Below are positions 1 through 64,000 of a stretch of DNA of 64,000 nt, piece after piece. A program made the translations under genes and the position numbers. Source of the DNA: Nonomuraea longispora. Lineage in GTDB: Bacteria; Actinomycetota; Actinomycetes; Streptosporangiales; Streptosporangiaceae. Under the pieces are notes generated by a model, which ran no database searches, had not been told where the DNA came from, and saw only the letters and a program-made list of their open reading frames with translations. The stretch spans positions 1-64,000 of the forward strand of contig NZ_SMJZ01000010.1 of NCBI RefSeq assembly GCF_004348345.1, given 5' to 3'. Positions within the stretch are counted from its first letter, which is position 1. The number at the start of each line of letters is the position of its first letter.

Positions 1-77
1 GGGCCTTTCCGCTCGACTTGCATGTGTTAAGCACGCCGCCAGCGTTCGTCCTGAGCCAGGATCAAACTCTCCAAAAA
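1..77 (-). rRNA. rrs: 16S ribosomal RNA gene, 5' end only
   Basis: Read on the minus strand, this is the universally conserved start of bacterial 16S rRNA: AGAGTTTGATCCTGGCTCAG followed by GACGAACGCTGGCGGCGTG and the TTAACACATGCAAGTCGAGCGG segment. The gene runs off the left edge of the window, so only about 77 bases are present. The mature 5' end is placed near 77 by comparison with the E. coli 16S start, eight bases before GAGTTTGATC; it could be off by a few bases. Confidence 0.97.
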
Positions 78-142
78 AGGTCTGAACCCAACCAACAAAA
101 AGGAATCCGTCAACACCAGCCACAAAAGGGCCGATGGACGGG

Positions 143-193
143 GTTGTGCATCATGCACTGGCTTTTAACACACTGTTGAGTTCTCAAGAAACG
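143..193 (-). promoter_or_regulatory. rRNA leader antitermination/processing element
   Basis: On the minus strand this leader stretch contains TTGAGAACTCAACAGTGTG, a block typical of actinobacterial rRNA leaders between promoter and 16S (boxA-like antitermination and processing region). Immediately downstream is a short inverted repeat, GTGCA-N3-TGCAC, at 146-158. The conserved block is seen directly; its antitermination role is family knowledge. Confidence 0.7.
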
Positions 194-257
194 CACGCAT
201 ACATCCCCACCGAGATTCCACTGAACCCAGCTCGGAGGCGTCTTCTTCGCTTACTTT

Positions 258-287
258 ACTTTATCAGCCGACCGATTTCTCCGTCAA
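258..287 (-). promoter_or_regulatory. Probable rRNA promoter
   Basis: On the minus strand there is a TTGACG -35 box (282-287) and a TAAAGT -10 box (258-263) with an 18-nt spacer. It lies about 180 nt upstream of the 16S start, a usual position for the last promoter of an actinobacterial rRNA operon. Confidence 0.65.
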
Positions 288-606
288 ACCCGAGGGCTTG
301 TAAAGAACCGACCAACCTTTTTAGGATGACGCACCCCGCTTCCGGGGCAGCCCCCGTAACGTACCGTGCCATCCGAGGCGTGTCGAAACAACCGATTTTT
401 CGGCGATCATGACGCACCCGCGGACGGCTCAGGCCTGAGCGCGCCGAAACGGCTCGGCCGAGCGACTGGTCCTGTCAAAGGGCTTACCCTGGGGCCCGTC
501 CACCTGATCGGTGTCCGGCTCACACCCGGGGCGAACTGAAAGAGTAGGTCACGACCCGCGACACGTCAAGTCGTCCCGTCCGACCAGCGTGGCGGGCGGT
601 CTCGTA
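288..606. other. Upstream rRNA regulatory region without a gene
   Basis: No convincing protein gene is seen here. On the minus strand a consensus TTGACA (473-478) and a weaker TTCGAC/TACGTT pair (about 356-388) may be -35/-10 remnants of further tandem rRNA promoters, which is normal upstream of rrn operons. None has both boxes well conserved, so no second promoter is called. Confidence 0.4.
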
Positions 607-960
607 TCAGAAGTCGCGCTGGTGACGGCCTCGACCATCGGAACAGCGGCGTGGCGGCTCCTCGGTGCCGCATTCGGCCCTGGTCCTCGTTCGATGAGCA
701 CCCGCCAGACCGTCAACGGCCTCCACCGCCGCGCGGCCGCTTGAGGTGAGCCCGGTCTCCAGGACGTTGCGGCGCCAAGGACGCGGCGCGCGTTCGACCA
801 GGCCGCGTTCCTCCGGGTTCTTGAGCAGCACCGCGGTCATGGGCTGCGCGCGACGACGCGGCGTCCAAAGTGCCGGGGGTGTCGGGCAGCGCGAGGAGCG
901 CCGCGGTCAGCCGGGCCGGCCCAACGAAGCCTTGTTCAGTGCCTGTGCCCGGTGTCCGCC
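607..960 (-). pseudogene. Decayed MarR-type regulator
   Basis: On the minus strand two different reading frames each give part of a MarR-like winged-helix protein. One frame (about 880-950) reads GPARLTAALLALPDTPGT, like the helix before the recognition region. A second frame (840 down to about 650) reads MTAVLLKNPEERGL then a wing-like stretch and TSSGRAAVEAVDG, like the usual LTxxGRxxxEAAD segment. No single frame joins them, and the usual C-terminal helix is lost after about residue 50 of the second frame. This fits a gene broken by at least one frameshift. Extent and number of lesions are uncertain; a short functional fragment is unlikely. Confidence 0.45.
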
Positions 961-1061
961 CGAGCCGTTCGTCGGCAGAAGCTCCCCTGGGCAGGGAGAA
1001 CACGGGTGTTGATCCGTATGGGCGTTACGAAGCCGACACCCGCCATCCGGGAGCAGGGCGC

Positions 1062-1667
1062 TCAACGGTGGATCGTGACCTTCTCGGCGAGGGCCCGCAC
1101 CTGCTCTGGCGACTCGAACAGCTCCGCCGACATCCCCGCCTCTCGCGCGCCGACGACGTTCGCCAGGTTGTCGTCGAGGAAGAGGATGTTTTGCGGGGTC
1201 GTGCCGATCCGCTCCGCACACAGTTCGTACGCCCGCCGCCCCGGCTTGGCCGCCCCGATCCGGCACGAGAACGTCACCGAGGCGAACCGCCCCAGCAAGT
1301 CACCGTGACGCGATTCCCAGTAGGGCACCAGTTCCCCGATGATGTTGGACAGCAGGCCCAGCCGGTGTCCCTGATCCGCCAGTTCGTGCACGACCTGGAC
1401 CATCGACTCGTCCACGTCGGACCAGCTGTCGAGGTCGGCGTCGATGAGCGCGGGCACGTCGGCGAAGCGGGTGCCCAGCCGGCCGGCCACCGCGCCCCAG
1501 TACGCGGCGCCGTCCTGGCCTTCGTCGTAGGGCGGCCGGCAGGCCCAGTACGCCTCCCAGAAGGATTCCTCAGGTACGCCCGCCAGTTCGACGAGCCGCC
1601 GCCGCTTCTCCGGGGCCTGGGTGCGAGCGATTACGCCATAAAGGTCGAACACCATCACATTGGCCAT
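1062..1667 (-). CDS. HAD-superfamily hydrolase (haloacid dehalogenase-like)
   Basis: The 201-residue protein has the four HAD motifs in order: VFDLYGV near residue 6 (motif I, nucleophile Asp), LLSNI (motif II), a Lys in AAKPGRRAYE (motif III) and LFLDDNLANV (motif IV, Mg2+-binding acids). The cap is the helical subclass I type between motifs I and II. This matches small cytosolic phosphatases or dehalogenases of subfamily IA; the substrate cannot be told. The ATG at 1667 is chosen because motif I then lies at the N-terminus as usual; a longer in-frame start at 1778 would add an Arg-rich segment antisense to the next gene. A TAGGGT -10-like box ends about 8 nt before the ATG, so the mRNA may be nearly leaderless. 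Divergent from the GT39 gene with only 32 bp between starts. Confidence 0.85.
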   Translation of the reverse strand: MANVMVFDLYGVIARTQAPEKRRRLVELAGVPEESFWEAYWACRPPYDEGQDGAAYWGAVAGRLGTRFADVPALIDADLDSWSDVDESMVQVVHELADQGHRLGLLSNIIGELVPYWESRHGDLLGRFASVTFSCRIGAAKPGRRAYELCAERIGTTPQNILFLDDNLANVVGAREAGMSAELFESPEQVRALAEKVTIHR

Positions 1668-1699
1668 GCGTCTGACCCTACGACGCGTATCCTGCCCCG

Positions 1700-3163
1700 G
1701 TGACCACTGCTGCCACGCTCGCTCCCCCTGCGCGTCCCGCCGCGCGTGTCCGCACGTCAGCGCCCTGGTGGATGGCATCCCTCGCCGGGATCACGGCATT
1801 CTCCGGCACCGGCTCGGCCACTCTCAACGGCGATGAGCTCGCCACCGTCAGCGCCGCCTCCCGGTCGCTGGCCGGGATGTGGCAGCTGGCTCAGCACATC
1901 GACGGCCATTTTCTGCCGTACTACCTGTTCATGCACTTCTGGGTGAAGGCGGGCACGGCGGAGGTGTGGTTGCGGTTCCCGTCGGCGGTGGCGATCGCCG
2001 TGGCGGCCTGGTTCCTGGCCGATCTGGGCCGGCGGCTGCACAGCGTCCGGGCCGGCGTCATCGGTGCGGCCGTCTTCGCGATCCTGCCCACGGTGTCCTA
2101 CTACGGAGCCTTCGCCAGGTCTTATGCCTTCGCCGCGGCGGCGGTCGTCCTGTCATTCTGGGCGTTGCACCGGGCGCTCGAACGGCCGGCCGGCCGGCGG
2201 TGGGTGCTTTACGGGGTGGCGGTCGCGCTGGTGTGCTCGACGCACCTGTTCGCGGTGCTGGTGCTGCCCGCTCAGCTGTTCCTGGCCCGGCGCGGTGTGC
2301 TGACGCGCATGGCCGCGGCGCTGGCCGCAGGGTGTGTTCCCGCCGTGGTGCTGGGGCTCATCGGGTACGGCGAGCGCCACGCCATCAGCTGGATCCCGCA
2401 GCGGGGACCGGAGGTGTGGCTGAAGTTCCCGAAGATGGCGGCGGGGACGACCGGGCTCGGCGTGCTGCTGTTCGCGCTGGCCGTGGCAGGGGCGGCGCTG
2501 CTGTGGGCGGCGGCGCGCGGGCGCGACCCGGGCGCGGCCGGCGGTCCGTGGCCGTTCGCGCTGGCCGGGTGGCTGCTGCTGCCGCCGGTGCTGCTGCTCG
2601 CGGTGTCCCACCTGGTGACGCCGGTCTACGTCGACCGCTACCTGTTCGTCACCGCTCCCGCGCTGGCGCTGCTGGCCGGGATGGCCGTGGCCGCTCTCCC
2701 CCGGTTCCACGTGGTGGCCGCCGCGGTGGTCGTGCTGCTGGGGTGCGGGTTGTCGATCCAGGAGCATGCGGACGTACGCGAAGAGAACGGGCGTTTCGAG
2801 AACATCCCGTGGGCGCTGCGCGTGATCAAGGCCGAGCCCGACGATGCCATCGTGTACGGGCAGAGCCAGCTGCGCTCGGGCTTCGACTACTATGCCGACT
2901 CCCTGATGCCGGTCGACGTGCTCAGGACGGGTGACGCCCCCGATCCCGGAGGGTTCGGCTATCCGGAGCGCTCCGATGTCTCGGCGGCGCTGCGACAGCA
3001 CGATCGGGTGTGGGTCGTCTGGCGCGGGACCAAGAAGTCGGGGCTGGAGGGCGACGGCATCGACCGGGTCGAAGAGGTGCGTCAGGCGGGCTTCGAGCTC
3101 GACCTCGCCAAGCACTCGGGCGACCTGCCAGGGCTGACGGTGACATTGTTCGCCCGCCAGTGA
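1700..3163 (+). CDS. GT39-type membrane glycosyltransferase
   Basis: The 487-residue integral membrane protein has about eight to ten hydrophobic segments and, after the first, a periplasmic-side NGDELAT motif (Asp45-Glu46). That position matches the acidic catalytic motif of GT39/ArnT-like polyprenyl-phosphate sugar transferases. A second loop reads FARSYAF, and the C-terminus is a soluble extracytoplasmic tail. Such enzymes move mannose or another sugar from a lipid carrier to proteins or glycolipids on the outer face of the membrane; donor and acceptor are unknown here. The GTG start is preceded by TATCCT six bases upstream and no Shine-Dalgarno sequence, which suits leaderless transcription. 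A strong terminator follows. Confidence 0.75.
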   Translation: MTTAATLAPPARPAARVRTSAPWWMASLAGITAFSGTGSATLNGDELATVSAASRSLAGMWQLAQHIDGHFLPYYLFMHFWVKAGTAEVWLRFPSAVAIAVAAWFLADLGRRLHSVRAGVIGAAVFAILPTVSYYGAFARSYAFAAAAVVLSFWALHRALERPAGRRWVLYGVAVALVCSTHLFAVLVLPAQLFLARRGVLTRMAAALAAGCVPAVVLGLIGYGERHAISWIPQRGPEVWLKFPKMAAGTTGLGVLLFALAVAGAALLWAAARGRDPGAAGGPWPFALAGWLLLPPVLLLAVSHLVTPVYVDRYLFVTAPALALLAGMAVAALPRFHVVAAAVVVLLGCGLSIQEHADVREENGRFENIPWALRVIKAEPDDAIVYGQSQLRSGFDYYADSLMPVDVLRTGDAPDPGGFGYPERSDVSAALRQHDRVWVVWRGTKKSGLEGDGIDRVEEVRQAGFELDLAKHSGDLPGLTVTLFARQ

Positions 3164-3178
3164 ACGCCGCGGCAGGAC

Positions 3179-3211
3179 AGGCGGGCCCTGCGTGACGCGG
3201 AGGGCCCGCCT
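3179..3211. terminator. Bidirectional intrinsic terminator
   Basis: A perfect 11-bp stem (AGGCGGGCCCT pairing with AGGGCCCGCCT) with an 11-nt loop lies between the convergent ends of the GT39 gene and tyrS. It has no U-tract, as is common in high-GC actinobacteria, and can serve both strands. Confidence 0.8.
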
Positions 3212-3222
3212 CCCGCGGCCGT

Positions 3223-4488
3223 TCAGCCGACCTCGACGCCGCCGATCGACTTCTTGCCGCGGCGCAGGACCATGTAGCGCCCCGCCAGCAGGTCATCGGA
3301 GGTCGGCACGTAGGACTCGTCGGTGATCTTCAGGTTGTTGAGGTAGGCCCCGCCCTCCTTGACCGCCCGCCTGGCGGCCGACTTCGACTCCACGAGACCG
3401 CTGTCGGACAGCAGGTCGACGAACGACGCTCCGAGCGAGTCGACCTTGGCCTTCGGGACCTCGGCGAGCGCGGCGCCGAGCGTGGTGGCGGGAAGCTCCT
3501 CCAGCGCGCCCTGCCCGAAAAGCGCCTTCGAGGCGGCCACGACCGCGTCGAGCTCGCGCCTGCCGTGAAGGAGCTCGGTGAGATCCTCGGCCAGCGCGCG
3601 CTGGGCCTCGCGGGCGAACGGGCGTTCGGCGACGGCCTTCTCCAGCTCCTCGATCTCCTCGCGGCTCTTGAACGTGAACACCTTGAGGTAGTGGATCACG
3701 TCGCGGTCGTCGGAGTTGAGGAAGTACTGGTAGAAGGCGTAGGGCGAGGTCATCTCGGGGTCGAGCCACAGGGCGCCGCCCGCCGTCTTGCCGAACTTCG
3801 TACCGTCGGCCTTCGTGATCAGCGGCAGGGTGAGCGCGTGGACGTGCGCGCCCTCGATGCGGCGGACCAGGTCGGCGCCCGCCGTGATGTTGCCCCACTG
3901 GTCGCTGCCGCCGATCTGCAGCGTGCAGCCGTAGCGGCGGTAGAGCTCCAGGTAGTCGTAGGACTGCAGGATCTGGTAGCTGAACTCGGTGTAGCTCAGG
4001 CCCTCACCCGACAGGCGCGCGGACACGGCCTCCCTGGCCAGCATGCGGTTGACCGGGAAGTGTTTGCCGATGTCGCGCAGAAAGTCGATCGCGGTCAGCT
4101 CGCCGGTCCAGTCGAGGTTGCTCACCATGAGCGCGGCGTTCTGCTGCGCGTCGAAGTCGAGGAAACGGCCGACCTGACCGCGCAGGCGGTCCACCCACTC
4201 CGCGACGACGTCGCTGGAGTTGAGCGCACGCTCGGTGTTGCGCCCGCTGGGGTCGCCGATCAGGCCGGTCGCGCCGCCGACGAGGCCGATCGGGCGGTGC
4301 CCGGCGAGCTGGAAGCGGCGCAGCGTCAGCAGCGGCACGAAGTGGCCGACGTGCAGCGAAGGAGCGGTGGGGTCAAAACCGGAATAGACCGTGATCGGTC
4401 CCTTGGCCATGGACGCGCGCAGGGCGTCGAGGTCGGTGGACTGCGCGATCAGGCCTCGCCACGCGAGGTCATCGAGAATGTCGGTCAC
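3223..4488 (-). CDS. tyrS: Tyrosyl-tRNA synthetase
   Basis: The 421-residue cytosolic enzyme charges tRNA-Tyr with tyrosine. Class I signatures are clear: the HIGH motif as HVGH (46-49), the tyrosine-pocket stretch [24 protein letters not shown] (about 177-200), and the KMSKS loop as KFGKT (231-235), the form used by many bacterial TyrRS. The C-terminal 60-70 residues form the S4-like RNA-binding domain ([18 protein letters not shown]). Length is normal. The GTG at 4488 is the natural start for [13 protein letters not shown]. It follows the arginine operon and DNA glycosylase on the same strand and precedes the rRNA operon, an order also found around rrnB of fast-growing mycobacteria. Confidence 0.97.
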
Positions 4489-4502
4489 GGTGCCGGCTTT
4501 CC

Positions 4503-4532
4503 AGTAGACGGGTTGACATCGATTCGGTACAA
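4503..4532 (-). promoter_or_regulatory. Candidate tyrS promoter
   Basis: On the minus strand a TTGTAC -35 (4527-4532), an 18-nt spacer and a TCTACT -10 (4503-4508) lie directly before the tyrS GTG start, predicting a leader of only about 8 nt. The boxes match the consensus only partly, so this is tentative. Confidence 0.35.
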
Positions 4533-4922
4533 GCGTGCCTGATCGCTCGGGCAGGCCGCCACTTGGATACGCTTCGTGTCCATGTGGAGGGTCCGTCGCG
4601 AGCTGGCTGTTTTGAAGATCTTAGGGGCTCTGGCATGCGCCGGGCTCGGCCTTTACTGGTGGGCGGGGGCCGACGTTGGCGGCATGATCCTGGCCGTTCC
4701 CGCCACCGTGCTGATCGGCGCGATGGGCCTGCGCGACCTGCTCGTTCCCGTACGGCTGGCGGCCGACGACAGCGGGATCACCGTGGTGCACGGATTCGCG
4801 GGCAGGCGGCACGTGCCGTGGGAGGCGATCTGGGACATCAAGGTCGACGTACGCCGGCGGTGGGGCCTGCGCAGCGAGATGCTGGAGATCGACACCGGCG
4901 ATTTCCTGCACATCTTCAGCTC

Positions 4923-7177
<2,255 letters not shown>

Positions 7178-8377
7178 TCAGCGCCTTCTCGCGTCGCGCG
7201 CGGCCGCGATCTTGGCCGGGAGGGAGAAGAGCTGGACGAAGCCCTTGGCCAGCGACTGGTCGAACGTGTCGCCTGTGTCGTAGGTGGCGAGCGAGAAATC
7301 GTACAGGGAGTCGTCGGAGCGGCGGCCGGTCACGGTGGCGTTGCCGCCGTGCAGGATCATCCTGATCTCGCCGTTGACGTGCTTCTGGACGTCGGCGATG
7401 AGGGCGTCGAGTGCGCTCTTCAGCGGCGAGAACCACAGGCCGTCGTAGACGAGCTCGCTCCAGCGCTGGTCGACCCCCCGCTTGAAGCGGGCCAGGTCGC
7501 GCTCGACCGTGACGCTCTCCAGCTCCTTGTGGGCGGCGATGAGCGCGATCGCGCCCGGCGCTTCGTACACCTCGCGCGACTTGATGCCGACCAGGCGGTC
7601 CTCGACCATGTCGATCCGGCCGACGCCCTGCGCGCCCGCGCGCCGGTTCAGCTCGTCGACCACCTGGAAGGGGGTGAGGTCCCGGCCGTCGACCTTGACC
7701 GGGACACCCTGCTCGAACGTGATCACGACCTCGTCGGCCGGGCGCGGCTGCCGGGGGTCGGCGGTGTAGGAGTAGACCTCCTCGGTAGGGCCGTTCCAGA
7801 TGTCCTCGAGGAATCCGGTCTCGACGGCGCGGCCCCAGAGGTTCTGGTCGATGGAGAACGGGTTCTTCTTCGACGTCTCGATGGGCAGGCCCTTGGCCTC
7901 GGCGTACTCAATGGCCTTGTCGCGGGTCCAGGCGAAGTCCCTGGCGGGGGCGATGATCTCGAGGTCGGGGGCCAGCGCGGCCAGGCCGGCCTCGAAGCGG
8001 ACCTGGTCGTTGCCCTTGCCGGTGCAGCCGTGGGAGACGATGGTGCCGCGGAAGCGTTTGGCCGCCGACACCAGGTGCTTGACGATGAGCGGGCGCGACA
8101 GCGACGACACCAGCGGATAGCGGTCCATGTAGAGGGCGTTGGCCTGCAGGGCGGGGACGCAGAAGTCGGCGGCGAACTCCTCCCTCGCGTCCACGACGAC
8201 CGACTCGGCCGCACCGCAGTCCATGGCCCGCTTCTGGATGAGCTCCATGTCCTCGCCGCCCTGGCCGAGGTCCACGGCGACGCAGACGACCTCGGCGTTC
8301 ATCTTCTCGGCGAGGTAGGGGATGGCGACCGAGGTGTCGAGACCGCCGGAATATGCGAGAACCACTCTGTCGGGCAT
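7178..8377 (-). CDS. argG: Argininosuccinate synthase
   Basis: The 399-residue enzyme joins citrulline and aspartate with ATP to give argininosuccinate. The N-terminal PP-loop ATP site [10 protein letters not shown] (8-17), the ATP/citrulline block [15 protein letters not shown] (about 115-129), and [15 protein letters not shown] are diagnostic. Length is as usual. It lies 52 nt downstream of argR in the arg operon. Confidence 0.97.
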
Positions 8378-8429
8378 TGTGCTTCGTCTCCAGTGCTGAT
8401 GTTCGGGAAGTCCGTACGGCGCGGCCCAC

Positions 8430-11929
<3,500 letters not shown>

Positions 11930-11933
<4 letters not shown>

Positions 11934-13096
11934 GAGGAGTACGCCGAGTTCTCGTGGACGTAGGCGGCCGTCAGGTCGGTGGTGTGCACGGTCGCGGTGT
12001 GCGGCCCCGCCGACAGGTCGATGGTGATCGTCACGTCCCTGGGGCTCATGTCCACCTTGTCGCGGTCGTCGCCCACCGCGCCGCCCCGGCAGATCCAGAT
12101 GCCGTTGATGGCGACGTTGAGGCGGTCGGGCTCGAACTCCGCGTCGGTGGTGCCGACGGCGGCCAGGACGCGGCCCCAGTTGGGGTCCTCGCCGTGGATG
12201 GCGCACTTGAGCAGGGTGGACCGGGCGACCGCGCGGCCGACTTTCACCGCGTCGTCCTCGCCGGCCGCGCCGACCACCTCGATGGCGATGGCCTTGGAGG
12301 CGCCCTCGGCGTCGACGAGCAGTTGCCTGGCGAGGTCGGCGCAGACCTCGGTGACCTTCTGCTCGAACTCGTCGAGGTCGGGCCTCACTCCGGAGGCGCC
12401 GCTGGACATCAGGAGCACGGTGTCGTTGGTCGACATGCAGCCGTCTGTGTCGAGCCTGTCGAACGTGACGGCCGTGGCACTGCGCAGCACGACGTCGAGC
12501 TCGTCGCCGGTCAGCTCGGCGTCGGTGGTGATCACGCAGAGCATCGTGGCCAGGGCGGGGGCGAGCATGCCGGCGCCCTTGGCCATCCCGCCGACCATGT
12601 AGGCGCCGTCCTCGTCGGCGCCGCCGCGTTTGAACGAGATCTTGGAGACCGTGTCGGTCGTGCGGATGGCGTCGGCCGCGGCCAGGCCGCCGTCGCGGGC
12701 GAGCTGGGCGGCGGCGGTCTCGACGCCCGCCAGCAACTCGTCCATCGGCAGCCGCTCGCCGATGAGGCCGGTCGAGCAGACCGCGACCTCGCCCGCGGAG
12801 TCCTCCAGGAGCGCGGCCACCTTCTCGGCGGTGGCGTGCGTGTCCTGGAAACCCTCGGGGCCGGTGCAGGCGTTGGCGCCGCCGGAGTTGAGCACGACGG
12901 CGCGCAGCCGCCCGCCCGCCAGGACCTGCTGCGACCAGAGCACGGGTGCCGCCTTGACGCGGTTGGCGGTGAAGACGCCCGCGGCGGCACGGTTGGGCCC
13001 GTCGTTGACGACGAGAGCGAGATCGCGGGCGCGGCCGGGCTTGATCCCTGCGGAGACTCCCGCGGCCCTGAAACCTAGGGGTGCCGTGACGCTCAT
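11930..13096 (-). CDS. argJ: Bifunctional ornithine acetyltransferase / N-acetylglutamate synthase
   Basis: The 388-residue protein recycles the acetyl group from acetylornithine to glutamate. The self-cleavage site is visible in [20 protein letters not shown]: the Thr of ATML would become the N-terminal nucleophile of the beta chain after cleavage at Ala-Thr. The C-terminus ([18 protein letters not shown]) is also typical. With argJ the pathway is cyclic, so a separate acetylornithine deacetylase is not needed. It follows argC by 67 nt. Confidence 0.96.
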
Positions 13097-13163
13097 GCCA
13101 CCGCCCCTTGCGGGGAAGGGAGCGGAGAGCTCCCGCGTTCGTCGGTCGGTTCGCTGCGCTTGC

Positions 13164-14219
<1,056 letters not shown>

Positions 14220-14255
14220 TCATGACCTTGCTTGTGAAAATGATGCACCGGCGAG

Positions 14256-14269
14256 GATGAATATGCAAG
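14256..14269 (-). promoter_or_regulatory. ARG box, distal
   Basis: The minus strand at 14267-14257 repeats exactly the 11 bases TGCATATTCAT seen on the plus strand at 14199-14209. The two boxes form a long inverted pair about 57 bp apart. Paired boxes suit one ArgR hexamer. A TTGCAT -35-like element overlaps this site, with a weak ATCATT -10 18 nt downstream. Confidence 0.6.
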
Positions 14270-14604
14270 CCGCTGTGAGCCCCGCGACCGCGTCGTGAGG
14301 CCCGGCGGGCCTCCGGTGACGCGTGCAGCGCTACCGCCCCGCGATGGCGGTGACGTGGCCGGGTGAGGGCGCGCGGAAGCCGGGCCCGCGCAGGCGGACC
14401 CGGTGGGTGATCAGGGCGGGAGCGCGCCGTCCTGCCATCTCGAGGGCCGGCCTGGCGGCGACGGCACGGGCCTGTCCGGGCAGGGCTGACCCGGCACGCG
14501 GCTGCCGGCATGAGGGATGCCGGGCGGCTCCTTGCATGCCTTCACCTATGACCCGGCGGCCGCGATGTTAATCCTGGGTATCCCAGAATCTCAGGAGGGG
14601 ACGT
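14270..14604. other. Intergenic region, no gene seen
   Basis: About 335 bp upstream of the arg operon and downstream of rhaD. Open frames here have atypical Arg-rich composition, no ribosome site and no family resemblance. One small palindrome, CTGGG-TAT-CCCAG (14574-14586), precedes the rhaD terminator; its role is unknown. Confidence 0.4.
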
Positions 14605-14636
14605 ACCGGGCGGGCCGGCGCGAGAGCCCGCCCGGT
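14605..14636 (-). terminator. Terminator of the rhaMID operon
   Basis: A perfect 11-bp stem, ACCGGGCGGGC with GCCCGCCCGGT, and a 10-nt loop begin six bases past the rhaD stop codon. Confidence 0.8.
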
Positions 14637-14641
14637 CCGCG

Positions 14642-16684
14642 TCAGCGCAGGAAGGCGGCGGCCACGCCCGCGTCGACCGGGACGTGCAGCCCCGTCGTGT
14701 GGGCGAGGTCGCCCGCGGTGAGCACGAAGACCGCGGCGGCCACGTGCTCGGGCAGTACCTCCCGCTTGAGCAGGGTGCGCTGGGCGTAGAACTCGCCCAG
14801 CTTCTCCTCCTCCACCCCGTAGACGGCCGCGCGGTTGGCGCCCCAGCCGGAGGCGAAGATGCCGGAGCCGCGTACCACGCCGTCGGGGTTGATGCCGTTG
14901 ACGCGGATGCCGTGCCCGCCCAGCTCGGCCGCCAGCAGCCGCACCTGGTGCGCCTGGTCGGCCTTGGCCGCGCCGTAGGCGACGTTGTTCGGGCCGGCGA
15001 AGACGGCGTTCTTGGAGGAGATGTAGACGAGGTCGCCGCCCATGGCCTGGTCGATCATGACCTTGGCGGTCTCGCGCGAGACCAGGAACGAGCCGCGCGC
15101 CATGACGTCGTGCTGCAGGTCCCAGTCGGCCAGCGAGGTCTCCAGCAACGAGCGCGACAACGACAGCCCGGCGTTGTTGACCACCAGGTCCACGCCGCCG
15201 AAGGCGAGCACGCCCGCGCGCACCGCCGCGGCGACCTGCTCCTCCGACGTGACGTCGACCGCGACCGCCACGGCGACGTCCGGCTCGCGGTGTGCTCCCG
15301 CGCCCAGCTCGGCGGCCACCTTCTCGGCGGCGGCCACGTCGCGGTCGGCGACGATCACGCACGCGCCCTCGGCGGCGAGCCTGCGCGCGGTGGCCGCGCC
15401 GATGCCGGAGCCGCCGCCGGTGACCAGCGCGACCCGCGTGGCCAGCGGCTTCGGCCTGGGCATGCGGCGGAGCTTGGCCTCCTCGAGCTCCCAGTACTCG
15501 ATGCGGAACTTCTCCGACTCGGGGATGGGGGCGTAGGTGGAGACGGACTCGGCACCGCGCATGACGTTGATGGCGTTGACGTAGAACTCGCCGGCCACGC
15601 GGGCGGTCTGCTTGTCCTTGCCGAACGAGAACATGCCGACGCCCGGCACCAGCACGATCGCCGGGTCCGCGCCGCGCATGGGCGGCGAGGCCGGGGTGGC
15701 GTGGCGCCGGTAGTAGGCGGTGTAGTCGTCGCGGTAGGCGGCGTGCAGTTCGCGCAGCCGCTCGGCGGCCTGCTCCAGCGGCGCGTCCGGAGGCAGGTCG
15801 AGCACGAGCGGCGCGACCTTGGTGCGCAGGAAGTGGTCGGGGCAGGACGTGCCCAGCGCCGCCAGCCTCGGGTGCTCGGCCCGGGAGACGAAGTCGAGCA
15901 CCTCGGGCGTGCCGGTGTAGTGGCCGACCACGCGCAGGTCGGTGGAGGCCAGGCCGCGGATCACCGGGAACAGCGCGGCGGCGCGGGCGTGCCGCTCCTG
16001 CTCGGGCAGCGCCGGGTGGATCACCGGGCCGAACGGGTCCTTGCGGCCGTGCTCGGCGAGGTACGCCTCCGCGGTCCTGATGATCTCCAGCGAGCGGGCC
16101 TCACACTCCTCGGACGTCGAGCCCCACGCGGTGATGCCGTGGCCGCCGAGGACGCACCCGATGGCCTGCGGGTTCGCCTCATTGATGGCGGCGATGTCCA
16201 GGCCCAGCCGGAAGCCCGGCCGCCGCCACGGCACCCACACCACCCGGTCGCCGAACACGCGCCGGGTCAGCTCCTCGCCGTCGGCGGCGGTGGCCAGCGC
16301 GATGCCCGCGTCAGGGTGAAGGTGGTCGACGTGGGCCGCCTCGACCAGGCCGTGCATGGCGGTGTCGATCGACGGCGCCGCCCCGCCCCTGCCGTGCAGG
16401 CAGTAGTCGAACGCCGCCACCATCTCGTCCTCGCGCTCGACGCCCGGGAAGACGTCCTTGAGAGCGCGCAGCCGGTCGAGACGGAGCACGGCGAGGCCGG
16501 ACTCCTTGAGCGTGCCCAGGTCCCCGCCGGAGCCCTTGACCCAGAGCAGCTCGACGTCCTCGCCCGTGACCGGGTCGGGCGCGGCGCCCTTGGCCGAGGT
16601 GTTGCCGCCCGCGAAGTTGGTGTTGCGCGGGTCGGCGCCCAGGCGGTGCGATCGTTCCAGCAGCTCGTTGATGACGTTGGACAT
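14642..16684 (-). CDS. rhaD: Bifunctional rhamnulose-1-phosphate aldolase / lactaldehyde dehydrogenase
   Basis: The 680-residue fusion has two parts. Residues 1 to about 400 are a class II aldolase/adducin domain (TNFAGGNTSAKG, HVDHLHPDAGIA with metal His residues, GCVLGGHGITAWG). From about 415 a short-chain dehydrogenase follows, with ALVTGGGSGIGAATARRLA, VNNAGLS and the catalytic YGAAKADQ. By analogy with YuxG-type proteins it cleaves L-rhamnulose-1-phosphate to dihydroxyacetone phosphate and L-lactaldehyde and oxidises or reduces the aldehyde on the same chain; the redox direction is not told by sequence. It is the last gene of rhaM-rhaI-rhaD, six bases after rhaI. Confidence 0.92.
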   Translation of the reverse strand: MSNVINELLERSHRLGADPRNTNFAGGNTSAKGAAPDPVTGEDVELLWVKGSGGDLGTLKESGLAVLRLDRLRALKDVFPGVEREDEMVAAFDYCLHGRGGAAPSIDTAMHGLVEAAHVDHLHPDAGIALATAADGEELTRRVFGDRVVWVPWRRPGFRLGLDIAAINEANPQAIGCVLGGHGITAWGSTSEECEARSLEIIRTAEAYLAEHGRKDPFGPVIHPALPEQERHARAAALFPVIRGLASTDLRVVGHYTGTPEVLDFVSRAEHPRLAALGTSCPDHFLRTKVAPLVLDLPPDAPLEQAAERLRELHAAYRDDYTAYYRRHATPASPPMRGADPAIVLVPGVGMFSFGKDKQTARVAGEFYVNAINVMRGAESVSTYAPIPESEKFRIEYWELEEAKLRRMPRPKPLATRVALVTGGGSGIGAATARRLAAEGACVIVADRDVAAAEKVAAELGAGAHREPDVAVAVAVDVTSEEQVAAAVRAGVLAFGGVDLVVNNAGLSLSRSLLETSLADWDLQHDVMARGSFLVSRETAKVMIDQAMGGDLVYISSKNAVFAGPNNVAYGAAKADQAHQVRLLAAELGGHGIRVNGINPDGVVRGSGIFASGWGANRAAVYGVEEEKLGEFYAQRTLLKREVLPEHVAAAVFVLTAGDLAHTTGLHVPVDAGVAAAFLR

Positions 16685-16690
16685 GGTGGT

Positions 16691-17848
16691 TCAGGCCCCC
16701 CAGCCGGCCTGCTGACCGCCGACGCGCTCGGCGGCGATCTTCTCGAAGTATCCGGACCCGGCGTACGCGGCCATCGGGTCGGGCGCGAGGCCCATCTCCT
16801 CCCGCAACTGTGCCAGCAGCGGGCGCACGTCCGTGTCGTAGGCGTCCATGAACACGGCGTTGGCGGCCAGCACGTCGCCCTCGGCCTGCGCCGCCGACAG
16901 CGCGTCGCGGTCCACCAGCAGCGCCTTGGCGGTGGCCTCCTGCACGTTCATGACCGAGCGGATCTGGCCCGGGATCTTGGGCTCGATGTTGTGGCACTGG
17001 TCGAGCATGAACGCCACGCCGGCCTCGGGGTCGAGCCCGCCGCCGCGGACGACCTCGTACATGATGCGGAACAGCTGGAACGGGTCGGCGGCGCCCACCA
17101 TGAGGTCGTCGTCGGCGTAGAAGCGGGAGTTGAAGTCGAAGCCGCCGAGCTTGCCCTCGCGCAGCAGGAACGCCACGATGAACTCGATGTTGACGCCCGG
17201 CGCGTGATGGCCGGTGTCCACGACCACCTGCGCCTTGGGGCCGAGCCTGACGCAGTGGGCGTACGCGGTGCCCCAGTCGGGCACGTCGGTGGCGTAGAAG
17301 GCCGGCTCGAACAGTTTGTACTCCAGCAGGAACCGCTGGCCGTCGCCGAGCCGCCCGTAGACCTCGGCCAGCGCCTCGGCCAGGCGGCCCTGGCGGGCCC
17401 TGAGGTCGTCCTGACCCGGGTAGTTGATGCCGTCGGAGAACCACAGCTTGAGGGTGCCGGAACCGGTGGCGTCCATGATGTCGACGCACTCGAGCAGGTG
17501 GTCGGTGGCCTTGCGGCGCACCCGCGCCGACGGGTGGGTGACGCTGCCGAGCATGTAGTCGTCGTCCTGGAAGACGTTGGAGTTGATGGCTCCGATGCCG
17601 ACGCCCAGCTCGCGGGCGTGCCGGGCGAGGTCGGCGTAGTCGTCCACCCTGTCCCACGGGATGTGCAGGGCGACCGTGGGGGCGATGCCGGTGTGGGCGT
17701 GCACCTGGGCGGCGTCGGCGAGCTTCTCGTACGGGTCGCGCGGCACCCCCTTCTGGGCGAACACCTTGAACCTGGTGCCGCTGTTGCCGTACGCCCAGGA
17801 GGGTGTCTCGATGTGCTGCGCCCGCAGCACGGCCTTGATGTCAGTCAT
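16691..17848 (-). CDS. rhaI: L-rhamnose isomerase
   Basis: The 385-residue TIM-barrel isomerase turns L-rhamnose into L-rhamnulose. It belongs to the Pseudomonas stutzeri-type RhaI rather than the E. coli RhaA type: it opens PSWAYGNSGTRFKVFAQ and has the metal-ligand segments FLLEYKLFEPAFYATDVPDW and VVVDTGHHAPGVN, with DFNSRFYADDDLM later. Mn2+ or another divalent metal is expected. Length matches the family. It lies between rhaM (10 nt) and rhaD (6 nt) and should be cotranscribed with them. Confidence 0.93.
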   Translation of the reverse strand: MTDIKAVLRAQHIETPSWAYGNSGTRFKVFAQKGVPRDPYEKLADAAQVHAHTGIAPTVALHIPWDRVDDYADLARHARELGVGIGAINSNVFQDDDYMLGSVTHPSARVRRKATDHLLECVDIMDATGSGTLKLWFSDGINYPGQDDLRARQGRLAEALAEVYGRLGDGQRFLLEYKLFEPAFYATDVPDWGTAYAHCVRLGPKAQVVVDTGHHAPGVNIEFIVAFLLREGKLGGFDFNSRFYADDDLMVGAADPFQLFRIMYEVVRGGGLDPEAGVAFMLDQCHNIEPKIPGQIRSVMNVQEATAKALLVDRDALSAAQAEGDVLAANAVFMDAYDTDVRPLLAQLREEMGLAPDPMAAYAGSGYFEKIAAERVGGQQAGWGA

Positions 17849-17858
17849 TACTCCCCGA

Positions 17859-18176
17859 TCAGTCCAGGTGGAAGACTTCGGTCAGCGGTTTCATGCCCTC
17901 GTCGGGGCGGCCGTCGAGGTCCTCGAAGAACGGCGCCATCTCCGCCTGCCAGCGGGCGTTGACCTCGGTCTCGGCCATGGCCTTCTGGGCGGCCTCGAAG
18001 TCCTCGGTCTCCAGATAGCCCACGAGCAGGCCGTCGTCCCTGAGGAAGAGCGAGTAGTTGTGCCAGCCGGTGCGCGACAGCGCCTCTCGCATCTCCGGCC
18101 AGACCTCGCGGTGGCGCTCGCGATATTCCGCCAGCCGCTCGGGGCGGACTTTCAGCAGGAAGCAGACGCGTTGCAC
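17859..18176 (-). CDS. rhaM: L-rhamnose mutarotase
   Basis: The 105-residue protein interconverts alpha and beta L-rhamnose before isomerisation. The family start QRVCFLLKVRPERLAEYRERH with the catalytic His, and LFLRDDGLLVGYLE in the middle, are diagnostic, and the length fits the usual 104 or so. The GTG at 18176 has GGGGAG five bases upstream; the in-frame TTG at 18191 is inside the operator region and is rejected. First gene of the operon. Confidence 0.93.
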   Translation of the reverse strand: MQRVCFLLKVRPERLAEYRERHREVWPEMREALSRTGWHNYSLFLRDDGLLVGYLETEDFEAAQKAMAETEVNARWQAEMAPFFEDLDGRPDEGMKPLTEVFHLD

Positions 18177-18187
18177 CGGCACTCCCC

Positions 18188-18203
18188 TCAAAACGTTTTA
18201 ATG
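18188..18203 (-). promoter_or_regulatory. RhaR-type operator at rhaM
   Basis: The minus strand reads CATTAAAACGTTTTGA, centred on a CG within the perfect palindrome AAAACGTTTT. The motif recurs three times around the LacI-family gene rhaR. It starts about four bases downstream of the predicted transcription start, a repressor position. Confidence 0.7.
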
Positions 18204-18213
18204 TTTCGCCAGG

Positions 18214-18243
18214 AAACTATGATTTCCCGCTGCCCGCTGTCAA
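18214..18243 (-). promoter_or_regulatory. Promoter of rhaMID
   Basis: A consensus TTGACA -35 (18238-18243), an 18-nt spacer and a TAGTTT -10 (18214-18219) on the minus strand place the start near 18207, with the operator directly after. Confidence 0.6.
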
Positions 18244-18304
18244 TGCGCACCCGGCCCTCCCGCTGTCCCGGCGCAGGTGGGACGCCGGGACCGCACGTCG
18301 CGAC

Positions 18305-20233
18305 TCAGCGGGTGACCACGCGGACGTCACCGGCCGCCACGGTGACGGATTCGCCCGACGCCGTGGTCACGACGGCGTCCTCGGCCGTGTGGTTGATCGC
18401 GAACAGGTGGGAGCGGCCCCCGGGGTGGGAGCGCCGCACGACCTCGACCCCCGGCGGGCACGTCGCGGGCGGCCTGACCTCGGCCTCGGCGCAGACCGCG
18501 GCGATCACCTCGGCCAGCGCGCCGTCGTCGAGTCTCGTGGTCAGGTAGTGGGCGGCGCCCTCGCCCCACACGTTGCGGGTCCAGGCGGGCTCTCCGGTGG
18601 CGTACGTGTCGAGCACCTTCGCGCTGGTGGCGTGCGCGAGCTCGCTCCACACGCCGCCCGACCCGCCCGAGGCCAGCGAGATCGGGCCGTCCAGAGGGAA
18701 GAACTCCTCGACGGTGACGCCCAGCAGGTCGCGCCACGCCCCCGGGTAGCCGCCGAGGCGCACCCTGTCGTGCTCGTCGACGATCCCGCTGTACGGGCCG
18801 ACGAGCGTCACGCCGCCCGCCCGTACGAACCCTTCCAGGTTGGCCGCCCCCGAGTCGCTCACCAGGTAGAGCGCGGGGACAAGGACCAGGCGGTAGCCCG
18901 TCAGGTCGCCCTCGGGGTGCGCCAGGTCGCAGGTGAGTCCGGCCCGCCACAACGCGGCGTGCCAGCGTTTGGCCTCCTCCACCGGGTCGAGCTCGGACGA
19001 GGGCTGGGCGGGATGGTCCTGCGCCCACACGCTGGAGTGGTCGATCAGGATGGCGGCGTCGGCCTTGACCCTGCTGCCCGCCACCTCGGCGAGCCCGGCG
19101 AGTTCGGCCCCGAGCGCGCTCACCTCGCGCCAGACCTTGGTGTCGACGCCGGCGTGCGGGAGCATCGCCGAGTGCCACTTCTCGGCGCCGGCGCGCGAGG
19201 CCCGCCACTGGAAGAACATGATCCCGTCGGCGCCCCTGGCCAGGTGGGCCAGCGAGTTGCGGCGCAGCTCGCCGGGGGCCTTGGCGCGGTTGCGCGGCTG
19301 CCAGTTGACCGCGCTGGTCGAGTGCTCCATCAGCCACCAGGGGCGGCCGCCGTTGAGCGAGCGCGCGTAGTCGGCGGCGAAGGCCAGGTCGATGTGGGGT
19401 TCCTCGCGGGCGCCGATCAGGTAGTGGTCGGTGGAGACGACGTCGAGTTCGGCGGCGAAGGCCCAGCAGTCCATGTCCCAGTGGGCGCCCGCCATGAGGT
19501 TCGTGGTCGCGGGCACGCCCGGGCTCAGCTCCCGCAGCAGGTCGCGTTCGGCGACGTAGAGCTCGACGAGCGCGTCGGAGCTGAACCTGCGAAAGTCGAG
19601 CTGCTGTCCGGGGTTGGGGAGGCTCGGGGTGTCACGCGGCGGCAGGATCTGCGCCCACTCGCCGTAGTGCTGGGACCAGAACGCGGTGCCCCAGGCGTCG
19701 TTGAGCGCCTCCAGTGAGGCGTAGTGGGAGCGCAGCCAGGCACGGAACGCGGCGGCCGAGGTGTCGCAGTAGCAGCGGGCGTTGTGGCATCCGTACTCGT
19801 TGTGCACGTGCCACAGGGCCAGGGCCGGATGGTCGCGGTAGCGGGTGGCCACCTGCTCCGTGATGCGCAGCGCCTTCTCGCGGTAGATCGGCGAGCTGGG
19901 GCAGAAGCCCTGCCTGCTGCCGTGGTGCAGCCGCCGGCCGGCGGAGTCCACCGGCAGCGCCTCGGGATAGGCGTCGCCGAACCAGGGCGGAGGGGAGGCG
20001 GTCGGCGTGGCGAGGTTGGCCGCGATCCCGTTGGCGGCCAGCAGGTCCATGACACGGTCGAACCAGGCGAAGTCGAACACGCCTTCGACGGGCTCCAGCA
20101 GCGACCAGGAGAAGACGCCCACGCTGACCCGGTTGACGCCGGCCTCGCGCATCAGCGCGACGTCCTGCTCCCAGGTCTCCTCGGGCCACTGCTCGGGATT
20201 CCAGTCCCCGCCGTAAGCGATGACATCCGGCAT
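18305..20233 (-). CDS. GH42 beta-galactosidase
   Basis: The 642-residue enzyme has the GH42 order: TIM barrel from residue 1 with GGDWNPEQWP, acid/base Glu146 in HNEYG, a Cys cluster typical of the zinc site in this family (CH-N-ARCYC just after), and nucleophile Glu303 in LMEHS. Then come the A-type trimerisation/glutaminase-like domain and a short beta tail. No signal peptide is seen, so it acts in the cytosol on small imported galactosides. Its promoter carries the rhamnose operator, so its substrate may come from rhamnose- and galactose-containing pectin, but the family also includes arabinogalactan- and lactose-type enzymes. Start has AAAGGCAGG upstream. Confidence 0.9.
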   Translation of the reverse strand: MPDVIAYGGDWNPEQWPEETWEQDVALMREAGVNRVSVGVFSWSLLEPVEGVFDFAWFDRVMDLLAANGIAANLATPTASPPPWFGDAYPEALPVDSAGRRLHHGSRQGFCPSSPIYREKALRITEQVATRYRDHPALALWHVHNEYGCHNARCYCDTSAAAFRAWLRSHYASLEALNDAWGTAFWSQHYGEWAQILPPRDTPSLPNPGQQLDFRRFSSDALVELYVAERDLLRELSPGVPATTNLMAGAHWDMDCWAFAAELDVVSTDHYLIGAREEPHIDLAFAADYARSLNGGRPWWLMEHSTSAVNWQPRNRAKAPGELRRNSLAHLARGADGIMFFQWRASRAGAEKWHSAMLPHAGVDTKVWREVSALGAELAGLAEVAGSRVKADAAILIDHSSVWAQDHPAQPSSELDPVEEAKRWHAALWRAGLTCDLAHPEGDLTGYRLVLVPALYLVSDSGAANLEGFVRAGGVTLVGPYSGIVDEHDRVRLGGYPGAWRDLLGVTVEEFFPLDGPISLASGGSGGVWSELAHATSAKVLDTYATGEPAWTRNVWGEGAAHYLTTRLDDGALAEVIAAVCAEAEVRPPATCPPGVEVVRRSHPGGRSHLFAINHTAEDAVVTTASGESVTVAAGDVRVVTR

Positions 20234-20254
20234 GAAGCCTGCCTTTCGAGTTGC

Positions 20255-20268
20255 TGTTAGCGCTCACA
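20255..20268 (-). promoter_or_regulatory. LacI-type palindrome before the GH42 gene
   Basis: TGTTAGCGCTCACA is a near-perfect palindrome of the classical LacI/galactoside-repressor type (TGTKAGCGCTMACA). It differs from the AAAACGTT motif and lies in the 5' leader of the GH42 mRNA. Probably bound by a LacI-family regulator coded elsewhere. Confidence 0.55.
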
Positions 20269-20294
20269 GCTGGTGACGCCAGATTCACGGAGGG

Positions 20295-20323
20295 ATTAAA
20301 ACGTTCCGCGGCGTACGGCACAA
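20295..20323 (-). promoter_or_regulatory. GH42 promoter overlapped by RhaR-type operator
   Basis: On the minus strand TTGTGC (20318-20323), a 17-nt spacer and TTTAAT (20295-20300) form the promoter. The operator core AAAACGTTCC (plus strand, 20298-20307) covers the -10 and end of the spacer, so RhaR binding should block RNA polymerase. Confidence 0.55.
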
Positions 20324-20402
20324 GCCCCGGGTCGCCCGGGCAGGCACCTGCAGGATGTCGTCTGCGCATCGGCGGCCGGCCCGGGTCACAGGCGCACCCT
20401 CT

Positions 20403-20416
20403 AATAGAACGTTTTA
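20403..20416. promoter_or_regulatory. RhaR-type operator, middle of the divergent region
   Basis: AATAGAACGTTTTA matches the operator family, centred on CG at 20410-20411. It lies between the divergent GH42 and rhaR genes and could serve looping between the outer sites. Confidence 0.5.
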
Positions 20417-20505
20417 CTTCCTGCGCGGGAGGTTAGGGTTCCCTGGACGGCAGTGTCAACGCGGATCGCCATGGCAACCGGTGTCGCGAGCTGGCGTGAG
20501 GATCG

Positions 20506-20520
20506 TTAGTACGTTTTAAT
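20506..20520 (+). promoter_or_regulatory. RhaR-type operator at rhaR
   Basis: The plus strand reads TTAGTACGTTTTAAT (reverse complement ATTAAAACGTACTAA) only nine bases before the rhaR ATG, which suggests autorepression. No clear -35/-10 pair was found for this gene. Confidence 0.55.
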
Positions 20521-20528
20521 GAGGGCCC

Positions 20529-21530
20529 ATGGCCATGGTCAGCATCAAGGACGTCGCCGCGCACGCCGGCGTCTCCCCCGGCACGGTCTCCAACGTACTG
20601 AACCGGCCAGGAAAAGTCGCGCCCGCGACCAGGGAGCGGGTGGAGGCGGCCATCAGCGAGCTCGGGTTCGTCCGCCACGGCTCCGCCTCGACGCTGCGCG
20701 CCGGGCACAGCAGGACGATCGGCCTGAGCGTGATCGACATCGGCAACCCCTTCTTCACCGAGGTCGCCGCCGGGGTCGAGGACGTCTCCAGCGAGCTGGG
20801 CTACGCCGTGATCCTCGGCAACTCGGCCGGCTCGCAGGACAAGGAGGACCGCAACCTGCGGGTGCTGGCCGAGCACCGCGTACGCGGCGTGCTGATCACC
20901 CCGTCGGGCGAGGACCCCGCGCGGCTCGACCGGCTGCGCGAACACGGCATCAGCGTGGTGCTCGTCGACCACCCCGCGCACCGGCCGGACCAGTGCGCGG
21001 TGGCCGTGGACGACGTCGGCGGCGGCCGGGCCGCGGTCGCCCACCTGCTGGCCCAGGGCGCGGCCAGCGTCGCCTACGTGACCGGCCCGCTGACCATCCG
21101 GCAGTGCGTGGAACGCCAGGAGGGCGCGAGGACCGCGATGCGCGCCGCCGGGCTCGACCCCGCCGGCCTGCGGGTGATCGAGTCGATGACGATGACCGCC
21201 CGCGCGGGCGAGAAGGCGGCCTCCGACCTGATCGCGAGCGGCCTGCCCGAGTCCGTCTTCTGCGCCAACGACCTGCTGGCCCTCGGCGTGCTGCGGGCCC
21301 TGCTGCGGAGCGGGGTGCGGGTGCCCGAGGACGTCGCGCTCATCGGCTACGACGACATCGACTTCGCCGCCGCCTCGACCGTCTCGCTCAGCTCGATGCG
21401 CCAGCCGACCTACCAGCTCGGCCGTATCGCCACCGAGCTGCTGCTCGACGAGTGCGACAACCCGGAGACGCACGCGCACCAGCACATCATGTTCCAGCCC
21501 GAGCTCGTCGCCAGGGAGTCCACGCAGTGA
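20529..21530 (+). CDS. rhaR: LacI-family repressor of rhamnose genes
   Basis: The 333-residue regulator has an N-terminal LacI helix-turn-helix (SIKDVAAHAGVSPGTVSNVLN), a hinge with VRHGSASTLRAG, and a periplasmic-binding-protein-like ligand domain (IGLSVIDIGNPFF ... IGYDDIDFA ... SSMRQPTYQLG). Four CG-centred operators flank it and the rhaM promoter, and its stop overlaps rhaB, so it most likely senses L-rhamnose or a catabolite and represses the whole set. Start at ATG 20529; a second in-frame ATG two codons later is equally possible. The symbol follows role by context, not homology to the AraC-type E. coli RhaR. Confidence 0.88.
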   Translation: MAMVSIKDVAAHAGVSPGTVSNVLNRPGKVAPATRERVEAAISELGFVRHGSASTLRAGHSRTIGLSVIDIGNPFFTEVAAGVEDVSSELGYAVILGNSAGSQDKEDRNLRVLAEHRVRGVLITPSGEDPARLDRLREHGISVVLVDHPAHRPDQCAVAVDDVGGGRAAVAHLLAQGAASVAYVTGPLTIRQCVERQEGARTAMRAAGLDPAGLRVIESMTMTARAGEKAASDLIASGLPESVFCANDLLALGVLRALLRSGVRVPEDVALIGYDDIDFAAASTVSLSSMRQPTYQLGRIATELLLDECDNPETHAHQHIMFQPELVARESTQ

Positions 21531-22939
21531 GCCACCGTTTCGCCGCCGTCGATCTGGGGGCCTCCAGCGGCCGGGTGATGCTGGCCGACCTGTCCGACGG
21601 GCTGAGCCTGGCCGAGGCGCACCGGTTCGCCAACGGCCCGGTGCGCGTGGCGGACCGGCTCCACTGGGACATCCTCGGCATCTACCGGGAGATCCTGGCG
21701 GGACTGCGCGCCGCCGGGCCCGTCTCCTCCGTCGGCGTGGACTCGTGGGCGGTCGACTACGGGCTGCTCGACGAGTCGGGCGGGCTGATCGGCAACCCGG
21801 TGCACTACCGCGACGACCGCACGCGGGGGGTGCCCGAGCGGGTGGCCGCCCTGGTGGGCGCCGAGGCACTGTACGACGTGTCGGGCCTGCAGGTGCTGCC
21901 GTTCAACACCCTCTACCAGTTGCTGACGGACCGGCTCGACGGCGCCGCGACGATGGTGCTGATCCCCGACCTGATCGGTTACTGGCTCACCGGCGAGCTG
22001 GGCGCGGAGGTCACCAACGCCTCGACGACGGGGCTGCTCGACGTGCGCACCAGGTCGTGGGCGTGGCCCCTGATCGAGCGGCTCGGGCTGCCCGCCCGCC
22101 TCTTCCCGCCGCTGCGGCAGCCCGGCGAGCCGATCGGCGGGCTGCGGCGCGACGTGGCCGGGGAGATCGGCTGGTCGGCCCCCGTGAGGGCGGTGGGCTC
22201 GCACGACACGGCCTCGGCGGTCGCGGCGGTGCCCGCGTCGGGGCCGGCCTTCGCCTACATCTCGTGCGGCACGTGGTCGCTGGCCGGCGTGGAGCTGACC
22301 GGCCCCGTGCTCACGCCGCAGAGCCGGGCCGCGAACTTCACCAACGAGGCCGGCATCGACGGCACCGTCCGCTACCTGCGCAACGTCATGGGCCTGTGGC
22401 TGCTCCAGGAGTGCGTGCGCGCCTGGCCCGGCTCCGACCTGGGCGAGCTGCTCAAGGCCGCGGCGGCCGAGCGGCCGTTCGCCGCCGTGGTCAACCCCGA
22501 CGAGCCGGTGTTCCTGCCGCCGGGCGACATGCCGGCCAGGATCGCGGCCGAGTGCCGCCGCAGGGGCCAGCGGCCTCCCGCCTCACCCGCCGCCTACACG
22601 CGCTGCGTGCTGGAGAGCCTGGCGCTCGGGCACCGGCGGGCCGTGCGCCAGGCGATGGAGCTGTCGGGGCGCGACGTCGAGGTCGTGCACCTGGTGGGCG
22701 GCGGGTCGTACAACGAGTTGTTGTGCCGGCTCACCGCCGACGCCTGCGGGCTGCCGGTGGTGGCGGGCCCGGCGGAGGCGACCACGCTCGGCAACGTCCT
22801 GGTGCAGGCGCGCGCGGCCGGGCTGGTGTCCGGTCTGGAGGAGATGCGCTCGCTGGTCGCCTCCTCCCAGCCGCTGCGCCGCTACGAGCCGTCCGGCGAC
22901 GCCCGGCTCTGGGACGAGGCCGCGGCCCGCGTCTTCTGA
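21527..22939 (+). CDS. rhaB: Rhamnulokinase
   Basis: The 470-residue FGGY-family kinase phosphorylates L-rhamnulose at C1. It has the ATP loop AAVDLGASSGRVML, VDSWAVDYGLLD, LPFNTLYQLLT, and the C-terminal blocks FTNEAGIDGTVRYLRNVMG and HLVGGGSYNELLCRLTAD, the latter typical of RhaB. The GTG at 21527 overlaps the rhaR stop as GTGA. With rhaM, rhaI and rhaD it completes the path to dihydroxyacetone phosphate and lactaldehyde. Confidence 0.94.
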   Translation: MSHRFAAVDLGASSGRVMLADLSDGLSLAEAHRFANGPVRVADRLHWDILGIYREILAGLRAAGPVSSVGVDSWAVDYGLLDESGGLIGNPVHYRDDRTRGVPERVAALVGAEALYDVSGLQVLPFNTLYQLLTDRLDGAATMVLIPDLIGYWLTGELGAEVTNASTTGLLDVRTRSWAWPLIERLGLPARLFPPLRQPGEPIGGLRRDVAGEIGWSAPVRAVGSHDTASAVAAVPASGPAFAYISCGTWSLAGVELTGPVLTPQSRAANFTNEAGIDGTVRYLRNVMGLWLLQECVRAWPGSDLGELLKAAAAERPFAAVVNPDEPVFLPPGDMPARIAAECRRRGQRPPASPAAYTRCVLESLALGHRRAVRQAMELSGRDVEVVHLVGGGSYNELLCRLTADACGLPVVAGPAEATTLGNVLVQARAAGLVSGLEEMRSLVASSQPLRRYEPSGDARLWDEAAARVF

Positions 22940-23269
22940 ACCGTCCTGACCTGCGTTTTCCGGTTTCCGTCCTCGCCGGGCAGGGCACGAGTCGGTCCGG
23001 GGGACATCGGGTGTGCGGAGCGCGGCATGGAGAGCGGAGCGTGAGCTGCGGATGAAGCGGAAAGTCGTCGAATACCTGCCGTTCATGGGCGTCGTCCTGA
23101 TGGTGTGCACGGCGTCCTGGCTGGTGAGCAGGTCTTTTTCGGCCCGCCCTGCCGCGTTCGGGAATGACGGGGGCGGGCCGGTACGCGGCCGCGTGTGAGG
23201 TGGATGCCGGCCGCACGTCTTGGCCGGGGTCCGGCTGCCTGCCGCCGGAGGGCGACGTACGATCAGCAG
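22940..23269. other. Intergenic region with one doubtful small ORF
   Basis: No conserved gene or clear promoter is seen in this 330-bp gap between rhaB and the DUF4916 gene. No terminator-like hairpin of note was found after rhaB. A possible 48-residue membrane peptide is listed separately. Confidence 0.4.
23052..23198 (+). CDS. Possible small single-span membrane peptide
   Basis: The 48-residue frame starts MKRKVVEYLPFMGVVLMV, giving a positively charged N-terminus and one hydrophobic segment (about residues 8-25), then a polar Gly-rich tail. GAGCTGCGG before the ATG is a weak ribosome site. The membrane-like layout is the only support; no family is recognised, and chance is a real possibility. 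Confidence 0.25.
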   Translation: MKRKVVEYLPFMGVVLMVCTASWLVSRSFSARPAAFGNDGGGPVRGRV

Positions 23270-23806
23270 ATGACCGAAAAGACCGAAACCACGCCTGGAT
23301 GGCTCGCTCCCGAAGAACTGGAGTCGGTGCGCGGCCAGCTGCCCGTCCTCTACATCGACGCCGTGCCGGTGCGCGTCGACGACGCCGGCGTGGTGACTCA
23401 CGTCGGCCTGCTGCTGCGCATAGCCGGGGACGGAACCGTCAGCAGGGCACTGGTTTCGGGGCGGGTGCTGCTCCACGAGCGCATCCGTGACGCGCTCATG
23501 CGCCACCTGGAGAAGGACCTCGGCCCCGTGGCGCTGCCGAGGATCCCGGCCTCGCCGCAGCCGTTCACGGTCGCGGAGTATTTCCCCACGCCCGGCGTCA
23601 CCCCCTACCACGACCCGCGCCAGCACGCGGTGTCGCTGGCCTACATCGTGCCCGTGGCGGGGGACTGCCGGCCCCGGCAGGACGCCCTCGACCTGGTGTG
23701 GTTCACCCCGGAGGAGGCGGCGTCGCCGATGGTGCAGCAGGAAATGCCCGGCGGGCAGGGCGTGCTGCTGAAGCAGGCGCTCGCCCACGTCGGCTGCCTG
23801 ACCTGA
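23270..23806 (+). CDS. DUF4916 / NUDIX-like protein
   Basis: The 178-residue protein resembles the actinobacterial DUF4916 family, a NUDIX-fold group: GWLAPEELESVRGQLPVLYIDAVPVRVDDAG at the start, GLLLRI and RALVSGRVLLHERIRDALMRHLEKDLG in the middle. The standard Nudix box GX5EX7REUXEEXGU is not intact: the segment after GRVLLHERIRDAL lacks the REUXEE core. Pyrophosphatase activity is therefore uncertain. ATG 23270 is chosen because upstream residues of the open frame are Arg-rich and unlike the family. Convergent with the amidase gene. Confidence 0.75.
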   Translation: MTEKTETTPGWLAPEELESVRGQLPVLYIDAVPVRVDDAGVVTHVGLLLRIAGDGTVSRALVSGRVLLHERIRDALMRHLEKDLGPVALPRIPASPQPFTVAEYFPTPGVTPYHDPRQHAVSLAYIVPVAGDCRPRQDALDLVWFTPEEAASPMVQQEMPGGQGVLLKQALAHVGCLT

Positions 23807-23829
23807 GCGAAGGTCGCCTGCCCGGAGTC

Positions 23830-23877
23830 GAATACAGGGCCGAATACAGGGCCGAGTTCAGGGCCGAGTTCAGGGCC
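23830..23877. repeat. Four 12-bp tandem repeats
   Basis: Two copies of GAATACAGGGCC (23830-23853) are followed by two of GAGTTCAGGGCC (23854-23877). The array sits between the convergent DUF4916 and amidase genes and covers the amidase stop codon and its last codons. Confidence 0.95.
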
Positions 23878-24388
23878 GCTCGGCGCCCCGGCGTACCCAG
23901 TCGTAGAGCGGGTCGCCGGGGCACGAGGTGGCGAAGCCGTCACGGTGGCCCTTGACCTCGTTGCCGGCGTCGCCGTGCTCGCGCAGGTGTTCGATGGCGT
24001 CGACGAGGGCGTGGAGCAGGTCGTCGTTGGGCTCGGTCAGCCCCGAGCTGCCGACCAGCGCGAGCACCGCGTAGTGGCCGGAGTTGAGGCCCGCGCCGTT
24101 GGCGGCGGGCAGCGCGTGGGGGCCGCGGCCCATGAACGTGTAGCGGTGGGGGCAGCACACCATGCTGTAGCCGATGTCGATGTAGGTCTCGCCACGGCCG
24201 CCCGACATGTGCATCTTCTGGATGTCTCTCACCAGGTCACCGCACTTGTCATGGTTGGCGGACTCGGTCAGGTCGGCCGGCACCTTGCCGCCGGTGTAGT
24301 GGATCTTCACCCCCTTGGTCGACTCCAGGCGGGTGTACTCGCTCGTCGGCTTCTTGGCGTGCCACTCGGCACGGGTGATCAAGCTCAT
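23870..24388 (-). CDS. PGRP-type N-acetylmuramoyl-L-alanine amidase
   Basis: The 172-residue protein is an amidase_2/PGRP domain and little else. Zinc ligands are the His in KIHYTGG, the His in KGHRDGF and the Cys in TSCPGDPLYDW, the arrangement of active T7-lysozyme-like amidases; a Tyr-rich RYTFMGRGPHALPAANGAGLNS loop shapes the groove. It would cut between MurNAc and the stem peptide. No signal peptide or wall-binding repeat is seen, unlike most exported amidases. The ATG at 24388 has GGAGAGG upstream; longer starts add an unlikely leader. Tandem repeats overlap its 3' end. Confidence 0.88.
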   Translation of the reverse strand: MSLITRAEWHAKKPTSEYTRLESTKGVKIHYTGGKVPADLTESANHDKCGDLVRDIQKMHMSGGRGETYIDIGYSMVCCPHRYTFMGRGPHALPAANGAGLNSGHYAVLALVGSSGLTEPNDDLLHALVDAIEHLREHGDAGNEVKGHRDGFATSCPGDPLYDWVRRGAERP

Positions 24389-24434
24389 GGGTTCCTCTCC
24401 TGAACGGCATACTCTAGCCATCACCCCGCCAACT

Positions 24435-24474
24435 TTGTGTCATGAGCAAATCACACAACGTGACCACAGTGGTC
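24435..24474. promoter_or_regulatory. Two adjacent inverted repeats upstream of the amidase gene
   Basis: TTGTGT-N12-ACACAA (24435-24458) and GACCAC-A-GTGGTC (24462-24474) lie next to each other about 50-85 bases before the amidase start. Both are perfect 6-bp palindromes and could be operators. A TAGAGT -10-like box (minus strand) lies between them and the gene. The regulator is unknown. Confidence 0.4.
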
Positions 24475-24607
24475 TGCCGCGAGGGTGACGGTTGCCTGCC
24501 GTTTCCCAGGTAACGCGAGACAAACACACCGATCGACGGACTTGAGCCATGAGCTCCCGACTTCCGCCGATTTTCGTCGTTCTTTCCGGCGTGGCGCCTG
24601 GCTCGCG

Positions 24608-24636
24608 GCTTCCGGCGGCACCGGTGTGCCCGAAGC
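24608..24636 (-). terminator. Candidate terminator of the MurNAc/peptide operon
   Basis: A nested stem, GCTTC pairing with GAAGC outside and GGCAC-CGGT-GTGCC inside, lies about 35 bases past the ABC ATPase stop. Imperfect, no U-tract. Confidence 0.4.
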
Positions 24637-24670
24637 CGTGCCGGCAGGATCTTCACGTTTCCGCTGTGGC

Positions 24671-26263
24671 TCAGGCGAGGGTGCCCGGGATCGCGGCGAG
24701 CAGTTCGCGGGTGTAGTCATCCGCCGGATGGTCGAAGATCTCCTCGGCGGTGCCGCTTTCCACGATCCGTCCCTCACGCATGACGTGCACGGCGTGCGAG
24801 ATCATCCGTACGACGGCCAGGTCGTGGCTGATGAACAGGTAGCTCAGCCCCAGCTCCCGCTGCAGGTCGGCGAGCAGTTCCAGGATCTGCGCCTGGACGA
24901 GCACGTCGAGCGCGGAGACGGCCTCGTCCAGCACGACCAGCTCCGGCGCGAGGGCGAGGGCCCTGGCGATGGCCACCCGCTGGCGCTGGCCCCCGGACAG
25001 CTCGTGGGGCAGCCGCTCGGCCGTCGACGCCGGCAGCGACACCTTCTCCAGCAGCTCGGCCGCCGTCCTCCTGCGTTCGGCCGCCGTGCCGACGCGGTGC
25101 ACGCGCAGCGGCTCGGCGACCGACTTGCCGACGGTGTAGCGGGGGTCGAGTGAGGCGTACGGGTTCTGGAAGACCGGCTGGACGCGCCTGCGGAAGGCGA
25201 ACAGCTCCCGCCTGCCCAGCGCGGTCACGTCCGTGCCGTCGAAGCGGATGCGGCCCGAGGTGAGGTCGTCGAGGCCGAGCAGCAGGTTGGCGGTGGTCGA
25301 CTTGCCCGAGCCGGACTCCCCCACGATGGAGACGGTGCTGCCTCGCGGGATGGTGAAGGAGACCGCGTCGACCGCGGTGATCTGCTCGCCGGTGCCCCTG
25401 AGCGGGTAGACCTTGCGCAGGTCCTCGACGACGACCAGGTCGTCGGAGGCGCGCGGCGGTTCGAGCAGGCGCACCGACGACAGGCTCGGCACCGCCTTCA
25501 GCAGGCGCCTGGTGTACTCGTGACCGGGCTCGGCGAGGATGGCGGCGGCGGGCCCGATCTCGACGATCTCGCCCTGGTACATGACGGCCACCACGTCGGC
25601 CCGCTCGGCGGCCAGCGCCAGGTCGTGGGTGATGAGGAAGACCGCCGTGCCCATGTCGGCGGTGAGCCGCGCGAGCTGGTCGAGGATGCGCCGCTGTACG
25701 GTGACGTCGAGCGCGGAGGTCGGTTCGTCGGCGATGAGCAGCCTGGGCCGGCAGGCCAGCCCCATGGCGATCAGCGCGCGCTGCCGCATGCCGCCGGAGA
25801 ACTCGTGCGGATACTGCCCGATCCGCCGCTCCGGGTCGGTGATGCCGGCCATGTCCAGCAGCTCGACCACACGGGCGCGGGCCGCCTTTCCCGTGGCGAC
25901 GCCGTGCACCTCCAGGGCCTCGGCGATCTGGTCGCCGATGCGCATGAGCGGGTTGAGGTTCGACATCGGGTCCTGGGGGACCAGGCCGATGCCCGCCCCG
26001 CGGATCGCCGTCATCTCGCGCTCGCTCGCCGTGGCCAGGTCACGGCCCTCGAAGAGCACCTGGCCGCCGGTGATGCGGCCGTTGCCGGGCAGCAGCCTGT
26101 TGACAGCGGCCGCCGTGGTGGACTTGCCCGAGCCCGACTCGCCGACGACCGCCACGGTCTGGCCGGGCAGGATCTCCATCGAGACGTTCTTGACGACGGT
26201 GACGTCCTGCCGCCGGGTGCGGAAGGCGACCGAGAGGTCGCGGATCTCCAGGAGCGGGCTCAT
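24671..26263 (-). CDS. Fused double ATPase of a peptide-type ABC importer
   Basis: The 530-residue protein holds two complete ABC ATPase domains of the DppD/DppF class. The first (about 1-255) has Walker [10 protein letters not shown], signature LSGGMRQR-like [14 protein letters not shown] and Walker [13 protein letters not shown]. The second (about 275-530) has its own [23 protein letters not shown] and [12 protein letters not shown]. It would power the permease pair coded upstream in the same operon. The Glu after Walker B Asp is present in both halves. The start overlaps the serine hydrolase stop (ATGA). Confidence 0.92.
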
Positions 26264-27294
26264 ACGGTCCTCGATCGTTCGGTGGTGGTCCGCAGCAGGT
26301 CGGCCCAGAGCGCCTCGGTCGGCGCCGGCGTGCCCTCGACGAGCAGCCGGTTGCTCGCCAGCACGAGGGCGATGTCGCGGCCCGGTACGAAGCCGACGGC
26401 GCAGCCCACGTAGCCGGGATGGCCGAGCACGGTGACCGTCTCGCCGGCGAGCGCCAGGTCGTACCTGCGAAAGCCCAGGGCCTGGGCCGGGTCGGGTCCG
26501 GCGGCGAAGAACTCCCGGGCCGCCTCCGGCCGCCACAGCCGGTCGTGCTCCTCGTAGCGGGACATCGCGGTGGCGTACCTCAGCAGGTCGGGCACGGTCG
26601 AGAAGAGCCCGGCGTGCCCGGAGACCCCGTCGAAGGCGTGGTAGGCGTTGCCGTCGGCGACCTGCCCGAGCACGGGCTCGCGGCGCCAGCGGGCGAAGTC
26701 GCCGCTGCGGTACGGCACAGGGTACGGCTCGCCCGTGTCCAGCATGCGCATCTCGACCCGGTCGTCCAGGGCGCTCATGGCGGCCTCGGCGCCGGCCGGG
26801 CGGGCGTACGTGGTCTTGGTGAGACCGAGCGGCCTGGTGACCAGCTCGGCCACGGCCCGTTCCAGGCGCAGCCCCGTGACGGCGGAGACGATCCGGCCGA
26901 GCAGGACGAAGCCGAGGTCGGAGTAGTGCCGTGCGCGGCCGGGCCGGTAGCGCGGGGGCGGCAGCTGCGGCTGGATGTAGAGCGGCCACCACTCCCACAG
27001 GCCGCCCCGGTGCAGCAGCAGGTCGCGTACGGTGATCGCCTCGTACGACCGCGGCAGGTACGCGCTGAGCGGCGCGTCGAGGTCCACGAGCCGATCGGAC
27101 ACCAGGCGGATGAGCGCCGTCGTCGTCGCCACGACCTTGGTGACGGAGGCGAGGTCGTGGTAGGTGTCGAGGGTCATCGCCGCGACGCCCTCGCGCTCGC
27201 CGTCGATCCAGCGCACGGTGCGGTGGCCGGTGCACTCGGTCAGGTCGAACCAGGGCGTGCGCGCGGCCTTGACCATGCCGGGTGGGGCCTTCAT
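26260..27294 (-). CDS. Beta-lactamase-fold serine hydrolase
   Basis: The 344-residue protein is a class C beta-lactamase/DD-peptidase-like hydrolase without a signal peptide. The SxxK motif is SVTK (Ser and Lys of DLASVTKVV), the second motif is YSD in [12 protein letters not shown], and GHPGYVG near the C-terminus takes the KTG place. It lies between anmK and the ABC ATPase with 4-nt overlaps on both sides, so it is made with MurNAc salvage enzymes and may trim imported muropeptides or their peptides. Esterase activity is an alternative. Cytosolic location is inferred from the lack of a leader. Confidence 0.85.
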
Positions 27295-28454
27295 CGCGTC
27301 AGCACCAGCGACGTGGGCGCTCCCGCGAGCGGCGCGGGCAGCACGAGCGGGCCAGCGCCCGGAGTCAGCGTGCCGAGGACGCGGGCGGCCCGCGCGCCGG
27401 TCCCGCCGGGCGCGGTGCCCGGCAGTCCGTGCGCGCTCAGCCAGCCGATGAGGGCGAACGCGATGGCCTCCTTGTCGTCGGCGGGCGCGCCGAGGTCGTC
27501 GGAGGGGCGTACGTCCACGGCGGGCAGCGCCGAACGCAGCCCGTCCATGATCACCGGGTTGCGGCAGCCACCGCCGGAGACGACCAGCGTGCGCACCCCG
27601 GCCTTCCGCACGTCGCCGGCGACCGTGCGCACGGTCAGCTCGGTGAGCGTGGCGACCAGGTCGGCGTCGCCCACCTCGCCGCCCGCCCTGGCCAGCGCCT
27701 CGTCGACGTGGCCGGGGTGGAACAGCTCCTTGCCGGTGCTCTTGGGCGGTGCCAGCCGGTAGTAGGGCTCGTCGAGCAGCGCCTCCAGCAGCGGCGGCGA
27801 CACCCGCCCCGAGGCCGCGATCCGGCCGTCCTCGTCGAAGCCGCGGGCGTTCAGCGCCCGGCCCGTCACCACGGCGTCGATGAGCGCGTTGGCCGGGCCG
27901 ATGTCGTAGGCGTACAGCTCGTTCCCGCGTACCACGGTCATGTTGGCGATGCCGCCGAGGTTGAGCGCGCCCGCGCCGCCTTCGTACGCGCCGAGCAGCA
28001 GCCCGTCCAGCACCGACACGAGCGGGGCGCCGTGCCCGCCGGCGGTGATGTCCCTGACGCGCACGTCGGAAAGCACGGGTGTGCCCGTGCGCTCGGCGAT
28101 CCAGGCCGGCTGGCCGATCTGCAGCGTGCCGCGCGCGTGCGTCCTCTCGACCCAGTGGAAGACGGTCTGCCCGTGCGACACGATCAGGTCGGCGGGGCCG
28201 CCCTCGGCGATCGCCGCGGCGGCGGCCTCGGCGAAGCACTGCCCGATGAGGGTGTCGAGCTCGCACATCTCGGCCAGGGTGGTGGGCGCGGGCGGCAGCG
28301 CCGCGATCAGCCGGGCGCGCAGCTCCTCCGGGTACGGCGTGCTCGCCGTGTGCCCGACCCGGCCGCGGAGCACGCCGTCCGCCAGGGCGAAGTCGACCAC
28401 GGCCACGTCGATCCCGTCGTGAGACGTGCCGGAGATCATCCCGAGAACCTTCAT
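27291..28454 (-). CDS. anmK: Anhydro-N-acetylmuramic acid kinase
   Basis: The 387-residue enzyme phosphorylates and hydrates 1,6-anhydroMurNAc to MurNAc-6-phosphate in wall recycling. The opening [20 protein letters not shown] is diagnostic, followed by [14 protein letters not shown] and [11 protein letters not shown]. The ATG at 28454 overlaps the murQ stop (ATGA). Its product is the MurQ substrate coded next to it. Confidence 0.94.
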
Positions 28455-29350
28455 GCCCGCTCCTCCAGCGCCTCGCGCAGTCTGCCGCCGGCTCCGGCCA
28501 GCCGGGCCGCCGCGTCGCACGGTGCCAGGCCGAAGCGGGCGGCGACGACCGCCTGTTTCACGTTGAAGCCGTTGGCGTCCAGCACGGCCAGCGCCTCCTC
28601 ACGCTCGGCGCCCGTGATCGCGCGCACGATGCGCACGGCCCGCTCACGCAGCTTGCCGTTGGTCGCCTTCACGTCGACCATCAGGTTGCCGTACGTCTTG
28701 CCGAGCCGCACCATGACGATCGTCGAGAACATGTTGAGCACGAGCTTCTGCGCCGTGCCCGCCTTGAGCCGGGTCGAGCCGCTGACCACCTCGGGCCCGA
28801 CGAGCACCTCGACGGCGTGGGCGGCGGCCGCGCTCAGCGGCGTGCCCGCGTTGCACGACAGCCCCACGGTCAGCGCGCCGAGTTCGCGGGCCCGCCGCAC
28901 GGCGGCCAGCACGTACGGGGTGCGCCCGCTGGACGCGATGCCCACCACGGTGTCGAGCGGCCCGACGCCGGCCGCGTCGACGGCCGCCGCCCCGGCCCTC
29001 TCGTCGTCCTCGGCCCCTTCGCGGGGCGACACGATCGCGCCCTCACCGCCGGCGATGATCGCGAAGACCTGCTCGGGCGGCGTGCCGAACGTGGGCGGGC
29101 ACTCGGACGCGTCCAGCACGCCGAGCCGCCCGGGGGTGCCCGCGCCGACGTACACGAGCCGGCCACCCGCCCGCACCCGTTCGGAGGTGGCCTCGATCGC
29201 CTCCGTGATCTGCGGCAGCGCCCCGGCGACCGCTGCGGGGACGGCGGCGTCGGCCGCGTTCATGGTCGCGGCCAGTTCGCCCACGCTCATCGTGTCGATG
29301 CCGGCGAACCGGGGGTCGGCCGTTTCCGTCGTCAGGTGTGAGAGGTTCAC
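28451..29350 (-). CDS. murQ: N-acetylmuramic acid-6-phosphate etherase
   Basis: The 299-residue SIS-domain enzyme removes D-lactate from MurNAc-6P, giving GlcNAc-6P. It shows the opening [17 protein letters not shown], the sugar-phosphate site [21 protein letters not shown] with the catalytic Glu in [10 protein letters not shown], and [16 protein letters not shown]. Length is typical. The start is GTG, overlapping the permease stop as GTGA. With anmK it forms the MurNAc salvage core. Confidence 0.95.
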
Positions 29351-30177
29351 CGCTTGCCTCGGTTTCGCGGGTCGAGAGTGTCACGCAGGCCGTCGCCGAG
29401 CAGGTTCAGCCCCACCACGAGCAGGACCACGACCGCGCCCGGCGCGATCAGGGTCCAGGGAGCGATGAACACCAGGCTGCGCGCCTCGTAGATCATGGAC
29501 CCGAGCGACGGCGCCGGCGGCGGCGTGCCCAGGCCGAGGAAGCTCAGCGACGCCTCGGTGAGCACGGCCCACGACAGGGAGAGCGCGACCTGGACGACGA
29601 CGATCGAGGTGATGTTGGGCAGCACGTGGCGCAGCATGATCTGCCAGCGGCTCAGGCCGGTCGAGACGGCCGCCTTGACGTACTCGATCTCCCTCAGCGA
29701 CAACACGGGGCCGCGGGTGACGCGGATGAAGATGGGCACGTACACGATGGCGATGGCCACGGCGATGGTGAACCGGTTGCGGTCCAGCACCGAGGCCAGC
29801 GACAGCGCCAGCAGCAGCGGTGGGAACGCGAACAACACGTTCGTGACGCCGCCGATCGCGCCGTCGGCGACGCCCCTGTAGAAGCCGGACACGAGCCCGC
29901 CCAGCGTGCCCACCACGGTCGCGAACGCCACCGCCACGACCGCGACGAACGCGGAGTTGCCCACGCCGGCCGCCGCGCGGGAGAAGACGTCCCTGCCGAA
30001 CTGGTCGGTGCCGAACAGGTGCTCGCCCGACGGCGCGCGGAAGCGCGAGGGCGGGTGCTGGGCGATCGGGTCGTACGGCAGCAGCCCGGCGTACGACAGC
30101 ACCGCCACGGCGGCCAGCAGCACGAGGATGGCGCCGCCCGCGAGCCCGGCGGGGCTGCGCCGCAGCAGCGCGGTCAT
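29347..30177 (-). CDS. Peptide-type ABC permease (DppC class)
   Basis: The 276-residue membrane protein starts with a short cytosolic segment, one hydrophobic span, then the OppC-type loop GTDQFGRDVFSRAAAG. The C-terminal five-span core carries the EAA-type loop AAVSTGLSRWQIMLRHVLPN. It pairs with the DppB-like permease coded just upstream, overlapping it by 4 nt. Substrate by context: muropeptides, MurNAc-peptides or other short peptides. Confidence 0.9.
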   Translation of the reverse strand: MTALLRRSPAGLAGGAILVLLAAVAVLSYAGLLPYDPIAQHPPSRFRAPSGEHLFGTDQFGRDVFSRAAAGVGNSAFVAVVAVAFATVVGTLGGLVSGFYRGVADGAIGGVTNVLFAFPPLLLALSLASVLDRNRFTIAVAIAIVYVPIFIRVTRGPVLSLREIEYVKAAVSTGLSRWQIMLRHVLPNITSIVVVQVALSLSWAVLTEASLSFLGLGTPPPAPSLGSMIYEARSLVFIAPWTLIAPGAVVVLLVVGLNLLGDGLRDTLDPRNRGKR

Positions 30178-31142
30178 GACGCCCTCACCCGGGGGTCGAT
30201 GATCCGGTAGAGGGCGTCGGTCAGCAGGTTGACGACGACGAACGCCAGCGCGATCACGAGCACGGTGCTCTGCACGACCGCGTACTCCTTCTGCTGGATG
30301 CCCAGCAGCACCTGCCTGCCGATGCCCGGCACGGAGAAGATCTGCTCGACCACCACCGCGCCGCCGAGCAGGTAGCCAAACTGCAGGCCCGTCATGGTCA
30401 CGATGGGCACGAGCGCGTTGCCGAGCACGTGCCTGACCTGCAGCCGCCGCTCCGGCACGCCCTTGGCGCGGGCGGTGCGCACGAAGTCGTGCGAGCGCAC
30501 CTCGAGCACCGCCGTGCGGGTGGTGCGCAGGATCGGCGCCGCGATGCCGAAGCCGAGGACGAGCGCGGGCAGGAACATCTGCTGCAGGTTGAGCAGCGGG
30601 TCCTCGACGAGCGTGGCGAAGCCCTGCCCGTTGGGGTTGAACCCGAACGACGCCGCGAAGATCGACAGCAGCGTGGTGGCCAGCAGGAACGCGGGGATCG
30701 ACAGCCCGGCCAGGCTCACGACCTGGCCGATGGCGTCCCTGGGCGCGTTGGCCCTCGACGCCGAGAGCATGCCGAGCGGCACCCCGACCAGCAGGGCCAG
30801 CACGATCGAGAACACCGCCAGCTCGAACGTCACCGGCAGCGCGTGCAGGGTCAGGTCGAGCACGCTCTGCTGGGAGCGCGCCGAGTAGCCGAAGTTCCCG
30901 GTGACCATGTTGCCGAGCCAGGCGAAGAACTGCGTGACCAGCGGCTGGTCGAGGCCGTAGTACTGTTCGAGCGCCTGCTTCTGCGCCGGGGTGAGCGCCG
31001 CGGCCTCGGTGCCGAGCCCTGCCGTGATCTGGTTGCCGGGGATCGCCCGGAGCATGACGAACACGAACACGGCCACCCCGAACAGGGTGCCCAGTGTGCT
31101 CGCCACGCGCCGGACGGCGCGGTTGCCTGCGATCCGGCGCAT
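30174..31142 (-). CDS. Peptide-type ABC permease (DppB class)
   Basis: The 322-residue protein has the DppB/OppB layout: an N-terminal span (STLGTLFGVAVFVFVMLRAIPGN), a periplasmic domain with YGLDQPLVTQFFAWLGN, and a core with the EAA loop TARAKGVPERRLQVRHVLGN. The C-terminus NLLTDALYRIIDPRVR is typical. The ATG overlaps the binding-protein stop by one base (TGATG). Confidence 0.92.
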   Translation of the reverse strand: MRRIAGNRAVRRVASTLGTLFGVAVFVFVMLRAIPGNQITAGLGTEAAALTPAQKQALEQYYGLDQPLVTQFFAWLGNMVTGNFGYSARSQQSVLDLTLHALPVTFELAVFSIVLALLVGVPLGMLSASRANAPRDAIGQVVSLAGLSIPAFLLATTLLSIFAASFGFNPNGQGFATLVEDPLLNLQQMFLPALVLGFGIAAPILRTTRTAVLEVRSHDFVRTARAKGVPERRLQVRHVLGNALVPIVTMTGLQFGYLLGGAVVVEQIFSVPGIGRQVLLGIQQKEYAVVQSTVLVIALAFVVVNLLTDALYRIIDPRVRAS

Positions 31143-32680
31143 CAGCTGACGGACGTGGTGCGCAGGTACTGCAGCGAGCCGCTGGCCATGGGTACGAAGC
31201 CCTGCACGTTCGCCGTGGTCGCGGTGTAGGTGTAGCCGGCGAACAACCAGATCCAGGCGGCGTTGTCCTCCAGGTGGGCGGCGACCTGGTCGTAGATCGG
31301 CTTGCGGGCGGCCTGGTCGGTGGTGGCCTTGCCCTCGGCGAACAGCTTGTCCAGTTCGGGCGAGCTGTAGCCGGCGACCTTGTTGAGGTTGCCGTCGCTG
31401 GTGAAGTAGCGGCCGTAGGAGCCGTCGGGGTCGGGGCGGCCGCCGTTGAGCGCGACGGCGGCGTCGAAGTCGGCCGCCACCCATCGGTCCACGAACGCGC
31501 CCGACTCCAGCACCTCCAGCTCCAGGTTGATCTTGGCCTCGGCGAGCTGCGCCTTGAGGTTCTGGGCCTCGTTGACGGAGGTGGCGTACTCGCCCTGGGA
31601 GACGATGGTCTTGACGGTCACCCCGCCGGACTTGCCGGCCTTGGCGAGATAGCCGGCCGCCTTGGCCAGGTCGCGGGTGGGGCAGGGGCGCTTGGACGGG
31701 TCCGACCTGTAGGCCGGCGCGGTGATCGGGCCGGTCACCTCGCCCTCGCCGAGCGCGGCCGTGTCGAGCACCTGCTTGCGGTCGATGGCGCACTGGATCG
31801 CCAGCCGCACGTTGACGTCCTTGAGCTCGCCGTGGCGGCCGTTGAGCTGGAGGACGTGGTAGTTGAGCTGCGGCGTCTTGGCGACCGTGATGGTGCCGCC
31901 GCTCTCGGCGGTCTGGGCGACGAGCGGGTCGTCGAAGACCGCGAGCTGCACGTTGCCCGACTGCATCGCCGACACGATGGACGACTCGTCGGGGATCACC
32001 CGGAACTCGACCGTCGGGACCTGCGGCTTCTCGGGGCCCCAGTACGTGTCGTTCCTGGCAAGCGTCAGCGACTGGCTGGCCACCCGCTTGCCCAGCCTGA
32101 ACGGACCCGTGCCGTTGGGGGTGGTGGTGAGCTCCTGCTCGGTGTCGTCGGAAGAGAGCATGGCCATGTTGACGGTGGCGAGGTTGGCGGGCAGCGCCGC
32201 GTCGGGGCCGGTCAGCTCCAGCACCACGGTGTTCGCGTCGGGCGCCTCGACGGACTTCACCGACGCCAACGACGCCCTGGCCACGGCCGCCGTCTTCTCG
32301 TCCATGAGCCTCTCCAGCGACGCCTTGACGTCCTTGGAGTCGAACGTGCTGCCGTCGGCGAAGGTCACGCCCTGGCGCAGCTTGAGGGTGAGCTTCTCGC
32401 CGTCCTTCGAGGCCTCCCACGACTGGGCCAGCCCCGGCACCACGTTGAGGTCCTTGTCGAACTCCGTGAGCGTGCCGTACAGGTTCTGCAGCACGTTGAC
32501 GGCCTGGAACTGGGTGGCCTTCCAGGGGAAGAGCGTGTCCGGGTCGGAGGTCACGCCGACCACGAGTCCCTTGGCGGGCGCGTCGCCGCCGGCCGCGGGG
32601 GCGGAGGGGGACGAACAGCTGGTGAGGGCGATGGACAGCGCCGCGGCGATGCCGACCGCGGAGAGCGCGCCACGGGGCAT
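31142..32680 (-). CDS. Family 5 substrate-binding lipoprotein
   Basis: The 512-residue protein is an exported solute-binding protein of the DppA/OppA class. The lipobox IALTSC places the lipid on Cys22 after a hydrophobic signal; the fold markers LKLRQGVTFADGSTFDSKDV and NVRLAIQCAIDRKQVL follow. First gene of the operon that continues through both permeases, murQ, anmK, the serine hydrolase and the ATPase, so its ligand is probably a cell-wall muropeptide or MurNAc-peptide. GGAG lies five bases before the ATG. Divergent from the RpiR regulator. Confidence 0.92.
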   Translation of the reverse strand: MPRGALSAVGIAAALSIALTSCSSPSAPAAGGDAPAKGLVVGVTSDPDTLFPWKATQFQAVNVLQNLYGTLTEFDKDLNVVPGLAQSWEASKDGEKLTLKLRQGVTFADGSTFDSKDVKASLERLMDEKTAAVARASLASVKSVEAPDANTVVLELTGPDAALPANLATVNMAMLSSDDTEQELTTTPNGTGPFRLGKRVASQSLTLARNDTYWGPEKPQVPTVEFRVIPDESSIVSAMQSGNVQLAVFDDPLVAQTAESGGTITVAKTPQLNYHVLQLNGRHGELKDVNVRLAIQCAIDRKQVLDTAALGEGEVTGPITAPAYRSDPSKRPCPTRDLAKAAGYLAKAGKSGGVTVKTIVSQGEYATSVNEAQNLKAQLAEAKINLELEVLESGAFVDRWVAADFDAAVALNGGRPDPDGSYGRYFTSDGNLNKVAGYSSPELDKLFAEGKATTDQAARKPIYDQVAAHLEDNAAWIWLFAGYTYTATTANVQGFVPMASGSLQYLRTTSVS

Positions 32681-32710
32681 GTGGTCTCCTCGGAGGAGTA
32701 GGTCATAAAA

Positions 32711-32739
32711 TTACGCAGACCCTACCATTAGGGTATTAA
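32711..32739 (+). promoter_or_regulatory. RpiR-gene promoter with an internal operator palindrome
   Basis: TTACGC (32711-32716), a 17-nt spacer and TATTAA (32734-32739) form a promoter toward the RpiR gene. ACCCTA-N4-TAGGGT, a perfect inverted repeat at 32719-32734, fills the spacer and lies in the same 80-bp gap that must hold the divergent operon's promoter. This is the best candidate site for the RpiR regulator. Confidence 0.5.
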
Positions 32740-32760
32740 TATTCCTTTGCGGGGGGAACC

Positions 32761-33645
32761 ATGGGCGAGGACGCCGAGACCGTACTGATCCGCATCCGTG
32801 CGGCCATGCCCACGCTGCGACCGTCGGAGCGGCGCATCGCGGAGGAGTTCACCGGCGACCCGGCCGCCGCCGCCAACCTGTCCATCGCCGAGCTGGCCGC
32901 CCGCTGCGAGACCTCCACGACCTCGGTGGTGCGCTTCTACCAGCGCATGGGGTACGCGCACTACAAGGACTTCAGGTTCGACCTGACCAGGGCGGTGGCC
33001 AGGGAGGAGCTGACCACCTCCAGCCTGCCCGAGGTGTCCGGCGACATCGACCGGCACGACAGCCTGGAGGGCATCGTCTCCAAGGTGGCGATGAACGAGA
33101 CGTTGTCCATCGCCGACACGGCCCGCGCGATGGACATGGAGGCGCTCGGCGACGCGGTGACGCTGCTGCTGGGGGCCCGCAGGATCGACACCTTCGGCGT
33201 CGGCGCGAGCGCCCTCGTGGGGCTCGACCTGCAGCAGAAGCTGTCGCGCATCGGGCGTACGGCGATCAACTGGCACGACGCCCACTCGGCCTGGACCTCG
33301 GCGGCCACGCTGGACGGCGCCTGCGTGGCGGTGGCCGTCTCGCACACCGGCGCCACCACCGACACGATCGAGTTCCTCGCGATCGCCCGCGCGTCGGGCG
33401 CCTCCACCGTGGCCATCACGAACTTCCGCGAGTCGCCGCTGGCCGGCACGGCCGACGTGACGCTGACGACGGCCGCTCGGGAGACCAGGTTCCGCTCGGG
33501 CGCGCTGGGCAGCCGCATCGCCCAGCTCATGGTGGTCGACTGCCTGTTCACGGGCGTCGCGCAGGCCTCCTACGACGCCTCGATGGAGGCGCTGCGCAAC
33601 ACGTACGCGGTGGTGCACGACCGAGCCGCCCACAGACCCGGCTAG
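32761..33645 (+). CDS. RpiR/MurR-family regulator with SIS domain
   Basis: The 294-residue regulator has the RpiR N-terminal helix-turn-helix (LRPSERRIAEEF, then SIAELAARCETSTTSVVRFYQRMGY, residues about 18-65) and a C-terminal sugar-phosphate-binding SIS domain (IDTFGVGASALVGLDLQQKL; VAVSHTGATTDTIEFLAIARASGA). By context it senses MurNAc-6P or a related sugar phosphate and controls the divergent murQ-anmK-transporter operon, like MurR in E. coli. Its last four bases overlap the convergent creatininase-family gene. Confidence 0.9.
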   Translation: MGEDAETVLIRIRAAMPTLRPSERRIAEEFTGDPAAAANLSIAELAARCETSTTSVVRFYQRMGYAHYKDFRFDLTRAVAREELTTSSLPEVSGDIDRHDSLEGIVSKVAMNETLSIADTARAMDMEALGDAVTLLLGARRIDTFGVGASALVGLDLQQKLSRIGRTAINWHDAHSAWTSAATLDGACVAVAVSHTGATTDTIEFLAIARASGASTVAITNFRESPLAGTADVTLTTAARETRFRSGALGSRIAQLMVVDCLFTGVAQASYDASMEALRNTYAVVHDRAAHRPG

Positions 33646-34406
33646 GACACGTACGGCTGGAAGAAGCGGGTCAGCAGGCCGGTCAGACGGTCGAGATACT
33701 CCTCGCCCGCCCGTGCGGTCGCCGGCCGGGGGTCGCCCAGCACGCCGATCTCCGACAGCGCCCTGGTGCCGTGCTCGAACAATCTGCGCGCGGTCGGCTC
33801 GTCGAAACGGCCGCCGAAGCCGGCCTCGGCCCGGTCCATGTCGACCAGGTCGGGCCGGAGCGCGAGCACGATCGACGTCTCGGCCTCACCCGCGTGCGAG
33901 CCGCTGACCTCGGGCGGGAACCCGCGCTCCCGCCCGGCCTCCGCCAGCGCCCCCACGAACTCCTGCAGGTCGGTGTACGGGACGAGCCGCGCGCCGCCCA
34001 CCCGGCCCCGCGTCTCCGCGTGCAGCGCGGCCAGCGGGGCGAAGTTGCCGCCGTGGCTGGGCAGGACCAGTACGGTCTCGAACCCGTGGGCGGCCAGGCT
34101 CTCGCAACAGCGCAGGATCACGGCCTTGAACGTCGCCTCGTCGAGGGTGACGGTGCCGGGGAAGGCCATGTGGTGGGTGGAAACCCCGAACGGGACGGTC
34201 GGGGCGAGGACCACGCCGGGCAGCCGTTCCGCCACCCTGGCCGCGAGGGCGTCCCCGAGCATGGTGTCGGTCAGCAGCGGCAGATGAGGGCCGTGCTGCT
34301 CGGTGGAGCCGGCCGCGAACAGGGCGGTCCGCGCACCCGCGGCCATCCGCTCCTCGACCTGCCGCCAGGTCATCTCGGCCAGGCGCGGGGCCGGCGTGCG
34401 GTTCAT
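33642..34406 (-). CDS. Creatininase-family amidohydrolase
   Basis: The 254-residue protein has the metal-binding pattern of the creatininase/MftE family: Glu and His in GSTEQHGPHLPLLTD, His in SHGGNFAPL, Glu in SGSHAGEAETS. The two-metal enzymes of this family open cyclic or linear amides (creatinine, formamidopyrimidine, the PqqA-like mycofactocin peptide). It is the last gene after the dipeptidase and truncated beta-lactamase-like gene, with 4-nt overlaps, so a peptide or lactam amide is likely; the true substrate is unknown. Confidence 0.87.
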   Translation of the reverse strand: MNRTPAPRLAEMTWRQVEERMAAGARTALFAAGSTEQHGPHLPLLTDTMLGDALAARVAERLPGVVLAPTVPFGVSTHHMAFPGTVTLDEATFKAVILRCCESLAAHGFETVLVLPSHGGNFAPLAALHAETRGRVGGARLVPYTDLQEFVGALAEAGRERGFPPEVSGSHAGEAETSIVLALRPDLVDMDRAEAGFGGRFDEPTARRLFEHGTRALSEIGVLGDPRPATARAGEEYLDRLTGLLTRFFQPYVS

Positions 34407-34777
34407 CGGGTGCTCCTCAGGCGGTCGACGAGCAGCCGCGCGACCGCCCCGATCGCGGCGTCCGCCCTCGCGTCGCGCAGGTCGAAGTCGTGCTGGCGCA
34501 GGAAGATCGCAACGGCGTACTCCTCGCCGCCGCCGAAGTCGACGACGCCGACCTCGTTGCGCACGCCGCCGTAGAAGGTGCCGGTCTTGCCGGCGATCTT
34601 CGGGCCGTCGCGGTAGGCGGTGGAGAGCCGGTGCGGGGCGTACTCGGCGTCGGCGTCGAGGGCGAGTTCGGCGCCGCCGCCCACGGGCCGGGCGTGGAAG
34701 GCGCCGGTCGTGCCCGCCGCGGCCAGGGTCTCGCGCGCCTGCTCGATCGTGGCCAGGGCGCCGGTGGCGATGGTCAT
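34403..34777 (-). pseudogene. Beta-lactamase-fold hydrolase with internal in-frame deletion
   Basis: The 124-residue frame has the first 35-40 residues of a class A beta-lactamase-like hydrolase (ARETLAAAGTTGAFHARPV, then ELALDADAEYAP) fused directly to its last third (HRLSTAYRDGPKIAGKTGTF, NEVGVVDFGGGEEYAVAIF). The roughly 150 residues between, including SxxK with the nucleophile Ser, SDN and the omega loop, are missing; only KTG remains. The frame is kept, and both ends overlap neighbours as ATGA, so it may be translated, but it cannot be an active serine hydrolase. Whole members of the family are usually 270-300 residues. Confidence 0.75.
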
Positions 34778-35811
34778 GTCGTGCTCCCTGCGTCGTGCCA
34801 GACCTGGTCGAAGACGCGCAGCCAGTTGCCGCCGAGAACGGCCCGGGTCTCGTCCTCGGTGTAGCCGCGGTCGAGCAGCCGCTGCGTCAGGTTGGGCAGG
34901 CCGGACGCGTCGTCCAGCCCGGCCGGGAAGTGCCACGGGGGTGGCGGGTAGGTGGCCGCCGACCAGATGCCGTCGCGTACGTACTGCTCGTAGAGCTCCA
35001 TGGGCGGGTTGCGGATCGTGTAGTCGAGCCCGATGCCGACGTGGGCGACCCCGACCAGGTCGGCGACGTAGGTGATGGCGTCGACGAAGCGGTCGAGCGT
35101 CGGCGGCGAGTGCGCGGACAGGAAGCCGGGGAAGCCGTTGATCCCGATCAGCCCGCCGGTCGCGGCGAGGTCCCTGATCAGGGCGTCGGAGATGTTGCGC
35201 GAGCTGGGATGCAGCCCGGCGGGGTTGGAGTGGGAGGCGACGACCGGCGCCGTGGACAGCGCGACGGCCTCGTGGCTGGTGCGGGCGCCGGTGTGCGAGA
35301 CGTCGATGACGATGCCCAGCCGGTTGAGCTCGGCGACGACCGTGCGGCCGAGCGAGCTGAGACCGGCGTCCGACGGCTCCTCGCAGCCGTCGCCGACGGG
35401 ACTGCGCTGGTTGTAGGCGAGCTGCACGACCCGTACGCCGAGCCGCCAGAACAGCTCGACGAGGTCGGCTTCGTACTCGAGCGCGTGGGTGCCCTGGAAG
35501 TGCAGGACCACCGCGAGCCTGCCGTCCCTCTTCGCCTGGCGGATCTGCTCGGCCGAGGTCGCGAGCACCAGCCGGTCCGGGCGTTCACGCAGGTAGCGGA
35601 AGGCCTCGGCGAGGAGGGAGACCGCCCTGCGGCAGTCCTCGAACGCCACGAAGCTGACCACGCAGCAGGTGGCGCCCCCGTCGATCCAGGTCTGCAGCCG
35701 CTCCCTCCAGTGGTAGCCCGGACAGGTGCCGTCCACGACGATCGCCGAGTCGTGGAGGGCGCGTGCGGGTCGGGTGACGGTCGTGGTCGGCCCCGGCTTC
35801 TGCGTCGACAC
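34774..35811 (-). CDS. M19-family (renal-type) dipeptidase, variant metal site
   Basis: The 345-residue protein follows the M19 membrane-dipeptidase fold: IVIDVSHTGARTSHEAV and APVVASHSNPAGLHPSSRN hold two metal His residues, then GGLIGINGFPGFL, VGIGLDY with the late Asp, and GGNWLRVF. The usual N-terminal metal motif DxHxD is replaced by VVDGTCPGYHW, so one metal site looks changed. Family members cut dipeptides, often with D-residues, as found in wall peptides. No signal peptide is seen despite the family name. GTG start with AAGGAG six bases upstream, ten bases after the GntR gene. Confidence 0.85.
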   Translation of the reverse strand: MSTQKPGPTTTVTRPARALHDSAIVVDGTCPGYHWRERLQTWIDGGATCCVVSFVAFEDCRRAVSLLAEAFRYLRERPDRLVLATSAEQIRQAKRDGRLAVVLHFQGTHALEYEADLVELFWRLGVRVVQLAYNQRSPVGDGCEEPSDAGLSSLGRTVVAELNRLGIVIDVSHTGARTSHEAVALSTAPVVASHSNPAGLHPSSRNISDALIRDLAATGGLIGINGFPGFLSAHSPPTLDRFVDAITYVADLVGVAHVGIGLDYTIRNPPMELYEQYVRDGIWSAATYPPPPWHFPAGLDDASGLPNLTQRLLDRGYTEDETRAVLGGNWLRVFDQVWHDAGSTT

Positions 35812-35821
35812 GGAGATCTCC

Positions 35822-36520
35822 TTACCGGACGCCGGGCGCGGTCCGCCCGTCGTCCTCCGGCTGCCCCGCCCAGAGGCCGCGGGCGTGGTTGACGTGCGTG
35901 GTCATCAGTGCCTCCGCGCCCGGCCTGTCGCCGGCGGCGAGCAGGTCGAGCAGGTGTACGTGCTCGCGGGCGGACTCCACGAGCGAGGCGGCTCCCCGCA
36001 GCTTCGGCAGCGCCGACAGCCGGGTCTGGTAGCGCAGGATCCGGACGAGCTCGACGTAGCGCGGGTTGCCGAGCAGCGCGGTCAGCGACAGGTGGAACTC
36101 GCTGTCGCGCACGACGAACGCCACCATGTCGCCGTTCGCCGCGTGCTGGACGAGCTCTTCGGCCATCGGCCGCAGCTTCTCCAGCTCGGGCACCGGCCGC
36201 AGGTCGGCCAGCCGGCCCATCGCGGGCACCTCCAGGGTCAGCCGGATCTCGACGATGTCGTCGAGCTCCTTGCCGGTGGCCACGCGTACGCGAAAGCCGC
36301 GGTTCTGGACCATCTCGACGAGCTCTTCCTTGGCCAGTTCGAGCACGGCCTCCCGGACGGGCGTCGCCGAGACGCCCAGCTGCGCCGCGATGGCGGACAT
36401 CGAGTAGATCACGCCGGGCGTGAGGGAGCCGGCGATGATCTGGCCCCTCAGCTGCGCCGCGGCCTCGTCGCGCAGGTTGCGGCGGGGCAGCGACTCGAAC
36501 AGGGGCTCCGACCTCGTCAT
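35822..36520 (-). CDS. GntR-family regulator (FCD/FadR subfamily)
   Basis: The 232-residue regulator has a winged helix (residues about 10-75: LRGQIIAGSLTPGVIY, SMSAIAAQLGVSATPVREAVL, then NRGFRV) and an all-helical FCD ligand domain with metal-type His residues (VRDSEFHLSL; SAREHVHLLDLL; MTTHVNHARG). It heads the operon with the dipeptidase and faces the second peptide importer, so it likely controls both. ATG at 36520 has GGAG six bases upstream; two earlier ATGs (36538, 36562) are less well placed. Confidence 0.9.
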   Translation of the reverse strand: MTRSEPLFESLPRRNLRDEAAAQLRGQIIAGSLTPGVIYSMSAIAAQLGVSATPVREAVLELAKEELVEMVQNRGFRVRVATGKELDDIVEIRLTLEVPAMGRLADLRPVPELEKLRPMAEELVQHAANGDMVAFVVRDSEFHLSLTALLGNPRYVELVRILRYQTRLSALPKLRGAASLVESAREHVHLLDLLAAGDRPGAEALMTTHVNHARGLWAGQPEDDGRTAPGVR

Positions 36521-36555
36521 AGGGCGCTCCTTCTGCATCCGGCCCTCGATTCCCA

Positions 36556-36596
36556 TTGACATGTCGTATGTAAGGTATTACCCATTAAGCCTTACA
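36556..36596. promoter_or_regulatory. GntR operator candidates and -35 in the divergent region
   Basis: A perfect inverted repeat TGTAAGG-N14-CCTTACA (36569-36575 / 36590-36596) encloses a smaller GTAA-N4-TTAC palindrome (36570-36581). A consensus TTGACA (36556-36561) lies just before, facing the importer genes, although no strong -10 follows at 16-18 nt. The symmetric sites are good candidates for the adjacent GntR regulator. Confidence 0.5.
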
Positions 36597-36623
36597 GGCA
36601 ACCGGGGGTTAAGGAGTACGTGA

Positions 36624-38219
36624 ATGGGCGATAAAGCACCCCCCGAAACGCGGGTCCCCTTGACGAGACGCGGGCTGTTCGCCGGGGCAGCGACGCTCGC
36701 GGTGAGCGCGTGCGGCGGCGGACGCTCCTCGGCGCCCATGAACACCGCCGGGCCCACCGGGCCGCCGCGCAGAGGCGGCACCCTGCGGCTGCCGCTGACG
36801 GCCGAGCCGATCGCGCCGGCGTTCGACATGGGCACCAGTGCGGCGGGCTCGGTCGGCACCGCGGCCATCGCCACCCTCGCCTACAACGGCCTGGTCGAGG
36901 TGAGCGACGGCAAGGTCGTCCCGCAACTCGCCGAGGCCTGGGACCGGGCCTCCCCCACGCGCTACGTCTTCGACCTCCGGCGGGACGTCGTCTTCCACGA
37001 CGGCACGCCCTTCGACGCCGCGGCCGTCAAGGCCAACTTCGACCGGCTGCTCGACCCCGAGGGAGACGGGGTCAACCTGCCGCCGTTCCTGGAGTCGGTG
37101 AAGGTCCTCGGCAGGCACCAGGTGGAGATGCGGCTGTCCCGCCCGGCCGCGTCGTTCCTGCCCTCGCTGCGCAGAGGACGGGTGATGATGATGTCACCGG
37201 TCGCCGTGGCGAAGTTCGCGAAGTCCGATCCGTTCCGCGCCTCGGTCGGCACCGGGCCGTACGTGTTCAAGGAATATCGGGCAGGCAACGTGATCCGCCT
37301 GGAGCGCAACGACGACTACTGGGGCGACGACAACTACCTGGACGCCATCACGTTCACCATCATCCCGGACACCAACACCCAGATCATGGCGTTCCTCAAC
37401 GACGAGTTCGACATGATCGACGTGCTGCCGGGCAAGGCGAGCCAGGTCAAGCGGCGCAGGGACGCCGTGTGGCGCGAGAACACCGGCAACACCTTCAACT
37501 ACCTCACCTTCAACCAGACGGTGAAGCCGTTCGACAACGCCGACGTGCGCCGCGGCTTCTCGGCCGCGCTCGACAGGGAGGGGATCGCCGCGGGGATCTA
37601 CGGCGGGCACGCCAAGGCCGCCCACGGGCCGTTCTCCCCCGCCATCGGCCCCGCCTTCGAGGACCTGTCGGGCGGCGCCGCACAGGCGTACTCGGTCGAC
37701 GAGGCCAAGAAGTTCCTTGCCAGGGCCGGGTACGACTTCGGCGCGGAGGTCGCCTTCAACGCCTTCACGCAGTCGCCGTGGGCGCAGGAGGCCGACGCGA
37801 TGGCGGCGCAACTGGAGCAGGTCGGCGTCAACGTGCGGCTCAACAAGGAGGACTTCGGCTCGTGGGCCGACCGCATCTACACCAGCCGCGACTTCGCGCT
37901 GACCAACAGCGGCCAGACGACCCGCACCGTCGACCCCGATGAGGTCATCTACCCGCTGGTGCACAGCAAGGGCGACCTCAACGTCTCCGGAGTCGACGAT
38001 CCCGAGCTCGACGACCTGCTGGAGAAGGCGCGCGCCGAGGACGACCCCGGCCTGCGGGCGGAGATGTACCACGACGTCGCCCGCCTGGTCGCCGACAACG
38101 CCTACGCCGCCTTCACCGTGTGGCCCTCGACGCTGACCGCCATGAGCCCCAAGGTGGGCGGCTACGCCTTCTCGCCCGGCGGAACCCACGGAGCGGCGCA
38201 ATGCTGGCTGTCCGCTTGA
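36624..38219 (+). CDS. Family 5 substrate-binding lipoprotein, Tat-type signal
   Basis: The 531-residue exported binding protein has a twin-arginine-like leader (LTRRGLFAGAATLAV) and lipobox VSAC, lipidated at Cys30. The OppA-class body shows YVFDLRRDVVFHDGTPFDA and RLERNDDYWGDDNYLD. First gene of the second peptide importer. AAGGAG lies seven bases before the ATG. The ligand is unknown; the neighbouring dipeptidase and GntR regulator suggest short peptides. Confidence 0.92.
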   Translation: MGDKAPPETRVPLTRRGLFAGAATLAVSACGGGRSSAPMNTAGPTGPPRRGGTLRLPLTAEPIAPAFDMGTSAAGSVGTAAIATLAYNGLVEVSDGKVVPQLAEAWDRASPTRYVFDLRRDVVFHDGTPFDAAAVKANFDRLLDPEGDGVNLPPFLESVKVLGRHQVEMRLSRPAASFLPSLRRGRVMMMSPVAVAKFAKSDPFRASVGTGPYVFKEYRAGNVIRLERNDDYWGDDNYLDAITFTIIPDTNTQIMAFLNDEFDMIDVLPGKASQVKRRRDAVWRENTGNTFNYLTFNQTVKPFDNADVRRGFSAALDREGIAAGIYGGHAKAAHGPFSPAIGPAFEDLSGGAAQAYSVDEAKKFLARAGYDFGAEVAFNAFTQSPWAQEADAMAAQLEQVGVNVRLNKEDFGSWADRIYTSRDFALTNSGQTTRTVDPDEVIYPLVHSKGDLNVSGVDDPELDDLLEKARAEDDPGLRAEMYHDVARLVADNAYAAFTVWPSTLTAMSPKVGGYAFSPGGTHGAAQCWLSA

Positions 38220-39190
38220 ACCGCGCACGCCGGCTCGGCCCCCGCGTGGTGCTGCCGCTGGCGGGCAGCGTCCTGCAGGCCGCGGTGGTGGCCGCCGCCA
38301 CCTTCGTGGTGTTCCTGCTGATGCGGCTGATCCCCGGCGACCCGGCCAGGATCCTCGCGGGACCGGGCGGCTCGGTCACCCCGGAACAGGTCGAACGCAC
38401 CCGCCGGGAGCTCGGGCTCGACGACCCGATCGCGCTCCAGTACTGGAACTGGATCACGGACGCCGTGCGCGGCGACTTCGGCAACTCGCTGGTCCTCAAC
38501 GACACCGTCGCCGAACTCCTCGCCGACCGGCTGGTCATCACGTTGCAACTGTCGGTGTACGCGTTCACCCTGGCGGTCGTGCTGGCGATCCCGCTGAGCC
38601 TGGTCGCCGCCCGTCGGCAGGGCGCCATCGCCGACAAGCTCTCCCGGCTGGCCGGCGCGACCGGAGTCGCGGTGCCGAGCTTCTGGCTCGCGCTGCTGCT
38701 GATCATCGTCGCCCAGGGGGTGCTGCCGACATTCGGCTACGCGCCGCTCTCGGAAGGGCTCGGCGCGCACCTCGGCCACATGCTGCTGCCCGCGCTGGCC
38801 CTCGGGGCCGGGTTCGCGACCCTGGTGTTCGAGACGACCAGAGCGGGGCTGATCGACACGCTGTCCTCCGACTACGTGCGCACCGCCCGCGCGTTCCAGA
38901 TTCCGGAGCGCCGCATCTACGGCCGGTACGCCCTGCGCAACGCCTTCCTGCCCACGCTCACGATCTTCGGTCTGGAGGCAGGCGCCCTGATGGCCGGCGC
39001 GCTCCTGGTGGAGAACGCGTTCGCGCTCCCCGGCATGGGCCGGCTCATCGTGCAGGGGGTGCTGTCGCGGGACTATCCCGTGGTGCAGGCGTGCATCCTC
39101 GTGATCGTGGTCGTCTTCGTCGCCGTCAACCTGCTGATGGATCTCCTCTACGCCGTGGTCGATCCGAGAGTGAGGCGATCGCGTGGCTGA
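38201..39190 (+). CDS. Peptide-type ABC permease (DppB class)
   Basis: The 329-residue membrane protein shows the DppB order: first span ending MRLIPGDPARI, loop LGLDDPIALQYWNWITDAVRGDFG, and the EAA loop TARAFQIPERRIYGRYALRN. C-terminus NLLMDLLYAVVDPRVRRS. The ATG at 38201 lies 19 nt inside the binding-protein gene, with GGAG seven bases upstream, so translation is coupled. Confidence 0.93.
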   Translation: MLAVRLNRARRLGPRVVLPLAGSVLQAAVVAAATFVVFLLMRLIPGDPARILAGPGGSVTPEQVERTRRELGLDDPIALQYWNWITDAVRGDFGNSLVLNDTVAELLADRLVITLQLSVYAFTLAVVLAIPLSLVAARRQGAIADKLSRLAGATGVAVPSFWLALLLIIVAQGVLPTFGYAPLSEGLGAHLGHMLLPALALGAGFATLVFETTRAGLIDTLSSDYVRTARAFQIPERRIYGRYALRNAFLPTLTIFGLEAGALMAGALLVENAFALPGMGRLIVQGVLSRDYPVVQACILVIVVVFVAVNLLMDLLYAVVDPRVRRSRG

Positions 39191-40022
39191 GCGTACGACC
39201 CCGGTGGCCGCCCTGCTGCGGCCGCTGACCCAGAAGATCACCTGGTCCGTGCTGGCGGTGTTCGTGCTCGTGGCCGCCGCCGCTCCCCTGCTCGCTCCGT
39301 ACGACCCGGCCGCCCAGGATCTGCGCAACACGCTGATGCCGCCAGGGCCCGGGCACCTGCTGGGCACCGACGAGTTCGGCCGCGACCAGCTAAGCCGGCT
39401 GTTCCACGCGGTGCGCTCGTCCCTGCTCATCAGCCTGGCGACGACCGCGGCGGTGGCGGCGGCGGGCATCCCGCTCGGGCTGCTCGCCGGGTACGCCAGG
39501 GGGTTCGCCAACGTGGTGATCGCCCGAGCCATCGACGTGGGGCTGGCGCTGCCCTCGCTGGTGCTCGCCCTCGGCCTGATCGCCGCGCTCGGCGCCGGGA
39601 TGCGCAGCACCGTCATCGCCCTCGCGGTCGGCTACACCCCCTACCTCGCGCGCGTCGTACGCGGCGTCGTGCTGCGGGTCCGGCAGGAGGAGTACGTCGA
39701 GAGCGCCCGCGTCAGCAACGTGCCGCCGTGGCGGATCGCCGTCAGGCACGTCGTCCCGAACACGCTCGGCGTGACCTCCGTCCAGCTGACGCTGATCTTC
39801 GCCTTCGCCGTCATCGGGGAGGCGGGCCTGAGCTTCGTCGGGCTGGGCGTGCAACCGCCCACGGCGTCGCTGGGCAACCTGCTGGCCGACGGCTCCGCCC
39901 ACAGCCTCGACCTGCCGATCCTGACCGTGGCGCCCGGCCTGGTGATCGCCGTCCTCGTCATCACCCTGCTCTTCGCCGGCGACGGCGTCCGCGACGCGCT
40001 CGACCCCCGGAGACGCCGATGA
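39183..40022 (+). CDS. Peptide-type ABC permease (DppC class)
   Basis: The 279-residue partner permease has the OppC-type loop LLGTDEFGRDQLSRLFHAV and the EAA loop SARVSNVPPWRIAVRHVVPN, with a C-terminal [14 protein letters not shown]. Its GTG start overlaps the previous gene by eight bases and its stop overlaps the next as ATGA. Confidence 0.93.
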   Translation: MAERTTPVAALLRPLTQKITWSVLAVFVLVAAAAPLLAPYDPAAQDLRNTLMPPGPGHLLGTDEFGRDQLSRLFHAVRSSLLISLATTAAVAAAGIPLGLLAGYARGFANVVIARAIDVGLALPSLVLALGLIAALGAGMRSTVIALAVGYTPYLARVVRGVVLRVRQEEYVESARVSNVPPWRIAVRHVVPNTLGVTSVQLTLIFAFAVIGEAGLSFVGLGVQPPTASLGNLLADGSAHSLDLPILTVAPGLVIAVLVITLLFAGDGVRDALDPRRRR

Positions 40023-41029
40023 CCGAAACCCCGACGACCCCGATGACCGAGACCCCGCCGGCCGACCCCTTGCTGGCCCTCGACCGCGTCGAGATCGGCC
40101 TGGCCGCCGATCCGCAGGTCCGCGCCGTCGACGGGCTCGACCTGCGCGTCGCTCCTGGCGAGGCGGTCGCCCTGGTCGGGGAGAGCGGCTCGGGCAAATC
40201 CGTCACCGCCTACGCCGCCCTGGGCCTGCTGGCGCCCGCGCTGCGCGCGTCCGGCACGCTGCGGCTCGGCGCAAGCTCCTACGACCTCGGCGATCCCGGA
40301 GCGCTCAGGCCGCTGCGCGGCGGCGAGATCAGCATGATCTTCCAGGACCCCGGCACCTCGCTGAACCCGGTCATGACCGTCGGACGGCAGCTCGAGGACG
40401 TCCTGCGGCGGCACGGCGGCCCGCCGCGCCGCGAGCGGTGGCGCCGCGTGGTGGACCTGCTGGCCGAGGTCGGCGTCGCCGCGCCCGACCGGGTGGCGCG
40501 GGCCTACCCCTTCGAGCTCTCCGGCGGCATGCGCCAGCGGGTGCTCATCGCCATGGCCCTGTCGTGCGAGCCCCGGCTGCTCATCGCCGACGAGCCCACC
40601 ACCGCCCTGGACACGACCGTCCAGGCACAGATCATGGACCTGCTGATGACCCTCGTGCGCGACAGGGGGATGGCCATGTTGTTCATCTCCCACGACCTCG
40701 GCCTCGTCGCCGGGTCCTGCCGGCGCATGTACGTGATGTACGCCGGCCGCGTCGTGGAGAGCGGCCCGGTGGCGGACGTGCTGCGGCGGCCCCGGCATCC
40801 CTACACCAAGGCGCTGGTCGGCTGCCGTCCCACCGCGGACCGGCGGCTCGCGCGGCTGCCCAGCATCCCCGGCACCGTGCCGCCGATCGGGTCCATGCCG
40901 TCCGGGTGCCGGTTCGCGCCGCGGTGCCCGATCGCCGTCGAGCAGTGCCGTACCGCCGATCCGGAGTTGCGCGCCGTCGGCGGGAACGTCAGCGTCGCGT
41001 GCCTGCGGGCCAGCGAGGAGGAGTCGTGA
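40019..41029 (+). CDS. Oligopeptide ABC ATPase (OppD class)
   Basis: The 336-residue ATPase has Walker [10 protein letters not shown], the Q-loop [13 protein letters not shown], signature [15 protein letters not shown] and Walker [13 protein letters not shown]. The C-terminal OppD/F extension ends in a Cys group ([15 protein letters not shown]) typical of this class. It works with the OppF-like ATPase that follows with a GTGA overlap. Confidence 0.93.
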
Positions 41030-41994
41030 CCGCCACGTCACCGGTCCTGCGTGCCGCGAACCTGTCCCGGTCGTTCCGGGTGCGGGGCACCGGGCAGGAG
41101 GTGCGGGCCCTGCGCGGGGTGGACCTGACGGTTCCGGCGGGGTCGGCCGTCGGGCTGGTCGGCGAGAGCGGCAGCGGCAAGTCGACGTTCGCCAGGATCG
41201 TCGCCGGCCTGCTGCAGCCGAGCTCCGGCGAGCTGGAGCTGATGGGCACGGGCGTCGCCGGCCTGCCGGAACGGCGCAGGCGCAGGCTCGCCGCCCCGAT
41301 CCAGATGATCTTCCAGAATCCGCGGGCCTCTCTCAACCCGCGGCTGCCCGTGCACCGATGCGTCGCCGAACCGCTCCTGGCTCAGGGCGTGCGCCCGGCC
41401 AGGCAGGAGGTCCTCGGCCTGCTCGACCGGGTGGGCCTGCCCGCCCGGGTCGCGGACCTGCACGCGCACGAGCTGTCCGGCGGGCAGTGCCAGCGGGTGG
41501 CCATCGCGCGGGCCGTCGCGGGGCGGCCCGCGCTCATCGTCGCCGACGAACCGGTCTCGGCGCTCGACGTCTCCGTGCAGGCCCTGGTGCTCAACCTGCT
41601 CAAGGACATCCAGGAGGAGTCCGGCACGTCCTTCCTCTTCATCAGTCACGACCTCGGCGTCGTGCGCTTCTTCTGCGACGAGGTCAACGTGCTGTACCTG
41701 GGCCAGATCGTCGAGCGCGGCGACGCGGAGAGCGTCTTCGCCGACCCGCGGCACCCGTACACCGAGGCTCTGGCCTCGGCGGTCCCGGACGTCTCGGACG
41801 TGCCGGACGGCTCGGGGGCGGACCGGTCGCGGCGCATCGTCCTGAACGGGGAACCGCCGCGACCCGAGCAGCCGCCGCCGGGCTGCGCCTTCCACACGCG
41901 CTGTCACCGCCGGATCGGCCCGATCTGCGACGAGACGGCGCCGGAGCTCCTGCCGACCGCGACCGGCCTCACCCGCTGCCACCTGCGGGCCTGA
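41026..41994 (+). CDS. Oligopeptide ABC ATPase (OppF class)
   Basis: The 322-residue ATPase has Walker [10 protein letters not shown], the Q-loop IFQNPRASLNPRL, signature [14 protein letters not shown], Walker B LIVADEPVSALD, and the Cys-containing C-terminal block GCAFHTRCHRRIGPIC. The GTG start overlaps the previous stop; GGAGGAG precedes it. Last gene of the importer operon. Confidence 0.93.
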   Translation: MTATSPVLRAANLSRSFRVRGTGQEVRALRGVDLTVPAGSAVGLVGESGSGKSTFARIVAGLLQPSSGELELMGTGVAGLPERRRRRLAAPIQMIFQNPRASLNPRLPVHRCVAEPLLAQGVRPARQEVLGLLDRVGLPARVADLHAHELSGGQCQRVAIARAVAGRPALIVADEPVSALDVSVQALVLNLLKDIQEESGTSFLFISHDLGVVRFFCDEVNVLYLGQIVERGDAESVFADPRHPYTEALASAVPDVSDVPDGSGADRSRRIVLNGEPPRPEQPPPGCAFHTRCHRRIGPICDETAPELLPTATGLTRCHLRA

Positions 41995-42147
41995 CCCGCC
42001 CAGGAGTGACAGGTGCACAGCCCGGTGCTTGAGCGTACGCATGGTTTCCCTCCTTGGGAGTCGTGTGCTGACGGGGCCCGTCGTCGGCCGGAACGTTGTT
42101 CTGCTCCCCGCAGAGGTCCATGGAGGGCGTGTGCTCTTCAGCACAGG

Positions 42148-42193
42148 GTTCACAGGCGTGATTCACCTGGGGTTCACTGCGTCCCCCTAGCTT
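42148..42193 (+). promoter_or_regulatory. PHO-box-like promoter of the sulfotransferase gene
   Basis: Three GTTCAC-type units lie in a row: GTTCACAGGCG (42148-42158), ATTCACCTGGG (42161-42171) and GTTCACTGCGT (42172-42182). The last two are exactly 11 bp apart, as in Streptomyces PhoP sites, and the middle one fits the known unit G(G/T)TCAYYYR(G/C)G at ten of eleven positions. A TAGCTT -10 (42188-42193) puts the transcript start at about 42200, so the mRNA would be nearly leaderless. Binding by PhoP is inference. Confidence 0.5.
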
Positions 42194-42201
42194 GTAGCCC
42201 C

Positions 42202-43089
42202 ATGAACTGGAGGTACCGCGCCAACGCCACGCTCGAAGGCCTGACGGGATACACGTTGACGCGCCGCATGCGCAAGGAGGCGCCGAAACCGCCGCCCAAG
42301 CCGCCGCTGGAGTCGAAGCGGCTGCCGGGCGACGCCGTACGCCCGCCCGTCGACGGCGCTCATGACCGGTTGCTGCGCGCGCCGGTCTTCCTGCTGTCGT
42401 CCGTACGGTCGGGCTCCACGCTGCTGCGCGTCATGCTGAACAGCCACTCGCGCATCCACTCGCCGATCGAGACGCACTTCAGGCGGGTGACCGTCGGCCT
42501 CGGCACCGATCCCGTACGGCAGGCCATGGATCTGCTCGGCCACACCCACAGCGACATCGAGCACATCGTCTGGGACCGGCTGCTGCACAGGGAGCTCAGC
42601 CGCAGCGGCAAGCAGGTCCTGGCGGAGAAGACGCCGAGCAACGTGTTCGCCTGGCGGCGGATCTCGACCTGCTGGCCGGACGCGCGTTTCGTGTTCCTGC
42701 TGCGTCACCCGATGTCGATCGTGCAGTCCTGGCACGAGGCGGACCCGCCCAAGCGGCCCATGGAGGAGGCCGTGCCTCGCACGCTGAGTTACATGACCTA
42801 CCTGCAGGAGGCCCGCACCCATCTGGAGGGACTGACGCTGCGCTACGAGAACCTGGTCGCCGACCCCGAGGCGGAGCTGCGCCGGCTCTGCGCGTTCCTG
42901 GACGTCGCGTACGAGCCCGCCATGCTGTCCTACGGCGACAAGGACCACGGCGCCTTCGTCAAGGGCATCGGCGACTGGCGCGACAAGATCCGGGCCGGCA
43001 CGGTCGTCGCCGCCCGGCCCCTGCCCGAGGCCGGGGAGATCCCGGAGGCCCTGCACGAGATCTGCCGCCAGTGGGACTATCTCCGGTGA
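42202..43089 (+). CDS. PAPS-dependent sulfotransferase family protein
   Basis: The 295-residue protein has the two PAPS-binding motifs of sulfotransferases: the 5'-phosphosulfate loop LLSSVRSGSTLLRVML (about 61-76) and the 3'-phosphate segment RFVFLLRHPMSIVQSW (about 165-180). A Lys/Arg/Pro-rich N-terminus (residues 20-45) precedes the domain; there is no signal peptide. It would move sulfate from PAPS to an unknown acceptor such as a lipid, sugar or peptide. No Shine-Dalgarno sequence precedes the ATG, in line with the promoter placement. A Tat-exported sulfatase follows 81 bp later. Confidence 0.85.
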   Translation: MNWRYRANATLEGLTGYTLTRRMRKEAPKPPPKPPLESKRLPGDAVRPPVDGAHDRLLRAPVFLLSSVRSGSTLLRVMLNSHSRIHSPIETHFRRVTVGLGTDPVRQAMDLLGHTHSDIEHIVWDRLLHRELSRSGKQVLAEKTPSNVFAWRRISTCWPDARFVFLLRHPMSIVQSWHEADPPKRPMEEAVPRTLSYMTYLQEARTHLEGLTLRYENLVADPEAELRRLCAFLDVAYEPAMLSYGDKDHGAFVKGIGDWRDKIRAGTVVAARPLPEAGEIPEALHEICRQWDYLR

Positions 43090-43170
43090 GTGACTATTCT
43101 CACCGTCGCGGATGCCATGCTGTGACAGAGTTCGCCGGTGATTTGCCCGCCGTTCCCCGCAACCTCCGAT

Positions 43171-44841
43171 ATGTTGCCCTTCGTGATCAACGGGCTTTCC
43201 CGCCGCACCCTGGTCGCCGGAACTCTCGGCGGCCTCGCCGCTCCCTCAGTGGCCTCCCTAGCGGCCCCCTCAGCGGCCGGCGCCACCGCCGTCCGCGGCC
43301 GCATTCCCTCGCGGCCCAACATCGTGCTCATTCTGGCCGACGACCTCGGATGGGGTGAGATCGGCAGCCAGGGGCAGCGCAAGATCCACACTCCGAACCT
43401 GGACCGGATGGCCGGCGAAGGCGTGCGCTTCGCGACCGCGTACTCGGGGGCGCCGCTGTGCGCGCCGTCACGCTGCGCACTGTTGACCGGGCTGCACGCG
43501 GGCCACGGAACCGTACGCGACAACCCCGAGGGCGGGCCACAACTTTCGCTGACCGACGCCGACCTGACCTTCGCCGAACTGCTGCGGCTGTCCGGCTACC
43601 GGACGGCCTGCATCGGCAAGTGGGGGTTCGGCCCGGAGGCACCCCATCAGGCCTCCCATCCGAACGTGCGCGGGTTCGACGAGTTCTTCGGCTACATCAC
43701 CCACCGGCACGCCCACCGCTACTTCCCGTCGTACCTGTGGCACAACGACAAGAAGGTGTCCATCCCCGGCGGGTCGTACGCGCCGCACCTGTTCCGGGAG
43801 AGGGCCACCGAGTTCATCGCCCAGGGCGGCGACGACCCGTTCCTGCTCTACTACGCCAGCAACCTGCCGCACTCGCCCAGCGCGATCCCCGGCGACGCGG
43901 GCGTCTACGAGAAGGAGCCGTGGAGCGATCCGAACCGCCGCCACGCCGCCCAGGTGACACGGCTCGACACCGACGTCGCCGCCCTGCTGCGGGCGCTGCG
44001 GGACGCGGGCGTCGCCGAACGCACGCTCGTGCTGTTCACCAGCGACAACGGCCCCCACCGGGAGAAGGGCGTGACGCCCAGGCTGTTCAACTCCAACGGC
44101 CCGTACCGCGCCGACAAGCGCGACGTGTACGAGGGCGGCATCCGGGTGCCGCTGATCGCCTGGTCGCCCGGGTTACGCCACCGCGTCGAGCGGCAGCCGG
44201 TCGCCTTCTGGGACGTGCTGCCGACCTTCGCGGACCTGGCCGAGGTGCCGGTGCCCGCCCACCTCGACGGGCGGTCCTTCCGCGGCCTGCTCACCGGCGG
44301 GAGCGCGCCCAAGCACCACCACCTGGTGTGGAACCGGCCGCGCAAGGCCCAGGCCATCCGGCGCGGCCGGTGGAAGGCGGTCCGGTTCGCCCCGAACATC
44401 GCGGGGGCCGGGCCCGAGGGCCGGGTCGAGCTCTACGACCTGTCCGCCGACCCCGGCGAGAAGCTCGACCTGGCGGCGGACCGTCCCGAGCTGGCCGCCG
44501 AGCTGCTGGCCACGCTCGACGCGTCGATCGGGCCGGACCCGCGCACCCCGTACGGACTGCGCACGGAGCTCACGGACGATCAGGTCATCGTCACCCTGCA
44601 CAACGGCTCGTCCCGCGCCTGGCGCGGGGTCGAGCTGGGCCTCGACGGGCCGCGCAAACGGCGGGCGCACCGGGTGCCGCGGCTGGAGCCGGGCGCGGCG
44701 ATCACGGTCGGCTTCCCGCTGCCCGCCAGGCGCGGCCGCATCGTGGCGCGCGCCGCCTTCACCCACGGCGGCCGGCGGCACGTCTTCCGCGCCAGGCACG
44801 TCAGGCGCACGGACGCGGCCGCGCTCCAGCACGTCCGGTGA
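43171..44841 (+). CDS. Tat-exported sulfatase
   Basis: The 556-residue hydrolase belongs to the type I sulfatase/alkaline phosphatase superfamily. A twin-arginine leader (LSRRTLVAGTLGGLAAP) is followed by metal-ligand segment NIVLILADDLGWGE and the sulfatase signature CAPSR (97-101), where Cys97 would become formylglycine and accept the sulfate ester. HRHAHRYFPSY and FTSDNGPHREKG carry further active-site residues. It should act outside the cell or at the membrane. Start is uncertain: ATG 43171, GTG 43138 and GTG 43183 all lack a good ribosome site; the last gives the tidiest Tat leader. Formylglycine-generating enzyme is not coded here. Confidence 0.9.
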   Translation: MLPFVINGLSRRTLVAGTLGGLAAPSVASLAAPSAAGATAVRGRIPSRPNIVLILADDLGWGEIGSQGQRKIHTPNLDRMAGEGVRFATAYSGAPLCAPSRCALLTGLHAGHGTVRDNPEGGPQLSLTDADLTFAELLRLSGYRTACIGKWGFGPEAPHQASHPNVRGFDEFFGYITHRHAHRYFPSYLWHNDKKVSIPGGSYAPHLFRERATEFIAQGGDDPFLLYYASNLPHSPSAIPGDAGVYEKEPWSDPNRRHAAQVTRLDTDVAALLRALRDAGVAERTLVLFTSDNGPHREKGVTPRLFNSNGPYRADKRDVYEGGIRVPLIAWSPGLRHRVERQPVAFWDVLPTFADLAEVPVPAHLDGRSFRGLLTGGSAPKHHHLVWNRPRKAQAIRRGRWKAVRFAPNIAGAGPEGRVELYDLSADPGEKLDLAADRPELAAELLATLDASIGPDPRTPYGLRTELTDDQVIVTLHNGSSRAWRGVELGLDGPRKRRAHRVPRLEPGAAITVGFPLPARRGRIVARAAFTHGGRRHVFRARHVRRTDAAALQHVR

Positions 44842-44862
44842 GCGCCACGCCCTGACACGACG

Positions 44863-44890
44863 GGGGGAGGACCGTGCGAGGCCCTCCCCC
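44863..44890. terminator. Bidirectional terminator
   Basis: GGGGGAGG pairs with CCTCCCCC around a 12-nt loop, between the convergent sulfatase and S8 protease genes. Confidence 0.7.
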
Positions 44891-44908
44891 TTCTCCGCGC
44901 CGGGACGG

Positions 44909-47900
44909 TCAGCGCGTGGCGTAGGCGCGGATCACCTCCTGCGCCAGGGTGTTGCCGTTGACGTCGGAGGCGTTCAGCCGCAGCGAGACGAACCCGGACG
45001 GCGAACGGCCGAGGGTCGTCTCGTACCTGCGCTTGCCCTTGTCCCGCAGCCGGGCGGGCTTCCAGGTGGCGCCGTCGTCGTACGACACCTCCAGCGACAC
45101 GTCCTTGATCGCGCTCTGCTCCGCGCCCTCCTGGTGGCGGAGGGACAGCTCCAGCTTCCGCGACCTGGCCCGGTTCCTCAGGTCGACCGGCGCGTCGAAC
45201 GTGGCCAGCAACAGCGGGATCACCGTCGCCTCCGCGGCCCGCTCGGAGCCGAAGGTCCACACCCCCTTGGTACGGGTGGACAACTTCGCCCAGCCGGCCT
45301 CGTTGGCGAGGTCGTACTCGATGCGGTACTCCGACTTCTCCGGGGAGAGCGTGCCCGACCCCGAGGGCAGGTAATTCGTCTGCCACAGGAGCGTGTCGCC
45401 CTGGTAGAGCCTGAAGTCGGTCTTCATGCCGTGCTCGAACTTGCTGGTGTACGTGTCGCCGTAGTTGCCGGCGGCGTCCACGAAGCCCTGCATGGACACC
45501 AACAGCTTGTCGCCCTCCCGGCGCACCGGGTTGCGCGGGTTGACGCCCGGCAGCAGCGGCTGCTTGAACACCGAGCGGCCGACCCGCTCGCCCGCCTCGT
45601 ACGGCCGCAGGTCCGGCGACGACAGGCTGATGCGCGGCGTGTCCGGGTGCGGCCACATGGTGTTGTAGTGCCGCTCGGGAACCCCGGCCGACGTGGACCA
45701 GCGCAGGTCGGGCCCGGGGGTGACGTACTCGGTCCGGGTGCGCGGCGCCTTGGCCATGGGATGGTTCGTGCTGATCGACGAGGTGTCCCAGGGCTGGAAG
45801 ACGAACCTGGCCTCGTTGACCATCACGTCGTCGGCGAGCTGGGTGTGGAAGTCCGTGTCGATCCTGGCCAGCGACCTCGCCCTGACGACGTAGCGCAGCT
45901 TGTCCCGCACCCCGCCCTTCTCCCGCAAGAACAGGTGGTAGGCGTACGGGCTGGCCACGACGCCCTTGGCCACGATGGGCACGGGCAGCCTGCGCAGCCG
46001 CTCGACCAGCTTCAGCCCTTGCTCCTGCGTCAGCCGCACGGTCGGGACGACGAGCTTGACGCCGTTGCCGCCGGTGGTGACGTCGTGGCCCGGCTGGTCG
46101 CTGTAGACGGCCACCATCTTCGCCCCGGCGGCCGCGGCCGCGTTGGACTGCGTGGATACCGGCACCCCGGGAGTGCGGCGGATGACGGCGAGCTTGCCGC
46201 GCAGGTCGCGGGCCTTGATCTCGCCGGGTGAGCCGCGTCCCACGTCCACCGCCATGAGCAGCCTGGTGCCGTCCAGGCGCGGGTACTCGGTGGCGAAGTC
46301 GCTGAACTGGACCGGGTTCACGTACTGGGGATCGAGTTCGAGCCCGAGGGTGGTCAGGGTGATCTCGGGGGCGGTCAGCCGCCACCGGGTCGAGACGACG
46401 AACGTGCCTTTGGTGACCTTCTTCGTGGGCTGGACGAACAGCCGCTCCTCGACCTGGCCTCCGGGTGAGATGGTGGTGCCGCCGCGCAGCGCGGTGCCCC
46501 GCTCCCCCGCTCGATACCACATGAGCGCGGCGGCCGAGCCGGTGTTCCGCTTCGTCCTGTGGTCGGGCGTCTCGACCTTGACCTCGACGGCCTTGCGGGC
46601 GTCCAGCACGACCTCGGTGTCCTCGCTGATCGTCATTTCGGGGTCGCCGAGCAGGCTCTCGTTGAGCGGCGTGCCCTTGGCCGTGCTGTCCTGGCCGGCC
46701 GGCATGGTGAAGATGTGACCGAGCACCGAGTACGTGCCGGGTTCGACGAGCAGGCAGGTGCCCTTGCCGTACTTCTGGTCGGTGCACGGCTGCGCGGGCT
46801 CGCCGGGGAGCACGCGGCCGACCAGGGTGCCCTGGTCCAGGTTGAGCACGGTGAAGCCGCCGCGGCCCGGCCGTCCGTCGCGGGCGATGCCGCGTACGCG
46901 CAGCTCGACGCGCTTCTTCTCGACGTCGGCGGTCAGCAGCGTGCGCACGGGCGGACCGCCCGCGACCGCGGCCGTCAGCTCCTCGCGTACGAGGCCCGGC
47001 TCGTCCGCCTTGAGCGTGACCTTGGCCTCGGCCGTCCCGGACGCCGGCACGGTGAGGCGGGCCGGCTCGACGGCGAACGCGCCGCCGCTCGACAGGTCCA
47101 GCTCCGCGGGCTCCTGCCCGAGATTGTGGTACGTGACGGTGAGGCTCTTCTCCTCGCCGGGGGCGAGCCTGCCGAAGCCGACCGAGCCCGCCGAGGCGGC
47201 GACCGGGTTCTTCAGCGCCGCGGCCACGTCGATCCTGCCCGCGCCCTGCGCGTCGACCGGGATGTCCCGCCCGGGGTCGGCGGTGGCCATGAGCAGCGAC
47301 TTCAGCTCGCCTCCGGTGACGCCGGGGCGGGCCTGCCGCAGCAGCGCCGCCGCGCCCGCGACGTGCGGGGTGGCCATGGAGGTGCCGGACATCGCGACGT
47401 GGCCGCCGCCGGGCCTGGCGGCGGAGATGTCCACGCCCGGCGCGGTCACGTCGGGCTTGACGGCCTGGTCGGCGACGATCGGGCCCCTGCTGGAGAAGCC
47501 GGCCAGCCGGTCCTCACGGTCGACGGCCCCCACGGTCAGCGCCTCGGGCGCGTCGCCGGGGGCGCCCACGCACGAGTCGCAACCGTCGTTGCCCGCGGCC
47601 ACCACGAACAACGTCCCGTACTGCTCGCTCAGCCGGGAGAGCGCGGCGGTCAGCGGGCCGCCCGCCTCGGAGCTGCCCAGGCTCATGTTGACGATCGCGG
47701 CGCGCTGCTCCCCGGCCGCCCACTCCATGCCGTCGATGATCCACGACAGTTGCCCGAAGCCGTCACCGCCCAGGACCCGGCCGTTCAGCAGGGTGGCGCC
47801 GGGCGCCACGCCCTTGGCGCCGCCGTCCGTGCCGCCGTCCGTGCCGGCGCCCGCGATGGTGCTCGCGACGTGGGTGCCGTGGCCGTGCGGGTCGCCCGTG

Positions 47901-48676
47901 ACGTCCTCTCCGGTGAAGTCGCGCCGGCCGGCGACCTTGCCCGCGAGGTCGGGGTGCGCGGCGTCGACTCCGGTGTCGAGCACGGCGACGGTGGTGCCGG
48001 AGCCGTCGTACCCGCCGGCCCAGGCCTCGGGCGCGCCGATCTGCGGCACGCTGCGCTCCAGGACGGGCTTCACCCTGCGGTCCAGCCAGATCTTCGACAC
48101 GCCCGCCAGCGGCCCGGCTGCGCGGGCGTCCGGGCCGGCCAGCTTGGCCAGTTCGGCGCCGAACGCCGCCGCGTCCGGCTCGGCCACCGACACGCCGGTC
48201 CCGCCGATGCTCTCCAGCGTGCGGAGCTGCTTCACCGACGGCACCGCCGCCTTGGGGGCGTTGCCCGCGTAGGTGAAGATCAGCGGGATGGCGTCGTCGT
48301 AGCCCTGCTCGGCCAGCGCCGTCACGTTGAACAGCGCGCTGTCGAGCCGCTCCGGCACGAGCGAGGCGACGTCGTCGGGGATGACGCTCAGCTGCCCGCC
48401 GGTCTCCAGCACCTGGAACGTCGGCACCGAGCCGTCCGCCCGCGGCGCGGGGGTGACCGCCACGGTTCTGTGCTCGCCGTCCACGGCACGCACGCGCACC
48501 TGATCACCGGTGACCAGCGTGATCTCGTCGCTCGCCGCATCACTCGTGAACTCCACGGGCGGCGCGGCGGTCGCGTACGCGCCGGGGGCCGACAACAGCG
48601 AGGCGGTCATGGCCGCCGTGGCGGCCATGACCGTCCCCCGCCGCCCATGTCTCAAGCGCCCTAACCCATGCAGCAT
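44909..48676 (-). CDS. Large secreted S8 subtilisin-like protease
   Basis: The 1255-residue exported protease has a signal peptide (residues about 1-37), a long propeptide to about 205, and the S8 triad Asp234 (VAVLDTGVD), His266 (HGHGTHVAST) and Ser433 (SGTSMATPHVAG) with the oxyanion segment AAGNDGC. After about 470 come beta-sandwich domains (LTVTYHNLGQEPAELDLSSG) and a PA-like insert (NAAAAAGAKMVAVYSDQPG), ending in an Ig-like wall/substrate domain. It would cut proteins outside the cell. ATG 48676 has GGAGG six bases upstream; an upstream in-frame ATG (48703) sits in a hairpin. It follows GH85 by 65 bp and may share its transcript. Confidence 0.92.
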   Translation of the reverse strand: MLHGLGRLRHGRRGTVMAATAAMTASLLSAPGAYATAAPPVEFTSDAASDEITLVTGDQVRVRAVDGEHRTVAVTPAPRADGSVPTFQVLETGGQLSVIPDDVASLVPERLDSALFNVTALAEQGYDDAIPLIFTYAGNAPKAAVPSVKQLRTLESIGGTGVSVAEPDAAAFGAELAKLAGPDARAAGPLAGVSKIWLDRRVKPVLERSVPQIGAPEAWAGGYDGSGTTVAVLDTGVDAAHPDLAGKVAGRRDFTGEDVTGDPHGHGTHVASTIAGAGTDGGTDGGAKGVAPGATLLNGRVLGGDGFGQLSWIIDGMEWAAGEQRAAIVNMSLGSSEAGGPLTAALSRLSEQYGTLFVVAAGNDGCDSCVGAPGDAPEALTVGAVDREDRLAGFSSRGPIVADQAVKPDVTAPGVDISAARPGGGHVAMSGTSMATPHVAGAAALLRQARPGVTGGELKSLLMATADPGRDIPVDAQGAGRIDVAAALKNPVAASAGSVGFGRLAPGEEKSLTVTYHNLGQEPAELDLSSGGAFAVEPARLTVPASGTAEAKVTLKADEPGLVREELTAAVAGGPPVRTLLTADVEKKRVELRVRGIARDGRPGRGGFTVLNLDQGTLVGRVLPGEPAQPCTDQKYGKGTCLLVEPGTYSVLGHIFTMPAGQDSTAKGTPLNESLLGDPEMTISEDTEVVLDARKAVEVKVETPDHRTKRNTGSAAALMWYRAGERGTALRGGTTISPGGQVEERLFVQPTKKVTKGTFVVSTRWRLTAPEITLTTLGLELDPQYVNPVQFSDFATEYPRLDGTRLLMAVDVGRGSPGEIKARDLRGKLAVIRRTPGVPVSTQSNAAAAAGAKMVAVYSDQPGHDVTTGGNGVKLVVPTVRLTQEQGLKLVERLRRLPVPIVAKGVVASPYAYHLFLREKGGVRDKLRYVVRARSLARIDTDFHTQLADDVMVNEARFVFQPWDTSSISTNHPMAKAPRTRTEYVTPGPDLRWSTSAGVPERHYNTMWPHPDTPRISLSSPDLRPYEAGERVGRSVFKQPLLPGVNPRNPVRREGDKLLVSMQGFVDAAGNYGDTYTSKFEHGMKTDFRLYQGDTLLWQTNYLPSGSGTLSPEKSEYRIEYDLANEAGWAKLSTRTKGVWTFGSERAAEATVIPLLLATFDAPVDLRNRARSRKLELSLRHQEGAEQSAIKDVSLEVSYDDGATWKPARLRDKGKRRYETTLGRSPSGFVSLRLNASDVNGNTLAQEVIRAYATR
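48604..48633 (-). other. Strong hairpin inside the 5' coding region of the S8 gene
   Basis: A perfect 14-bp inverted repeat with a 2-nt loop (CGGTCATGGCCGCC and its complement) lies at codons 15-25 of the protease, within the signal peptide (MAATAAM). Such a stable stem so near the start could slow ribosomes or act as a control element; it may also just reflect Ala/Met codon choice. Confidence 0.6.
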
Positions 48677-48688
48677 GAACGTCCTCCA

Positions 48689-48717
48689 GAAGTCGGTAAG
48701 CACGAATACCCGACTTC
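48689..48717 (-). promoter_or_regulatory. Inverted repeat directly upstream of the S8 ribosome site
   Basis: GAAGTCGG-N13-CCGACTTC forms a perfect 8-bp stem that ends right before the GGAGG of the protease. It could be an operator, an mRNA leader stem, or a weak terminator of GH85. Confidence 0.5.
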
Positions 48718-48741
48718 CTAGCCGCCCTGAGCTGGCGCTGT

Positions 48742-50817
48742 CTATGAGGTGGGCGTGGCCAGATCCCGACTTGTCGTGGATCCGCCACTCGTGGACGGCC
48801 GACCGGACGGCCCCGGGTCACCGGCCCAGGGGACGGCGACCGTGGCGGCGGGTGAGCGGCCGTACTCCGTGGAAACCGCCTCCACCTCGATCGTCGTGCT
48901 CGTCTCGGCGCCGGCCCGGTCGAGCCGGGGCACGAAGTAGGCGTCGTTGGGCGTGGCCCCCAGGTACGTACGCCCGCCACCCGGATCGCGCCGGTAGACG
49001 TCGTAGTGGTGCACCTTGCCGCGCGAGCCGGTCCAGGCCAGCCGGAGCGACTTGCGGTCGTCCGACACGTCCGTGACGCCGAGCACGGTGAGCCCGGAAG
49101 GCGCGGACGGCCGGTCCACGGCCCCGTCGTACACGGCCAGCTGCCCGACCCGGATGTCGTAATCCTTGTTGACGCCCGTCGTCCGCAGCCCGATCTGGGC
49201 GATGGTCCGGCCCGCGTGGGCGGACAGGTCGATCGTCCTGCGCTCCCAACCTGTTCCGCGGGTGGAGCCCAGGTCGAACGTGGTGAACCTGGTGGGCGCG
49301 TCGGTGAAGGAGACCGCGGCCCGCAGGTGGGTGGGGCCCGCCGCGGGCGCTTTGACCACCACCGACATCTTCGTGTCCGCCGCCACGGGCAGGCGCGTCT
49401 GGTAGAGCCGTACGGTGTTGACGGCGTCGAGGCGGCCGGTGAGCCGCAGCGACGAGCCGCCCTCGTAGGCGTCGCCGAAGTCGATCGACGGGGTCAGCTC
49501 GGTGCCGCGCGAGCTGACGAGCCACTGGTAGGTGGGCGGCACGTCCTGCACGGACAGGTTGTTCCAGCCGCCGTCGCGCACGCGGACGCCGCCGACGTTG
49601 TAGAAGTCGCCGTGCCCGAGGTTGAACCCCGTCACGAACGGTTTGCCGGTGACCGGCGTCGACTCGGCGACGTAACGGGCCAGGCCCTTCCACGCCGGCG
49701 CCTTCTGCGCCGGCCCCTTTCCGGTCGGTGGGGTGGAGGTGTCCGACGGGTCGCCGTTGGCGCCGACCCAGAAGCGGGAGTCCCTGGCCCGGAAGTCGGC
49801 GGGGCCCGACGACGACCGCCACGTCCACTCCGGGCGGTATATGCCGAGCGAGGCGGCGTGCGGCCGTCCCGCGGGGAACAGCGCTTCCCACGGCACGTCC
49901 GTGTCGTAGCCGTCGGCCTCGGTGTCGATGCCGGCGTACAGCTCGTGCTCGTCCCTGCCGAGGCTTCTGGCCAGCGCGCGTGACGACCGAAGCTTCGCGG
50001 CGTCCCATCCGAAGTCGAGGAACATCGAATCCGCCACCCGCCCGGGGTCGTTGAGGAAGGCGTCGTTGGCCGGGGTGAGCGCCTCCTGCCAGTCGACCGC
50101 GCCGCTCTCGGTCATGGCGTCGTACCACATGAACTCGACCGGACCCTTGGCGCGGGCGTACTTCATGAGCGAGCGCAGCTCGGCGGCCAGCGCGGCGTCA
50201 CCGCCCTCCGTCTCCTGGTTGATGAACCAGCCGTCGAACCCGTGGTGCTCGGCCACCTGGACCAGCTTGTCGGCGACCGGGTAGGAGCGGCCGCGCTTCT
50301 CGACGAAGTCGCGCACCCACTGGAGCTGCCCGCCGAAGACCTCGGGCGGGAAGAAGACGGTGCCGTACACCTTGACGCCGTTGCGGTGTGCCGCGTCGAT
50401 GACGGTGGGGTTCGGCGCGAGGATCAGCCCCTCGGCCGAAGAGCCGCCCCAGAAGACCAGCGTGTCGACGTACTGCCAGTGGCCGAAGGCGTAGTAGTCG
50501 GCGTCCAGCGAGCCCTGCGACGGGTTGTCCGAGGTGGGGGCGAACGACACGAGCGAGACGACGCCGCCCTCGCCCGCGCGGGCGTGAGGGTTGGCCTTCA
50601 GCGCCGGGTTCTGGGCGCGCGGCCGCAGCGGCACGCGGGAACGGTTGAACCTCGCGTCGGGGTCGGTGGCCGGGTCCCAGTCGAGGATCGTCTTCGGGAA
50701 CCAGTAGGAGGCGTAGGGCTGGTCGCCCGTCGCCGCCAGTGCCGGGCGGGCGGGTGCGGTGAGCAGGGCCGCCGCGACCGTGACCGCGCAGAGCATCGGT
50801 AACAGCCTGCGTCGCAT
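48742..50817 (-). CDS. Secreted GH85 endo-beta-N-acetylglucosaminidase
   Basis: The 691-residue enzyme has a Sec signal peptide (MRRRLLPMLCAVTVAAALLTAP, cleavage near ALA at 26-28) and a GH85 barrel: WFPKTILDWDP, VFWGGSSAEGLILAPNP, VKVYGTVFFPPEVFGGQ, and the catalytic pair Asn200 and Glu202 in GWFINQETEGG. Family members cut the GlcNAc-beta-1,4-GlcNAc core of N-glycans by substrate assistance. Residues about 410-570 form a beta-sandwich, and a fibronectin-like domain follows (SGLTVLGVTDVSDDRKSLRLAWTG). It would free N-glycans from glycoproteins outside the cell. GGAG five bases before ATG. It follows the GH5 gene on the same strand. Confidence 0.92.
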   Translation of the reverse strand: MRRRLLPMLCAVTVAAALLTAPARPALAATGDQPYASYWFPKTILDWDPATDPDARFNRSRVPLRPRAQNPALKANPHARAGEGGVVSLVSFAPTSDNPSQGSLDADYYAFGHWQYVDTLVFWGGSSAEGLILAPNPTVIDAAHRNGVKVYGTVFFPPEVFGGQLQWVRDFVEKRGRSYPVADKLVQVAEHHGFDGWFINQETEGGDAALAAELRSLMKYARAKGPVEFMWYDAMTESGAVDWQEALTPANDAFLNDPGRVADSMFLDFGWDAAKLRSSRALARSLGRDEHELYAGIDTEADGYDTDVPWEALFPAGRPHAASLGIYRPEWTWRSSSGPADFRARDSRFWVGANGDPSDTSTPPTGKGPAQKAPAWKGLARYVAESTPVTGKPFVTGFNLGHGDFYNVGGVRVRDGGWNNLSVQDVPPTYQWLVSSRGTELTPSIDFGDAYEGGSSLRLTGRLDAVNTVRLYQTRLPVAADTKMSVVVKAPAAGPTHLRAAVSFTDAPTRFTTFDLGSTRGTGWERRTIDLSAHAGRTIAQIGLRTTGVNKDYDIRVGQLAVYDGAVDRPSAPSGLTVLGVTDVSDDRKSLRLAWTGSRGKVHHYDVYRRDPGGGRTYLGATPNDAYFVPRLDRAGAETSTTIEVEAVSTEYGRSPAATVAVPWAGDPGPSGRPSTSGGSTTSRDLATPTS

Positions 50818-50832
50818 CTGATCTCCTCTCGT

Positions 50833-50892
50833 TGCCGGTCTCAGTGCCGGTCTCAGTGCCGGACTCGGTGCCGGACTCGGTGCCGGACTCGG
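50833..50892. repeat. Five 12-bp tandem repeats
   Basis: Two copies of TGCCGGTCTCAG (50833-50856) and three of TGCCGGACTCGG (50857-50892), followed by a degenerate sixth unit. The array fills the gap between the GH5 stop and the GH85 start on the same strand. Confidence 0.95.
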
Positions 50893-50901
50893 TGCCGGGG
50901 T

Positions 50902-52131
50902 TCAGTGCCGGTCGAGCACCGTGTCGATGCCTCTGGCCGCCAGGTCGGCGGGGTCGGCGGCGCGGGCGGCAGTGACGATCGCCAGCGGCCCGTCCTGGCG
51001 CAGCCGCACCCACGCGGCGTGGAACGCGCTGCCCGGCGCGACCTCCGCGCGGCGCTCCGGCTCGGCCCTGAGGTCCACGTCGCAGACCAGCGCCCGGCGG
51101 CGCGCGGCCCTGTCACGCCGTTCCTTGACGGCGGCGGCCAGCTCCCTGGCCGCCGGTTTGGGCCGGTGGTCCACGGTGAACAGGCCGAGGTCGTACTCGC
51201 GCTCGGGGAAGTCGGCGAGCGAGCGGTCGAGGTCGTGGGAGCACCACCAGGTGACGCCCCACAGGGCGGGGTTGGGGGTGACGGCCTCCAGCAGCCGGCT
51301 CACGAACGCGGGCGCGTCGGGCTCGGGCACGTCGGGCCTGGGCGCGCCGACCTCCTGCAGCCAGACCGGCCTGGACGGGTCGGGCGAGGTGGCCGCGGCC
51401 AGCTCCACCAGGTAGTCGGCGTGGGTGACGGTGGCCGGGCCGAGCGGGCCGTCGATGGCGGACACGCCGTTGAACACCCACGAGTGCACGGTCGTCAGGT
51501 CGCCGAGGTCGACGTTGTCGGCCGGGTGGAAGGGGTGTTCCGGGTCGTACCAGGTGGCGTCGTACAGCGAGTGCAGGGTGAGCAGGCCGGGGGCGGCGGC
51601 GCGGGCCGTGCCGAGCAGTTCGGCGGCCCAGCTCCTGGAGTCGCCGAACGTGGTGGGGTTGGCCGGGTAGAGGTTGTTGACCTCGTTGCCGAGGGTCACC
51701 GCGAAGACGTTGTCGCGGGTGACGATCTCCCTGGTGAGCGTGTCGACGTACGTCACCAGGCCGGCGCGGACGTCGGGGTCGGTGAACAGGCCGCGCCGGT
51801 GCCAGGTGAGCACCCATGACGGCAGGAAGTCGAAGCTGGACAGGTGTCCCTGCAGCAGGTCCACGGCCACGGACAACCCGAACTCCGCGGCGGCGTCGAT
51901 CACGGCGAGCAGGTCGTCGATCCCGCGCCGCCTGATGAGCGTGCGGTTGGGCTGGATCCACGGCCAGACCGGGAACACCCGGACGTGGTCGAGCCCGATG
52001 CCCGCGAGGTCCTCGAAGTCGCGGCGGGCGGCGTCGGCCGGCTGGTCGAGCCAGCCGTAGAACCAGCCGGACGAGGGCACGTAGTTCGCACCGAAGCGGA
52101 GCGGGCCGGGGTTGTGGTGCGGCAGGGGCAC
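50902..52131 (-). CDS. GH5 beta-mannosidase-like enzyme (probably subfamily 18)
   Basis: The 409-residue cytosolic TIM-barrel hydrolase has acid/base Glu150 in TLGNEVNN and nucleophile Glu260 in VWLQEVGAP. Its GANYVPSSGWFYGWLD start, LQGHLSSFDFLPSWV loop and GVTWWCSHDLDR end resemble GH5_18 beta-mannosidases of bifidobacterial N-glycan loci, which split Man-beta-1,4-GlcNAc. No signal peptide is seen, so it works on imported sugar. GTG 52131 has GGAGG six bases upstream. The last 60 residues are a family-unlike tail ending in the tandem repeat. Promoter with LacI operator lies upstream; GH85 follows. Confidence 0.82.
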   Translation of the reverse strand: MPLPHHNPGPLRFGANYVPSSGWFYGWLDQPADAARRDFEDLAGIGLDHVRVFPVWPWIQPNRTLIRRRGIDDLLAVIDAAAEFGLSVAVDLLQGHLSSFDFLPSWVLTWHRRGLFTDPDVRAGLVTYVDTLTREIVTRDNVFAVTLGNEVNNLYPANPTTFGDSRSWAAELLGTARAAAPGLLTLHSLYDATWYDPEHPFHPADNVDLGDLTTVHSWVFNGVSAIDGPLGPATVTHADYLVELAAATSPDPSRPVWLQEVGAPRPDVPEPDAPAFVSRLLEAVTPNPALWGVTWWCSHDLDRSLADFPEREYDLGLFTVDHRPKPAARELAAAVKERRDRAARRRALVCDVDLRAEPERRAEVAPGSAFHAAWVRLRQDGPLAIVTAARAADPADLAARGIDTVLDRH

Positions 52132-52219
52132 GCGGGTCCTCCATGGGGTGAACCGTCCCCGCGAAGGTGCTCCCCCGGCGGAGGCGCATCCCCGTCCCGG
52201 GGTCGAGCCGATCACCGAG

Positions 52220-52248
52220 ACCCTAAACCGCTTTAGTCACCTTGCCAA
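52220..52248 (-). promoter_or_regulatory. Promoter of GH5-GH85 with LacI operator in the spacer
   Basis: On the minus strand TTGGCA (52243-52248), a 17-nt spacer and TAGGGT (52220-52225) form a promoter that overlaps the 3' end of the LacI gene. CTAAAGCGGTTTAG (52223-52236) covers the spacer and the start of the -10. It matches the site before the importer operon at 13 of 14 positions. Confidence 0.6.
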
Positions 52249-53262
52249 GAGCGGGGGCGCGGTGCTCTGCCGGACGACCAGCCGCGGGGTGCCGGTCTTG
52301 ACCACGCGCCTGGCGCCCGGGTCGGCGATGACCTCGAGCAGCACGTCGGCCACCTGGCCGCCGAGCGCGACGGTGTCGCGCGACAGCGAGGTGATGCTCG
52401 GGTGGGTGACCCTGGTGAGCACCGAGTCGTCGAAGGCCACGATGGACAGCTCACCCGGCACGGCCACGCCCATCTCCCCCGCCACGCCCAGCCCGGCCAG
52501 CGCCATCACGTCGCTGTCGTAGACGACGGCGGTCGGGCGGGTGCCGCGCGACAGCAGCGTCCTGGTGGCCGCCGCCCCCTCGGCGTCGCTGAAGTCGGTC
52601 GGCAGCGAGACCGCGTCCACCAGGCCGAGCCGCTTGACCGAGTCGCGCAGCGCGCGCATGCGCCGCTGGGTGTGGCGCAGCCCCGGCAGCCCCGCGACGT
52701 GGGCGACGCGGCGGTGCCCGAGCGCCGCCAGGTAGTCGACGACCGACACCATCGCCTCCCGGTCGTCGGCCCACACGCTGGCCAGCGCGCCGTGCCGGCC
52801 GGGACCGCCCAGCACGACGGCGGGCACGCCGAGCTCCTCCAGCGCGGCGAAACGAGGGTCGCGGACCTTGGGGTCGACGAGGATGAACCCGTCCACGCGG
52901 TGCGCGGAGGTCCACTCCCTGTAGACCTCGATCTCGGCCTCGGAGTCCTCGACCACCAGCAGGTGCATCGCCACCTGCTGGCGTGACAACCTCGCCTGCA
53001 GACCGGACAGGAGCTGGGCGAAGAACGGCTCGACGCCCAGCGTGCTCGCGGGCCTCGCGATCACCAGTCCCACCGCCTCGGCCCTGGCGCCGCCGAGCGC
53101 CCTGGCGGCGCTGTGCGGGCGCCAGTTCATCTCCCTGGCCACCTCCAGGATGCGGGCCCTGGTCGCCTCGCTGACGCCGGGACGCCCGTTCAGCGCGAAC
53201 GACACCGCGCCCTTGGACACCCCGACCCGCTGCGCGATGTCGGCGATCGTCGGTCGGCCCAC
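52237..53262 (-). CDS. LacI-family regulator of the N-glycan genes
   Basis: The 341-residue repressor has the LacI helix-turn-helix (TIADIAQRVGVSKGAVSFALNG), hinge with RPHSAARALGG, and a sugar-binding core (VEPFFAQLLSGLQ; LGHRRVAHVAGLP; SIVAFDDSVLTRVTHPSITSLSRD). CG-centred operators CTAAANCGNTTTAG lie both before GH5 and before the sugar importer, so it most likely represses both in the absence of a glycan-derived inducer. GTG 53262 has AGGAG seven bases upstream. Confidence 0.9.
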   Translation of the reverse strand: MGRPTIADIAQRVGVSKGAVSFALNGRPGVSEATRARILEVAREMNWRPHSAARALGGARAEAVGLVIARPASTLGVEPFFAQLLSGLQARLSRQQVAMHLLVVEDSEAEIEVYREWTSAHRVDGFILVDPKVRDPRFAALEELGVPAVVLGGPGRHGALASVWADDREAMVSVVDYLAALGHRRVAHVAGLPGLRHTQRRMRALRDSVKRLGLVDAVSLPTDFSDAEGAAATRTLLSRGTRPTAVVYDSDVMALAGLGVAGEMGVAVPGELSIVAFDDSVLTRVTHPSITSLSRDTVALGGQVADVLLEVIADPGARRVVKTGTPRLVVRQSTAPPLLAR

Positions 53263-53299
53263 GCATCCGCTCCTTTCCTCACAGTCCGGCCACACCCTA

Positions 53300-53350
53300 T
53301 TGACAGCGGAGTCTAGCCCGGTGAATAGTCCGGCAACTAGAGCGGTTTAG
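53300..53350 (+). promoter_or_regulatory. Promoter and LacI operator of the first sugar importer
   Basis: TTGACA (53300-53305), an 18-nt spacer and AATAGT (53324-53329) predict a start near 53336. The operator CTAGAGCGGTTTAG (53337-53350) follows directly, a typical block to transcription. Confidence 0.6.
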
Positions 53351-53367
53351 TACCGAAGGAGAGCGTC

Positions 53368-54642
53368 ATGCGAAGGTACTGGGCAGGACTGGCCGTGCTG
53401 GCGGTCGCGATCGCGGGATGCGGTCTGGGTGGCGCGGAACCGGACTCGGCCGCGCCGGTCACGAACGTCACCGGCGAGGTGAAGGGCAAGGTCAGTCTCC
53501 AGACGTGGGCGCTCAAACCGAAGTTCACCGACTACGTGCAGGGCGTCATCGACGGCTTCGAGAGGCAGTACCCGGGCGCCGAGGTGGAGTGGCTGGACCA
53601 GCCCGCCGAGAGCTACTCGGAGAAGGTGCTCACCCAGGCGGCCGGCGGCTCGCTGCCCGACGTCGTCAACCTGCCGCCCGACTTCGCCTTCCCGCTGGTC
53701 GAGCAGGGCATGCTGCTGGACGTCGGCCAGGCCGACCGGCAGCTGGCCGACGTCTACGTCCCCGGCGGCCTGGAGGCCTACCGCTATCCCGGCGCCCAGG
53801 GCACGTACGGCTACCCGTGGTACCTCAACACCGACGTCAACTACTGGAACTCCGAGCTGCTCACCGAGAACGGCCTGGACCCCGAGAAGCCGCCCGCCAG
53901 CCTGGACGAGCTCATCTCCCAGGCCAGGACGCTGAAGGAGAAGTCGGGCGGCAAGGTTCATCTGATGAGCCGCAAGCCGGAGCTGAGCGACCTGGTCAAC
54001 GCGGGCGTGCCCGTGATGTCGCCCGACGGGACGCGCTTCGTCTTCAACACCCCGGAGGCGGTCGCGCTGCTGGACAGGTACCGCGAGGCGTACAAGGAGG
54101 GGCTGCTGCCGCGCGGCGTGCTGACCGACACCTACGCCGGCAACGCCAAGCTGTTCACCGAGGGCGCGGTCGCCTGGACGACCGCCGGCGGCAACTTCAT
54201 CACGAGCCTGGCCACCGACAACCCGACGCTCGCGCCCAAGGTCGTGCCGTCGCCCGCGATGGGCACCCCGCCGCTCTACGTGCAGGGCCTGGCCATCTCC
54301 AAGGCCACGAAGAACGCGCCGGCCGCGCTCGCCCTGGCCCGCTGGGTGACCAACGCCGAGAACCAGGCCGCCTTCGCCCACCTGGTCAACGTCTTCCCCA
54401 GCACCAAGGCCTCGGCGAACGACCCGTTCTTCAGCAAGAGCGACGGCACCAGGTCGGGCGACGCCAAGGTGATCGCGTTCACGTCGCTGGCCGAGGCCAA
54501 GATGCTGGAGCCGGTGCAGGTCACCGACGCGATGAAGAAGTTCGTACGGCAGCAGTTCGCGCTGGCGATCAACGGTGAGGCGACCTCCAAGGAGGCGCTG
54601 GACGCCGCCGTGGCCAAGTGCGACGAGCTGCTCAAGAGCTGA
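53368..54642 (+). CDS. Sugar-binding lipoprotein of ABC importer 1
   Basis: The 424-residue exported protein belongs to family 1 carbohydrate-binding proteins. The lipobox AIAGC lipidates Cys18. Typical segments: VSLQTWALKPKFTDYVQGVI, FERQYPGAEVEWLD, YGYPWYLNTDVNYWNSEL. GGAG six bases before the ATG. With the two permeases it would take up an oligosaccharide, by context a high-mannose or trimmed N-glycan released by GH85. Confidence 0.9.
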   Translation: MRRYWAGLAVLAVAIAGCGLGGAEPDSAAPVTNVTGEVKGKVSLQTWALKPKFTDYVQGVIDGFERQYPGAEVEWLDQPAESYSEKVLTQAAGGSLPDVVNLPPDFAFPLVEQGMLLDVGQADRQLADVYVPGGLEAYRYPGAQGTYGYPWYLNTDVNYWNSELLTENGLDPEKPPASLDELISQARTLKEKSGGKVHLMSRKPELSDLVNAGVPVMSPDGTRFVFNTPEAVALLDRYREAYKEGLLPRGVLTDTYAGNAKLFTEGAVAWTTAGGNFITSLATDNPTLAPKVVPSPAMGTPPLYVQGLAISKATKNAPAALALARWVTNAENQAAFAHLVNVFPSTKASANDPFFSKSDGTRSGDAKVIAFTSLAEAKMLEPVQVTDAMKKFVRQQFALAINGEATSKEALDAAVAKCDELLKS

Positions 54643-55514
54643 TGACCCACCACCGCTGGTTCACACCGTGGCTGCTGGTCGCGCCGGCCGCGGTCTGGTT
54701 GTTCGCCTTCTCCGTCTGGCCGTCGATCAACACACTGGTCCTGGCGTTCACCAACGCCAGGCCGCTCGGCGGCGAGCACTTCACCGGCCTGGCCAACTTC
54801 GGCCGCGCCCTGAACGACGACCAGCTCGCCGACGCGCTGGTCAACAGCATCGTCTACATGCTGGTGTGCCTTCCGCTGCTCACGCTGCTGCCGCTGCTGA
54901 TCGCGATCCTGGTGGAGAAGAAGCTGCCGGGCATCATGTTCTTCCGCACCGCCTTCTACACCCCCGTGGTCGCCTCGGCCGTGGTGGTCGCGCTGATCTG
55001 GGGCTGGCTGCTGGACGACCGCGGCCTGGTGAACGGCTTCGCGCAGTGGCTGGGCGTGATCGCGGCACCGGTGCCGTTCCTGACCGACCGGTGGCTGCTG
55101 CTGTTCAGCGCGATCAGCCTGACCGTCTGGAAGGGGCTGGGTTACTACATGATCATTTATCTGTCGGCGCTCGGCAACGTCCGGCGCGAACTGCACGAGG
55201 CCGCGGCCGTCGACGGCGCGGGCCCGGTGCGGCGCTTCTGGAGCGTCACGGTGCCCGGCGTGCGCAACACGATGCTGCTGATCTCCGTGCTGGTGTCGGT
55301 CTCGGCGCTGCGCGTCTTCTCCGAGCTGTACGTGCTGTCGAACGGCACCGGCGGCCCCGGCGGCAGGGACATGTCGCTCGTGATGCTCATCCAGCTCTAC
55401 AGCCGCGGCTTCACCGGCCACCTCGGCTACGCCTCCGCGCTCAGTCTGGTGCTGCTGGCCGTCACCATCGGGCCGATGCTCCTGCTGCTGCGGCTCAACA
55501 GGAAGGCGGCCTGA
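54642..55514 (+). CDS. Sugar ABC permease 1 (MalF class)
   Basis: The 290-residue membrane protein has about six spans and the EAA loop LHEAAAVDGAGPVRRFWSVT near residue 185. Start overlaps the binding-protein stop by one base (TGATG). Pairs with the next permease. Confidence 0.9.
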   Translation: MTHHRWFTPWLLVAPAAVWLFAFSVWPSINTLVLAFTNARPLGGEHFTGLANFGRALNDDQLADALVNSIVYMLVCLPLLTLLPLLIAILVEKKLPGIMFFRTAFYTPVVASAVVVALIWGWLLDDRGLVNGFAQWLGVIAAPVPFLTDRWLLLFSAISLTVWKGLGYYMIIYLSALGNVRRELHEAAAVDGAGPVRRFWSVTVPGVRNTMLLISVLVSVSALRVFSELYVLSNGTGGPGGRDMSLVMLIQLYSRGFTGHLGYASALSLVLLAVTIGPMLLLLRLNRKAA

Positions 55515-55554
55515 CATCAACACCGTCTCCGCCCGCGAGAAGGCGCTGCGTTAC

Positions 55555-56346
55555 GTGCTGCTCCTGCTCGTGCTCGTCCTGACCGTCTCGCCGTTCCTGT
55601 GGCAGCTGTCCACCTCGCTGAAGAGCCTCCAGGAAGACATCTACACCCGGACGCCGAGCTTCCTGCCCCAGCAGCCGACGCTCGCCAACTACGCCGAGGT
55701 GGCCGAGACCATCCCCGTGTGGTCGTACGCGGCCAACTCCCTGGTCGTGGCCGCCATCGTGGTCGCGGGCAACGCCGTAGGCGCCACGATCGCCGGGTTC
55801 GCCCTGGCCAAGCTCCGTTTCAGGGGCGCGAAGCTGCTGCTCGGGCTGTTCCTGGCGACGCTGGTGCTGCCGGGCGAGGTGACGATCGTCTCGCAGTACG
55901 TCACCGTCCGCTCGCTCGGCCTGGCCGACACCTTGCTGGGGGTGGCGTTGCCGGGCGCGATCGGGATGCTTAACGTGCTGTTGATGCGTACAGCGTTTCA
56001 GGCGATCCCCCGGGAGATGGACGAAGCCGCGATCATCGACGGGGCGACGGCGTGGCAGCGGCTGCGCCACATCGGCCTGCCGAACGTGCGCGGCATGCTC
56101 AGCGTGGTCACGATCTTCGCGTTCATCGGGGCCTGGGACGACTTCCTGTGGCCGCTCATCGTCCTGACCGACCCCGCCAACTACACTCTCACGGTCGGCC
56201 TGCAGTATTTGAACGGCACGTTCAGCGCCAACCCGCGGCTGATCGCGGCGGGCACGATGATCTCGTTCCTGCCGATCATGATCGTTTTCGCGGTCCTCCA
56301 GCGTTTCTTCTTCAAGGGCGTGGAGGAAGGCGCCATCAAAGGCTGA
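55555..56346 (+). CDS. Sugar ABC permease 2 (MalG class), start uncertain
   Basis: The 263-residue protein (from GTG 55555) has six spans and the EAA loop MDEAAIIDGATAWQRLRHIG. The family normally has a short charged segment before the first span. Here that segment (NTVSAREKALRY) is in frame upstream but begins with ATC at 55516, exactly where an ATG would be expected, one base after the previous stop. No other start lies between. Either translation starts at the GTG, giving a trimmed N-terminus, or ATC is used, or a base was misread. Confidence 0.85.
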   Translation: MLLLLVLVLTVSPFLWQLSTSLKSLQEDIYTRTPSFLPQQPTLANYAEVAETIPVWSYAANSLVVAAIVVAGNAVGATIAGFALAKLRFRGAKLLLGLFLATLVLPGEVTIVSQYVTVRSLGLADTLLGVALPGAIGMLNVLLMRTAFQAIPREMDEAAIIDGATAWQRLRHIGLPNVRGMLSVVTIFAFIGAWDDFLWPLIVLTDPANYTLTVGLQYLNGTFSANPRLIAAGTMISFLPIMIVFAVLQRFFFKGVEEGAIKG

Positions 56347-56372
56347 CCATCCCCTTTTGTTAGGAGTCCCTG

Positions 56373-59366
56373 ATGCACGACGACCGTGACCTGGTCGAAG
56401 CCCGCTTGAAGCGTGTGCTCAACGAGCGGATCCGCCCCGCTCTTTATCCCGAGTCGGTGCCGCTTGAGGTGGCCGTCTGGCATGCGCCGGACGAGCCGGT
56501 GCCGGTCGCCGAGGGGCTGGCCGCGACGCCTGAGCCGATCGCTGCGGGGGATGCCTGGGGTGTGCCGTGGGGCACGAGCTGGTTCACCGTCACCGGCACG
56601 GTGCCGCGCGAATGGGCGGGCCGGACCGTCGAAGCCCTGCTCGACCTGGGCTTCGACGAGGACATGCCGGGTTTCCAGTGCGAGGGCCTGGTCTACCTCC
56701 CCGACGGCACCCCGGTGAAGGGGCTCAACCCGCGCAACCAGTGGGTCCGCGTCGGCGCCCCCGTCAAGGGCGGTGAGCAGGTGCGCCTGCACGTCGAGGC
56801 CGCATCCAACCCCGTCATCCTCGGCCGTCACCCGTTCCAGCCGACCCGGCTCGGCGACAAGGAGACGGCCGGGAGCGACCCCCTCTACCGGCTGACCCGC
56901 ATGGACCTGGCCGTCTTCGACGACAACGTATGGCAGCTCGTGATGGATCTGGAAGTGCTCGGCGAGCTGATGCACCAGTTGCCGGTCGACGGCGCCCGCC
57001 GCTGGGAGCTGCTGCGGGCCGTCAACCGCGCGCTGGACGTCGTGGACCTGCAGGATGTCAACGGCACGGCCGCCGCCGCCAGGGCCGAGCTGACCGGCGT
57101 GCTCTCGGCGCCCGCCGTGCCGTCGGCGCACCGCGTCAGCGCCGTCGGCCACGCGCACATCGACTCAGCCTGGTTGTGGCCGCTGCGCGAGACCGTGCGG
57201 AAGGTGGCCCGCACCGCCTCCAACATGACGGCGCTGCTGGAGGACGAGCCGGACTTCGTGTTCGCGATGTCGCAGGCGCAGCAGTGGGCGTGGATCAAGG
57301 AGCACCGGCCCGAGGTCTGGGCGAAGGTGACCAAGGCGGTGGCTGCCGGCCGGTTCGTCCCGGCGGGCGGCATGTGGGTGGAGTCCGACACGAACATGCC
57401 GGGCTCCGAGGCCATGGCCCGGCAGTTCGTGCACGGCAAACGCTTCTTCATCGACGAGTTCGGCGTCGACAACGAGGAGGTGTGGCTGCCCGACACGTTC
57501 GGCTTCGCGGCCGGGCTGCCGCAGATCATCAAGGCGGCCGGGTCGAAGCGGTTGCTCACGCAGAAGATCTCGTGGAGCCAGACGAACACGTTCCCGCACC
57601 ACACATTCCTGTGGGAGGGCCTCGACGGCACCAGGATCTTCACGCACTTCCCGCCCGTCGACACCTACAACTGCTCGATGACGGGCGGCGAGCTGGCGCA
57701 CGCGGCCCGCAACTTCAAGGACAAGGGCGCCGCCCGGCACTCGCTCGCGCCGACCGGCTGGGGCGACGGGGGCGGTGGCACGACCCGCGAGATGATCGCC
57801 AAGGCCGCCAGGGTGCGCGACCTCGAAGGCTCCCCCGCGGTCACCTGGGAGACGCCCGCCGACTTCTTCGCCAAGGCCGAGGCGGAATATCCGCACCCGC
57901 CGGTCTGGGCCGGCGAGCTCTACCTGGAGCTGCACCGGGCCACCCTGACCAGCCAGGCCAAGACCAAGCAGGGCAACCGGCGCAGCGAGCACCTGCTGCG
58001 GGAGGCCGAGCTGTGGGCGGCGACCGCGGCCGTGCGCGCCGGGGCGCCCTACCCGTACGCGCAGCTCGACCGGATCTGGAAGACGGTGCTGCTGCACCAG
58101 TTCCACGACATCCTGCCCGGCTCTTCGATCGCGTGGGTGCACCGGGAGGCGCGCAGGACGTACGAGCTGGTGGCGGAGGAGCTGAACGCCGTCATCGACA
58201 CCGCGCAGCGCGCGCTGGCCGGTGACGCCTCCGGCGGCACGCTCGTCTTCAACGGCGCCCCGCACGCCCGCGGCGGCGTCCCCGCCGGAGGCGCGGCCCG
58301 GCCGGAGCCCGGCGTGCAGACCTCCGTGCGCGAGCGTGACGGCGGCGGCCACGTCCTGGACAACGGCCTGCTCAGGGTGGAGGTCGACGCCCGCGGCCTG
58401 GTCGTGTCCATCTACGACGTGGCCGCCGGCCGGGAGACGGTCGCGCCCGGCAGGGCGGCGGGGCTGCTGCAGCTGCACCCCGACTTCCCCAACAAGTGGG
58501 ACGCCTGGGACGTCGACGAGTTCTACCGCAACTCGGTCACCGACCTGACGGAGGCCGACGGGGTGAGCCTGGTGGACGGCTCGGTGCGCGTCCGCCGTTC
58601 CTTCGGCTCGTCGAGCGTGACGCAGGTGCTCACGCTGTCCGGCCGCCGGCTCGACATCGACACCGACGTCGACTGGCACGAGACGGAGAAGTTCCTGAAG
58701 CTGGCGTTCCCGCTGGACGTGCACGCCGACCGGTACGCCTCCGAGAGCCAGTACGGCCACGTCTTCCGCGCCACGCACACCAACACGAGCTGGGAGGCGG
58801 CCAAGTTCGAGGCCTGCAACCACCGCTTCGTGCACGTGGAGGAGCCGGGCTGGGGCGTCGCGCTGGTCAACGACTCGACCTACGGCCACGACGTCACCCG
58901 CACCGCCGGCGAGGAGGGCACGACCACGACCGTGCGGGTCTCGCTGCTGCGCGCCCCCCGCTTCCCCGACCCGGAGACCGACCAGGGCGTGCACCGTTTC
59001 CGCCACGCGCTCGTGCCGGGCGCCACGATCGGCGACGCGGTCCGGGAGGGCTACGTCGTCAACCTGCCCGAGCGCCGCGTGCCCGGCGACGCCGAGGTGG
59101 CCCCGCTGGTGACGGTGGACGACGACGCGGTGGTGGTGACCGCCGTCAAGCTGGCCGACGACGAGAGCGGCGACGTGGTCGTACGTTTCCACGAGTCGAG
59201 GGGCGGCCGGGTGCGGGCCACGCTGACGCCGGGCTTCCCCGTGGCGGAGGTGGTGGAGACGGACCTGCTGGAGCGTCCCACGGCCGAGCCGCGGCGCCAC
59301 GACGGGCCGGTGCCGTTGACGCTGCGCCCGTTCGAGCTGGTGACCTTGCGGTTCACGCGCGCGTGA
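56373..59366 (+). CDS. GH38 alpha-mannosidase
   Basis: The 997-residue cytosolic enzyme trims alpha-linked mannose. An N-terminal beta domain leads to the zinc-binding GHAHIDSAWLWP (His262 and Asp264), then GGMWVESDTNMPGSEAMARQ, nucleophile Asp374 in WLPDTFGF, and the later catalytic-site HQFHDILPGSSI. C-terminal beta domains follow from about 650 (NGLLRVEVDARGLVVSIYD). No signal peptide. GGAG lies seven bases before the ATG, 26 bases after the importer's second permease, so sugar uptake and trimming are co-expressed. Confidence 0.94.
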   Translation: MHDDRDLVEARLKRVLNERIRPALYPESVPLEVAVWHAPDEPVPVAEGLAATPEPIAAGDAWGVPWGTSWFTVTGTVPREWAGRTVEALLDLGFDEDMPGFQCEGLVYLPDGTPVKGLNPRNQWVRVGAPVKGGEQVRLHVEAASNPVILGRHPFQPTRLGDKETAGSDPLYRLTRMDLAVFDDNVWQLVMDLEVLGELMHQLPVDGARRWELLRAVNRALDVVDLQDVNGTAAAARAELTGVLSAPAVPSAHRVSAVGHAHIDSAWLWPLRETVRKVARTASNMTALLEDEPDFVFAMSQAQQWAWIKEHRPEVWAKVTKAVAAGRFVPAGGMWVESDTNMPGSEAMARQFVHGKRFFIDEFGVDNEEVWLPDTFGFAAGLPQIIKAAGSKRLLTQKISWSQTNTFPHHTFLWEGLDGTRIFTHFPPVDTYNCSMTGGELAHAARNFKDKGAARHSLAPTGWGDGGGGTTREMIAKAARVRDLEGSPAVTWETPADFFAKAEAEYPHPPVWAGELYLELHRATLTSQAKTKQGNRRSEHLLREAELWAATAAVRAGAPYPYAQLDRIWKTVLLHQFHDILPGSSIAWVHREARRTYELVAEELNAVIDTAQRALAGDASGGTLVFNGAPHARGGVPAGGAARPEPGVQTSVRERDGGGHVLDNGLLRVEVDARGLVVSIYDVAAGRETVAPGRAAGLLQLHPDFPNKWDAWDVDEFYRNSVTDLTEADGVSLVDGSVRVRRSFGSSSVTQVLTLSGRRLDIDTDVDWHETEKFLKLAFPLDVHADRYASESQYGHVFRATHTNTSWEAAKFEACNHRFVHVEEPGWGVALVNDSTYGHDVTRTAGEEGTTTTVRVSLLRAPRFPDPETDQGVHRFRHALVPGATIGDAVREGYVVNLPERRVPGDAEVAPLVTVDDDAVVVTAVKLADDESGDVVVRFHESRGGRVRATLTPGFPVAEVVETDLLERPTAEPRRHDGPVPLTLRPFELVTLRFTRA

Positions 59367-59374
59367 CCCGGTCA

Positions 59375-59401
59375 GGGCCGCCAGGCGAGGGCCGGCGGCC
59401 C
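59375..59401. terminator. Bidirectional terminator
   Basis: GGGCCGCC pairs with GGCGGCCC around an 11-nt loop, between convergent GH38 and ROK genes. Confidence 0.65.
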
Positions 59402-59403
59402 GC

Positions 59404-60576
59404 TCAGCCGCTGAGCAGGGCTCCCAGGCGGGGCGCGTACGTGGCGTGGAAGACCAGCGAGGCCGCGCCGATCGCGGCGGCGTCCGCCGCGATCGGAGAG
59501 GTCTCCACCCTGACCGCGTGCAGCCGCCTGGCCAGCGACCTGGTCGACACGGCCGCCGCGATCACCTGGTGGTAGAGCCCGCCCACCTCCCGCAGCGCGG
59601 GCCCGCCGAGCACGAGCAGATCGATGTCAAGCATGTTCACGACGCTCACGGCGGCGTCGGCCAGCCGCCCGGCCACGTGTTCGATCACGGCGAGGGCCTC
59701 GCTCTCGCCGCGGGCGGCCGCCGCGCAGATGGCGGCGTGGTCGGCTCCGGTGCCCAGCGCCGCCTCGATGGCACTCGGGCAGCAGACGGCCTCCACGCAT
59801 CCCCGGTTGCCGCAGTAGCACTCGGGGCCGTCGGGTTCGACCGTGATGTGCCCGAACTCTGCGGCGTTCAGCGAGCGCCCGCGGTAGACCTGGTTGTCGA
59901 GGAAGATCCCGCCACCGATGCCCGTGCCCAGGTAGAGATAGGCGAAGCTCGGGGTGGAGCGTGCGGTCCCGGCCCACCGCTCGCCGATCGCCGCGGCGGT
60001 CGCGTCGTTGTCGACGGTGACGGGGAAGCGGGTGTACTCCTCCAGCAGGCTCTTGATCGGCACCTGGTTCCAGCCGGGCAGCCGCGGGGGCGACACCATC
60101 ACGCCGTCGCCGTCCAGCGGCCCTGGGCAGGCCAGACCCACCCCCAGCACCTTGCCGTCGGCGACGCCCGCCTCCCTGAGGATGCGCCGGGCGGCCCTGG
60201 CCATCTGCCGCACCACGGTGTCCGCCTTGTGCCCGGGACGCACCGGCAGGCGCAGCCGCGCGACGGGCCGCCCGGCCAGGTCGGCGAGCACACAGGAGAT
60301 CTCACCGGGATCGAAGTGCACGCCGATGGCGTAGCCGGCGCCGGCGTCGACCCGCAGGATCGTACGCGGCTTGCCCCCGTTGGACGGTGCGGAGCCGTCC
60401 TCGATGACCAGCCCTTCCTCCAGTAACCGGCGCACGATCACCGACACGGTCTGCGCGGTCAACCTGGTGCGGGCCGCGATCTGGACCCTGCTGATCCCGT
60501 CGGAGGCCTGGATCGCCTCCAGCACCACGGCGCGGTTGTAGCTCCCCACCTTGGGCAGGTTCGTGCCCAGCTGCAT
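59404..60576 (-). CDS. ROK-family transcriptional regulator
   Basis: The 390-residue NagC/XylR-type regulator has an N-terminal winged helix (ISRVQIAARTRLTAQTVSVIVRRLLEEGLV, residues about 28-57) and a ROK sugar-kinase-like domain with the zinc motif CYCGNRGCVEAVC and glycine loops (LYLGTGIGGGIFLD). It should bind an amino-sugar or mannose derivative and control the divergent importer 2. ATG 60576: a TTTACA-17-GATATT promoter ends so that the transcript starts on the A of this ATG, so the mRNA appears leaderless. An upstream in-frame codon (60615) is rejected. Confidence 0.9.
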   Translation of the reverse strand: MQLGTNLPKVGSYNRAVVLEAIQASDGISRVQIAARTRLTAQTVSVIVRRLLEEGLVIEDGSAPSNGGKPRTILRVDAGAGYAIGVHFDPGEISCVLADLAGRPVARLRLPVRPGHKADTVVRQMARAARRILREAGVADGKVLGVGLACPGPLDGDGVMVSPPRLPGWNQVPIKSLLEEYTRFPVTVDNDATAAAIGERWAGTARSTPSFAYLYLGTGIGGGIFLDNQVYRGRSLNAAEFGHITVEPDGPECYCGNRGCVEAVCCPSAIEAALGTGADHAAICAAAARGESEALAVIEHVAGRLADAAVSVVNMLDIDLLVLGGPALREVGGLYHQVIAAAVSTRSLARRLHAVRVETSPIAADAAAIGAASLVFHATYAPRLGALLSG

Positions 60577-60582
60577 GTCGCC

Positions 60583-60611
60583 AATATCACACAAACTGTT
60601 GACTATGTAAA
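60583..60611 (-). promoter_or_regulatory. Leaderless promoter of the ROK gene
   Basis: TTTACA (60606-60611), a 17-nt spacer and GATATT (60583-60588) lie on the minus strand; seven bases further is the A of the ROK ATG. Confidence 0.65.
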
Positions 60612-60628
60612 TCAAATAGATTTAGCCT
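60599..60628 (+). promoter_or_regulatory. Promoter of sugar importer 2
   Basis: TTGACT (60599-60604), an 18-nt spacer and TAGCCT (60623-60628) face the binding-protein gene and overlap the ROK promoter back-to-back. Confidence 0.5.
60608..60624. promoter_or_regulatory. ROK operator candidate
   Basis: TAAATC-N5-GATTTA is a perfect AT-rich palindrome, the style of NagC/Mlc sites. It overlaps the ROK -35 and the spacer/-10 of the importer promoter, so one bound regulator could shut both. Confidence 0.6.
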
Positions 60629-60686
60629 CTCGGCAACTCCAAGGAAACTTCCCTGGCACATCCCCCAGAACCACCGGGAGCCCGTG

Positions 60687-62042
60687 ATGAGACGTACGCT
60701 GGCCGGTTCCCTCCTGCTGTTGACAGCCGTAGCCGGCTGTGGCGCCGACACTGAGCAGAACGCCTCCGGCAGCAAGGAACTCGAGGTCCTGTACAAGGTC
60801 GAGCCGACGTGGCCGCATCTGGAGAAGATGCTCACGGACGCCAAGAAGCAGTACGAAGCCGCTCACTCCGGCGTCACCGTCAAACTCACGCCCGTCCAGG
60901 GCAACAACGAGGCCTACTACACCAAGCTGGCCCTGCTCAACCGGTCTCCTGACTCGGCTCCCGACGTCTATCTGCACGACACGTTCCAGGTGAACGCCGA
61001 CGTCGCGGCGGGCAAGCTGGCTCCCCTGGACGACTACCTGGCCACGTGGCCCGACTGGAAGGAGCAGTTCCCCGACTCGGTCAAGCAGGCCGCCAAGGGC
61101 GGCGACGGCAAGATCTACGGCGTCCCGATCAGCACCGACACGCGCGGCCTGTGGTACCAGAAGGATGTCTTCGCCAAGGCCGGCCTGCCCGTCCCGTGGG
61201 AGCCGAAGACCTGGAACGACGTCCTGACGGCCGCCCGCACGATCAAGCAGAAGCTGCCTGACGTTCTGCCCTTCACCATGTACTCGACGAAGATCCACGG
61301 CGAGGCGTCGACCATGCAGGGCTTCGAGATGCTCCTGTACGGCACCCCCGAGGGCACCCTCTACGACGAGGCGCAGAAGAAGTGGGTGGCCGGCGGCAAG
61401 CAGTTCACCGACGCGCTGACGTTCGTCAACACCATCTACCGCGAGGAGCTCGGGCCCAAGCAGGCCGACGCGCACAACGCCAAGCTGGCCGACAAGGTGA
61501 ACTACGAGTGGTTCCCCAACGCCAAGCTGGGCATCGCGCTCGACGGCGCGTGGACCGCCTCGGCGTGGAAGCCGACCAGCACCAAGCCGTGGGCGGAGTG
61601 GAAGGACAAGATGGGCTGGACGGTCATGCCGACGCAGAACGGCGAGGAGCCGGGCGCGGTCAGCATGTCGGGCGGCTGGGTCATGGCGATGAGCTCGTAC
61701 GCCAAGAACAAGCAGGAGGCGTGGGACTTCATCGCGGTGGCCACCAACAAGGAGAACTCGCTGACGTACTCGCTGGGCTCGGGTGACCTGGCCCCCCGCA
61801 AGGACGTCGCGGCCGACCCGAAGTACACCGCCGACAACCCGAGCGTGAAGTTCTTCACCGACCTGGCCTCTGTGACCCACTACCGGCCGGCGTTCGAGGA
61901 GTACCCGAAGGTGTCGGCGCAGATCCAGGAGGCGCTGGAGGCGGTGACCACGGGCTCGAAGACCCCTGAGGAGGCGACCGCCGACTACGCCAAGGCGCTG
62001 CCCACCGCCGTGGGCGGACCCGACAAGGTGCTGGCCAAATGA
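60687..62042 (+). CDS. Sugar-binding lipoprotein of ABC importer 2
   Basis: The 451-residue family 1 binding protein has lipobox AVAGC with Cys18, then LEVLYKVEPTWPHLEKMLTD, a ligand-site stretch GVPISTDTRGLWYQKDVFAK and GAWTASAWKPTSTKPW. GGGAG lies six bases before ATG 60687 (a GTG one codon earlier is possible). It is unlike importer 1's binding protein in detail, so the two probably take different sugars or glycan sizes. Confidence 0.9.
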   Translation: MRRTLAGSLLLLTAVAGCGADTEQNASGSKELEVLYKVEPTWPHLEKMLTDAKKQYEAAHSGVTVKLTPVQGNNEAYYTKLALLNRSPDSAPDVYLHDTFQVNADVAAGKLAPLDDYLATWPDWKEQFPDSVKQAAKGGDGKIYGVPISTDTRGLWYQKDVFAKAGLPVPWEPKTWNDVLTAARTIKQKLPDVLPFTMYSTKIHGEASTMQGFEMLLYGTPEGTLYDEAQKKWVAGGKQFTDALTFVNTIYREELGPKQADAHNAKLADKVNYEWFPNAKLGIALDGAWTASAWKPTSTKPWAEWKDKMGWTVMPTQNGEEPGAVSMSGGWVMAMSSYAKNKQEAWDFIAVATNKENSLTYSLGSGDLAPRKDVAADPKYTADNPSVKFFTDLASVTHYRPAFEEYPKVSAQIQEALEAVTTGSKTPEEATADYAKALPTAVGGPDKVLAK

Positions 62043-62953
62043 CGGTCGCCACAGCGCCCGCCCCGCCCGTGACGAACACGCCGCCCAGCGGTTCGTCGCG
62101 GCGCGGGGTGCTGCGCTGGCTGCTCCCCCTGGGGCCGGCCATCGTCCTGCTGGCGCTCTTCCTCGCCGGCCCCATCCTGTGGAGCGTCTACGTCGCCTTC
62201 ACGAACGAGACGCTCACCGGCTCGGCCTCGGTCAACTCCGAGTTCGTGGGCCTGGCCAACTTCACCAGGCTCTTCGACGACCCCAACTTCATCAACTCGT
62301 TCGTCCTCACGTTCGTCTTCGTGATCGGGTCGGCGGTCATCGGCCAGAACACCCTGGGCCTGATCATCGCCCTCCTGCAGCGCGGGCGCGGCCGGACGAC
62401 GCGCAGCGTCGTCAACGGCGTCGTCATCGCCGCCTGGGTGGTGCCGGAGGTGGTGGCGGCGGCCTGCTGGTTCTCGTTCCTGGCCGAGGAGGGCACGCTC
62501 AACGCGGTGCTCGGCATCTCCCAGGAGTGGCTCTACACGGCCCCGATGCTGGCGGTGATCCTGGCCAACGTCTGGCGCGGCACCGCGTTCTCCATGCTGG
62601 TGTACTCGGCCGCGCTGTCCGAGGTGCCGAAGGACCTGGTGGAGGCCGCCGCCGTGGACGGAGCGGGCCCCGGCCGCCGCCTGCTGCACATCACCCTGCC
62701 CCTGATCCGCAGATCCATCATGGCCAATCTCATGCTCATCACCCTGCAGACCCTGGCGAGCTTCGGCCTCATCTACGCCCTGACGGGCGGCGGGCCCGGC
62801 ACGGCCAGCCAGACCACGCCGCTCTACATGTACGAGCAGGCGTTCCGTTACTTCGAGATCGGCTACGGCTCCGCGATCGCCCTCGTCATGCTGGTGGTCG
62901 GCGCCCTGTTCTCGCTGCTCTACCTGCGCCTGATCAAAGTGGAGGACGCGTGA
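62039..62953 (+). CDS. Sugar ABC permease (MalF class), importer 2
   Basis: The 304-residue membrane protein has a Pro/Ser-rich cytosolic start, six spans and the EAA loop LVEAAAVDGAGPGRRLLHIT. Start overlaps the previous stop (ATGA). Confidence 0.92.
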   Translation: MTVATAPAPPVTNTPPSGSSRRGVLRWLLPLGPAIVLLALFLAGPILWSVYVAFTNETLTGSASVNSEFVGLANFTRLFDDPNFINSFVLTFVFVIGSAVIGQNTLGLIIALLQRGRGRTTRSVVNGVVIAAWVVPEVVAAACWFSFLAEEGTLNAVLGISQEWLYTAPMLAVILANVWRGTAFSMLVYSAALSEVPKDLVEAAAVDGAGPGRRLLHITLPLIRRSIMANLMLITLQTLASFGLIYALTGGGPGTASQTTPLYMYEQAFRYFEIGYGSAIALVMLVVGALFSLLYLRLIKVEDA

Positions 62954-63771
62954 CCAGGCTCGCGGCCCGCGGGGCGGCAGGACTGTCGCTCCTGATCATC
63001 TGCCTGGCCTTCCTCGGCCCGTTCCTGTGGGTGGTGATCTCCTCGGTCCAGCCGGAGGCGACGCTCGCCGCCCAGCCGACCCTGAACTTCTCGCTCGACA
63101 ACTTCACGGCGGTGCTGACGTGGGAGACGCTGATCCTCCCGCTGATCAACTCGATCATCATCTCGGGGTCCACGGCGATCCTGACGGTGTTCGTGGCGGG
63201 CCTGGCCGCCTACCCGCTCTCCCGCTACCAGCTCCGCTACCGCCGGCACTTCATGCTGACGCTGCTGTTCACCACCGGCCTGCCGATGACGGCGGTCCTG
63301 GTGCCGGTCTACGCGATGTTCTTCCGCTTCAACCTGTACGGCTCCGTACCGGCGATGGTGTTGTTCCTGACGGCCAGTTCGCTGCCGTTCTCGATCTGGA
63401 TGATGACGAACTTCATGGACGGGGTGCCGGTGAGCCTGGAGGAGGCGGCGTGGGTGGACGGCGCCGGCTGGGTGCGGTCGCTGACGACCGTGGTGGGCCC
63501 GCTGATGGCGCCGGGCGTCGCGGTGGTGGCGATCTTCGTCTTCGTCGGGCAGTGGGGCAACTTCTTCGCCCCGTTCGTGCTGATGGACACCCCGGAGAAG
63601 CAGCCGGCCGCGGTGACCATCTACACCTTCTTCTCCCAGTACGGGCAGGTCGCCTACGGCCAGCTGGCCGCGTTCTCCATCCTCTACACGGCACCGGCCG
63701 TGATCCTGTACGTGGCGGTGAACAAGTATCTGGCCGGCTCGTTCAGCTTCGCCGGCTCGGTGAAGGGCTGA
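62950..63771 (+). CDS. Sugar ABC permease (MalG class), importer 2
   Basis: The 273-residue partner permease has six spans and the EAA loop LEEAAWVDGAGWVRSLTTVV. GTG start overlaps the previous stop (GTGA). No ATPase gene follows; as in many actinomycetes, a shared MsiK-type ATPase coded elsewhere is expected. Confidence 0.92.
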   Translation: MTRLAARGAAGLSLLIICLAFLGPFLWVVISSVQPEATLAAQPTLNFSLDNFTAVLTWETLILPLINSIIISGSTAILTVFVAGLAAYPLSRYQLRYRRHFMLTLLFTTGLPMTAVLVPVYAMFFRFNLYGSVPAMVLFLTASSLPFSIWMMTNFMDGVPVSLEEAAWVDGAGWVRSLTTVVGPLMAPGVAVVAIFVFVGQWGNFFAPFVLMDTPEKQPAAVTIYTFFSQYGQVAYGQLAAFSILYTAPAVILYVAVNKYLAGSFSFAGSVKG

Positions 63772-63815
63772 GGGGCTCCGCACGGTGCCGGGGCGGCTCC
63801 GGGAGTTCGACCCCC

Positions 63816-63844
63816 TTGCCGAAAGCCTGACCGGGCGTTAGACA
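63816..63844 (+). promoter_or_regulatory. Weak candidate promoter of the last gene
   Basis: TTGCCG (63816-63821), a 17-nt spacer and TAGACA (63839-63844) precede the final gene by about 35 bases. Boxes match the consensus only partly. Confidence 0.35.
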
Positions 63845-63878
63845 TGAGAGTCACCACTCGGCAGAGATCGGAGCCCTC

Positions 63879-64000
63879 ATGCCCTCGCAGGCCAGTCCGC
63901 GTCCGCGTCCCCGTCTTCCGCGCGCCCTCGGGACCCTCCGGGCCCTGGGAGTCACGGCGGCCGGGATGTTCGCCCTGACCGCGGCGCTCTCCCCCGCGGC
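63879..64000 (+). CDS. Secreted protein, N-terminus only
   Basis: The first 40 codons start MPSQASPRPRPRLPRALG and lead into a hydrophobic stretch (GVTAAGMFALTAALSPA), a long Arg-rich signal peptide as used by secreted actinobacterial enzymes. GGAG five bases before the ATG supports the start. The rest lies outside the window, so function cannot be told; it may be another member of the glycan locus. Confidence 0.7.
   Translation, partial: MPSQASPRPRPRLPRALGTLRALGVTAAGMFALTAALSPA

Follow-up and report, generated by a model that had tools for sequence, protein, structure and literature searches.

The window analysed here, a stretch of 64,000 nucleotides (64 kb) from the 9.16-Mb genome of Nonomuraea longispora (contig NZ_SMJZ01000010.1, positions 1 to 64,000), contains a sulfotransferase gene, a compact promoter-like block directly ahead of its ATG, and a sulfatase gene that follows with repeats of its own (Table 1). 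The first-pass annotation had called the gene downstream of the block a sulfotransferase, and the name is borne out: the protein carries the domain of PAPS-dependent sulfotransferases, Pfam model PF13469 (Sulfotransfer_3), at 94.4 bits against a cut-off of 27 (E-value 1.6e-26). The closest ortholog is from Nonomuraea deserti (93%). Among proteins of solved structure, its sequence relatives are CurM, matched by phmmer at an E-value of 8.8e-15, and the tyrosylprotein sulfotransferases, matched weakly; these do not give the substrate. The protein matches NodProtNoeE far under the cut-off, at 38 of 500 bits. An alternative start at GTG 42013, which would give a protein of 358 aa, was dismissed because homology in the 42 orthologs begins only at ATG 42202.

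Table 1. Genes and predicted promoter elements of the sulfotransferase/sulfatase locus (window positions)
Feature	Position	Strand	Remarks
Unit 1, TTCACAG	42149..42155	+	conserved part CAG 42153-42155, invariant in 42 distinct promoters
Unit 2, ATTCACC, predicted OmpR/PhoB-type response-regulator half-site	42161..42167	+	TT[CA]AC in 42/42
Unit 3, GTTCACT, predicted half-site, 11 bp from unit 2	42172..42178	+	TT[CA]AC in 42/42
-10 hexamer TAGCTT (TANNNT type)	42188..42193	+	TA...T invariant; 6-8 nt before ATG in 42/42
Sulfotransferase gene	42202..43089	+	295 aa; ATG start, probably leaderless
Sulfatase promoter unit 1, GTTCGCC	43130..43136	+	11-bp triple array
Sulfatase promoter unit 2, ATTTGCC	43141..43147	+	11-bp triple array
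Sulfatase promoter unit 3, GTTCCCC	43152..43158	+	11-bp triple array
-10-like hexamer TATGTT of sulfatase gene	43170..43175	+	TANNNT 6-9 nt before start in GTG-type loci
Sulfatase gene	43183..44841	+	probable leaderless GTG start; Pfam PF00884, E-value 3.5e-52 (scanned from 43138)

The block reads GTTCACAGGCG (42148-42158), then ATTCACC, GTTCACT, TAGCTT and, after a further 8 nt, the ATG. TTCAC occurs at 42149, 42162 and 42173, with spacings of 13 and 11 bp by direct reading, and these motifs and the hexamer before the ATG are present just as the first-pass annotation had written them. For comparison, one scan of genome contigs supplied 42 ortholog loci, mostly from Nonomuraea, with Planobispora, Thermoactinospora and Herbidospora also represented; together with the window these give 43 promoters, or 42 distinct ones once a duplicate is dropped, and it is the distinct promoters that are counted below. 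Unit 1 has an invariant C-A-G among them, and units 2 and 3 an invariant T-T-n-A-C in which n is either C or A. The conserved A residues at 42154, 42165 and 42176 follow one another in steps of exactly 11 bp (0, 11, 22), lag 11 is the strongest self-match lag among lags 5-22, and 10 bp separate the end of the unit 3 TTCAC from the -10 hexamer. Two adjoining 11-bp units had been described at first pass, and they stand as units 2 and 3, 11 bp apart in every one of the distinct promoters. A third unit had been described as lying 2 bp out of phase, a description that falls: the CAG of unit 1 is in 11-bp phase with both others. Unit 1 looked 2 bp off because it had been anchored on TTCAC, a reading that we dropped since it is not conserved among relatives, which have TTCCCAG, TTCTCAG and other forms. 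Head-to-tail half-sites in 11-bp phase beside a promoter constitute the generic design of an OmpR/PhoB tandem operator.

Alignment of the block is ungapped in all 42 orthologs and across the 42 distinct promoters. Although these orthologs are not independent samples, mean column identity in the 42 promoters is 0.84-0.97 over the half-sites and -10 hexamer, 0.50-0.64 between these elements, and 0.28-0.30 in the 60 columns upstream. This sharp conservation relative to upstream DNA is the decisive support for the block. Chance alone finds the strict repeat seldom: the 64-kb window has a single TTCAC-N6-TTCAC where 0.04 would be expected, and 4 of 100 shuffles hold one. A looser search for GTTCAYC-N4-GTTCAYC with up to 3 mismatches returned 8 matches in the window against 10.5 expected, with no enrichment, and the PHO consensus alone would therefore not pick out the 42149-42201 block. 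That PHO-like pairs with 3 mismatches are as frequent in shuffled sequence might suggest an ordinary constitutive promoter in which the repeats arose by chance, but such an origin is very improbable given ungapped, sharply conserved half-sites in at least four genera between flanks that are random.

In the whole genome, TTMAY-N6-TTMAY is found 26 times, against 9 for a reversed control, and only twice when TANNNT is also demanded 10 bp downstream, against none for the control. The sole other match to this combined pattern (L132, G000:C241:3421-3452) sits just ahead of a gene that appears by eye to be response-regulator-like and is possibly autoregulated and leaderless. Searched with a sequence model of the block, the genome yields the sulfotransferase gene at an E-value of 2.7e-10, with the next hit at 0.68; since no other gene in the genome rises above noise in this search, the regulon cannot be read from shared promoters. 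A scan of 41900-45000 with the sigma-70 consensus gave no match, which is what a promoter lacking a -35 element should give.

Beyond the orthologs, 100 of 200 genomes gave homologs in the family search (E <= 1e-40, paralogs included), and upstream DNA was read for 28 family loci (L142-L169) and 40 further stretches, 20 of the latter belonging to the paralog group or near it. Among 30 further distinct promoters, 25 keep a CAG-like unit and a TT[CA]AC unit 2, while their unit 3 drifts to GTAACC, GTCACC, GACACC or GCCACC; the arrangement is absent from the other five, all from one genus (L159, L161, L163, L164, L172). Three homologs were left out of these counts: L186, whose match has no N-terminus, L187, with no block upstream, and L188, with a single GTTCAC. 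The paralogous sulfotransferases (52-58% identical, L191-L209) are preceded by another kind of promoter. In several of them 11-bp repeats of the CAGG.AAC type can be made out, about five such units being visible by eye upstream of the start in L201, and several have TA-rich, -10-like letters close to the ATG.

The gap between hexamer and ATG is 8 nt in 32 of the 42 promoters, 7 nt in nine and 6 nt in one, and only two have an SD-like 4-mer in the 16 nt that precede the ATG. Leaderless promoters place the -10 hexamer 6-9 nt ahead of the start codon and lack a Shine-Dalgarno sequence; the spacing is seen here, at 6-8 nt, in all 42. Passages of PMC4895711 put the share of primary transcription start sites yielding leaderless mRNAs in Streptomyces coelicolor at about 21%, and describe TANNNT as the common -10 element and leaderless mRNAs with TANNNT as common in Streptomyces. 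The first-pass annotation had taken TAGCTT to place the transcript start near the ATG; the conserved spacing agrees, and we infer that a leaderless start is probable. The promoter is thus most likely, as judged from these comparisons, a leaderless one with 11-bp tandem half-sites for an OmpR/PhoB response regulator. In the Nonomuraea phoU loci read (L055-L084), phoU also appears leaderless, with TACGGT 6-8 nt before the ATG and GTTCATC units 22 bp apart upstream of it.

The sulfatase gene adjoins the sulfotransferase gene in 33 of the 42 ortholog loci; no adjacent sulfatase was matched in the two Planobispora and seven Herbidospora loci of this set. Its product has what we take to be, from motifs read by eye, a Tat-like signal (SRRTLVAGT) and an FGly-type motif (CAPSR). 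The array upstream, at 43130-43158, is of a kind that none of 100 shuffles shows, and a strict triple is present upstream of the sulfatase in 19 of 32 usable loci (of 34; L020 and L023 were dropped) against 0.0 expected by shuffling. TANNNT stands 6-9 nt before the sulfatase start in all 21 GTG-type loci and in none of the 11 ATG-type loci. Self-match at lag 11 in the sulfatase upstream region is 0.427, against 0.274 after shuffling, in 25 of 34 related sequences, a set that includes L020 with its mis-called start. Taken by their sequences, sulfotransferase and sulfatase are a conserved gene pair, each with its own predicted tandem-repeat promoter, and both genes probably start leaderless in the window's group. 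The sulfatase with its own array, and the pairing, are new beyond the first-pass annotation, and we found no literature joining Nonomuraea, sulfotransferase and sulfatase. Half-site letters differ between the two promoters, TTNNCC for the sulfatase and TTMAC for the sulfotransferase; a single regulator common to both may be put forward as a hypothesis only. The remaining neighbours of the pair vary between loci. On the upstream side, AnmK, RpiR/SIS and peptide-transporter genes lie near it in 12 to 17 of the 42 loci (L012-L051), a neighbourhood that hints at a link to muropeptide recycling.

The first-pass annotation had likened the units to PhoP sites, and a rival reading of the block is a PHO box through which PhoP would activate the sulfotransferase gene under phosphate limitation, when sulfated polymers might take the place of phosphorylated ones. 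The resemblance is substantial. The Streptomyces PHO box (pstS, phoRP-phoU, phoD) likewise consists of 11-bp direct repeats with a GTTCACC-like core just upstream of the -10, and at least two such repeat units are present in all 42 distinct promoters. GTTCACC, the core quoted for S. coelicolor in excerpts of PMC4415409 and PMC6283541, is the form of unit 3 in some orthologs. The last unit of pstS, whose site in the window's genome reads GTTCACCGAACGTTCACC, is as far from its -10 as unit 3 is (10 bp, by hand count). A position-weight matrix, the check proposed at first pass, was built from the genus's own pstS, phoU and phoD promoters and gives the window units 10.2 and 9.4, within the averages of 6.5-10.8 for known units; about 27 of 1,069,604 background positions reach such scores, the ortholog sites themselves being among them. 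The matrix, however, was built with patterns demanding TTCA or GTCA and is biased at position 4, and the comparison was redone on alignments.

For this comparison, the Pho reference comprised 20 pstS loci, 25 alignable of 30 phoU loci, and 10 alignable of 11 phoD loci (first group), all from the same genus, with phoD letters counted by eye. Two pstS loci with a different upstream region (L105 and L106) and those below the family cut-off (L107-L114) were excluded, and the 130 half-sites counted include neither unit 2 of phoU, which is degenerate, nor unit 3 of pstS, nor any of the second phoD group. At positions 4 and 5, all 130 of these strong Pho half-sites have C followed by A; TCA is found in 129, the exception being CCA in the phoD unit of L290, and T is common at position 6. 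The sulfotransferase promoters differ: of their 84 half-sites, 18 carry A at position 4, and all 84 carry C, never T, at position 6. The window itself has C at position 4, whereas A appears there in at least one of units 2 and 3 in 15 of the 42 promoters. A Fisher p-value of 1.4e-8 for the position-4 contrast ignores relatedness and is indicative only. The contrast holds within a single genome, G005, which has TTAACC at the sulfotransferase gene (L145) but TCA in its pstS, phoU and phoD promoters (L087, L066, L292). The block accordingly differs from the PHO box in its core, which across orthologs is TT[CA]AC, position 6 being always C, rather than TCA[CT], and in a first unit of CAG. The PHO-box label is thus partly contradicted: the 11-bp design and the matrix scores stand, the substitution pattern does not fit, and the comparative data leave phosphate control plausible without favouring it. 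We rate PhoP as the lesser possibility, although it might yet bind in the species of the window, where both units are TTCAC. Elsewhere in the genome, a site reading GTTCACATGTGATTCAT (L128, G000:C151:10017-10032), upstream of a gene named by eye as a secreted PHP-like phosphoesterase, is a possible further Pho-type target.

The C/A variation at position 4 resembles, by sequence, that of GlnR-, MtrA- and AfsQ1-type sites, whose regulators are competitors of PhoP for binding sites. PhoP, GlnR, MtrA and AfsQ1 share sites on nitrogen genes, the AfsQ1 site being GTnAC-n6-GTnAC (PMC6988585), and the overlap among their half-sites means that the motif alone cannot name the regulator. The 11-bp design is itself common to the pstS, phoU, phoD, glnII and amtB promoters of the genus. 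Placement of the sulfotransferase gene in the nitrogen-limitation regulon of GlnR would be in keeping with the near-identical half-sites of glnII, TTAAC-N6-TTCAC in 20 of 21 genomes with GTAAC-N6-TTCAC in L256, and of amtB, TTCAC-N6-GAAAC, with the same 11-bp spacing and C/A freedom at the same position. Excerpts of PMC10704036 give the GlnR box as gTnAc-n6-GaAAc, with a first half of t/gna/cAC in Saccharopolyspora erythraea. The GlnR box calls for a TnAC a-site followed at n6 by a GAAAC b-site, yet none of the 42 sulfotransferase promoters has the b-site: unit 3 is TTMAC in every one, and the block consists of CAG and just two TTMAC units. Unit 2, moreover, has a C following its AC that these promoters conserve and those of glnII and amtB do not; we regard GlnR as improbable. 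The glnII promoters of 21 Nonomuraea genomes (L237-L257) show a four-unit array of the TTAAC, TTCAC, GCAAA, GAAAC type, with small departures in some.

Control by MtrA, which would tie the gene to cell-wall and osmotic control, is likewise doubtful. The published site, G/T-T-G/A-A-C-C-N5-G-T-G/T-A-C-N (passages of PMC5650626; see also PMC13189361 and PMC6265350), is fitted in its first half by the TTAACC variants, and the distant homologs with GTAACC or GTCACC as unit 3, the mtrA gene present in 21 of 21 genomes, and the nearby RpiR/SIS gene (16 of 42 loci) and AnmK-type kinase gene (12 of 42) speak in its favour. The full form, KTRACC-N5-GTKACN, is not found: TTCACC-N5-TTCACT in the window departs from it at three defined positions. 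Sites of the MtrA and AfsQ1 types share TnAC cores and equal spacing with the block, but in the 42 promoters its half-sites open with T, not G. In this genus the promoter of mtrA itself has GTTACC and GGTAACC, not TTCACC; as a source for an MtrA matrix it was dropped, since these single sites were too few. Taken strictly, the PHO, GlnR and MtrA classes each miss at least one feature examined, and the generic OmpR/PhoB design is present. On balance, the substitution pattern leads us to prefer a TnAC-type regulator, of the GlnR/MtrA/AfsQ1 group or an unnamed one, over PhoP.

The block is, on comparative grounds, a real conserved regulatory site of known type at a new gene. It is quite probable that 42149-42201 is a conserved promoter-operator for a regulator of the OmpR/PhoB family, serving a leaderless sulfotransferase mRNA; binding, activation and the leaderless transcript are inferred. 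Direct-repeat binding by an activator of the OmpR/PhoB type is described in part of PMC4415409. In the mechanism that we propose, the phosphorylated form of an OmpR/PhoB-family response regulator, a winged-helix protein, would bind units 2 and 3 (TT[CA]AC) head to tail, and perhaps touch the in-phase CAG unit more weakly. Because the units occupy the -35 location, the regulator most likely recruits RNA polymerase to a promoter with a TANNNT -10 only. By analogy with OmpR/PhoB activators, it would stand in for the missing -35 contact. Repression in place of activation is conceivable. Transcription would start at or just before the ATG, yielding a leaderless sulfotransferase mRNA, and the sulfatase, with its predicted export signal, would be transcribed from its own promoter of the same design.

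The case illustrates how far the half-sites of PhoP, GlnR and MtrA overlap: the block looks like a PHO box, yet the substitution pattern of its 42 promoters is absent from 130 Pho half-sites of the genus. We suggest, tentatively, that the sulfotransferase and exported sulfatase form a dedicated sulfate-on/sulfate-off module in Nonomuraea and near relatives, in which leaderless promoters with 11-bp tandem operators, one for each gene, under at least one OmpR-family nutrient or envelope regulator, would allow a sulfated surface or secreted molecule to be remodelled on demand. If this is true, the sharp footprint would make the regulator findable by one pull-down, and these actinomycetes would have regulated sulfation at the surface or in secreted molecules.
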